Source: Asterias amurensis (taxonomy: Eukaryota > Echinodermata > Asteroidea > Forcipulatida > Asteriidae). Taken from it: a DNA stretch of 64,000 nt. Below the pieces are notes generated by a model. The model made no database searches and was not told where the DNA came from. It saw only the letters and a list, made by a program, of their open reading frames with translations. Below, piece by piece: positions 1-64,000 of the stretch. Both the position numbers and the translations under genes were made by a program. The stretch is taken from contig NC_092652.1 in NCBI RefSeq assembly GCF_032118995.1, positions 20,010,544 to 20,074,543 of the forward strand, read 5' to 3'. The number at the start of each line of letters is the position of its first letter. Position 1 is the first letter of the stretch.

Positions 1-191
1 AATGCCGTGCAATTTGTTTTAGAAGTTTAAATGTTAAAACAGTTCATAAGTTCAACACAACATACACAATTATTATCAATATGTTTTTTTTTCATTTTTT
101 GGTGTGTTTAGGGTTATGAATGGATGCTTTAAAGGGACAGTGACAAAAAAACAAGTAACAACATAAGTCACAACTCTAAATTACTGTATAA

Positions 192-366
192 AGTCGTAAC
201 TAAGGATTAGCATATGTCTTAACTATGAATTAGCATAAGTTTTAACTATGAATTAGCATAACTCATAACTACGAATTAGCATAAGTCATAACTTTGAATT
301 AGCATAAGTCATAATTATAAAATTTGCATACCGTTAAGTCAAAACTATGAGTTAGCATAAGTCATA
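192..366. repeat. Short tandem array, about 23-bp unit
   Basis: About seven imperfect copies of a unit like AACTATGAATTAGCATAAGTC run head to tail. Copies differ by single substitutions and small length changes. Confidence 0.85.
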
Positions 367-373
367 CCATCCC

Positions 374-762
374 TTAAAGACACTGGACACTATTGGTAAT
401 TGTCAAAGATCAGTCTTCTTACTTGGTGTATCTACACATATGTATAAAATAACTTAAGCTCGATTGGTCGTCGGAGTTGCGAGATATTTATGAAAGAAAA
501 ATACCCTTGTCACACGAAGTTGTGTGCTTTCATGATCCTTGATTTCAACCTCAAATTCTAAATCTGAGATCTCAAATCTAAATCTGAGGTCTCCAAATCA
601 AACTTGTGGAAAATAACTTCTTTCTCGAAGACTACGTCACTTCAGAGGGAGCCGTTTCTCACAATGTTTTATACTATCAACCTCTCCCCATTACTCGTTA
701 CCAAGTTAGGTTTGCACTAATAATTATTTTGAGTAATTACCAATAGTGTCCACTGCCTTTAA
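374..762. mobile_element. TTAA-bounded MITE, family A
   Basis: Begins TTAAAGACACTGGACACTAT and ends with the inverted form (ATAGTGTCCACTGCCTTTAA), about 389 bp. TTAA at both edges is the piggyBac-type target signature. The interior carries an inverted pair around GAGGTCT and the conserved stretch CACGAAGTTGTGTGCTTTC. No coding capacity. Confidence 0.8.
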
Positions 763-2519
763 CAGAGTTTGTCAAACAAATAAAGGGTTAGTTTTTCTAA
801 GATTTGAAACTCTGCATCGTGACAGAATAACTATGTATGGTTTGCTGTAGCACCATGGTGAATATTTACACATGGCGCTACCGCAAACCTATAACCTGAT
901 TACTTTTCTTCTCCTTCATTTCCATTGTTCATTATTACTACATGTATGTTTTGAAGATACAACAACAATTATCCCACACACTATCCATGAAAAACACTGC
1001 ATGCGGTGAGCTTTTAAACAGCTGCATAGTTTCAAACACGCTCCTTTTACAAATAAATCTTACTTGCTGCTGATTTTCCAAATTATCATACTTTGTAATT
1101 TTAGAAAAATAGTTTAATTTCTACTTTTTTTTATGATGATCACTGAAAATCTTTTTATTTACAATAAAGTGACCTGATCCAAAAACATAACCGGATACAT
1201 TCCAATCAACAATATTTTCATGAACTCACACTCTGTCCTCTTTGGAAAACATCGGCTTTAAAATATAACATAACACATTGATTTTAGTCATGTCAGCAAT
1301 CGATTACTAATTTCTAAGAAGCCAAAATTTCCCTCACAATTCATTCCTCTGCTTATCAAATTCAAAAATAGCATGAAATATTCAACATATTCTATTGCAT
1401 TTTTAGTGGGGGGGGGAGGGTACTAAAAAAAATGTATGGTTTTTGATCTTGTGAAAATACTAATAATCTTGAACAGCCTCTATAAAATTAAACTTACTGA
1501 TATGTTAAGACCCTGATAAAGTTAAATAATTTCAATAGTAGCACAAACAATTACAAAATTAACATATTAATATAACAAGTTTGAGTTAGCAACTTCAGTT
1601 AAAGAAACTTTTACAAAATACTGATAACTTCTGTTACAGTGACTAGCAGATTTTGGATTGGGCGATATTACACATTTACAGAAAACTGGTCAGGGCTCAA
1701 AACCTTTGACCTCAGGCCCTAGCTAGTGATTTTAGCATCAGGCCAGTAAACCCAAAACTGGATAAGCCTGGTGGTCTTGGGTTTTTGTTTGAATGTTGCC
1801 TTTTATTCTGATCATAATCTTTCAATTCTGTTGAGTATTGAGCAATAAATACACCCAAAACACAAAGGAGATAATTCTTTTGTTAGTGCTTGTTCAAATT
1901 AAAACAGATCACATGTTCCTTCAGTTCGTTAAAAAAAAGTTCCAATCAAGTAAACTTTTTATTTTTAGATCTACAAGATTTTCCCGAAATTCGAACCATG
2001 AAGCTTTCTCCCAAAATCAGAATTTCTTGTTTGCCTGTTGTTGGTCAGATAAACCTTCTCTCAGTTCTAGTTAAAATTAATTCACTTCAATTGTTCAACT
2101 TTGTAGACAATTATTTTCTCATTTCAATGCAAAAACTTTTCTAGTCTTGTAAAAAAATTATGGCCCATAAAACTTTTTGAACTGTGTGATTTTTACCAAA
2201 AACTCGAAATTTGAGCCATGATGATTTTCGCAAAAAAATAGACCTAATTTCTTTTTTGCTGGTTAATGATGTAAACGTAAACATACTAAAAAATTCCTAC
2301 AGTGATTCTGTTCAAGTTATTGTTGGGATACCATCTCCTCGAGTTGTTTATACCTTGCCAAGAGTGGAGTGTAAATCTGTAAAACAAAGCAATATAAATC
2401 CCTAAAAATGTTTCTACTTCCGAAATGTTGAGTCGAATGTTGCGCGTTCCTTTTTTTCTTACAATGGTATTTATTGCTCCCCTCATTGCACTCATTCCAC
2501 TAGTCATAGTGATCTGTTG

Positions 2520-2680
2520 TCGATTTCACCCAGCTCTTCCTAACTTAGGACTAATCTAAGGACTTGGGACGAGTTAAGTTCCGTATCCATAGACGTTGGA
2601 CGCATTTAACCCATCCTAAGTTAGGGTGAGTTACTCATCCTAACTCGAGATTAATTCTAGCGTTTCGTGAACTCGGCTGC
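2520..2680. repeat. Foldback element of the 'ttaggactaatc' type
   Basis: Begins GTCGATTTCACCCAGCTCTT and contains facing arms of CTAACTTAGGACTAATC and the reverse type. Similar copies lie at 39045-39212, 40203-40373 and 42118-42232. They resemble the larger palindrome at 16973-17230. Confidence 0.6.
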
Positions 2681-2689
2681 AAGACCCCC

Positions 2690-3135
2690 AAAAAGCAGAA
2701 AATGTTACTTAACAATTGTCTACTAAGTAGAAATAAGAAGGGTACCAGCCACAAATTGTACATGTGTCATGGTAGTTTGGTTGGTAATCTTGTTCTGGTA
2801 AGCATCACTTTGTTGTGCTTATATGTAGCTACTTTAGCTGCTTATAATCAGCTTTATATAATATTTGAGCCCAGGACCCAGTTTCATACTGTTGAATAGG
2901 AAATTTCTTTGGCTAGCAAAAATTGAGTGGGGCACTAATCCCAACAATGAAATCCTTATGGAATGTTGGCTGGTCACCCGTTTCTGCTAAGCAAGATTTT
3001 TCTGTGCTTAGCAAGTTTTTGTGCTTACAGGCTTTGCTTACCACCAAATTCTGCATTTGTGATCATAATTCTACGATTGTGATCACCATTCTGCGCTTAC
3101 AGGGCAAGCAAGAAGTTGTTGTGCTAGCTGTGCAT
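2690..3135. repeat. Two adjacent 'gctgcttaagca' foldback elements
   Basis: Two decayed copies, about 2690-2885 and 2895-3135, share the layout AGCAGAAAATGTTA ... GGTTGGTAATCTTGTTCTGG ... ending near GCTTATA. This family (call it G) is the most frequent in the window. Other copies lie near 7960-8185, 10555-10760, 17815-17990, 18600-18805, 20710-20885, 28960-29110, 45080-45260, 45590-45775, 45840-46005, 54080-54255 and 55660-55725. Confidence 0.65.
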
Positions 3136-3466
3136 GAACAGCCTGCACAACACTAGCAAGTCACACTTTATAATGTTTTAGCTTTTGAGCAAGACTCTGC
3201 TACTAGTAATTGTGAAAAACAGGTGGCCATTATTAATTACCTTAAATCCACCGGTCACTGCGGTTGGAAAGGAGTTTGCAACAGCTAATTCTGTTTTTTT
3301 AGTTTTTTATTTAGGTCAATGACAACACATATATAGTCCAACGAATATGGAGCATGCTACCTAAAGTGCCCCAGAATAAATATTTCGTTGTTGATGGGTC
3401 ATAATGCAACACCCCCATCATCTTCCCTATATGCATCTCAAAACTGAGGGCGCTATTACACCATGC

Positions 3467-3841
3467 TTAAAGCCATTATACACTTTCGGAACATAAAAAA
3501 ATGGAAAAAAGTTCACAGATTTACAAATAACTTACAGGATTAACAGAAGGTAATGGTAAAAGACTTCTCTTGAAATATTATTCCTTGAAATGCTTTACTT
3601 TTTGAGAAAACATTAAAACAATTATCAATTCTCGACTACGAGAATTACGGATTTATAGTAAACACATGTCATGACACAGCGAAACGTGTGAAAACAAGAG
3701 GGTTTTCCCTCTATTTTCTCCCGACTCCGATGACCGATTGAGCCTAAATTTTCACAGGTTTGTTATTTTATATATAAGTTGTGATACACGAAGTGTGGGC
3801 CTTGGATAATACTGTTTACTGAAAGTGTATAATGGCTTTAA
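3467..3841. mobile_element. TTAA-bounded MITE, family C
   Basis: Starts TTAAAGCCATTATACACTTT and ends in the inverted form, 375 bp. Related copies at 10894-11267 and 16159-16531 have the same length and TTAA ends. The termini resemble family A (TTAAAGGCACTGGACAC), so the two families probably share a transposase source. Confidence 0.8.
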
Positions 3842-4119
3842 ACCAGTGAAGGTATGAGTATACTATCCGTTTAATTATAGTACATACAATATAACACACA
3901 ATGATCTTAGTGCTTTAGCACACCTGATGACATCTCAAAGCACTCATTATTTTTTGTCTCTAAAAGGTATGTGGAGCTAAATTTTAAATCTTAAAATCAT
4001 TTCCGTTTTTACATACTTGTACATGTAGCACCACGTAACAGTTTACATTTAGACGCCGACCATACTAGAAAACACCGGGGCGAACCCCTTCTCTAAAAAT
4101 AGGTGTACTGTTTTTTTTT

Positions 4120-4300
4120 TTACATGCATGACACAGAACACACATAGCTTGTTGTGTACGCAGTGGAAACGCAGCTCTGCCTTCAGGCCTATACTTTTTG
4201 GAGAATCATTTATTTTGCACGCGGTGGTGGGTTGAACATCGAAGGACGCCTGAAGCTGGAGCCAAAGCCGAGGTTTGAGAAATGCCCCAGGCAGGCCAGA
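4120..4300. repeat. Inverted-repeat element, 'gagaaaagcccc' type
   Basis: The right end GCCGAGGTTTGAGAAATGCC matches the end of the clearer copy at 41213-41382; the left arm is decayed. Confidence 0.45.
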
Positions 4301-4565
4301 TGTTGTTTCAAAAGCCAATATTTATGATTCTGATTCCAAGATTTTATCCAATTATGTATTAACATAGTGATTGATTATGTCTGTTACTTTGGACATATGT
4401 CAAATAACCCTTGAGACTTTGTTACAAATAAATTTGATTTTTCTTTTGATTTTCAACATACATATTGCTCCACATAAAAACCAGACATTTATCGCCAACA
4501 TCCAACACTGGGTGTGTTTGCTTATCAAACAAATTAACGTATAAGAGCTTTCAAATCAGTATGAG

Positions 4566-4695
4566 GCCAGGTCCGAAACGGCGACTTGGCTTCAGCTACG
4601 GTTAGATCAGCATGTTTGCCAGTGTTAAAGAACAAGCAGATGAGCGCAATCTAGCCATAGCTGTAGCCGAAGTCGCCGTATCGGACACGGCCTAA
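4566..4695. repeat. Short inverted-repeat element, 130 bp
   Basis: The left arm GGCCAGGTCCGAAACGGCGA faces the right arm TCGCCGTATCGGACACGGCC. A decayed relative is near 12720-12855 in an XYLB intron (ending GAATTCGGACACAGCC). MITE-like, no coding capacity. Confidence 0.7.
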
Positions 4696-4784
4696 CAGCT
4701 AAACATATAAACAAATACATTCAAACAAACAAACAATCTTAATTTCGAATTGAAAGAGTTTGGAATGAAAAACATGGTACCTAC

Positions 4785-15522
<10,738 letters not shown>

Positions 15523-16158
15523 GTTCTTGTTCTATTGTTATCTTAAAACTTTACACTCGTGTGTCGGTCTCTTGCATGGCCGGTCTGTGACACACAGCAG
15601 CAGTGTGGAGGCTGATGAGAGTTTAATGTTTGGTGGTTTTGTGCGGAGTGGTCACACGTGAAATGATGACGATCCCGTTCCCAGATGCGAATTTAGTCGC
15701 AACCCCAAGTAGTCGCTAGAATGTACATAACGAAAAACAGTAAGAAGTCTCGGTGCAAAGCGATGTCCACAATAACAACAACTGTTAATTTAACCCGTAT
15801 GCGAATCAGACAGACACTAGCCACCACCACGCCCCCTTTCTGCCTTTTAAAGCCTGATTACTTTTATGTAATGCATCAATCATCACCCGCCCTCAATCTC
15901 AAACATGAATGAGAAATTCCAGTGAAGTTAAGAGGGTTTTATTCCATTCAAACTAATATTCTGCAGGTTTCAAATTAACGATTTAATCCGGATGTCAACA
16001 ATTTTTCCAAAGCCCTCTATTAAAAGAGCTATTTTGTTAATTAAAACCAGTCTCAAGATAAACCAAACTGTGCTGAAAATGATTAAATATAGCAACAACT
16101 CAAGAACCACAGCACAGGACAAAGATATTTACAAGTCATATTTGAAATTTTATTCTGT

Positions 16159-16531
16159 TTAAAGCCATTGGACCCTTTCGGTTCAGAAAAAAAATAAAAG
16201 TTCACAGATTTACAAATAACTTACACGGTTTACAGAAGGCATAGGTGAAAGACTTCTCTTGAAATATTATTACATGAAATGCTTGACTTTTTGAGAAAAC
16301 AGCAAAACAATATAAATTCTCGTTAACGAGAATTACGGATTTATTTTAAACACATGTCATGACACGGCGAAATGCGCGGAAACAAGGGTGGGTTTTTCCG
16401 TTGTTTTCTCCCGACTCCGATGACCGATTGAGCCTAAATTTTCACAGGTTTTTTATTTGATATAGAAGTTGTGGTACACAAAGTGTGGGCCTTGGACAAC
16501 ACTGTTTACCGAAAGTGTCCAATGGCTTTAA
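16159..16531. mobile_element. TTAA-bounded MITE, family C
   Basis: TTAAAGCCATTGGACCCTTT to AAAGTGTCCAATGGCTTTAA, 373 bp, intact TTAA at both ends. Same orientation as the copy at 3467. Confidence 0.85.
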
Positions 16532-16569
16532 TCTCAGTGTGGGTTGCAATTGCACTTTACTTTTTTGAA

Positions 16570-16655
16570 CACAACATGTAATACATTTATAAAATGATTA
16601 CAATATAGACATGTAATACATTTATAAAAATGATTACAATACAAGTATTCAATTA
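16570..16655. repeat. Tandem duplication, about 43-bp unit
   Basis: ACATGTAATACATTTATAAA followed by ATGATTACAATA occurs twice in a row with one base difference. Confidence 0.85.
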
Positions 16656-16972
16656 AAAATAAGTAACACACCACACACCTAACTAAAGCCACTTAACTAA
16701 AATAAGATGAGAACTTAATTGAGGTACACTAGACTACTTTGCTAATCTACCAACTTTAAACCTTGTTATGGCATCATAAAATAATAATCCATGAAAACAA
16801 GCTAAAAAAGGTTTTTCAACTTTAAAAATAATTTCTTTCTTATATAATATTTAAAATTGACTTTCTCCTGTATCATCATTTTGGTTCAATTACCAATTCA
16901 AACTGTTAAAAAACAAGGTTTTTCAGGAGAAGTAGTTGGTTTTTTAGCAAATCATGGCCCAGGGGTGGATTT

Positions 16973-17230
16973 CACAAAGAGTTAGGACTAGTCTTATTTT
17001 GAGTTAGGACCAGTTACTCATCCTAACTTAGGACACTCCATGCAATTTGTATATCTCCTAGGACTAGTCCTAAGTTAGGACTAGTCCTTGTATATCTCCT
17101 AGGACTAGTCCTAAGTTAGGACTAGTCCTAGGAGATATACAAATTGCATGGATAGTCCTAAGTTAGGATGAGTAACTGGTCCTATAGTCCTAAGTTAGGA
17201 CTAGTCCTAACCCTTTGTGAAATCGACCCC
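16973..17230. repeat. Large palindrome of 'ggactagtcctaa' units
   Basis: The left side begins GGTGGATTTCACAAAGAGTT and the right side ends with the inverse, CTTTGTGAAATCGACC. The centre carries repeated CTAGGACTAGTCCTAAGTTA units. The two sides pair over most of their length, including GCAATTTGTATATCTCC and its complement. A foldback element. Confidence 0.85.
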
Positions 17231-18211
17231 CGTTTCATGGCTCTGCACCCTAAGCAAAGAATCAGCGCTTACAAAAATAAGGAAATTTGCGCTTACGCTA
17301 AGCATATTCCACAGGTTAGGCAAGTAGGCAATTTTGGCCTGTGGGCATGCAGACTCCAATTGTTACTAGGCATTCCTTGCTTTACACAGCTAGCGCAGAA
17401 ATTCAGCGCAGTTTGCAAAAGCCATGAAATCGGTTCAGTCTTCATGAGAGGAAGATGAATGTTGGACACCAAAGAGAGTAGTGACAGATTAAACTTCTGT
17501 CAACAAAATCAAAGGTTCAATCACAACTAAATTATAGGGGGAAAAACAGGTAGATATTTGTCTTAAACTGTGTTCTATTCTTGTAGTTACTGTATCTTGA
17601 TCTTGAAGTAATTTCCACGGTTAAAACTAATGAGTAACAATAAGAGTTTAACAGAATTGAAGAATGTTGACATTTTTACAAATCTATCTAATAACACACT
17701 ATACTATACACAGTAGCACCCCTCTGTCCTTTATCTTCTCTTTACAGAGCGTGAGGAATACACATTCACTAATTCTTTACTGAAATATCAGTGCAGCATC
17801 TGGGCCTTATTTCAAAAAGCTTTTAAGCAGAAAAATCTGCTGGGCAAATTTCTTTGCAAAGCAAGAATGAGCGGGGTACCACCAGGTTTGGCAATGGTAA
17901 CTGTATGGTAATTTTGCTTATCATGATTTTGTTGTGCTTAGCAAGTTTTACTGCTTACGGGCTTTATAAAATTCAGCCCTGGGCCAAATGTCACTGCTTA
18001 CCATCCAACATTTGTGTTGAGAGCACCCTGTGAAGCATGTGATTCTACGGGCCATAAACACAGTGATCTTTGTTAAGTAGCGACATGAAATTGGACCTTG
18101 CACCTTAAAATACCTCTACTTCCCTACCCTCGTTTAGAGGCATGTTTTGTGTTTCTATGGTTCATCAGCGCAGAATGCCATGGTAAGCAGAGCCATGAAA
18201 TTGGGCTCTCC

Positions 18212-18570
18212 GCACCATTGGTAATTACATGTACTCAAAATAATTATTAGCATAAAACCTTACTTGGTAATGAGAAATGGGGAGCTGCTGATAGTATAAA
18301 ACAATGGTAAAACGGCTCCCTCTGAAGTAACATAGTTTTTGAGAAAGAAGTAATTTTCCATGAACTTGATTTTGAGACCTCAGATTAAGATTTTGAGGTC
18401 TCGAAATCAAGCATCTGAAAGCACACAACTTCATGTGACAAGGGTTTTTTTCCTTCGCCACCTAAAAAAATAATTGAGCTCAAATTTACACAGGTTTGTT
18501 ATTTTATGCGTATGTTGAGATACACTAAGTGAAAACTGGTCTTAGACAATTACCAATAGTGTCCAGTGTC
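18212..18570. mobile_element. Family A MITE, left end decayed
   Basis: Contains CCATTGGTAATTACA, GGAGCTGCTGATAGTATAAA, the inverted pair GACCTCAGATT / GAGGTCTCGAAATC and the right end CCAATAGTGTCCAGTG. Confidence 0.75.
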
Positions 18571-20155
18571 ACAATTTCTCAACTTCCTCACCATCATTTA
18601 GAAGAATTCTCAAAAAGCTGTGAAGCAGAAAATACCGATAGGCAAATTTCTGTATTGCTAACACATAGTATGTGGGGGCACCAGTTGTAACATTGAAAGT
18701 TTGTAGAATTTAGGCTGGTTACCAATTTTTGTTAAGCATGATTTTTTTGTGCTTAACATTAATAACAAGTATTTGTGCTTACTACAGGCTTATGAAATTG
18801 GGACCATGGTCACCCTCTTAAATTGATCCAGTAATAATCTAAATCTCAATAACACACACAACCTTTTTACAGAGGGAAAAAGTGCTATGCCTGTGCAAGA
18901 ATGAAGTACCTGTGCCTTAATGAAGTATATACAGACATACATTGTACAACTTTGTAATTACAACAACAAAACGAAGGAGTGACCAACCATACAAAACTTA
19001 ATAGCATGTTTCTGAGTTTTCACTATTGACACTATAAAAAAAAATGAAATGAGGAAATAATCTGCAAAATTGAATGCTAAATACACATCTATTTATGACA
19101 CTTGGAGACTGAAATAAGTTATAGTAACCAACTTCACCACTTTTTCAAGTTCGTTGACGTCACATGGCATGTACATTACAACTTTTTCTGGCAACAAAAT
19201 TAAATTATACAAAATATGTTAATTATGATCAACAGCTTCCTCTTGTAGCTGCTGGTAAAAGTATCATTCATCTCAGTTTGATACACATGTTACCTTTGAG
19301 GGATTACACAAATATCACATCAAACTGGCAAACTTTTCCAAAGGCCAACAAATCTGGAATCAGACTTAAGTAGGAAGAATATCATGGTTGCAAACACTGG
19401 TCACAAAAAAAAAACATTGAAAATTACTGGTGCCTTGTTTAATTTTGCTGAAGCAGTTGAAGTTGACAATTTGGTATGATTGAAAACCTCTCTGGAAGTA
19501 TGCCTTGTTGCAGGCCCGATACTTCACAGAGGTAACAAGGCAATTGCCTCCAAGCCCCCTGGTCATTGAAATGCTCCAGTAGAAATTTACAATATCCTCA
19601 TAGGGTGCCATTCACCAAGGGGAAAATGCCTTGGTACCCTTGCCCTTTCAAAAGCGAAGCATACAGGCCTGAAATTGGAATACCTTCTTAAGATGATAGG
19701 TACTCGGGAAACTAGATTATTCATTCAACCAAATCTGTTAAGCCTGGTCCACACTTCATGCATCAACACAAAGCAAATTTCTGTATCAATTCATTCTTTG
19801 CCGCGAATGTTTAGCAAGAGATGAGGACATTTCAGCTGGTGCGAAAATTGTTCCTGGCGATGTTTGCTTCGCATTCACACAAAGTGTGAACAGGGCTTTA
19901 CAAGAAGAGGGCCCTTATTTATGTTAGAAATGATGTACAGAGAGAGACGCTCTACACAGGCATGATATTTGGTCCTTTGAAAAAAGGAGGAATACAAGGG
20001 CTGACCTACACGGTGCAGGCTTTAATACACTATTTATGCTATTTAATCTCATTTCTTCAGATCTTTCCAAGGGCTGAAAAAAAAATGAAAACCAGATAAA
20101 AGTGGGAAGAATATCATGCCTGTTTACATCACAGATAACCATTGTTAAAACGGTC

Positions 20156-23100
20156 TTATATATCGGACACCATGAAGAGATAATCTGCCAAGCTTGGAAG
20201 CTCAGGATGACTCGGTGGCACCAATTCAAAGCCCATGAACTTGAAGGTTCTGATGAGTTGTGCCCTGTCCACTGCATCTCGACGGAGGCCGATGATGACC
20301 TGGGTGCAGCCAAGGTGCTCTTCAGCAGCATCCAGAAGAGCAACAAAACTACAAGGAACAAACAAAAGGAAAAAACTTACTAGGGATATTCTTAAGTAGG
20401 ATTTGAAACTTTGTACGGTGGAAGTACAACTGAGAGAGATTTGCGATAACACCACGTGAATATCTCTTTTGAGTAGTGGTGGTTCTGAGAAAGACCGGTG
20501 GTAAATACTCAACGCTCTCCTGAAGGCGATCAGAGCATACTGATCAAAACATTGAGTCGTTAACCAACAGTTCGTTTGAACCCCACACGGGGAACTGACT
20601 GGGTAACATTTAAAATAATTTGGGTTGTACAAAGAAAAATTTACTGTTGACTGGAGCGCAACTTGGATCTGCAATCAAGCCCTTAATAATTCTAATGCCA
20701 TGGCTATACAGTAAATAATCATCAAAATAGAGCTGCTAAGCACAAAAAGAAGCCAAGCATAACAAAATTACGCTTACCAGAAAAAGGTTACCAGCAGAAG
20801 TACATTTTGTGACTGATATCCTGCTAAGCAGAAAACTGTTCAGCAATATTTTCTGCTTAAGTAGGTCTTCAAAATCAGGCCCTGGTGAAATAAAGATTTT
20901 GTATTTCCAGCCCAATTATTGTACATACCTGTCTCTACTTCCCTGATGTGCTAAATCATCTGGCACCTGAACATACAGCCGTTTGTTCCATAACACAGTC
21001 TCCCACACCAACTTCCTGTTATCCGTCAAATAATGAATGAAACGAAGAAATTTCTTGTCCCCATGACCGGGAACACCTGCTGCATTTTCATCCTTAGGAG
21101 TAAATTAAAACAATTTGATAATGTTAGAGAGCTGTAAGGGGTCATGAATTACAGGAAGTTGAGGCAGTATCATAATGCTGTCATTAACAACCCTGCAGCT
21201 TGAGGGACTTTGGCCAGATTTGAAGGCTCTGCTAACCGTAACCAAATAAATCTGCACTTACGCCAAGCATATTTCACAACGGGTTAGAACATCCTAAAGT
21301 TGTAAAATTGTTTTACTCATTTCTCCAAAATTACAGCACCTCAGCAAGTAATATGTAAAGGGAAGCTTCCCACCATGATTATCATTAAACTGTGTCATTT
21401 TTATGTAAATCTGTGGATGTTTGTGTTTTGCGTCGTACAAAAAGTACCCAAACCCTTAAAGACAGATATCATGCATGCATGTGCCATTCAGCCTCTATGT
21501 CCATCATGCTGAGGTCATAAGGTCAAGTCCCTAGCATGTACATGTAGTTGCACATCAGGAACCCCATGAGCAAGTTGATTCATGTCAAGGTCAACTGTAA
21601 CCACCTAAATGGCACAGCAGCAGGTCGTGAGCTGGCCTACTCTTCATTAATTAATAAAATGGCATATACAAAAATAAAATAAATCCAACTTGTTTGCTAT
21701 GAAAAGCAAACAAGGAGTAAGGAAACAGTGGCAACAGTGTAAACACTATGAAATTTGCAATGGCTGATTTAAATAAATTTATCAAATAGTAATGTTTAAT
21801 TTGGTGCAAACATTTTTCTCCTAAATTTTTTTTGATGTCTCAACTTTGTATTGTGTAATATTTACTGCTTTTTAAAATAGGTATTCTCTGAATATTTTCC
21901 TGTAAATGGACCCTTGGTCGCCATTGGAAATTTTGTTTTCAAGGAATAAACCATTAATGAATGAAATCTTACTTTGAAGAATGATGCAAATATGCCGTCC
22001 GCACTGCTTGTTTCCTCAACGTCTTCCAGGACTAATCCCTGGCTGCTTCCTGAAGGAACATCAGGAATACCACTGGGATTCTCGGCAAAGCTGAAATATG
22101 TAGTGCTTCCCGGACTCCCTATGGTAACAAACGATTAGAAACAAAACAGGTAATTAGACGCGGCACTCATCTGGACAGTGTGGACATGCCTCATCAAGCG
22201 ATGGCTGTATGACAGTGACGTGTCATCAAACGATGGCTGCATGACAATGACTAACCAGGCAGTGTCACTCTGGCATGCTTGATGCTTGATCCTGTTTTAA
22301 TGATTTTTTTAAAGAGGCTATATAATGTTACTTGTACATGTATAAGAGTCAAACTGGGGTTTTTTAGGGACACTTCTAAGATGTAAAAATTCCTTTCAAA
22401 ACTCAAATTAAAGTTGTAAAAAATTAATTGGTGTTAGGGTTTCTTTCTTTTCAATAGGACGTATTTTGTACAGTAAAAATCTTGCATATTTAGGCCTACA
22501 TTTTATCTCTATTTAATCCAAACTCAGATACCTAATTAGAGTGTACCCTTCAACTCTGTTTGTCACGAGAAAGTCACCAAGGAAACCAACAAGAGCGCAC
22601 CATCACCAAGGCAACCAGTGTATATGGTATATAGTTAACTAAGCCTACTATATTATTATCTAAAATGCCAGACTGTAACAGTGCATGTTCATAATTGCTT
22701 GTCTACTAATTTCGTAGTGACAGGAAAGTGTTCACTTTAGTGTTTACTTTACATAGCATTGTACAGTGTATGTCCACTTTAAACTTCCTTGTGACCTGTA
22801 AGTGAATTGCCATTAAGTACAAAATACTGTTCTGCATTATTTGTTGTAAAAATCTACATTGAATAAAATTGATTGGGTATAAATGGCAGCTTAATGTAGG
22901 AAGAACATTTAACATATATCATTGCCATTGTGCATGGATGCAAGCTTCAATTATTCATCAAAATCAACATCCGAATCATGTTTTCTTGAATCTTGATTGT
23001 TTATATCAAGAGTTAAGTTTCATCAGTTTTAAAATTAATCGGACCAAAAAATTACCCATTTCTTTTATCTGGAGGTTTGAATCCCTATACCATGTTTAAC

Positions 23101-25778
23101 TTGAAGATTAATTTTAGACTTCCCATATGGCTCTTTAAAATTTGTTTTCATTAAATTTGATTTTTTTTTTTTTTTTTTGCTTTTTAGTTCCGGGTAATTT
23201 CTTTCATTGCAACGTTCAAGTTATTTATTTGATAAATTACCACAAACGTACTTTTCTGGGATAAAAAATTTGAACTTTTTTAGAAGAAATTCAAAGCAAA
23301 GTGTTTCCACTCCCAAAAAATACAAGAAGATTTCCTAAAGAGTCTCCCCAACGTCTTTTGATAAGTGACAATGCCCACATTTCTCAATTAAATTTGAGAG
23401 CAAAAGACAAATGTGTAATGGGTGGAATATCACACCAGGAAATCCTGTCATTCTATACATAGGCCCTATAGTTTAGTAATGTACGTGATTGGAATTGTGA
23501 AATCACTTACTGTGTGGTTCACATTTCAGTTTGTCTTGACAGCAATTGTGAAACCACACACAATACTGGTATGCTAGTTGTACCAGACTACAAAGGACTA
23601 TTAAAAAATTGCTACTGTTGCGATCGTGAATGATTGTACCACGCACCAAAACTGATGAGTGTTGACCTTTGGTCCTAGCGTCTGATCTGACTCAACAGGT
23701 TTTTATCTGGTTCCTGCTGGTTTTATTTCATGCAGATTTTACTGTGAATTTAATCATAATAATACTTGAGAATTCATTGGAAAACTTCAGTTAATTTCAA
23801 CTTGGAAAAATATAATTTACAAAGTTAAAAGTTTTTTCTTCTTCACGAGATCATTGCTTTGAAAATGTTATTTTGAGAGTGTTTTTGCTTCTCTGAGAAT
23901 ATGGGCATCAATATGAGCCTATTCTTTAGAATTTTTGTATCACTTTTCAAATTCAAGAAAATTAAATACATCTCCAATTTGACTTCTACTTGTGCCTTAC
24001 AAAATTGTTCTCACATGTCTCTGTATTGTAGCCCCAAAATGAGGGGAAAACAACTGAAAAGTTGCATGCCGTTGCCTTATTTTGAGTGACTTCCTTCAAA
24101 AATAAAATGGATGCCACGAACAGTCTGCTTGCTATTCCAAAATTTGAAAGAACATAATTTCAGTGAGTGCTTGCTATTCCAAAAGTTGAAAGAACATAAA
24201 TTCAGTGAGTGGAAACTAAGAAAAGAAGACACTGAACATAAATAGCCTATCAAAACAGCTGAGTCATCCACACTTGTGCCGGTGAATGTGTGAGGATGGG
24301 AGAGAGGATAATCAACATTTGCAAAGCCACTGATTTTGTTACAACAATGGAGGAAAAATAGTAGTATTTAATAATATTATTCAATAATAAGATATTTGTA
24401 GGCCCTAACCTGGTGGTTACGTTAAAAACCTTGAAATTACAAATTTGAAATACCAATTAAACAAAGCCTAATTAATGCACAGCTAGTATTTTACACACAT
24501 TTTTGTTTGTTAACAAAAACCAGGTGTTGGGCTTTCGTTGGGTCATTGTTTGAATCGATGAAAAGAGTGTTGTAAAAGGGAAGGTACATGCTTGGTAAAC
24601 ACTCGAAACAAATTATAACTTAAAAGGTAACAAGCATTGGAGAGGTGTCGCTCTAGTATAAAACATTGTGAGAAATGGCTCCTTCTACCTCCATGCTCTG
24701 AAGTAGTGTAGATTTTGAGAAAGAGGTAATTTCACACTAAAATATTAAAAGACTTCTAAGTTCTAGCCAGAAGTCTTTAATTCTTAACTGAAAGCACACA
24801 AATTCGTCCAACAAGGGTGTTTTTTCGTTCATCTCTTTCTCGCAACTTTGACGACCAATTGAGCCCAAATTTTCACAGGCCTGTTATTTTATGCAGATAA
24901 CTTTCTGTATGGCGCCACCACTTTTTCACTCATTTTTACAAAAAGGGATATTTCATTGAGGTAAATTAGATACTATATTATTTCATATCGAGTGAAAAAG
25001 TGGTGGCGCCATACGGAAACTTTTCCTTTTATGCTTATGCTGGAATACACCAAGTGAGAAGACTGGTCTTTGACAATTACCAAACGTGTTTTCAGTGCCT
25101 TTTATGGATAACTTTCCGTATGGCGCCACCACATTTTCACTCGTTTTTACAAAAAGGGATATATCAATCAGGTAAATTAGATACTATATTATTTTGTTTC
25201 GAATGAAAAAGTGGTGGCGCCATACGGAAACTTTTCCCCTTTTATTAACAAGTTTTTTATAGCTCTCTATCTAAAATGCATAAGAAAAATCAAAATTAAA
25301 ATGTACTTTTGATGTGATGGTAAAGCATCAACATAATAGCCATTAAAAACGCCTTTTTCAAAGCATTTCTAAAGGCATCCGGTTTAGACAGTTCAAAAGG
25401 TCATGGAGGTAGCGAGGCGAGAAGTAACACAAAACACTTGTCAAAAACAAAAACCAAAATAACACTTAAATTAAGCTTGTTATGAACCCCACCCCCAAAT
25501 CAAGGTTAAAATAAATACAACAACCTTATATATAGAGCCAAGATACACCTAAACTCATGGTAAAAAGTGACGAATAACCGAAATAACCTCAGACAAAATA
25601 GATTGCGCAAAAATTACACCCAACAAGGCAACAAAACAAAAAGAAAATCTTACAACATGGCGGCGACGTCCGCGGAGAGCTTGCTGTTGAAGGTTGGCTC
25701 CCCTCTTTGCGACGTCTCTTCTTCATGTTTATCAAAATTTTGATCCAGCTTGGCTGCTTTATTTAGCGATAACACCAT
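20156..25778 (-). CDS. OAZ: Ornithine decarboxylase antizyme with +1 programmed frameshift, 4 exons
   Basis: Antizyme binds ornithine decarboxylase monomers, sends them to the proteasome and restrains polyamine uptake (family knowledge). Coding exons: 25778-25654, 22118-21973, 21092-20929, 20348-20156, all GT-AG. ORF1 is 60 codons, starting MVLSLNKAAK and ending ...RESQWYS followed by TGA. Reading resumes in the +1 frame as DVPSGSSQG for 148 residues, giving about 208 in all (vertebrate OAZ1 is about 228). The +1 part has the family hallmarks: LVWETVLWNKRLYVQVP, SFVALLDAAEEHLGC, RAQLIRTFKFMGFELV, ending in ADYLFMVSDI and TAA. The frame cannot be read as one ordinary ORF from the first AUG. 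Family biology says high polyamine levels raise the frameshift rate, a feedback loop. A second AUG at 25726-25724 opens directly into the +1 frame (see findings). Intron 1 (3.5 kb) holds two hAT-like MITEs. I cannot say which OAZ paralog this is. Confidence 0.95.
22061..22072 (-). promoter_or_regulatory. Antizyme +1 ribosomal frameshift site
   Basis: On the minus strand the bases read TGG TAT TCC TGA, with TCC at 22066-22064 and the ORF1 stop TGA at 22063-22061. This is the animal antizyme shift site (TCC TGA followed by T). After TCC the ribosome skips the T of TGA and continues with GAT. Downstream, TTCC/GGAA can pair around TTCA, and CCAGG/CCTGG around GATTAGT. These may form the 3' stimulatory structure known for the family; pairing was judged by eye. 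Confidence 0.93.
22150..22255. repeat. Small direct duplication near the antizyme frameshift exon
   Basis: A block like TCATCAAGCGATGGCTGTATGACAGTGAC occurs twice in tandem (33-bp step) with a few substitutions, within antizyme intron 1. Confidence 0.75.
24120..24212. repeat. Tandem duplication, 44-bp unit
   Basis: TGCTTGCTATTCCAAAA then GAAAGAACATAA and TTCAGTGAGTG occur twice side by side in antizyme intron 1. Confidence 0.85.
24600..25105. mobile_element. Family A MITE interrupted by a hAT-like MITE
   Basis: The A element is present from about 24600 (TTAAAAGGTAACAAGC) to 24894 and resumes at 25027 with TTTTATGCTTATGCTGG, ending GTTTTCAGTGCCTTTTA. The 132-bp element at 24895-25026 splits it, so the A copy is the older insertion. 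Confidence 0.8.
24895..25026. mobile_element. hAT-like MITE nested in family A, 8-bp duplication
   Basis: 132 bp from AGATAACTTTCTGTATGGCG to GGCGCCATACGGAAAC then TTTTCC. TTTTATGC is present on both sides (24887-24894 and 25027-25034). Confidence 0.9.
25106..25237. mobile_element. hAT-like MITE at the end of family A, 8-bp duplication
   Basis: 132 bp from GGATAACTTTCCGTATGGCG to CGGAAACTTTTCC, flanked by CCTTTTAT at 25098-25105 and 25238-25245. Only 79 bp from its sister copy. Confidence 0.9.
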
Positions 25779-26140
25779 CACTTCAATTTGTGTTCAATTA
25801 AATCTAATTTTTCAGGCTTTGCTGAGAAAGAATCGAGTGAATTCGATGTGAGAGAACTGCTTTTCCGTTTCGTGAATCGTGTTGTTGCACACACATACAC
25901 AACCGAGCTACATGTAGTCTTCAAATCAAGTCAGTTGTGTGGACGACGTGTAGCTCTCTGCTGCATGCTGCAGCGCATATGATGCGGGGACGATACACAC
26001 ATCCTCGATCCCTTATGTAGTGTGTGTGAGTCACGCACTACACCTACGACCGTTGCATGAACGATAATTGCACTGCGACTGTTGCATGATCGGCAGAATG
26101 TGTGTTCGGGGCAGCGGTAACGACTTGTCATCAAGTCTAG

Positions 26141-26229
26141 GTATTCAGTCAGTCAGTAGGACCCCTTTACAGATAGGCCGCTGTCGTATTCAGTCAGTCA
26201 GTAGGACCCTTTACACATAGGCCGCTGTC
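26141..26229. repeat. Tandem duplication, 45-bp unit
   Basis: GTATTCAGTCAGTCAGTAGG and the following CCTTTACA.ATAGGCCGCTGTC occur twice in a row, 26141-26185 and 26186-26229. Confidence 0.95.
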
Positions 26230-26263
26230 GCCTGAAATTATGTTGTCTATACCGGTATGCAAT

Positions 26264-26680
26264 AATGTCCGCCGGACGGTTTTGCACATGCAATCGTGTC
26301 CGCCCGGACACTGCTGCATAATGCAATTGTGTCCGCCCTGACACATTTGCATATGCAGTTGTGTCCGCCCCGTGCAAAACACTCCTTGCAGTAAATTAAA
26401 CGCCCTTGGTCGACGGAAAGCGTTCGCCATTTAAAAAAAAAAAAAGCTTTTAGTGCATGTCATGGTCATGGATGACTTGGGAAATGTTCAGCCCTTGGGT
26501 ATGCTGCATATCATAGGTTCACTGAATGCACGCTCGCTTACGCGCGCACATACATACATGTACACAGTCATGTACATGTCCGCCGGACAGTTTTTGCATA
26601 GCCCCGGACACAATTGCATATGCAAAAGTGTCCGGAGCGTACAGTATTGCATAGCGGACACAATTGCATCTGACACTGGA
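26264..26680. repeat. Dispersed array of GTGTCCGCC / TGCATATGCA units
   Basis: Four units at 26264-26380 and about three, partly inverted, at 26577-26680. Each combines GTGTCCGCCCGGACA-like sequence with TTTGCATATGCAATTG-like sequence, spaced about 38 bp. It lies 0.5-0.9 kb upstream of the antizyme start. The ATTTGCAT core equals the POU octamer consensus, but a regulatory role is only a guess. Confidence 0.7.
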
Positions 26681-27235
26681 TGTGGTGATTATGATGCATT
26701 TTAGGACAGTTTGCGAGTAAGCTATGCATGTTTTGCGAGACGAACATCCCAAAACATCGCATCCTATCCCAGAATGCAATGCCTTTTCCTGTTTGTAAAG
26801 GGGTCTATGTTGTGTGACATTTCGACCACAGCAGAGTCTTTCTTAGGGGCTAACTAAAATTTACTAATCCCAAAAAAGTTTGTTAGGCAAACTATTTTGT
26901 CCGTTGGGTGAACCATGTAAACATTTTTTTCCACACCCACAATATTTTTGTTATCATGAAATGTAGATTTTACAGAAATTTACTCATAAAACAACAATAA
27001 ATGGAGCAGTTTGGTTCAACCATTCTTACTTTAGTCTATGGTTCAACTTGAAAGGGAAAAACAATTATTGTTCACTCCCAATTTGATGAGAACACTTCTC
27101 CTTACACCAATTAATGCACACACTGAAACAGGTGATTCTAATCTATGCATATTGCTGATTTTTTTATTGAACAAATCTGAATCATGTATAGACCTTTTGC
27201 ATTGATGTCATCCAGCCGCCATCTTTCATCTTAGT

Positions 27236-27619
27236 TTAAAGCCAGTGGACACTATTGGTAATTGTCAAAGACCAGTCTTTCACTTGGTGTTTATCAACAT
27301 GTATAAAATAACAAACCTGTGAAAATTTGAGATCGATTGGTCATTGGAGTTGCGAGATAACTATGAAAGCAAAAATCACCCTTGTAACACGAAGTTGTGT
27401 GCTTTCAGATGCTTGATTTCGAGACCTCAAATTCTAAACTTGAGGTCTCGAAATCAAATTCGTAGAAAATTACTTCTTTCTCGAAAACTACTCCACTTCA
27501 GAGGGAGCTGTTTCTCACAATGTTTTGTACCACAAACCTCTCCCCAATACTCGTTACAAAGAAAGGTTTTCTGCTGATAATTATTTTGAGTAAATACCAA
27601 TAGTGTCCACTGCCTTTAA
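27236..27619. mobile_element. TTAA-bounded MITE, family A, well preserved
   Basis: 384 bp, TTAAAGCCAGTGGACACTAT to ATAGTGTCCACTGCCTTTAA. The interior shows GATTTCGAGACCTCAAATTC facing CTTGAGGTCTCGAAATC, a palindromic core. Best copy for a consensus. Confidence 0.88.
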
Positions 27620-28696
27620 AGCGCATTTATGTGTATGCGCGGCACACACAGGATTGACCAATAAAAAACATACGTGTGACCTTATGAGGGGCTCTACTAA
27701 AATGACATCATATGCACGAGGACTATTACTTGTATTCTTGTATCGTCAGTTAAATTTCTCTGTACACGTTGATTCTTACAAACTCAAATATACAAAGCAG
27801 AAAAATCAAAAGAAGAAAATTAAATATCAAACTTGATTTAATTTTTGAAAAGCAAACATATCCCCTGCTAAACTGAATACTTACACCATAGGAATACAAT
27901 ACACTAAATAATTTACAAAAGTTTTGTGAATTTACAAAATTACGCGAATACAAAAAATTCTAAACATAGTACATGCATGATGACCAACTGATAACACGTC
28001 TATAGCGTACAATATCCATAATTGACCCCTAGCCTTAAAGTCACACACTGCTACTCTCTTCTTAACCTGAACATCTGACGTCACACTTCGAGGCTCATGA
28101 ATAACGCCAGAGACCTGCCTCCAGACTGGGGTGTATATTCACCTTTGCCCTACATTCATTTCACATAGAGATTGTGACCTGTCTTTATCCTTCTGGATAA
28201 AGGCAGAGGCCCAGTCTCTCTCTTTCACTCTCACCATTTTTCAAATTATTTTAAGCGCTTTAATTCTATGTCACCAAAAATTAGCACTTGTATTGAGATA
28301 TTGACTCTGAAAATGGCGCAACCAAGATTTTTGTGTTAACTACATCAGGTGAATAGGTTCAATACTGACTTGGGTTAAACGATAAGAAAAAAATAAGTAT
28401 AATTATCCTGACCACCGATAAAAATTTCAAAAGCTCTTTGGTTGACTCGCCTGTTTTTTTAACCTTATAAACCTACATAAAATGTTACCAAACCATTTTA
28501 GCTTTTTAAAATATTGGCTAAAGATATATACATGTAGTACTGAATTTATCAAAGTGAGCATCGAACTGAAGGGTTCTTGACACTAAGAGCAAAGCCGACC
28601 CTACGTAAAACTGTTTTTCAAAATAAACTATTAAATGAAAATCAATTCGACTCAATATTTTACCAACTACATTTCAGAAAAAGTCTTGTTCTCATT

Positions 28697-31600
28697 TCAC
28701 GATAATTCGTCAGGTATGGGCTTGAGAAGTTGCTTGGTGATCTCCTTGTAGTTCACAAAGCCATTCTTTTGAATTCCAAACTCTCGAAGTACGGCATCCA
28801 CTGTGGAGATAGAGCAAAAAGATCGTGAAGTGAATAAACAAACAAAATAATGCCCAAATTCAATATGAATATTGTTGTGTCAGTGCAGAAGCGTTGTATA
28901 TCCTAAAACAGCACATTGCATGCAAATTGTGAGAACATTGTTTCAAGGTTAAAAAAATCCTTGCTTAGCAATAACAAGTAGGATACCAGTTACCAATTGT
29001 ACATGTGACATGGTATTTTGGCTGATAACCTTATTCTGGTAAGTATAATAATTGCTTTGCTTAGCTTATTTTTGTGCTGAAGCAGCTCTTTCATATTGGC
29101 CCCGGAACCATTTCAAGACACTGCTAACAATATTCTGCGCTTACGTCACCAAAGCGCACATGTATCTATAATTGATCATCACAAATTCTACGGTTTAAAA
29201 GCGATGCCATGAAAATGGGCCCAGTGTCTCTGAAACAAGCTTTTCAGCGAACAGGTTCTTTCTACAAATTCCACGCTCTAATGAACAACAAGCCACGAAT
29301 TAACCCCATGTAACCGCAGTAATTGCTGTGGCGACCTGTGCTTTTGCTCTGGTGCCCTTTGCAAAGTTCCAACACAAATTTAAATGTCCCTAATAAAAGA
29401 GCCCCTTACTAGAGGAAAATTGCTCTTGTAACAGCAAAGTTCAAGGCCTGAATAGACCTGTAGTTGAACATGCTGAAAGGGCTGGGCAATGCAATTTTTA
29501 TTTTGCAAAGGGTACTTCCATTGGAATATCTTAAAGTCAATTGGAAACCTTTGAAGGGCACCAAGGCTAAGACCAGGGGCAACTGAGGCAGGCCATGGCC
29601 TCCGTAGCCTGAGTGTAGCTCCAGGCCTGCTGAGCAGTTTCAGCTTTTACTAACTAACTCATCACTCTGTTTCGCATTAGACTCACAGGGAGTATTAACC
29701 AGCCTTTACTGACCTTCTTTATCAGAGAGTCTTTCACCGAAGTGAGTCATGATGTGCCTGAATTCTGGAGCCATGATGAAATCTCTGCCCTGAGTATCAG
29801 ACTGTCTGAAAGCATCTAAGATCTCGCCCAGCGGTTCCTCCTCGTGTTTGTACATGATCTGAAGAAAGTCATCAAACTTGACACGCCCACCTTGTTGGGA
29901 AAGGAGGGAAGAAAATACATTAGCTATGATGGTGCTTATTTCAGTGCTCAATAATAAATGACAATGAAATACAACTCTTCCAGCATGTATACCAAGATGC
30001 AACCATTTGAAAGCGTTCAAACTACATGTACACTGGTTGTGTATTATTACCTTAAGCCAACACATACACAATTGAGCTGATCTATTTTCACCGGAAATAG
30101 CCTTACAAGTTGAAGCTTACTGTTGTAAGCAATGACCATAGTGTCTCTGCAGTCAATGCTTTCAAAATCAAGACTGAACTTTAAAGAGTCGGTTCGGTCC
30201 GGTCCCAGGAACGGCTCCACAGAGTTGGTTTTAATTAGAATTGGATCTTTTAAAATCAGAACTAAAGACAGCAGGTACTCTCCCTGGGAGAGCGGACCCA
30301 TTCCAAGGTTCTAAAATTAAGAACCGGGTAGAACTGGGTAACTGAAGGAACCGCTCAGGCTTACAATTCAGGCCTGGAATTACATCAGGGGTCAGAGGCC
30401 ATGGCCTCAGTTGCCCCTGGTCATGCTGGTCTTGGTCTTGGTGCCCCCCCCCCAAAAAAAAAAAAAAAAAAAGTTTCGCATTGACTTTAAGATTTTCAAA
30501 TGGAAGTGCACTATGCAAAATAAAAATGGTCTTGCCAGTTTAAACACATGGGACACTATTGGTAATTGTCAAAGACCAGTTTTCTCACTTGGTGTATCTC
30601 AACATTATGCTTAAAATAACAAACCTGTGAAAAGTTGAGCTCAGTTGGTCGTCGAGGTTGGGAGATAATAATGAAAGAACAAAACACCCTTGTCACACGA
30701 AGTTGTGTGCTTTTAGATGGTTGATTTCGAGACCTCAAATTCTAAATCTGAGGTCCCGAAATGAAATTCATGAAAAATGACTTCTTTCTAGAAAACTATG
30801 TTACTTCTTTAGAGGGAGCCGTTTTTCACAATGTTTGATACTATCAACCTCTCCCCGTTACTCATAGTCAAGTAAGGTTTTATGCTCATAATTATTTTGA
30901 GCAATTACCTATAGTGTCCACTGCTTTTACAGATAAGATTCTAGTAACAAGTTCCTGACTCACCGTTTTCATACTCTTTTCGGTACTCTTTGATCTCAGC
31001 GATAGATGGATGTGTATTCAATGACCTCATCGCTACTACAAGGTCATCGCCCTTTATAAATCCCTTCCTTGACCGATCGTACAGCAGAAAACATTCCTTG
31101 TATTCTGAGGATAAGGAGAAAGAACAAAGTTGTTTAAAAGGAGTATAGAATATGGAATATCTAAAAGATAATGATTGTTAAAGGCAGGGTATACTTTTGA
31201 TATGTCAAAGACCAGTATCCTCACTTGGTGTATACAAACATATGCAAACAAAACTGAGAAAACACTTTTCGCATATAATTTGTGTCCCAAAGGATCAAAA
31301 CAAACAAAGATTTCCTGATTTATTCTTTTAAAATAAAATTGAAACAGAAAAAGAAAAAAAATATTGTATTACTTGTGTTACTTTAGTTGCTGAATGCAGG
31401 AGGTTTATGGTTTTCACTAATTGCCATTAAACATTTGGGAAATGAAAGGCGAAAAAATGTTGCTATATTTACATGACTGCCACTTTTTCTGTTTGTAGGT
31501 GATTTTTAAAAAATCTCTTGAAACTGGTGAATAAAACATTCTTTTTTTTTTGAAGAAAAATCAAAAGGACATTTTATTCCATGGATGGAATTCTTGTGCA

Positions 31601-32729
31601 CTAAAATAAGACAAAAATTGGTGCCTTGGCTAGGGAGTAGCATTTCCAAAACACACTCAGCAGATCCAGAAATTGATCGTGGTTTTCCTGATTTTGACAG
31701 TTCAATGTGCCTGTCACTCTCTCTTTTCTTAACCTTTATCTGGACAGCTAAGAGTATAATTTGATATATATTATTATGGAAGATAGAGGGGAAAAGTTTC
31801 CGTATGACGCCACCACTTTTTCATTCGATATGAAATATTATAGTATCTAATTTACCTCAATAAGACTTTTTGTAAAAATGAGTGAAAAATATGGAAAGTT
31901 ATCCAACAGAGGAAGTAGCAGTAGAACACTGCATTTGTGCCATTATATAAAAAATATTACATTCTTAAAATTTTGTAAAGGTTTCAGTATGGCACCACTT
32001 TCTCATTCGATATGAGTTAATATAGTATCTAATCAACCTCAATGAGATATCCCTTTTTGTAAAACATTAGTGAAAAAGTGGTGGTGCCATACGGAAAGTT
32101 ATCCAACATTTTAAACAGAACACATTCATACAAGATCAAGAAAAAGGAATAAAAATCTTGGATTTTTAACTTGATCTTGATCTTGATATTTTTGATGCAA
32201 AAATCGCCTCAGATAAGGCTGTTGACGTCTAGATCATCTAGCCCAAATTTGCCAATTCCTTTTTTAGGGGGACAAAATGTAACAAAATTAGTCGACAGTG
32301 TCACTGTCAGTACACATATACTATTTACTAAAAACACATTACAAATAACAAAATAATCATATTCATAAACTAATTTGTTTAAAACAGTTTATTGCTAATT
32401 TCCTGATTTTCAATCATTTCGCACTGCTGTACAAAACAAAAGAAGAAAGGAAAAGCCATGAGTGAGGGCGTGGTTCACAATGGACCGCATTCTTTTACAG
32501 TTAGTTGTTGACCGACTGTGGTGTGACTGTGATGAGGAACACAGCTGTAGTGTAGGATGTAGGCCTAGTTAAAATTCAAGCAAAATAGCACTTACCATCG
32601 ATTTGCTGCTGCGTGAAAACGTGTGCCTGTTAAGGGAACACAAAGAAATGAAGACATTATATTTCGTTTAGATGTCAAACTTTCATAACGTTTTGAATTA
32701 AAAAGATTTAATTTGCGTTCACTTACCAT
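28697..32729 (-). CDS. CALML4-like EF-hand protein, 5 exons, 151 aa
   Basis: Coding exons on the minus strand: 32729-32727 (only the ATG), 32626-32596, 31104-30964, 29890-29714, 28800-28697 including TGA. All introns are GT-AG and phases agree; the product is 151 residues, close to vertebrate CALML4 (about 153). Segments: MAHVFTQQQIDEYKECF (CALML4-like start), DRSRKGFIKGDDLVVAMRS (EF-hand 1), GGRVKFDDFLQIM (EF-hand 2), EILDAFRQSDTQG (EF-hand 3), ERLSDKEVDAVLREF then GFVNYKEI (EF-hand 4). Most calcium-loop acidic positions are replaced, so calcium binding is probably weak or lost, as described for CALML4, which acts as a myosin light chain at brush borders and stereocilia (family knowledge). 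The first coding exon is just ATG followed directly by GTAAGT. Two hAT-like MITEs sit in intron 2. It could also be a related calmodulin-like protein. Confidence 0.88.
30540..30933. mobile_element. TTAA-type MITE, family A
   Basis: Left TTAAACACATGGGACACTAT, right TATAGTGTCCACTGCTTTTA. It lies in the CALML4-like intron, ending about 30 bp from the exon at 30964. A 65-bp A fragment follows at 31181-31245. Confidence 0.8.
31790..31904. mobile_element. hAT-like MITE, reverse orientation, internal deletion
   Basis: GGAAAAGTTTCCGTATGACG to ATGGAAAGTTATCC, 115 bp. Flanks GATAGAGG and AACAGAGG match at 6 of 8 positions, a decayed duplication. In CALML4-like intron 2. Confidence 0.8.
31975..32104. 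mobile_element. hAT-like MITE, reverse orientation
   Basis: GTAAAGGTTTCAGTATGGCA to CCATACGGAAAGTTATCC, 130 bp. Flanks AAAATTTT and AACATTTT match at 7 of 8. It lies 71 bp from the copy at 31790. Confidence 0.8.
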
Positions 32730-34481
32730 TTCGACGTCTGATTTTCTTTAATGCAACATCAACACTAGCCACACTCTGGTACCGGCATCGGTTAAACGTA
32801 CAACTTACACGTTTGTCTGTCAGCTTGTTTGGTTAGTCGAGGCTGGAACCAGACAATCCCCCGACTACTACTGCTTTCAACCTCGTCCTCAGTTTTACGT
32901 AAGCTTTCAATACAAACTTGAAACTCCAGGGATAAACTAAAGTCTTAGTGTTAGTGTTCTCGTTAACTATTACACACGTTGATTATGCAATGCATGCTGT
33001 CTGCGTGAAAAATGCTGTTCGTTCGAACTTTTATGCAGCTAGCTCACGTATCGTTCACCGGCGAGATTATCAAGCGGAACTTCACAAAAAGTTGCCAAAA
33101 GATGGTATCAATTACCTGATTAAATAATCCAACAATGTATGTATAGAGGTATGAATGGAATTTACTTTTTATCATATTTTGGGGCTTTTTGTGTTAAATT
33201 GTAAATTGTGATTCTTGAGATGAAAAATTGTCCCACCGCATGACCGCCCACATATCGTTATCGTGACCTCTGCCGGCCACTCACTCAGCTCGGCAGCATG
33301 CAGGGGGTCCTTACCGCAGTGACCGACTGCCTGTGAGGAGTGTGTGCGCTGCCTCTGGCCGGCAGCTTCGGCGGAAAACCGGGGCGTTTTAATCATGTGT
33401 AGAAACAAAATCTAGGCGCTCCTCTTTGACCCTGCACAGCCACGACACAGTACTACGAATGGATCCCTACGAATGATCTTTCCCTTTGCTTTGCATCGCA
33501 CTTTCTTTGCAGACACAAAACAAAATTTGCTTGCTCATTTTGCTTTGTCATTGTTATTGTATTGTTTTTCATTTGTTTGTTGTTATTTTTTTTGATAGAA
33601 TTTTTTATTTAATTATGAATATAAATTTACCTATCATAACTTTGTCAAAGAATTGGCAAACACTGGTTATTAATTTATATTATAAACAAATTTTACCATA
33701 AATGAGCTCCGGCAACGGCATGTCTCTGTCTGGCAAGGTCAATAACTGTAACTCTCTGGCCAGGGTTAATATCACTACCTGCGTCTTGTGTGTTCTATGT
33801 TCACGCGCCAAGTTTGCTTGAAGATAAATAAGTTATCACATGCGCGCTCGTGGAAAAAAGGGAAAATATAGGGTGTCTGCGCCCCATAATCCAACAAGGC
33901 CTGGGACGCAGAAGCGCTATATTTTTCCGTATTCGCCTCCCACTTGTGTGATAACTTATAGTATTTCACGGATGGTGATTATACTACTAACTCCTAGAAC
34001 TTTGAGGTTCGTTCCGCTATCCTCATGGAGACGAACCTCATAGTCTACTTCTAGGAGAAATGCTTACTGATGGGCCAGAGTGTGTGGAGGATCGGATTAG
34101 GTGGCTTTATAAGAAGAACACCAGTCAGAATGTTGAGATTTCAACAGAAGGAGACATGGCAATACCCTTAATAAAGCCCGGTTCATACCTCCTGGGATAT
34201 ACAATTTTTGACAGCACAAGTTCGCAACAAACAATTCGCAACAGTTGAACTGTGTACAACCAAAACATTCACTGCAAAAACATTCACTACACAAAATTTG
34301 CTCTGCATTCTTACAAATCATAATTTTTTTCAAATTATCTGTTTTTCAGAAAAGGTTAGTTTTCACTTGATTCCGTGCAAGCAGTCTACCCACATGACCC
34401 ACACACCATCAACCCCACCCAAAGTTTCCCGATCTTGAACTGCAGTCTTCCACTCATCCCAATGCCTTGGCCTCATCAAAG
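32730..34481. other. Divergent intergenic region, CALML4-like / SLC25A42
   Basis: The two start codons face away from each other across 1.75 kb, so promoters for both should lie here. 33240-33370 is richer in GC. A partial family F hairpin repeat is at 33775-33965 and a decayed hairpin at 33989-34055. No TATA box or other clear promoter motif was identified. Confidence 0.5.
33775..33965. repeat. Family F hairpin element, partial
   Basis: Contains CACGCGCCAAGTTTGCTTGA, a hairpin around CAACAAGGCCTGGGACGCAG, and GTGTGATAACTTATA, as in the fuller copies at 44322-44605, 57080-57357 and 57445-57727. Confidence 0.7.
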
Positions 34482-37400
34482 ATGATAGAGAGATCGGAGC
34501 AGGAACATCCTGTTCGGAGGATCCAAGAGGATCATCATCACCTCTGCGACATCTCGGTCAAAGCGGAGAGTAATAAACATGCTGCAGAGGTAAGGATAGC
34601 TTACAGTCCAACTTAAGAGATCAATCAGGCAATTGTTCAGCACCATCATTCTAGGTTCCTGTTTCGAGGCGCTAATAGCAAAGTGAAGAAAACATTTAAA
34701 GACAAAAGAGGTAACACAGATTTTCATGTGGAGATGATGACAAGTGTAATGAACTAAATGTAAGCAGATTCACAGAGATTTGTGTGAGCTGGCTATTGAA
34801 GATCTGTATAGTGTCCTCCTTTAACAGTGGTCTGCTGGCCAAATGCTGGGTAAAACACCCAGGAAGGACCTGTAAAAATTCTCTTCAAGTGGTCCAACTG
34901 GCTAGTTCAGTGTTAAAAAGCAACCCTATTTCCTTCATCACGGACTTGTGAACAAGCTAGTGTACTAGTGAAATGAAAAGCTAACTGGTCCTATCTAGTC
35001 ACTTAACAAGTTAATGGCTTTAACAAGTTAAGAGCAAACCCTGCTCTGAGGTGTTAAGTGTGCAGAGTTTGAGAGGGGAAATTACTCCATAACTTTGATG
35101 CACATGAAAGGAAGCTTCTGTCACCTGATGAAGATAGGAATGATCAACAGTAGTTTGTTTGATGATCTCAGATTGGGCCAAGGATGGTATGTATGCATGT
35201 CTCTCACACTAATAGACTAGACCATGATGCTTTTTTCTGAGTCAACAGTTAAGGCCCGTTCCCACTGCAGCAATAACGATAACGATCACGACGCAAAGAG
35301 AACACTTTCTATTGGTTGAATGAGTGTGTGCATATTCTGCGTGGAGCAATTCAATCAATTGAATGCATTCTCTTTGCGTCGTGATCGTTATCAATTTTCG
35401 TTATTGCTGCAGTGTGACTTGGCTTTTAGGATTTTGTGATTAATTTTTGGTTTGATGGTTTACCAATGCAAATAGTGCTCATCACTGCAAGTGTTGGAGT
35501 ATTATGGTCAAATTTCCTGCCCCTGGAAAACATTTTGCAGCTTTCTGGGCATGTGGTAGCTTTAGGAAAGACTCCGACTAGCACAAAGCTAGAACATTTT
35601 CAAGCATCTGCTGAAAACTTACCTGTTTACTCATTAATTTGTGTTAAGCGCTTCAGGACTGTTGTGTGAAGCGCTATATAAGTGCCGTTCATTATTATTA
35701 TTATTAAAGCTTACCGCAAAATCCAGCACTGTGAAATTGTCCCTGGTGCCTAGTATTAACAACTCACTGGTGCCCAGTTCCTACAGAATATATTTTGCCT
35801 AGGGCCTGTGGAAAACTGGTGCCTACTTCCTTTGGAATGCTAGTGCCTAGCAACAGTGATGCACTCGTACGTAACGTTAGTGCAAACCTGATGTATCTCG
35901 ATTTTGTAATAACAAATTGTCTCTCACCGAAGAGAGGCTCCTTGCAAAAATAATGTTTCTTGGCACCTAAGGCTTTGTGTATACGTGCGTACCTGGGGGT
36001 ATTTTTTAGCAATATATACTAATCTGGCTCTTTCAAACTGGTGTATAACGAAAGTTGTACACGTATTTTAAGGAGACACACTATTTACACACTGCCACCA
36101 CAAGTTGATGTCCTATGTATTCTTAACATGATAAATAGGAAGTCAGGCAATTTTTGTTCCCTATCATTGTCTTGTGGTTTGTTTACACTGTTTTGATGAA
36201 GGTTTTTTTTAAAGCATTTTTACTCAACACAACTTTCTATGTTTGATCATTCAGCTATTGTTCTAGCAGGTTTCTCCCCATAAGCAACCAAGCGTTTGGG
36301 TCTGATCTCTGCAAATTGCGTGCCAATACATGCAAATTTTCAACAGAAAAAAAATAATTGTTTTTTTCACAAAAATCATCAAGAGAAATCCATATATAGA
36401 ATGCTCCAGATTGCACAGGTTTTTAAAACCAAGATGAACATAAAGTAGAAAATATTCAGAGGACCTTGTTTCAATTCAGCGTGCTTCGTCCAACATCAAA
36501 CAAATTTAAGTCCAAAATTCCCCTCGGTTTGAAATATTCTGGGGAGAACCTTGCTGCTCAACATCTGTGTCACCTTCTCGATTTCCTTCCCTGCGCTGCC
36601 CCCCCCCATCAGCCCTGCCCCCCCCCCCATCAGCCCTGCCCCCTAAATTCTTACAACTACGTGTACTTACTAGTTGGTAAGACACTCCCACATGAGTAAT
36701 ATGCCTGTGATTTTTTTCACAGACCTCTGGAAAGTATTGAGTATACAGTGCTGACACAAAATCGGTGTATATGGGTACAAACCAAACTTAATATTCTTTA
36801 TCCCCGATGCAAATTTCCATCTATGAAAGAAGTACTTGGCAACACCTGTAATATGAGATTGTAATGTAATATGACTTGTATCCAGAAACTCTGTGATGAC
36901 CTTATTCCTGCCTCCCTTATCACAGACTCACTTGATCATTGTAAATCTGACATAACAAATCTACCCAGATTGTATTTCATCTTTGCTCTTGTGTCCTTGC
37001 AGTATAATCCACCCCAGTGGAAGGAGGTGACAGCATCCTTGGCTGCTGGGGCAGTAGCCGGAGCAACAGCCAAGACTGCCATTGCACCGCTAGATAGAAC
37101 AAAAATATTGTTCCAAAGTGAGTGCCCTTTTTAATAATAATAATAATACATGGAAAGGTTTTTTATATATGTAGCGCTTTATACACTCGAAGGGCGTTTC
37201 GAAGCACTTCCAACAATAGTACTCCTGGTCACTGGGCCGGTATATTATTTCCTTAAACCATATCAGCTCCCTGGGGAGTATACAGCCTGAGCAGTTTGCT
37301 CTGAAATTAATATAGGTGGAGACATGTTTTAAAGCAGAATACATGTATGAGGATTATTACAAATATCCATTGAAATTTTGTGGTTTTTCCTCATACTTTA

Positions 37401-40400
37401 TGAACAACATGTAGCTTGTCTGTAATTTTGTAAAGTTAAAACTTTAAATTTTTATAATAATTGCTTTGGCTTCATATACCCTTACTCACTGTTGTTGTTT
37501 TGTGTTGCAGCATCTGATATGCAATTCAGTGCTCGAAGGGCTTTAAGGGTGATCCAGCAAGTTTACCACAATGAGGGAGTTTTAGCATTATGGCGTGGAA
37601 ACTCGGCTACGATGACGCGCATTATCCCTTACGCTGCAATCCAATATGCATCTCACGAACAGTATAAGACTCTGCTAAATCCGAGCAAAGCCCCGTAAGT
37701 ATTTTGTTTTCATATTCTCTGTGATGGGGACTTTCTTTCATTTACCTCAACCAGGGCCCAATTTCATAGCGCTGCTTAACGGCAAGCAAATTTTTGTGCT
37801 TACTGTAGCAGAAAAATTTTGTCTTGTGTCAAATTACGCTCCTGACTTTTGTGAGGATCTGTATCTATTGGAAAATGAGACTACATTAAACTTACACAGT
37901 TTGAAGGTAATGATAGTAGAAAGCTTCCCTTCAAGTAATACTTACTAAGGTGCTGTAATGTTTTTTTAAATGAGTAAAATAAGTCACAAAATAATTTTTT
38001 CGTAAACTATTTTAGCATGTTAAAACATATTACCATAACATACATGTACCATAGCTGGTTAATACATTTTACATCCTAAAACTGACACAAAAAATATTTT
38101 TGTGACATTGTTTTACTAATTTCTCAAAAACTACAGTCGCCTCAGTAAGTAAGAAGGATCGCTTTCTACTATCATTATCTTCAAACTGTGTAAGTTTAAT
38201 GTAAATCTGTGGACATTGTGTTTTGTGTGAGAAAATAGTACAAGACGCTTTAAGTTTAATTTAAAATGTTCCTGAAGTGCCTACAACAAAGTGTTGGGAA
38301 AAGGGGTCCAAGCGTTAATTCAGCCAATACTCAATTAATACAGTTCCTTTAATTAAAGTATAAAATGCATTTTAACTGACGGAAATGAGCCCCAACCCCA
38401 AAGTTGACAATTTGTCAGCTCAGTGCTATAAGGTTACTAAACACAAACTAGTGAACAATGGTGTTTTGTCTTTCATTATTTTCTTGCAACTTTGATGACC
38501 AATTGAGTCCAATATTTCACAGGTTTGTTATTTATACAAATGTTTGCATACACCAAGTGAGGACACTGCTCTTACCAAAGGTGTCCAGTGCCTTTAACAA
38601 TATCAGCTATTCATCCGCAGGGTAGCTGTTGCTGACAGTCAAAAGGAAACTAATCTTCTTGTCTGAAGAGTGGAGATGTCTTGTTTTTTTTCTTCTCTTT
38701 TTTAATATTTTTGTTATTGGGAGGCTTCATGTAGCCTGTGTTTCTTCCTTACATGTACATGTATACCTCTAGGGATTCGTAAACATTTGTATGTGAATTG
38801 AGGTGAAGTATTCACACAGCTGAACAGGCTTAATGAAGTTTGTCTGACAACTGAAGGGTTATATTTTAAAAAAAAATTATTTTTGCCAAATAATTACTTT
38901 GAAAACCACTCAGGATCAATCAACCCCATTTACTACATGTAGGACCTCCAATATGCAATTCAAGCAATTTTATAAAACCCATTCAAGTTGCACTAATGAA
39001 CTTGTTCTGAGTGGACAATTTGGTCGGTTTGAAAAAAGGTACTGCCGTCGATTTCACAAAAGTCTTCCTAACTGAAGACTAATCTTAGGACTTGGGACGA
39101 GTCCCAACCCTGTACTGTAGCATGCAGACCTTAAGATAAATCTTAAGTTAGGACGAGTTACTCGCCCTAACTCGAGATAAGACAAGTCCTAACTCTTTGT
39201 AAAACCGACCCCAGGACGCTATTGGTAATTACTCAAAATAATTGTTAGCATAAAAACTTACTTGGTAATAAGCAATGGAGGGCTGTTGATAGTATAAAAC
39301 ATTGTGAGAAACGGCTCCCTCTGAAGTAACATAGTTTTTAAGAAGGAGGTAAATTCTCACGCAAATAATAAAAACTTAAGCTGAATGAAGCCTTTTATTA
39401 ATGCATCTGTAAGGACACAAAGTTGTACAAAAAGTGTGTTTTTTCTTTAACCATTCTCTTGCAACTTCGATGACCTATTGAGCCAAACTTTTTTTCACAG
39501 GCTTGTTATTTTCTGCATATGTTGGGATACAGCAAGTGAGAATACTGGTCTTTGACAATTACTAAGCCATGTCCAGTGCCTTTAAGCCCGGCTCATTCTT
39601 GTGCCTTGCAAATTTGCTTTGCATTCACTGAGTGAGAAACTTCTTTCATTAGCTTTTGGATTTACCTTGGGATTTCAAACAGTCCGTCAAAGCCTGAAGG
39701 AAAGAATATCAAAAGGCAAATTGATGATTAAATATTTAAAGTCGATAGGACTTTTTATTTCATTTGCATTTAATCAATTATTCATCTTTGATTGTGAAAC
39801 TGCTTCGGCCGGAGGAAAAAGGGCACATGGTAGATCCCTGGGGAACACACACTTGTGACTTTGAATTTAAGCAGATTAAACTCTTAAATTTCTACCTTAA
39901 ATGTACAGAGACATAAGATTTGAGTTCCATTCTATAGAACAGTGCCAACTTTAAACCCCTGTGATGCTGAGAAATAATGAAAACAAATTATTTGGCCCAG
40001 ATTTTGAGAAGCTACAGACCTTGTAGCTCAGAAATTTCGCCGGATCAGAAGTATTTCTATTTTTGTTTTTCCCCCTTTTTCCCGATTTGCTGAGGTTTTA
40101 GCAGGAGGCTTGTAATTAAACTTCATACAATATTACATGTAAACCTCTTTTAAAAAAACTAAAATGCAGGATTGGTTTACTGACCAAGTGTTCAAACTAC
40201 TGCAGCCAATTTCACGAAACGCTAGGATTAATCCTAACTCGAGTTAGGACGAGTAACCCATCCTAACCTAGGATGGGTTCAATGCGTCCTATGTATTTAG
40301 ATACGGAACTGAACCCGTCCTAAGGCCAAAAATTAATCCTAAGTAATGAAGGGTTTGGTGAAATCGACGGCTGGACTCCAGTCAGTGATTGAAGCTGTCA

Positions 40401-43400
40401 AGTAAACACTAAAGTAGCTAGCGAAAACATGTTTTGCCTCCCTATGTTTGCCCCATGGTTTTTTTCTGTGTGCTTTAACTCTCTCTCTCTCTCTCTATCC
40501 GTGTACATGTATTTCCATTTCACTGCTTATGTTACACTTAATTACCTGTTCATATTTGTTGTGCTGACATTAAGCCTTCGAGAAAGACTTTGCTCAAAAC
40601 GTCAGGCCATAAACTATTTTTTGAAATTGAAAACCATCTATCCAACGTAGTAATTGGGTCCAGGATTAGGTAGGCCTAACTTCTTTCAAATTGTATGAAT
40701 AACTTATTTCCACTTGACCTTTCAATGAAAGCTTTTGCCCAGTTTAGATTGAAACTCACTGAATAAATTTATTCTGTTTTTCGTTATGGTCACTTCGGGG
40801 TTTAAAACCATTCCAAGGTTCTTTGTTATTAAGTAAACACAATTTATCTTGCGTAGTAATTGCATCCAGTATTGAATAGGGCTAATTTCTTACAAATTCT
40901 ATGAATAAATTGTTTCCTTTCAATGAAGTTTGTTCTCCAAGCTTAGAGTAAAACTCACTGAATAAATTCATTTATGTTTTTTGTCAACAAGGAGTTTAGA
41001 ACCATTACCGAGGTTCCTCGCTGGGTCATTGGCAGGAGTAACAGCCTCTACACTCACTTATCCACTAGATTTCATCAGGGCTCGTATGGCTGTAACTAAC
41101 CGAAAAAGGTCTGTGGCTGATAGATACTCCCTGATTCGTTAAATCCTTGCACCAACGTCACACAGGCTTGTATATTGAAAGGTTGCATCCCCTTAAGGTG
41201 ATCTCTTGGGGCCTTTCTCAAACCACGGCTTGGGCTCCGGCTCAGGCTTAGGCTCCGCGCGCTGTGTGTACGAAGCTCGGCCTCTAACCTGCATTTTCAG
41301 TGCGTATTGCTGATTGTACACCGGCACGCGGAGCCTGAGCCGGAGCCTAAGCCGAGGTTTGAGAAAAGCCCCTGGCTGCCGTTGTTTAAGCCCCACCTGT
41401 TATTATTGTAATTTTATGTTTCTGAGAATGAAGCCAAGTATGCCTCATAAGGGAACTCAATAACTGCAGCTGGCAAGCCTGAGGAAACCTGTTGTTATTA
41501 TTATTATTATTATTTATTCGACAAGTACAAGTTACAACAGTCAAGTTGCAATAACACAAGACAGAACATTAACGGAAAAACAATTATAAAAAAGCAAGAA
41601 ATAAGGAAAACAAATACAGAATTAAATAAAAGAATAAATAAGGTTAAATTAAATAAAAATAACTAAATTTATTTGAAAAAAAAAGAAGAAGAAAAAACAT
41701 GATGAGGGTTCGGTGCTCTTTTATTTGCACTACCAATCCTAGTACACAGAAACTATGTCTAAAAGTCCCATGGAATGACAAGGCAATTATGGACTTAAAG
41801 GGACTTAAAAAGGACATAAGTGTCATGACCAGGGGCAGATTGCACCAAGCGGTCTTAAACTGGTCTATGCGCTATAGCCGGCTAACTTGAAAATGCGCTT
41901 AGACAGTCTTTAATTATAGACCGATTGCAATATCGCGGTCTACAATTATAGCCGGTCTTAAATCTTAAGCCTGCTCTGAGCTGGCTATAATCGGTCTTAG
42001 TTTTGTTTTTTAAAGATGGTGCTGCATTTGTTAGTTGTAGACGATTTGATGTGACGAGCTCTACGACGAGACCGAATATTTAGAGATGTATTACACCCAT
42101 TCTGCTGATCAGAAACACCTGGGGTTGATTTTCACAAAGAGTTAACTTACATGTACATGTAGGACTAGTCCTAGGAGATATTTAAACTTAAGGCTAGTCC
42201 AACTTTCCCAAGCTCTGTGAAAAAAAAACCCAGGCATTCTTGGGTGGGATTTGAACACATGACCTTTGCAATTCTAGAGCAGTATCTTACCAACTAGACC
42301 ACCGAGATTGCCCTATAGCTAGAGGCAGTTCAAATCCTGAGTACGAGTATACAGTGCTATGCACATTTCCATCCAGGTGTTCAAGATTTGAAAATGCAAG
42401 AATTTTTAATATACTTTTGCACAGTCACAAGACTATGGGCGGCATCATCATAAAGACGTTACGGACACACGGTTTTGCAAGTTTCTATCGAGGCTACCTC
42501 CCCACGGTGCTGGGAGTCATCCCCTATGGCGGAATCAGCTTCTTCATTTTTGAAACTTTGAAGAAAAAACACAGAGGTAGGTAATTAAAATTATGAGATG
42601 TCGATTTGGCAAATTTTAGTTCATGAAATGTTGGTTGTAAAAGCCTTTTTTAGGTATGATGTGATTTCTCAAAAATGTGATTTCTAAAAAAAAACTTCCT
42701 GATTTCAGGATTTTCTCAATACCCCCTTGATTTAAAGGATTATACATTGTATCATTCACCAAAAGGAGAAAGTAAATAGTTCACATTGTATCAAAGTCTG
42801 TAGTTTTATATGCAGCATCAGCATAGATTTTAAAATCATTTGAATTGCACCATCTGGGAGGTTCCCGGTCATGAATAAAGCGGGACCCAGACAAAATATT
42901 TTTTTCAGAATTTTTCACGAATTAATCTTCCTGCATTAACATAACTGCTCCAGATTTTTGGCGATATCTCAAATAACTCGCCACCTTTTGAAATGAAATT
43001 TTCAGGTGTTATTATTTTTTTTTTTCATCTACATTTATATGTTATGATTAAAACAATTGAATGATTACATACTTCAAAGGTATTTATTCTGTTTAATAAC
43101 ATTTTTGCTGAGAAATTTTAGGCAAAACAATTTAAGTGGGAAGCAAATCATGGCTTCTTCAATTGACCAACTTTCACTATTTCTCCCCCCCCCCCACCCC
43201 TGACAGAGCTGACCGGTCACTCCCACCCCAAGCCTCTTCAGAATATGGCATTCGGCGCTGTGGCAGGACTCGTCGGCCAATCCGCATCTTACCCCCTCGA
43301 CGTCGTCCGAAGGCGGATGCAGACCGCAGGAATAACCAAATACTCATACGACACGATTGTCAATACGGCCAAGGATATTTACCATGAGGGCGGTATTGTC

Positions 43401-43526
43401 AGGGGATTGTACAAAGGACTGAGTATGAACTGGGTTAAAGGTCCCATCGCTGTGGGAATAAGCTTTACGACCTACGACCTGGCCCATCGGTTCATTCAAC
43501 AGAGAGTTCTGCACGAGGACGTATGA
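34482..43526 (+). CDS. SLC25A42: Mitochondrial coenzyme A transporter, 6 exons, 331 aa
   Basis: Inner-membrane carrier that imports coenzyme A in exchange for adenine nucleotides (family knowledge). Exons: 34482-34589, 37003-37117, 37511-37694, 40992-41108, 42425-42576, 43207-43526. Lengths sum to 332 codons with stop; human is 318 residues. Three carrier repeats each show the signature: PLDRTK at residues 65-70, PLDFIR at 160-165, PLDVVR at 255-260. Strong family segments are [53 protein letters not shown] and [19 protein letters not shown]. Exon 1 (starts [10 protein letters not shown]) is inferred from an ATG-to-GTAAGG open block, phase 0 on both sides, with an upstream in-frame TGA at 34395-34397; its sequence is not conserved enough to prove. 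The exon 4 donor GTCTGT is weak, but its use gives exactly the human spacing. Confidence 0.94.
35250..35430. repeat. Inverted-repeat element, about 180 bp
   Basis: The left arm CACTGCAGCAATAACGATAA followed by CGATCACGACGCAAAGAGAA faces the right arm TTCTCTTTGCGTCGTGATCG. Arms of about 40 bp enclose a 70-bp middle. It lies in SLC25A42 intron 1. Confidence 0.85.
35570..35706 (+). mobile_element. LINE 3' end with (ATT)n tail
   Basis: One frame reads [14 protein letters not shown] then stop, the usual C-terminus of CR1/L2-type LINE ORF2 proteins (FKxxLKTYLF). Then comes GCGCTATATAAGTGCCGTTC and an ATT tail. Only this 5'-truncated end is present. Confidence 0.7.
36690..36830. mobile_element. SINE body fragment
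   Basis: CATGAGTAATATGCCTGTGA, TTTTTTCACAGACC, GTATTGAGTATACAGTGCTG and ATTCTTTATCCCCGATGCAA also occur in that order at 53880-54000, and in part at 42338-42365 and 47400-47450. Those last two carry tRNA-like heads. Confidence 0.6.
37130..37340. mobile_element. SINE/LINE tail fragment in SLC25A42 intron 2
   Basis: Begins with an ATA run then TATATGTAGCGCTTTATACA, and runs on through CTCCCTGGGGAGTATACAGCC. Reads as a minus-strand short retroelement with its tail at the left. Confidence 0.45.
37955..38255. repeat. Dispersed repeat, family E
   Basis: AAGGTGCTGTAATG, TTTACTAATTTCTC, AAACTGTGTAAGTTTAATGTAAATCTGTGGA and a DNA-transposon-like spacing. A shorter copy in antizyme intron 2 is at 21290-21465 (AAACTGTGTCATTTTTATGT then AAATCTGTGGATG). 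Confidence 0.55.
38445..38600. mobile_element. Family A MITE, right half
   Basis: GATGACCAATTGAGTCC, AGGTTTGTTATTT, ACACCAAGTGAGGACAC and the right end GTGTCCAGTGCCTTTAA. The left half is missing. Confidence 0.65.
39213..39585. mobile_element. Family A MITE joined to a foldback element
   Basis: CGCTATTGGTAATTACTCAA through to CATGTCCAGTGCCTTTAA. The left end runs directly into the 'ttaggac' foldback element at 39045-39212. Confidence 0.75.
40540..40640. mobile_element. Retroelement end fragment
   Basis: CCTTCGAGAAAGACTTTGCTC followed by AAAACGTCAGG resembles the conserved ends of Penelope-like and some LINE elements. Short and decayed; it lies in SLC25A42 intron 3. Confidence 0.3.
41213..41382. 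repeat. Inverted-repeat element, 170 bp
   Basis: The left arm CTTTCTCAAACCACGGCTTG plus GGCTCCGGCTCAGGCTTAGG faces CCTGAGCCGGAGCCTAAGCC and CGAGGTTTGAGAAAAGCCCC. Arms are about 55 bp. In SLC25A42 intron 4. Confidence 0.85.
41835..41995. repeat. Foldback element, 'tagaccg / cggtcta' type
   Basis: Facing units GGTCTTAAACTGGTCTATGC, ATTATAGACCG, CGGTCTACAATTATAGCCGG and CGGTCTTA. A palindromic short element in SLC25A42 intron 4. Confidence 0.6.
42235..42370 (-). mobile_element. tRNA-derived SINE head, minus orientation
   Basis: On the minus strand: GGTGGTCTAGTTGGTAAGAT (A-box like), then GTGTTCAAATCCCACC (B-box like), at tRNA spacing. Continues into the shared body (CAGTGCTATGCACAT on the plus side). 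It ends about 55 bp before the SLC25A42 exon at 42425. Confidence 0.65.
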
Positions 43527-44321
43527 TGATTCGAACTGAAGTAGCACCCGTTTCAGACAGGCACTCCAGAGTCGCGCCGAAAAAATTAAAGTACGTATGT
43601 ACATGTAAGGTTTGACGTCTGGAAGAGTTAAGGAGCGACTGGATGCGCTAGAAGTTAAAAGATCAACTCTTGAGCCCCTTGGTTTCAGATGTTGATCTTG
43701 TCATGAGCCGAACCTACATTGTATAGTAATGAAAATGTTATTGTTAAGTTTGCCTGTCTCAAACCAAAGTTTATTTGGGTCCTCCTAGAGTCTTTTTGAT
43801 TCGAGGCTCCCAGGCCTTGCTGAAATGGGTGCAAGATGCAATCGACACCTGCCAGAGCTGTATATTATTTTGATACAGACAAGCCGGGTTCACTCAGGGT
43901 TTACTAATTTTATTGTGCTGAATAATTCAAACATTGCAGTGTGTGCGTTCTGAAAGATTGCATGCCAGTTTCTCAACAAAATTGGTTCGATTTTGTTTTA
44001 TATTTATCAGCAATTTTTTTAATTTTCAAACTCAAGGGTTTAAAAACTTGCGTTGAAGCGTGAACAGTGACCTTTGAGGCTGCGAAGGGTAAATTTACTC
44101 CATCTGTTTTATGATAGCATTTAACCCCAAAACAATGGAATGCAATGGTAGCAAGGGTAATTCCTGTGGTGTTTTTTTTTTTTTTGGGGGGGGGGGTGGT
44201 TGTGTCAAATGTGTTAACTTTTGAAGTGATAGATCATTCATGTTTCTCATGTCAATGAAAACACAAAACAATTTCCAAAAGAGAACATTTTTATAGAACG
44301 TAGTGAATATAAACCCCTTTA

Positions 44322-44605
44322 CCTTCAAGTACGTGCTAATCCTCCAATCGGATTCGCAGAATGTAGTGGTGATTAAAACCTATATTGCACGGCTAATATC
44401 ACTACCTGCGTATTGTGAGTTCTATGGTCACGCGCCAAGTTTGCTTGAAGATAAATACGTTATCACACTCGCGCTCGTGGAAATATGGAAAATATAGTGC
44501 CTCTGAGTCCCATATACAACTCAGCCTTCGACTTCATTGAATATGGGACGCAGCAGCGCTATTTTTTCCGTATTCCACTCGTGCTTGTATGATAACTTAT
44601 TTTGT
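44322..44605. repeat. Family F hairpin element
   Basis: TTCAAGTACGTGCTAATCCT, TTGCACGGCTAATATCACTA, GTTATCACACTCGCGCTCGT, then a decayed hairpin around AATATGGGACGCAGCAGCGC and GTATGATAACTTATT at the end. Confidence 0.75.
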
Positions 44606-46543
44606 TTTTATGAAAGTCTCCATAATGTAGGGCAGGATGTAAGCTCTTCTAAACGCGTACATCAATGAAGCACGCAGCATTGCTGGTTTATCTTCTATGG
44701 TAAGCACACGCTCACTGAGGTCATGCTGTGGGACAGGTATTTGAATGGTAACGCCATATTCGATACTGCCTATTATACTGTTTCTGCATGGAGCAATGTA
44801 TGGCATTTCCGCTTCTCCGTTAACAATAGTTGGCCATTATTAAAAACTTTTTTTTTAACGCACAAGTGTTAACCTTCCATTTTTTTTTAATAGAAACTTA
44901 TGTATCACTTTATATTGGGTGCATAGTTGTATGGCAGATGATTCATATTGTGACTTGTGTGTTTTACAGTTTAAAGAGGGATATTCTATATTGGACTTAA
45001 TTAATGACATTTGATCATTTCATTTATCGCCTAGTCCCCTCTCAGGCCCCTTAGCAAGTAATTCTGTGGTCCCTCCCCAGTGGTGGATTTCATGGAGCTG
45101 CTAAAGCAGAAATAATGCTTCTTAAGACTTCTCTGCTAAGCAGAAATGAGCCAGTCAACTTATGCATTCGACATAGCAGTTTGGCTTGTAACCTTATTTT
45201 GGTAAGCACAGTTTTGTTGTGCTTAACAACTTTTTTGTGCTTGAGGAGCTTTATGACAATGGACAATTGTTTTAATCATTCATTGTAAGAGGTGAATGTT
45301 GTAGGAGATGCATAGCCCCCCCCCTCCTATTTTTCCCTCCAACATCAAAATAATATCCCTATTTCCATTGGAAGTTCTTTTTTTTCAAGCAACAAGATTT
45401 TAGGCCAGGTATTTTGAAGTTAAACAACAAATAACCAGTACCTGGACCTACCGGTACATCTTTTTTATCAAGTAACATATGCCCTCTTTACACACTATAA
45501 GCCCTTGCCCAGTCATACACACTGTACCATATAAAATCCAATTGGTCATGTTCTCCATCCATTTATAAAAAGGCTGCATCTTCACGATCAAAGTACCAAT
45601 TTCATAGAGCTGCTTAAGCAGACAATTTTTGCTTAACAATTCTGTGCTAAGCAAACGTTATGAGGACACCAGTCAAAGATTGTGCATGTGATACGGTAGA
45701 TTGGCTGGTAAACTTATTCTGCTGAGCATTAATTTTGTCTGATTTCTGTGCTAACGCAGCTCTATGAAATTGGGCCCAGGCTTGTGGCTGTACCTGGGAT
45801 TATGAACTCTCAACCTGTTATAACATGCACCCCACTCTCAAAAAAGTAGCTAAGCACAATAAAATTATACTATCTAGATTCAGGTTACCAGTCAAATTAC
45901 CAAGCCGTGTGTACAATTTGTGACCGGTATCCTGCTCATTTCTGCTAAGCAGAAAATTGTTAAGCATTTGTTTTTGTTAAGCAGCTCTATGAAATCAGGC
46001 CCAGGTAGTAAGAGTGGGTGCACTTGGGCGGGTCGAGTGTTCACAATTCCATGTATAGCCACATTGCCTGCTTTGATCTGGACGGCACAGCACCTTAAAG
46101 TTTGTGTGGGCATGAATTTAAATAAAATGAAAGTACATGATTGTATAACTTGAGTTGTATTAATAAAAAGTAAAATAAAAAAACTGTTTACTCTATAGCA
46201 GAAGTCGTACTGTCATTGTTAAATTCATTGAAAAATGCAAAGCTGTGTTGCTTACTTTTTTTATTTTATTTTCGTCAGAGTAACGAAAGATTAACATAAA
46301 TGTATGTGAAGATAAAAAAACCATCCCAGTTAAGTAATGTGTGTGTGCCTTATATTAACAGTACACTGCTGAGTCTTGTTTCAGAGGATTGCTTAAGCAG
46401 GTATTGCTTTAAAAAAAATAAAATGCTTAGCAAAAATAATCAGGATACCAGTCACAGATGTGGTTTGGTTTTTCGGTTGGTAAGCTTATTCTGGTAAGCC
46501 TACTTTTGTTTTGTTTATCTATTCTTGGTGTGATGGGGCAAAT

Positions 46544-46790
46544 AGCTGGGGCCAATTTCACAAAGCTACTTAAGCAAAAAAAATGTTTAAGCACAAAAAT
46601 AGCTCCCTTGTTTTACACATGTTACTGGCAAAAATGTCACGCCATATACATTGATTGTGACTGGTATTTAGCTGTTGTTTACTTAGCATAACAATTGAGT
46701 GGAGTCTTAGCAGGTAATCTAATTTTACTAAGCAATGATTTTTTTTGCTTAAGCAAAATTGTGCTTAAGCAGCTCTATGAAATTGGGCAC
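46544..46790. repeat. Long family G element
   Basis: Starts GGCCAATTTCACAAAGCTAC, ends GCAGCTCTATGAAATTGGGC, about 247 bp. The interior (ACACATGTTACTGGCAAAAA, GTTGTTTACTTAGCATAACA) matches the copy at 47722-47966 in the opposite orientation. Confidence 0.75.
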
Positions 46791-47399
46791 AGTTTGGTGA
46801 CTCTAAAGATCAAACTTTCAGGTATTGATACTTCAAGTCCCAGGAAGCCTTTTGTTAGGCATATTCTGAAAGCATACAATTGCACCACACGGTGTGTTTT
46901 TCTTTCATTACTCTCGTACAACTATGTTGGAACACCAAGTGAGACTTTGACAATAATTACCAAACGTGGAAACATCAAATGGTTTATGGATGTCAACATT
47001 TTGAAGATGTATAGATCATGATTGATGCAACAGAGTAAACAGTATGACAAGAAAATAAACTTGTTTTCGTAGTCAGAAATTTGACATTTAAAAGGCAATC
47101 TGGGAGACATGGAGTACCACTCCAGTATTCAAGAACAACAGTGTGCCCTATTATTATCTTTTTCAAGAGCTTCTGATTAGCACGGCGCCATGCGGCGCGT
47201 CATTTTGGCGGTTAGTTCAAGTGTAGGCCCCAGGCCTAGTATATAGAAACAAAACTTACGGCATACTGTTTCGTTGAATTTGCCATTGGTTGATCACGGG
47301 CCATTTTGACCGAAACGGTTTCTGGTTACGACCGCCAACAAAATGCACCCCAGTTCATCACAGCCTCATTTGTAATAATAAGTTTAGCCCTGTTTACCC

Positions 47400-47560
47400 G
47401 TTACATTCCTGGGTTCTGTGAAAAATAATCACAGGTGCATTACTCGGGTAGGATTCAAACCCACGACCCACGGTCTCGGTTGTGTTATTCATTTGAAAGT
47501 CCTTGCCAGTGAGTGTTGTACAATGTCTAGGGAGTTTAAGGCTGTGCTGTGTTTGCACGC
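47400..47560 (-). mobile_element. tRNA-derived SINE, minus orientation
   Basis: On the minus strand: GTGGGTTTGAATCCTACCCG (B-box like) after an A-box-like part, then CACCTGTGATTATTTTTCAC, which matches the body seen at 36690 and 53880. Confidence 0.6.
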
Positions 47561-47690
47561 GTCCGTTCGGCCACACAGTGTGGCTCGCAATCGGCTTGCG
47601 TGCGGATTGCGTATGCTCGTGTGCGGCTCGCGTGCGGCTCGCGTGCGGGCTGCGTGCTAGTTGCGCTTGCGACTTACTTGCGGCTCCACA
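47560..47690. repeat. GC-rich degenerate tandem array
   Basis: Units such as GTGCGGCTCGC and GCGTGCGGATTGC repeat with a period near 11 bp. Base composition differs strongly from the neighbourhood. Confidence 0.75.
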
Positions 47691-47721
47691 AACATGTGGA
47701 TAACATGCAGTGATATAATCC

Positions 47722-47966
47722 AGGGCCCAATTTCAAAGAGCTGCTTAAGCACAAAATTTTGCTTAAGCAAAAAATTCATTGCTTAGTAAAATCAGATTAC
47801 CGGCCAAGACACCACTCAATTGTTATGCTAAGTAAACAACAGCTAAATATTAGTCATAAGCAATGTATATGGCATGAAACTTTGGCCAGTAACATGTGTA
47901 AAATAAGCGAGCTATTTTCGTGCTTAAGCAAATTTTTTGCTTAAGCAGCTCTATGAAATTGGCCCC
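47722..47966. repeat. Long family G element, inverted relative to 46544
   Basis: GGGCCCAATTTCAAAGAGCT to GCAGCTCTATGAAATTGGCC, 245 bp, with clear terminal inverted repeats. Confidence 0.8.
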
Positions 47967-48400
47967 AGGTTGTATGGGCTTGTGACGTCATAGCGAGGGT
48001 CTATAGTGTCATACTAGCTCTAAGGCTGTATTACCTTGAGCAAATCTTATAGAAATCATATTGCAATCGTGTAGGATTCTTTAATAGGCATTTCGCCTTT
48101 AGTTATGACTTTTTTGTAATGGGTTTTCTATTGAAAGAAAATACCTGCTGTATATATCCCTACCTCCATGGTAACACTATCCGAGAGCCACTGACCCCTT
48201 GCTTATTGCATGCAGGTAATTACATAGACTTGTCATAGCACTCGCCATAGACCACACTGGCATGGTTACATGGTATTGTTTTATCACATTCGTTCCAAAG
48301 CTTTAGTAACAGACCAGTAAAATCATGCCTAAAATTGATACATCTCTGAAGGCAATTGTTATGCCAGGAAAGCCCGTCCGCAAAAAAGCAATGCAAAGCT

Positions 48401-48787
48401 ATGACACTGGACACCTTTGGTAATGTCAAAGACCAGTCCTCTCACTTGGTGTATCTCAACACAGGCACAAAGTAACAAACCTGTGAAAGTTTGAACTCAA
48501 TTGCCCGTCGAAGTTGCGAGATAATAATGGAAGAACAACACCATTGTCACACGAAGTTTTGTGCTTTCACATGCTTGATATCGAGACCTCCACGCGCGAG
48601 GTCTCGAAATCAATTCAAATAGTTTAGTTACTGAGAAATTACTTCTTTCTAAAAAAAAAATACGTACCTTCAGAGAAGGGAGCCGTCTCACAATATTTTA
48701 TACTATCAACAGCTATCCGTTCGTTACCAAGTTTTTATGCTAACAATTATTTTGAGCATAAATACAAATAGTGTCCAGTGCCTTTAA
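48401..48787. mobile_element. Family A MITE
   Basis: GACACTGGACACCTTTGGTA to AGTGTCCAGTGCCTTTAA. The core GATATCGAGACCTCCACGCG / CGCGAGGTCTCGAAATC is palindromic. It shares its right TTAA with the next element. Confidence 0.8.
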
Positions 48788-49150
48788 AGGAACATTCTTC
48801 ATAATTTGGTAAGAAGAAAAAAACGTCTATGATCACAGATTTACATAAAAATTACACGATCTATTGACGATGATAGTAGAAAACATCCCTGGAAATGTTA
48901 ATGTCTGAAATGTCATGAATTGATGAGAAATATTCAGCTAGCGTTTTTTTGTTTGCACTTGTTGCATGTCATGCAAAATGTGTCGTCGGTTTTCCCTATT
49001 TTCTCGTGACCCAGATATCCATCTGTATCTGTATCGGATGTTCGATCTCAAACTTCTACAGGTTTGTCAGTTAATGTAGAATCAGTGTGGATTACAATAC
49101 AAAGGTGTTTTTAGTTTGTTTTTTTCTTATTGAGTAATGTTCCTTTTGAT
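48784..49150. mobile_element. TTAA-type MITE, family D
   Basis: Left TTAAAGGAACATTCTTCATA, right GAGTAATGTTCCTTTTGA. About 367 bp, distinct from A and C inside but with the same kind of ends (right TTAA decayed). Confidence 0.65.
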
Positions 49151-49508
49151 CGCTTCGCCATTAAACAACCCGCGTGAAATTGGCGTACGTACGACGTACG
49201 TACACAGTTGACCAATAGGGCAGTTTATAATAAATTTATTCAACAAACATATCTTGCACTTCCTTCATGAAATGAAAACTGTATCGGACTACAGGGCCGG
49301 GATGATGAAGAAATACGCACAGTGGATCTGAGGGTATTTAAGGATTGGAATAAATGGTCTGTCACTGCATCTTGCGCACAAACAACACACTTCGTGGTAT
49401 GTGTGTGGTTGTTGTATGGACACTGCTCTCTGGTTTCGCGTTCAAGAGCAAACATGGCAAGTATTATATATTACTTTGTTGCTTCATATTTTTTCAGATA
49501 CGCCTGAG

Positions 49509-49889
49509 TTAAAGGCAGTGGACACTATTTGTAATTACTCAATATAACTATGAGCATAAAAACCTTACTTGGTAACGATTAATGGGGAGCTGTCGATAGT
49601 ATAAAACACTGTTTAGAAAAGCTCCCTCTGAAGCAACGTAGTTGTCGAGAAAGAAGTAATTTTCCACGAATTTGATTTCGAGACCTCAGAATTAGATTTT
49701 GGGGTCTCGAAATCAAGCATCTGATCAAAACACACAACTTCGTGTGACGAGGGTAATTTTTTCTTCTATTAATATCTCGCAACTTCGACGACCAATTGAG
49801 CTCTACAGGTTTGACATTTTAGGCATAGTGGTGAGATACAACAAGAAGACTGGTCTTTGACAATTACCAATAGTGTCCAGTGTATTTAA
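49509..49889. mobile_element. TTAA-bounded MITE, family A
   Basis: 381 bp, TTAAAGGCAGTGGACACTAT to ATAGTGTCCAGTGTATTTAA. Palindromic core GATTTCGAGACCTCAGAATT / TTTTGGGGTCTCGAAATC. Confidence 0.85.
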
Positions 49890-50130
49890 CTACAATGTGT
49901 ATGTCCTCTTTTTTCTTTCTCAGTTTGTTGTGTTCGATTTCAGAGAGAGTGCAGGTGTGTTCGTCTTGTATTCTTTATATTCAAAGTCCTCAAATTTGAT
50001 GATTATTTGATCCGATGATATCACTAGACTCGGGGAACTCTTAACTGTATGTGCAACTAATCTTCTCTAATAACAGCATGTATTTTTTTGTGATAATACA
50101 CATTTCAAAAAGTGTACGACAGTTCGCATG

Positions 50131-50359
50131 TTGAAGGCACTGGGCACCTTTGGTAATCATCAAAGACCAGTATTCTCACTTGGTGTATCTCAAACGTATG
50201 CATACAAAAATAACAAATCTGTGAAAACAGATCATCGAAATTGCAACAAAATAATGTTTTATCTTCAACAGCTCCTGTTGTTTGTTATAATATACCTGGT
50301 TTTGATGATAATGTTTTATTGGAGCCGACCCGTTACCAAAGTGTCCAGTGGCTTTAAAC
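50131..50359. mobile_element. Family A MITE, internally deleted
   Basis: Left TTGAAGGCACTGGGCACCTT, right CAAAGTGTCCAGTGGCTTTAA. Only 229 bp, as the palindromic core is missing. Confidence 0.7.
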
Positions 50360-50782
50360 CAGCCATTTTATAATACACTTTTGTATCATAATTGAAATTT
50401 TATACTGTTTGAAAATATATTCGTTTTTATGTGTTCATATAATTATCATTAATTAGAGTGAAGTTTGGACTTTGAATAATTTATTTAATTAACAAGGTGG
50501 AACTGGTCAATATTAAGCACACGAACAGCGGTAATTGCGCACTCGGTTTTATTTGACATTATGCGCGTGCAAGGACGATGCTAATTTTGTGTGTGCATCT
50601 TCTTTGGCATTCAAACCGAGGACTTGGAGGTTATAACAAAAGGGATCCGGGAAAAAGTCACACCGAGGACGTCCTCGATTTGATTTCGTGTACAAAACCA
50701 ATAGGGACGTCTGAAAAATAAACTATGTTGCCACAAGTGTGGTCCTTTTATTTGATTTAAAACTAAATATCCTTAAAGGCGC

Positions 50783-51345
50783 TTAAAGGCACTCTGGACA
50801 CTGTATTGGTATATTAATACTCACAATATTTGTTAGTATAAAAACTTACTTGGTAACGAGCAATGAAAAACTGTTAATAGTATAAAACATTGTGCAAAAT
50901 ATATCCCTCGTAGAAACGTATTTTTTGAGATAGAAGAAATTTTCAGTAAAATATTGGAATTGATTTCGAGACCTCATGTGTGAGGTCTCGAAATCAAGCA
51001 GGTCACAAAATCAAGCATCTGAAAGCACACAACTTCGTGTGGCAAGGGTGTTTTTTCTTCCGTTATTATCTCGCAACTTTGACGACCAATTGAGTTCAAG
51101 TCTCACAGGTTTGTTATTTTGTGCCTTTGCTGAGATACGCAAATGAACGAAAAAACACCCTTGTTGCACAACAACATACGTGTGCTTTCAGATGCCTGAA
51201 AAGGGGCTTCAGGTCGCACCTTAAGTCTTGTTAGATTACAATACTAACTTTGTGAGAAGTTACCTCATTCTAAAAAAAACATCGTTTCTCACAATGCTCC
51301 ATACTGTCAACAGCTATCCTTTGCTCGTTACCAAATAAGTTTTTT
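50783..51345. mobile_element. Two family A pieces in opposite orientation
   Basis: The first, from TTAAAGGCACTCTGGACACT to about 51140, contains GATTTCGAGACCTCATGTGT / GAGGTCTCGAAATC. A second, inverted piece runs from 51145 (CGAAAAAACACCCTTGTTGC) to AAATAAG at 51345. Confidence 0.65.
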
Positions 51346-52326
51346 TAGACAAAATATTAATAAAGGAAAGGTGGGGTTATAGGTTGATCGTTATTCCGAT
51401 CAGGAATCTATGCAGGAATTCTTTGGATTGGAAGGTGTAAGCATTGCGCACGGATAAATTGAATCTGTTTTATGCTTCTTCTTCTTCTTGGTATCTTATC
51501 TATCCATAAGGTCTCTAAGGGGACATGTGATTAATATTTGTTTGCTTACGGAAACCGGTGTATGCATATACCTCATTACATTTGCTAGAAGCAACAGAAA
51601 TAAGCAATAATTGAACCTTTTTTTTTATATAACAAAATGTGATCAAAATGCATGAGATTTTATAGATGCAAGAAAAACAGGGGGGTAGAGCTGACTGGAT
51701 TTGAGATTTCCATGAATTCAAATTGTGACCAAGCTGTCACAAGACGTAGACATCAATTTCAAAAAGCGAGGATTCTCAATTTGATTAATTTATTATTGAT
51801 ATTAATTTGTCCACTTTGTTTGTGATCATACATTTGCGTGCGCCATCAACTCATCTTCGGAGTTGTTACCCTTCAGATTTTCTTTTCTTCAACTTCAGAC
51901 ATAATGGGACGAGGGTCACCTTGCCGCGGGCCTATAGCGAAAGCGTTTGTAGCTTGAGTACGGGCATAAAGCCTATTTTTGCCGACTATAAAACAGTAGG
52001 CATGCACTCGCAAAGCATCCCTTCCTACCACCCACCCCCCCCCCCCCCCCTTTTCAACACACACACGTTGTGTTTTACCATTGCGCTATATTTCTATAAA
52101 GGAAACATATTGTATTTTCTGTTGTTCCTGAAGCAATCCCTATTGGTTTTGTACACAAATGACTAGTTATGAAAACAAAGAACCGACCATTAAGGACCGT
52201 CCTATTGTCCCTATTGAAAAATTTCCTCGGAGGGTATAGGCCATACAAACCCACACACCCAAACTTCAATTGAATTGAACTCATTGTACAATATAATATG
52301 GTTGTGTTTCTTATTGTTTTCCTTAA

Positions 52327-53295
52327 ATGCAGAGTAACTACACTGTGAACGTTTCTCCATACGTTCGAGCATTGGACATCACCATCATAATCGCCGGTTT
52401 CCTGGGCAACTCATTAGTGTGCGCAGTGTTTCTCTCCAAATCTAATGCATTCCACAGCACAACCAACAAGCTCATTCTCCATCAATCCATAATCGATCTG
52501 ATCGCGATCATAATATTCCTCATCGCTAGGGTCATTGTTCATCCAGACGTTCAGGAGATCCCATCCGGGTCGATCTCGGCCCAGCTCTTCTGCAAGTTCT
52601 GGTACAATGACTTCATTATGTGGGGTGTCTTCTACGCCTCTACCTTTAATCTGGTCCTAATAGCCTTCGAGAGGTACGCAGCCTCCTGCCAGCTCATCTG
52701 GTACCGCAACTTTCGCCTGAGAGGTATCGCCAAGTTCGGCTTCCTCGCCCCCTGGATATTGGGGTTCGGCTCGCAGTCGTACATTGTGATTTTCACCTAC
52801 TACACGGACGGCGTGTGTTGGGTGATCTGGCCCGCTGAAGCTGCTCAACAGGTGGGTGGCGTGATCGTCTTCTCATTTGAGTTCTTATTTCCGATCATCA
52901 CAATGACGTGGTGCTACTCCAAGGTGATTCTTCTCTTACGGAAAAGAGAGAAAGCGAACCAGGCGGTTCTTCGGCAAGATAACATCTTCAGGCGCAGTAA
53001 GAATGTCGTGACCACCCTGGTGACCATCACCATTGCTTATGTCGTCTGTTGGATGCCGACGGAGATGATGTATCTTACCTTCAACCTAGGGCTGGTTGTA
53101 TATTACGGAGGAAATGTCTATTACATCTTCGCTGTACTGACCACACTGAACTTGGTGGTAAACCCATGCATCTACACATGTAAATACAAACAATTCCGGA
53201 AAATTTTAAGGGGTCTGGTCTGCCGGCTGCAGTGGGGCAGAAACGAAGTGAGCGACATTCACCCGCGTCTTCAGCAGATGAGGCATATACCTTAA
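52327..53295 (+). CDS. Class A (rhodopsin-like) orphan G protein-coupled receptor, 322 aa
   Basis: Seven hydrophobic segments lie at about residues 17-37, 48-70, 92-116, 136-157, 176-200, 228-249 and 262-284. Class A landmarks are present: GN at 27-28 in TM1, D57 in TM2, ERY (115-117) for DRY at the end of TM3, C89 and C164 for the extracellular disulfide, CWMP (241-244) in TM6, and NPCIY (279-283) in TM7. N-glycosylation motifs NYT and NVS lie in the short N-terminus. The tail ends RHIP, and ATTAAA at 53407-53412 could be a polyadenylation signal. The ligand cannot be told; short-loop peptide receptors and echinoderm-expanded orphan receptors are the nearest impression. The ORF starts in TTTTCCTTAAATGCAG, which is also a fine 3' splice site, so the true first residues may come from an unseen upstream exon. 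Confidence 0.9.
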   Translation: MQSNYTVNVSPYVRALDITIIIAGFLGNSLVCAVFLSKSNAFHSTTNKLILHQSIIDLIAIIIFLIARVIVHPDVQEIPSGSISAQLFCKFWYNDFIMWGVFYASTFNLVLIAFERYAASCQLIWYRNFRLRGIAKFGFLAPWILGFGSQSYIVIFTYYTDGVCWVIWPAEAAQQVGGVIVFSFEFLFPIITMTWCYSKVILLLRKREKANQAVLRQDNIFRRSKNVVTTLVTITIAYVVCWMPTEMMYLTFNLGLVVYYGGNVYYIFAVLTTLNLVVNPCIYTCKYKQFRKILRGLVCRLQWGRNEVSDIHPRLQQMRHIP

Positions 53296-53879
53296 TAAGA
53301 CACTTCGAAAACTACATCAAAGACAAGTTCCCAAAAGTAAACATCTCGGAGCAAAGTTCATACACACAATTCCTCCGTGAGATGTGAAGATTCATATGTT
53401 GTTGATATTAAAATGTGTAAAATCACAGTTGAGAGTCGCTCTGACAAACCAAACATCTCCGCACCAAAGTGTTAATAGGGTTTAACCATGGAGTTATTCC
53501 TCCATGGTTAAACCCATCTTTCACGAAACGATGCCTTTTTAGATGTTTTTGATGTTTACAAATGTTGCACTCTATATGGAAGGGTATATAATGCAATGAC
53601 ACTTTACACATTTTTATGGCGAGGATAAATACTTGATATTTCCCCCCGACTGTCATGAGGACGCTATCCGTACGTTGCAAAATGAGTACATCGCCAAATT
53701 GAGTTTGTTATAAGTTTAGGCCCACTAGTTGCTGTGCTTATTTATTTGCGGGTTTCACTTTGTTGAGGACTATACGTTTGAAAGCTCTGGTGTTGATACC
53801 TTCCGGAAGTTATCTCTTCTGATGAGTGTGTACACTCAATAATAACACAGAGAAAGATCACGCACTGAAACAATAAGTC

Positions 53880-54010
53880 GAGTAACATGCCTGTGATATT
53901 TTTTCACAGGACTCGGGAAAGTACTGAGTATACAGTGCTAACACACATCGGTGTACGGGTAAAAAAACCAAAATTAATATTCTTTATCCCCGATGCAAAT
54001 TTAACATCTA
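53880..54010. mobile_element. SINE body fragment
   Basis: AGTAACATGCCTGTGATATT, TTCACAGGACTCGGGAAAGT, ACAGTGCTAACACACATCGG and TATTCTTTATCCCCGATGCA, closely matching 36690-36830. Confidence 0.6.
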
Positions 54011-56506
54011 TAATAAGTCTCCACTTGTCGACTGTTTATTCCATATTTTTATGTCCATACAAAAAAACCAACATTTTTAGTGCCCAGTGTCATAAAGCTG
54101 TTAAGCAGAAAATACCGCTTGACAAGTTTCTCGGCTAAGCACAACATGAGTGGGGTACCGGTCGTAAACTTTATGGAATGTTGGCCGGTAACTGTTGTTG
54201 ATAAGCAATATTTTGGGCAATGGGCCCAATTTCATAACGCGGCTAAGCGGCCGATTTTGTGCTAACTGTGCGATTTCCATTACACAGCGCTGCTAACCGT
54301 AAGCACATAAAAGGTATCCCTATAACCTTCCGTTCCAGTGCTTACCGCACAAAAATAAATGACGTCACAATTCAAATCCATGGTTAAACGCGCATATGAC
54401 CGCCAAACTTTTCTGCTAACCTGTGAAATACGCTTGCACCTTAGTGTAAGGGAGGTGTCTAGACCCTTTGAAATTACTTACATTTATAGCACTGCTTCAT
54501 TCTTACATGTTTTGTATACTGCCATTCCAATTACACATCATAATTTCATCCCCTAGTTAGGCATACTACTTCCCACTATAGACCTATAGGTGTGTTATAC
54601 ATGAAACAGCAGCAGGGTCAAACTAAGGTCAAAGCCAAACTTCATTAGCACAAACCCAAGTTGAAACAAAGGATTTCCAAACATGTACTTCATGATGTTA
54701 TAATTTATTAACCTATGGCATTCAGACATTTGTCTAACTACCTATTTTACTAAATATAAAATAATAATACATTTTTTACTGAGGGTTTAACTGTCATAGA
54801 AGTTGTAATTAAAAGGAGAAAAAGTAAGCTGCACAAACTACATGTTTACTTCTATACTTTGGATTTGCCTAGTAACAACGGGCTCCAGGCCACTGCCTGC
54901 CCCGACTTCACAGGTAAAGTTGCTTTATTTTTAATCCCATTTTAAACTTATTATTTCTCCATTTTATACTTAGAGTTTCACAAAGTGATTTATCTCATTT
55001 TTACAGAAAATTATTATAGATTTGTTTAATGATACTTGTGGAATTTTAGAGGCTTGTGAAAAGAGTGTATTTTTGAGATGGAAAATTGCCATGAAATATA
55101 GAAAATGGTACTTTTGAGAAGTACATAGTGTTTGTACTGCTGGCATATGTGTTATGGCCATGTGTAGTACTTGCAATGTGCTAATTAAGTAATGGGTTTT
55201 TGGTTAAATTCTTGTTGGCCTAATTTCAAGATAATAAGCTTTAGTACATGTCTCTTGTTCTTAAAATGAGCAACCATAAATTCTGGAAATGTAAACTCAG
55301 CAATTGCTTAGATACTGCTGGTGGATTTGTGCTTTTGGGGTGGGTTTGCTGCGCCGCTTGGTTGTTGCTAAAGAAATGCCTAACTGAGGGTTTGTTTCTG
55401 CCATATGTCTTTACACAGTTGCTGAGTAGTGTAAGCAAAAGTAAAACTGTGAATAATTATAATTAATAATTCCTTTTTGTTATCACTGCCTGCCCTGACT
55501 TCACAGGCGCAGGTTCGTCACAGATGAGAATAAATCTCCTAAACCTGAGAGCTGTCATTTAAAGAGAAGATTCCAAAGCCCTTCATTGAACCTGTGTGCC
55601 ATCCCCCTCCCTCAAGATTATCAACAAGTCCCGAAAGCACACTTCTCACATTAGCAAATTGTTCTGCTACAGTAAGCACGAAAATGTGCTTACCGTTAAG
55701 CAGCGCCATGAAATTGGGCCCCGTTCACTATACCTGTAAAGGGGCTGGTACTGGTTTCCTTCTAGATTCTATTCTACCGGGTGTCTCAAAAAAACTATAC
55801 ACTTTTGAAATGGCTGCCGAATAAAAAATATACGATTCTGGGGCAAAATGTTTATGTGTATGGATAGCTAATGGTCTCAACTTTCATATGACACCGAAAA
55901 GTCAGGAAAATAATTCATGCCCTGGGTGAGTACTGCTCACTTTTGTGAAGGGTATAAAAATAGGCTGCGCAGGAATTGGCCTTTCATAATAAATTCATGA
56001 TCAAATGCGATCAGTTTGGGTTTGCTGAGTGAATTTTATGGTTTATTAAACCATTTTTTTGTTTACTTCATGAGTGAACAGGAATTGCTTTTTGTTTCTT
56101 GTAGCATTGAAACTCTCCCTGGTATACTCAGTGGTGTGATCACGGAAGTCAGGATGGGGTGATGGTACATGTTGCAACTTCCATGTTACAAACTGTGTTT
56201 TTTTTTACATCTGTGACTTTGAATAAAAACCTTCACCACATTTCAGCTATTGTAAGATGAGTTGAACATTTCATTTTTTTTCGTATTTTATTGCGTTATA
56301 TCGCCGTATTTTATTGCGTTATATCGCCGTACTATGATAATGTTGGGACTGCTCGAATCAGCAATAAACGAGTATAATTCACAATTAATGTGCCCTAATT
56401 AGAAAATAAGTAATTAAAACAAGGTCTCAACTCACCTGAAAAAAACTTGGACCTCGGACGTCGTGCCTTGCGTCTTTGCCCCGTAGAATGATATCTCAAT
56501 AAAAAA

Positions 56507-56780
56507 CGGCGATTATAACGCAATAAATAGTACTGCGATATAAGGCAAAAAAATACGGCGATATAACGCACTAGTACGGCGATATAACGCAATAGTACGG
56601 CGATATAACGCAATAGTACAGCGATATAACGCAATAGTACGGCGATATAACGCAATAGTATGGCGATATAACGCGATAAAATACGGCGATATAACACGGC
56701 GATATAACGCAATAAAATATGGCGATATAACGCAATAGTACGGCGATATAACGCAATAGTATGGCGATATATCGCCGTAA
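56507..56780. repeat. Minisatellite, 21-bp unit ggcgatataacgcaatagtac
   Basis: About a dozen head-to-tail copies, some shortened. Because 21 is a multiple of 3, several frames stay open across it and give spurious repetitive proteins with LYRRTIA-like units. Related units also occur singly at 56285-56330, 57390-57430 and 57735-57800. Confidence 0.92.
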
Positions 56781-56783
56781 AAT

Positions 56784-57135
56784 AAAACAAGAGTTCTCTT
56801 GGAATTGGCGGATATGAGCCACCGTAATATCGCCATAGTAGGCTATACGATTGCATTATATCACCGTATTTATTGCGTTTTATCTTCAAGTACGCGCTAA
56901 TCATCCAATCAGATTGGCAGAATGGAGTGGTGCTAAAAACCTATAATGCACGGCTAATATCACTTCCATGCCTAAAATAAAACAAGAGTTCTCTAGGAAT
57001 TGGCGGATATGAGCCACCGTAATATCGCCATAGTAGGCTATACGGTTGCATTATATCACCGTATTTATTGCGTTTTATCTTCAAGTACGCGCTAATCATC
57101 CAATCAGATTGGCAGAATGGAGTGGTGAGAAAAAC
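56784..57135. repeat. Direct duplication, about 165-bp block
   Basis: The block starting AAAACAAGAGTTCTCTTGGA and running through GAGCCACCGTAATATCGCC to CAGATTGGCAGAATGGAGTG occurs at 56787-56943 and again at 56979-57125, almost identical, so the duplication is recent. Confidence 0.9.
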
Positions 57136-57357
57136 CTGTATTGCACAGCTAATATCACTACCATGCCTCTTGTGTGTACTATGTCACGCGCCAAGTTTGC
57201 TTGAAGATAAATACGTTATCACACGCGCGCTCGTGGAAATACGGAAAATATAGCGCGTCTGCGTCCCATATCCAACTCGGCCTGCGGCCTCGTTGGATAT
57301 GGGACGCAGACGCGCTATATTTTTCCGTATTCCACTCGCGCTTGTGTGATAACTTAT
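57080..57357. repeat. Family F hairpin element, near-perfect
   Basis: Arms 57248-57276 and 57292-57320 are exact 29-bp reverse complements (GCGTCTGCGTCCCATATCC and its inverse). Outer parts: CACGCGCCAAGTTTGCTTGA and CGCTTGTGTGATAACTTATA. Confidence 0.9.
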
Positions 57358-57444
57358 AATATCGCCATAGTAGGCTATATGATTGCATTATATCACCGTA
57401 TTTATTGCGTTATATCGCCATAGTAGGCTATACGATTGCATTTT

Positions 57445-57727
57445 ATCTTCAAGTATGCGCTAATCCTCAAACCAGATTGGCAGAATGGAGTGGTGATAAA
57501 AACCTATATTGCACGGCTAATATCACTACCATGCGTCTTGTGTGTTCTATGTCACGCGCCAAGTTTGCTTGAAGATAAATAGGTTATCACACGCGCGCTC
57601 ATGGAAATACGGAAAATATAGCGCATCTGCGTCCCATATCCAACTCGGCCTGCGGCCTCGTTGGATATGGGATGCAGAAGCGCTATATTTTTCTGTATTC
57701 CACTCGCGCTTGTGTGATAACTTATAT
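57445..57727. repeat. Family F hairpin element, second copy
   Basis: Almost identical to 57080-57357 in the same orientation, with a few substitutions in the hairpin. The two copies are separated by pieces of the ATATCGCC repeat. Confidence 0.88.
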
Positions 57728-58681
57728 CACCGTATTTATTGCGTTATGTTGCCGTAGTACTGTTGCGTTAACGCCCCGTGCTGTTATATCGCCGTGCTAT
57801 TGTAGCCAGAAATTATTGCGATATTACTTAATGAGTGGAGATTTCAAAATAAAAACGGCTATTCATTGATTCATTCACTAAAAAATTGTTTCCCATTATT
57901 ATATGCAACAATATAACATCAGCTTGATGAAGTCAATAAAATATGGTACGTATAGAGGCACGGATCCAGGATTGTTTCCCGGGCAATGGTGTTGGACTAA
58001 ACTATAATCCAAATTCCTTTATTATCAGTCCCATCCACAACCTCGGAACCGCAGTAGCTACATTTTGACAGTGAGGGCGCACTGTGAGACGGCAAACTTG
58101 CGGGTGGGGGTCTAGGGGCAGGCCCATCAGGTGGGGTCCGCGGCAAAGCACCCACACGAACCAAACCAAAAACAAAACTTGTTTATTCGATTAAATTGTA
58201 TTCAATAAAGCAAGAAATTTATCTATAGGCTTAACCTCCAATAAATTACATATAATAAATCACAGTCAAACCAAAGGAGTCAAACGACAGAAAGTTTAAA
58301 CAACGAACAGTCGCCAAGTTAAATTACTGAAATACAAACAGCTCTTAACTGATATGAAACAAAGGAAAAAAGTCATTAAAATGCAGTTTTTCAAAAGACT
58401 TCAAAGAAACGCATGCCACACGAAAAAAATTTGCTTAAGCTTCAATTGTTATGAATTTGAAGGAACCGAACCACCTTTATTTTGATGTCGACAATTTACG
58501 ATTTGCACCATTTGGACGAGCATAATTATACCTTTGCGGACATTATGTCGTTCAAAAGTGACAATGGTAAAGCTTAACGATTATTATCTTTGTTAAACCA
58601 TAGTGTCATTCGAACGAGTTATAACGATTCAATACGAACTATAACAATCAGAACTTAAGTTCAACCGTTACCAGCAAGCCT

Positions 58682-61600
58682 TCACTTTCTTGCAATTGCG
58701 CAGGTCTCAAATGGCATCGGAGTCAATGTAAGACCGTTGTTAACCTCGAACGACAGCTGTTCAACATCTTTAGGTCTCTTGAAGGTGAACTGATGTAGGA
58801 AATGTGAGAAGAAGATGAACAGCTCCATCTTGGCAAGTCGCTCTCCCAGACACACACGGCGACCTGGCAGGAAAACAAGGAAGTACTGAAAGAGTTATAT
58901 CGGCGCTGATACGAAGACAGTTTTATTTTGGGCCCCGATGTATGTTGTTTTTTCTTACCTGTACTAAAAGGCAGATGCTCCTCCCTCGGCTTCAAGGAAC
59001 CAGCTTCGTCAAGAAATCTCTCCGGATTAAATTTTTCTGGATCTGACCAGATGGATGGATCTCGGCTGACGGCCCAAAGATTAGCAATGAGCAATGTTCC
59101 CCTTGGGATATCGTAGCCAAGTAGTCGGGTATCCTTGGAGAACATATGAGTAATGGCGAGGGACGCGATGGATGCCAGACGCTGCACCTCCAGGATGGTC
59201 GCCTCTGTGTATGGCAGCTGAGGTTTGTCCGCCATGTTGGGTAAACGGTCTCTACCTACTGCATCGTCGAGCTCCCTCTGAACCCTGGCTTGTACCTCAG
59301 GGTAGGCAATCATGTACAGCAAAGCCCAACGGAGGGTGGAAGCTGAAGTCTCCGTTCCAGCTGCAAAGAGCTCAAATGTAGTCAGTAACATGTTGTCAGC
59401 AGTGATGTGACTCTGGACATTCTTAGTCTCATTTTCGTAGATGTCTGTAAGAAAAACGTCGATGAAGTCTTTGGGATTGTCGGCGTCCAAAACTCTACGG
59501 TGCTCATCAATGCATTCCTGGAGGAACTCTATTATCTGACGCACATTAGTTTGTACTTCTTTGAACTTTGAGGTAAATGACAGGTTGTCCATAATTGGGA
59601 GATATGAATAAGCTCCACCACCGGATGATAGTTCAAAGTTACGGTTCAACAACTTTAGCAGCTTCTGGAACTTTGGATCAGAGTAGTCGAATCTTTTACC
59701 CAGGGTAACAGAGCAGATGACGTTCGAAACAGCGTTGCTTATCAGATGGGTTGGATTGAAAGGATTGTCCCCGTGCTCTTTGATGGCTTCGATAAGACAT
59801 CCTGCCTCAGTAGCGATGGTGAGTTCAAAACTAGACTTACCCACACCGAACCCTCTCAGGACAGTCAGAGAAAATTTCTTCTGCTGAGACCAGCTGTCAC
59901 TGGAGGCTGAAACTACACCTGGAAGAGCAATGTAAACTTGAGATTTCAACAACATTTCAACACAAAGATGGGAATGATATTCATATAGCTTTTATCTTAT
60001 GAATTACACGACCTAATCAAGCAGGCATGGACTGGGGTTTCTTTATTGATTTTGCTTTTGTATGTAAACAATTGGTTGCTCACAATCATACAGGTGCCTT
60101 GACATCCTTTTTATGCAAAATATTGGTTAAAGCTAGACACAAAGATAAACTTGTTTTTCATCATTTATCAGCCCGTACCGATTTGTTTAAATTGTCCATT
60201 CCCTGGCGTTTTGCTCATAGCTGGAGTAATCTGCCTACTGACCTTGTTAACAATTTCATATGTGCCCCCTTACCGGAATCTTTATCCAACATTTTGATGT
60301 CTAGACTGGCTTTTTAAAGTACATGTTCCATGATTTGTATCATGTTCTGTCCTTTTTAATATTTTTTGATAATTGTTGTAATTGTCCACCCCCTGCCGTT
60401 TTACTCATCAAATTGCCAACAGACCTGTTTACAATGTCATTTCATTTGTGTCCCCTTACTGGAGTTTTTATGTATTGCTCTAAAACCATTTTGGTGTATT
60501 GACCTGCTTTTTAACGAATATCCTTTTTGGACTGTTTGTATTTTTGTGTATATCTCTGCTGGTTTGCCTTTTATAGTTGTTAAGTGATTTGTATTATCTT
60601 CTGTGCTTTTTTATATGCTCTCTCTTGCCTTAATGTATTTTTGGGGAGTTGGGAGCCATACGCCTTTTGGCGATGGTTATTTTTTTACTCTCCTGGGCAC
60701 CCCACTGTTGTTTTACTTTGTTTTCTTAAACACTTTTAATGTATTTAAATGTGCTTGTAAATGTAATTGCCCGAATAAATATTGTTATAACAAAAAATAT
60801 ATTATTATTATTTGTTGATGTTTATCCTTTGGACCATACAATAATTACGAGAGGCCGCCCAAACACCTTTCATCAAAAGAGATTTCATTTACTAATTTCA
60901 CATAGGCTAGACCTATAATTTTAGGCACTTCTCTTCAAGTTCGTGACTGCAACTTGTGTTCAACTTAAGGTGTTCAAGATGTGAAATTTACTTTCAGTTA
61001 GCAGAAACAATTTGGGGTACAACCATGTGTAAATCGGCCTTTAGGACTACAGTGCGACTAGTGTTGTATATAAAGTTGAACTTTCTTTGATTTATTGTTC
61101 AACACTCGCCTCCTTTTAGCATCCTGAAATTAGTCAACATGAGTTTATTTTTTTTTGTACACCTTTATGTTGCGTAGATCCAAGTACTTGAACTCAGTTG
61201 TTGGAGTTATTCGTAATTAAGTCCTAAGCTACTGCCCGTATCGAGTTTACCAAACAGTGTTATTAGTATTTTATTTATAACCAAAAATCACTTGATCTCA
61301 AGAATAATGAAAAACTAAAGTAAACTACATTACCTAAAGCGTCTGGATCGCGTGTGATTTTCCTGTAGAAGCTTGTGGGTGGACGAGCTGCGGTGTTGGG
61401 GTGATTCAGAGCCTCCTTGATGGAAGCGAAGCTGTTGACGACCACCACCAATGTACCGCCTAGATTCATACTAAACACCGGTCCGTAGATCTTAGCCAGT
61501 CGACTTAAGCTCTTGTACTCGTGGCCGGCCAAGATGAGATTTGGGAGGTAGCCAAGAAGGGGCCATCCAGTTGGGCCGGGGGGGAGGTTCCTCGACCGTC

Positions 61601-61691
61601 GGTAAAACCATGTAGCTATGAAGAGAGCCATCAACCCAACTATCACTGACTTGACAGTCAGTATGCTAAATACGTATTGTAGGAACACCAT
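58682..61691 (-). CDS. Cytochrome P450, CYP2 clan, 3 exons, 499 aa
   Basis: Membrane-anchored heme monooxygenase of the endoplasmic reticulum (family knowledge). Exons on the minus strand: 61691-61334, 59918-58959, 58863-58682 with TGA; all GT-AG, 500 codons. Order of parts: N-terminal anchor residues 3-29, proline hinge NLPPGPTGWP (35-44), I-helix AAGTET (305-310), K-helix EVQR as ExxR (363-366), FNPERF (416-421), heme loop FSTGRRVCLGE (437-447) with Cys444 as the iron ligand. Length and motifs are complete, so it looks functional. The segment DSWSQQKKFSLTVLRGFG and the overall pattern fit CYP2-type enzymes (2U/2J/2D-like), but subfamily and substrate cannot be assigned. Two AATAAA sequences on the minus strand, at 58481-58476 and 58187-58182, could end the mRNA. 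Intron 1 (1.4 kb) contains LINE-like sequence. Confidence 0.94.
60027..60815 (+). mobile_element. LINE-like 3' end with internal duplication
   Basis: An open frame at 60027-60317 contains LPTDLVNNFICAPLPESL and ends SRLAF, in the style of a LINE ORF2 C-terminus. A decayed copy of its last 130 bp follows at 60384-60512 (TTGTCCACCCCCTGCCGTTT against TTGTCCATTCCCTGGCGTTT). AATAAATATTGTTATAAC near 60775 may be its end. It lies in P450 intron 1, on the opposite strand to the gene. Confidence 0.45.
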
Positions 61692-62433
61692 ATTTCTTCT
61701 GCGTTGAATTAATCCGACCGCGACACTTTATGTATTACCATACATAGGTTATCGTTCCAACGAACATCTGAATTACACCTGTCGTCATCATCATATTATG
61801 TGGGTATCAACACTGGAGTACTGAAGCAGCGGAGAAGTCAAGGGAATCATTATTGTGTTCCTGTGTGTGTACACTCTCACCATGATACCCCTTTCTCTAT
61901 GCACTCTCACATGTCAACCACAAAGGGTTTGAAGGTTGAAGTTTATACAACAAAAGACTAGACTTGGTTCGTGGCTTTTTAGTCGTCCTGATGGCCGCTG
62001 CAAACAGCGCCCTCTTGTGATCAACCTTCGTGTTTAGCCTAAGATCAAAATTGCGAGTTATAGGGCGCGTGATAGCTATTATTAATGTGGGGCGTTTTGG
62101 GGCTGAGATGCAGAAGAATAACTGCAATCTAAGACTTATATCAAGTCTAAAAATCAAAATACGTGATTAACATTTCTGTCGTTGGTGACGTCACAAATGT
62201 TGAGATTTGTTGAAGAAATGTTGAAATGTCTCACACCAAGCGAGAACACTGGTCTATGACCAATTCCAATGTTTGCGATATTACTTAAAGAACCACGTTG
62301 CCTTGGATCTGACGAGTTGGTCTATAAAAAGCGTTTGTAGCCGTTTTTTATAAAATGCATATGGTTGGAAAGTTTGCCTCGAAATTGCGTGGTTTTCCTT
62401 TTACTGTGCGAACTAACACGGTAGGCCGGTTAC

Positions 62434-62635
62434 ACCCCTATATTCCGACACCCCTATGTTCCGACACCCCTATGTTCCGACAATTCAGCCTATATTCCGA
62501 CACCCCTATGTTCCGACAGCCCTATATTCCGACAGCCCTATATCCCGACACCCCTATGTTCCGACAACTGAACCTATATTCCGACACCCTTATGTTCCGA
62601 CACCCCTATATTCCGACACCCCTATGTTCCGACAA
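62434..62635 (+). repeat. 16-bp tandem array CACCCCTATGTTCCGA
   Basis: Twelve units, alternating ATGTTCC and ATATTCC variants, with two longer units. Matches the inverted array at 62997-63118. Confidence 0.95.
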
Positions 62636-62996
62636 GTTGTTTCGCACATTATTACTCTGTTGATCAATAACAACAACACAACTTGTTTTACAGCCAGGTT
62701 TCCCGGTGAATTTCGGCCGGGATTAGGTTTGAACATTCATAAGATGAGTTTGTACTGTTTAAAAAAATGATGGAATCAAATTAAGATAATCGGTGCTTTG
62801 CTATTGTTAGATGCGTGTCCGACGTGTTGATAACATTTCATGAGCCTTCAATTAATAAAGATTCCAACCCTCTACTGCTACGTAAAGATATGTTACCGGT
62901 ACGTTTATGGACTAAATTGCGGTCAGGTGAAGTTTCTTTAAGTCGCACCGTTTTTCTTAAAAAACAAATGACAAACACAAAATATTGGTGCAGGTT

Positions 62997-63118
62997 GTCG
63001 GAACATAGGGGTGTCGGAACATAGGGGTGTTTGGGTCGTTGGAATATAAGGGTGTCGGAACATAGGGGTGTCGGAATATAGGGGTGTCGGAACATAGGGG
63101 CGTCGGAATATAGAGCAG
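62997..63118 (-). repeat. Same 16-bp array, opposite orientation
   Basis: Seven units of TCGGAACATAGGGGTG and its AATATA variant, the reverse complement of the array at 62434-62635, 361 bp away. Confidence 0.95.
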
Positions 63119-63499
63119 TCACCCGGTACCATTTATGGGAGTTGGGTTCCAGCCTTCATTCCATTAACATGTACACACGGGTGGATAGTCGGATACAGTC
63201 GGCGCGTTTTTTTTTTTTTTTTTTATGCCATTAACAACTTGCACTACAGACGAGAGAGAGGTTGACGTCCGTGGTCTGTCTTTTTCTGATTAATATCGAT
63301 CCGGTGTGAAATGTTTATTGCATCTGAAAGACAGCTGGCGCTCTCTTTTGACTCAACTTCCAATTAGCCGGCCTGTGTTACCGCTGCGCTGTGTACATAG
63401 TAAGGGTATGAAGGCTATAACCCAAACAACCTTCTAGGCTCTTGAAACAATATCGGACACAAAAATGTATGCAAACTATGCGACGAAGTACACGATCAA

Positions 63500-63630
63500 G
63501 TATGCAATAATATTTGCGACATCACCAAATATTTGCAAAGCTATTTGCGACATCGCAAATATTTGCAAAGATATTTGCGACATCTCAAATATTTGCAAAG
63601 ATATTTGCAAAGATATTTGCGATGTGCGAT
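63500..63630. repeat. 30-bp tandem array
   Basis: TATTTGCGACATCGCAAATA followed by TTTGCAAAGA repeats three to four times, with a shortened 12-bp unit near the end. The units contain palindromic CAAATATTTG. Confidence 0.9.
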
Positions 63631-64000
63631 GTCCCTTCAGGGCCACTATAGCTAGGCCCATCTCAGGTTGGGGTCCGCGGCAAAGCACCCACAAGCTCTG
63701 AACTATCGGCTACAAAAATCAAACCGCTGTAAGAAATACAGAGATACGGGCACACTTTTTATGCACTTCTGATCTAAACCAATCCTGGCCTTTTAAAATT
63801 AATATCCAATTCCCATGAAGTATGCAACATTAACGCATACGTACCGACACTTTTGATTGTCAATCACCATAGAGATGTGCACTAAGCTTGATCGATTGAA
63901 CTGAAGGGTTTTACAAATGGATGTTGACAAAAGTCCATGATGATTACATGCACGAAACGTTGGATGGACCAAATAAAACAAAAACTTGTTTATTCGATTA

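Follow-up and report, generated by a model that had tools for sequence, protein, structure and literature searches.

The window analysed here is a stretch of 64,000 nucleotides whose minus strand carries a four-exon antizyme gene between 25778 and 20156 (Table 1). Frames and splice signals were read from the sequence. The donors are GTAAGA (exon 1, at 25653), GTAAGA and GTATGT, the acceptors are AG, and the joins are those predicted from these signals rather than from transcripts. So joined, ORF1 comprises 60 codons that end with TGG TAT TCC and are followed by TGA at 22063-22061, and a +1 shift at residue 60 yields a frameshift product of 208 residues. An earlier note on this DNA let ORF1 open at the first AUG and close at the TGA of the shift site, and we recover exactly these coordinates.

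Table 1. Features of the antizyme gene and its 5' leader (positions in the window)
Feature	Position	Strand	Description
uORF	25896-25804	-	30 codons; weak AUG context (GTGTATGT)
Exon 1, coding part	25778-25654	-	125 nt; ORF1 codons 1-41 and two bases of codon 42
AUG1	25778-25776	-	ORF1 start; GAAGTG ATG G, G at -3 and G at +4
AUG2	25726-25724	-	+1 frame; ATAAAC ATG A, A at -3 and A at +4
AUG3	25658-25656	-	ORF1 codon 41, ORF1 frame again; context GCCGCCATGT
Exon 2	22118-21973	-	146 nt; carries the frameshift site
+1 shift site	22066-22061	-	TCC_TGA, then T; TGG two codons upstream of TCC
Exon 3	21092-20929	-	164 nt
Exon 4, coding part	20348-20156	-	193 nt; up to TAA 20158-20156

The gene is an ornithine decarboxylase antizyme, as identified by a match to the family PF02100 (ODC_AZ) and by the shift site UCC_UGA with UGG two codons upstream. 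The combination of UGG and UCC_UGA at the antizyme shift site has been described (PMC5009743, available text). The PF02100 match scores 66.9 bits for the frameshift product and 67 bits for the product of the second AUG described below (cut-off 24.2; E about 2e-18 for both). In the frameshift product it begins at residue 119; the domain is thus coded wholly in ORF2. When compared to the sequences of solved structures, the frameshift product matches three antizyme 1 entries at E 6.6e-22 to 1.1e-21 and one further antizyme at E 2.1e-20.

A family search of the 491.5 Mb genome detected one antizyme locus, and all five matching stretches of a protein search of the same genome lie within this gene. 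The DNA of exon 1 matched itself alone, with no second copy in the genome. Among the best first-look candidates scored in this genome, no retrocopy or paralogue was found against which the exon 1/2 junction could be checked. For the ornithine decarboxylase family (PF02784), five stretches above the cut-off occur at two places on one contig; the genome thus likely encodes the target enzyme of antizyme and possibly an antizyme inhibitor, too. Searches with the exon 3-4 part gave no pattern match in a viral contig collection, and of 25 pattern-matched stretches in prokaryotic genome contigs none was confirmed. These misses say little, as they come from viral and prokaryotic collections and from a query limited to the exon 3-4 part.

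Several repeats surround exon 1. Intron 1 contains, at 24896-25250, two direct copies of 131 nt that are 92% alike and have strong inverted arms (GTATGGCGCCACCAC type); they look like a small inverted-repeat mobile element. A cluster of short CGGACACAATTGCATATG-type repeats, both direct and inverted, lies at 26257-26672, about 480-900 bases upstream of AUG1. Further upstream, the segment 27235-27620 has 29-nt inverted arms that are 93% complementary, with AAAGCCAGTGGACACTATTGGTA, and resembles a miniature inverted-repeat transposon; inverted copies of parts of it occur in intron 1, within 24788-25089. Elsewhere in the window, we observed an intronless open frame for a rhodopsin-type receptor of 322 residues (52327-53295; PF00001, E 2.6e-27) and pieces of cytochrome P450 (58726-59991 and 61278-61727, minus strand; PF00067), the larger of which is a single open frame of 422 codons. 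At 42255-43523 (+) and 5299-5658 (-), we found exons of a mitochondrial carrier (PF00153) and a piece of a carbohydrate kinase (FGGY_C, PF02782). Long open frames of short tandem units, for instance ALYRRTI and DTPMFRHPYIPT in translation, occupy 56395-56940 and 62328-63155 and are probably minisatellites.

The coding part of exon 1 also contains a second AUG (AUG2) and the first portion of an open +1 frame. AUG1 is preceded in the ORF1 frame by a TGA (25796-25794), from which five sense codons separate it, and AUG2 follows 52 nt downstream of AUG1. In the +1 frame, the stop upstream of AUG2 is TAA 25765-25763. From AUG2 onwards, this frame reads MKKRRRKEGSQPST...GIPDVPSG... and is open across the exon junction and the shift site to the normal TAA; a start at AUG2 therefore needs no frameshift. 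With the exons joined as predicted, the product has 192 codons including the stop, or 191 residues. In position, frame and length, and also in the contexts of AUG1 and AUG2, this is what the earlier note had described. AUG2 is the sole AUG of the open +1 stretch ahead of the shift site, and EGSQPSTASSPR is an example of a peptide that the +1 frame encodes. AUG1 and AUG3 are both in the ORF1 frame, 40 codons apart; the earlier note is silent on AUG3 and likewise on the uORF at 25896-25804. Full-length antizyme from either of them needs the frameshift, and AUG2 is the exception that the sequence permits.

To estimate chance levels, synonymous versions of ORF1 were drawn with the protein held fixed, using 50,000 draws for each codon model (local usage or ORF1's own codons). 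An equally early open +1 AUG was present in 31% (local usage) and 30% (own codons) of the redraws, and in 20-37% across three codon models. The open +1 stretch reached at least its actual length of 54 codons in 46% (local usage) and 36% (own codons), and an early AUG and a long open stretch occurred jointly in 25% and 18%, respectively. Among random ORFs of 60 codons generated from local codon usage, 1.8% had an AUG this early in a frame open to the shift site and 5.1% had an open +1 stretch as long; shuffling the codon order of ORF1 gave an early open +1 AUG in 2.2% of the shuffles. We thus conclude that the arrangement is uncommon among ORFs generally, yet expected once ORF1 is given. Enumeration of codon pairs shows where this comes from in ORF1: six of its 59 dipeptides can hold a +1 stop under some synonymous choice, with only three of these six after AUG2, and two of the 59 can hold a +1 ATG, one being the His-Glu with CAT that forms AUG2. 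The three stop-capable dipeptides past AUG2 are Leu-Ser, Val-Ala and Leu-Glu, all located in ORF1 codons 34-43. Dual coding would be indicated by an alternative frame that is open beyond chance given the main frame, and the +1 frame here stays within chance. AUG2 is thus weakly special at most, and a single sequence cannot tell which of the two frames shaped the other.

The codon usage of the overlap gives a similar picture. Measured against 885 codons of the window (the rhodopsin-type receptor, the P450 pieces and antizyme ORF2), ORF1 scores +0.07 bits per codon, the +1 frame -0.26 and the third frame -0.17. The value of the +1 frame resembles that of synonymous redraws (-0.24), of which 57% (5,000 redraws) score no worse. 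Codon usage thus favours ORF1, and no +1-coding signal was detected in the overlap, where the test is weak at a length of 43 codons.

The product of AUG2 starts with the basic run MKKRRRK, with six Lys or Arg among its first eight residues. This run, which was picked for its striking look and tested post hoc, is matched by 0.5% of the redraws under local usage (P 0.005) and by 7% under ORF1's own codons (P 0.07). Three of the six basic residues derive from Glu codons under any synonymous choice, and ACG, TCG and CAA-AGA account for the excess. The MKKRRRK start is thus largely a consequence of reading Glu codons one base on. The very basic N-terminus proposed by the earlier note therefore stands out against local usage but much less so against the codons that ORF1 itself uses.

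We also looked at predicted RNA folds. A predicted hairpin in exon 1 (25654-25729, minus strand) has -23.7 kcal/mol and z -2.00, with 9 of 200 shuffles as good; this trimmed piece was selected after viewing the fold of the whole exon 1. At its base, it pairs the region of AUG2 with that of AUG3 through the palindromes CATG-CATG and GACGTC-GACGTC. The whole exon 1 fold has z -1.31 (17/200 shuffles as good), and a piece moved upstream has z -0.38 (64/200). With these shuffle counts, RNA structure in exon 1 is not convincing as a selector of AUG2. At the shift site, a perfect 7-bp hairpin is predicted (22067-22047, minus strand; UUCCUGA with UCAGGAA), which encloses the site in its stem. In a fold without pseudoknots, a piece of 41 nt chosen post hoc around this hairpin has -12.3 kcal/mol (2/200 shuffles as good). 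The fold downstream of the shift site has z -0.97 (29/200), and nearly the whole of exon 2 has z -1.40 (16/200). Rfam gave no match at the gathering threshold in 10000-40000; in 21900-22200, five weak matches were obtained at E up to 10, and no antizyme family was among them.

In the 5' leader, the uORF ends 25 nt ahead of AUG1 and 77 nt ahead of AUG2, and it belongs to the mRNA only if transcription begins upstream of it. Between the AUG of the uORF and AUG1, a consensus scan gave initiator-like matches, including those at 25851, 25841 and 25807, and a TCT-type match at 25831. As these matches are downstream of the uORF AUG, the uORF may be absent from the mRNA. In the 52 nt between AUG1 and AUG2, the hexamer TAAATA at 25765 was the one TATA-like hit of the same kind of scan, which gave neither a strict TATA box nor an initiator match. 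Intron 1 contains a TATA-box-like TATATATAAG at 25534-25525 (minus strand), about 120 nt past exon 1, which was spotted by eye and may be chance in AT-rich intron sequence.

The reading that we favour, at a probability of roughly two in three, is that of an ordinary antizyme gene in which AUG2 is an incidental internal AUG with at most a small frameshift-independent leak. Next to the observed frames, exon signals and chance levels, this reading includes initiation shares, a minor leak and a lack of selection, all of which we infer. The full-length product would arise mainly from polyamine-stimulated +1 frameshifting on ORF1. AUG2 would be a by-product of ORF1: His-Glu written as CAT GAA yields ATG one base on, the Glu codons GAR become Lys or Arg one base on and could hence supply the basic leader, and the few dipeptides past AUG2 that are able to hold a +1 stop would leave the frame open. 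Most ribosomes would initiate at AUG1, with its G at both -3 and +4. Of those that leak past it, some would initiate at AUG2, yielding a little antizyme that carries a basic leader and needs no frameshift, and others would pass on to AUG3 and re-enter ORF1, the regulated frame. A scanning ribosome would thus meet ORF1, then the +1 frame and then ORF1 again. Against the incidental reading stand the low frequencies of the arrangement when ORF1 is not taken as given (1.8% of random ORFs, 2.2% of shuffles), the A at -3 of AUG2 and the P of 0.005 for the basic run (local usage, post hoc).

A simple scanning model illustrates what a leak could mean; all of its efficiencies are assumed, including a basal frameshift of about 5% and an 8-fold induction by polyamines, and its output is an illustration and not a measurement. 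With a leak of 5% past AUG1, the AUG2 product would take 2-3.5% of the ribosomes, which is 0.4-0.7 of the basal frameshift output; with a leak of 10%, it would take 4-7% and about equal the basal frameshift. The 8-fold polyamine response would shrink to 5.1-6.0-fold at a leak of 5%, to 3.8-4.8-fold at 10% and to 2.1-2.8-fold at 30%. Under these assumed efficiencies, a leak of 5-10% would already blunt polyamine control, and as the output of AUG2 would then be near the basal frameshift level, selection should have noticed it.

The earlier note proposed a frameshift-free isoform. The sequence permits such a product, whereas its production or selection finds no support in an open frame and an AUG that are near chance given ORF1. 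If AUG2 were nevertheless a selected start, leaky scanning would provide a constant, polyamine-independent antizyme with a basic and possibly nuclear-directed N-terminus, and the overlap would be dual coding. The frame is open, the AUG context is usable, the arrangement is uncommon in random ORFs (1.8%) and MKKRRRK is more basic than the redraws from local usage (P 0.005). However, the arrangement is at chance level given ORF1, the +1 frame carries no codon-usage signal, the basic run has P 0.07 with ORF1's own codons, and the polyamine sensor would be blunted under the numbers assumed in the model. The present evidence favours an incidental AUG and a minor leak over a functional isoform, and we regard a selected start as unlikely. 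A bolder version, in which antizyme escapes its own polyamine sensor, is rather improbable: exon 1 would be dual coding, the start in the ORF2 frame would give a constant, frameshift-free and perhaps nuclear-directed antizyme as a floor to polyamine control, and AUG3 would bring the ribosomes still scanning back into the ORF1 frame.

Other readings change the mRNA itself. AUG2 might be used in some mRNAs only, either through a 5' end that lies past AUG1 but ahead of AUG2 or through delayed reinitiation after the uORF. The geometry of the uORF (25 nt to AUG1 versus 77 nt to AUG2) and the hexamer TAAATA would suit this. But the initiator-like and TCT-type matches past the uORF AUG may place the uORF outside the mRNA, its AUG context is weak, and the interval between the AUGs lacks both a strict TATA box and an initiator match, so that we consider this very improbable. 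Alternatively, the true exon 1, its junction or the first frame may differ, for example by another first exon or by an exon 2 that begins at 22114. In the acceptor ATAGGGAG, another AG follows after 4 nt (AG|T; 22118-22114, minus strand), and the donor of exon 1 has an atypical exonic end (GTT|GTAAGA). With exon 2 from 22114, AUG1 and AUG3 would both be in the +1 frame, open from AUG1 to the normal end, and use of this acceptor would give full-length antizyme without frameshifting from both of them. Yet GAG acceptors are usually weak, and the second AG would be such a poor acceptor. Furthermore, the standard join yields a complete ORF1 that ends at a textbook shift site, which would otherwise be a strange coincidence. 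A different exon 1, junction or first frame is therefore quite unlikely, and we retain the reading in which AUG2 is incidental and the leak minor.

Antizyme is a textbook case of regulation through the reading frame itself. Nothing breaks or tunes such control more simply than a start in the second frame, and the locus thus poses a clean question: whether evolution tolerates, removes or uses such a start. There may also be a practical consequence, as a gene predictor that takes no account of frameshifting might call a single-frame ORF of 191 residues from AUG2 and thereby hide the real frameshift. The antizyme finder OAF flags partial sequences, or ORF layouts unfit for +1 frameshifting, as likely erroneous (PMC2375905, partial text).

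When comparing this gene to mammalian antizymes 1 and 2, Drosophila Oda and abalone HdiODCAZ, we find the same layout, with PF02100 wholly after the shift site and an ORF1 ending in UCC_UGA. It differs from them in having an AUG in the ORF2 frame that lies upstream of the shift site and is open to it. Among the matches listed, which were available as partial texts and do not cover the principal antizyme surveys, no other antizyme is described with such a start. Alternative starts on one mRNA are as such familiar. According to the available text of PMC5009743, a localisation signal lies between the two start codons of antizyme 1, and antizyme 3 uses an upstream CUG start; the 40 codons from AUG1 to AUG3 compare with 34 in antizyme 1. 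The starts of antizymes 1 and 3 are apparently all in ORF1, so that full-length product needs the frameshift, whereas AUG2 is not in the ORF1 frame. In abalone, ORF1 has four ATG codons (PMC4551804, partial text), and several starts in an invertebrate antizyme are therefore not odd. The antizyme of Tetrahymena resembles the AUG2 product in being full-length without frameshifting; there, this is because UGA is reassigned and not because of an alternative start (PMC5009743, same partial text).

AUG2 can also be compared to leaky-scanning AUGs in human mRNAs, which likewise include an out-of-frame second AUG shortly past the annotated start (PMC7397870, of which part was available). Where the human start is strong, 38.0% of the mRNAs have their first downstream AUG in frame 0 and 11.3% have it in frame 2; by subtraction, about half have it in frame 1, to which AUG2 corresponds. 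At frame 1 AUGs after strong human starts, footprint density showed no significant change, and most alternative-frame translation is, in the authors' expectation, useless (PMC7397870, same part). The nested ORFs in human mRNAs are mostly very short, whereas here the second frame is that of the working protein.
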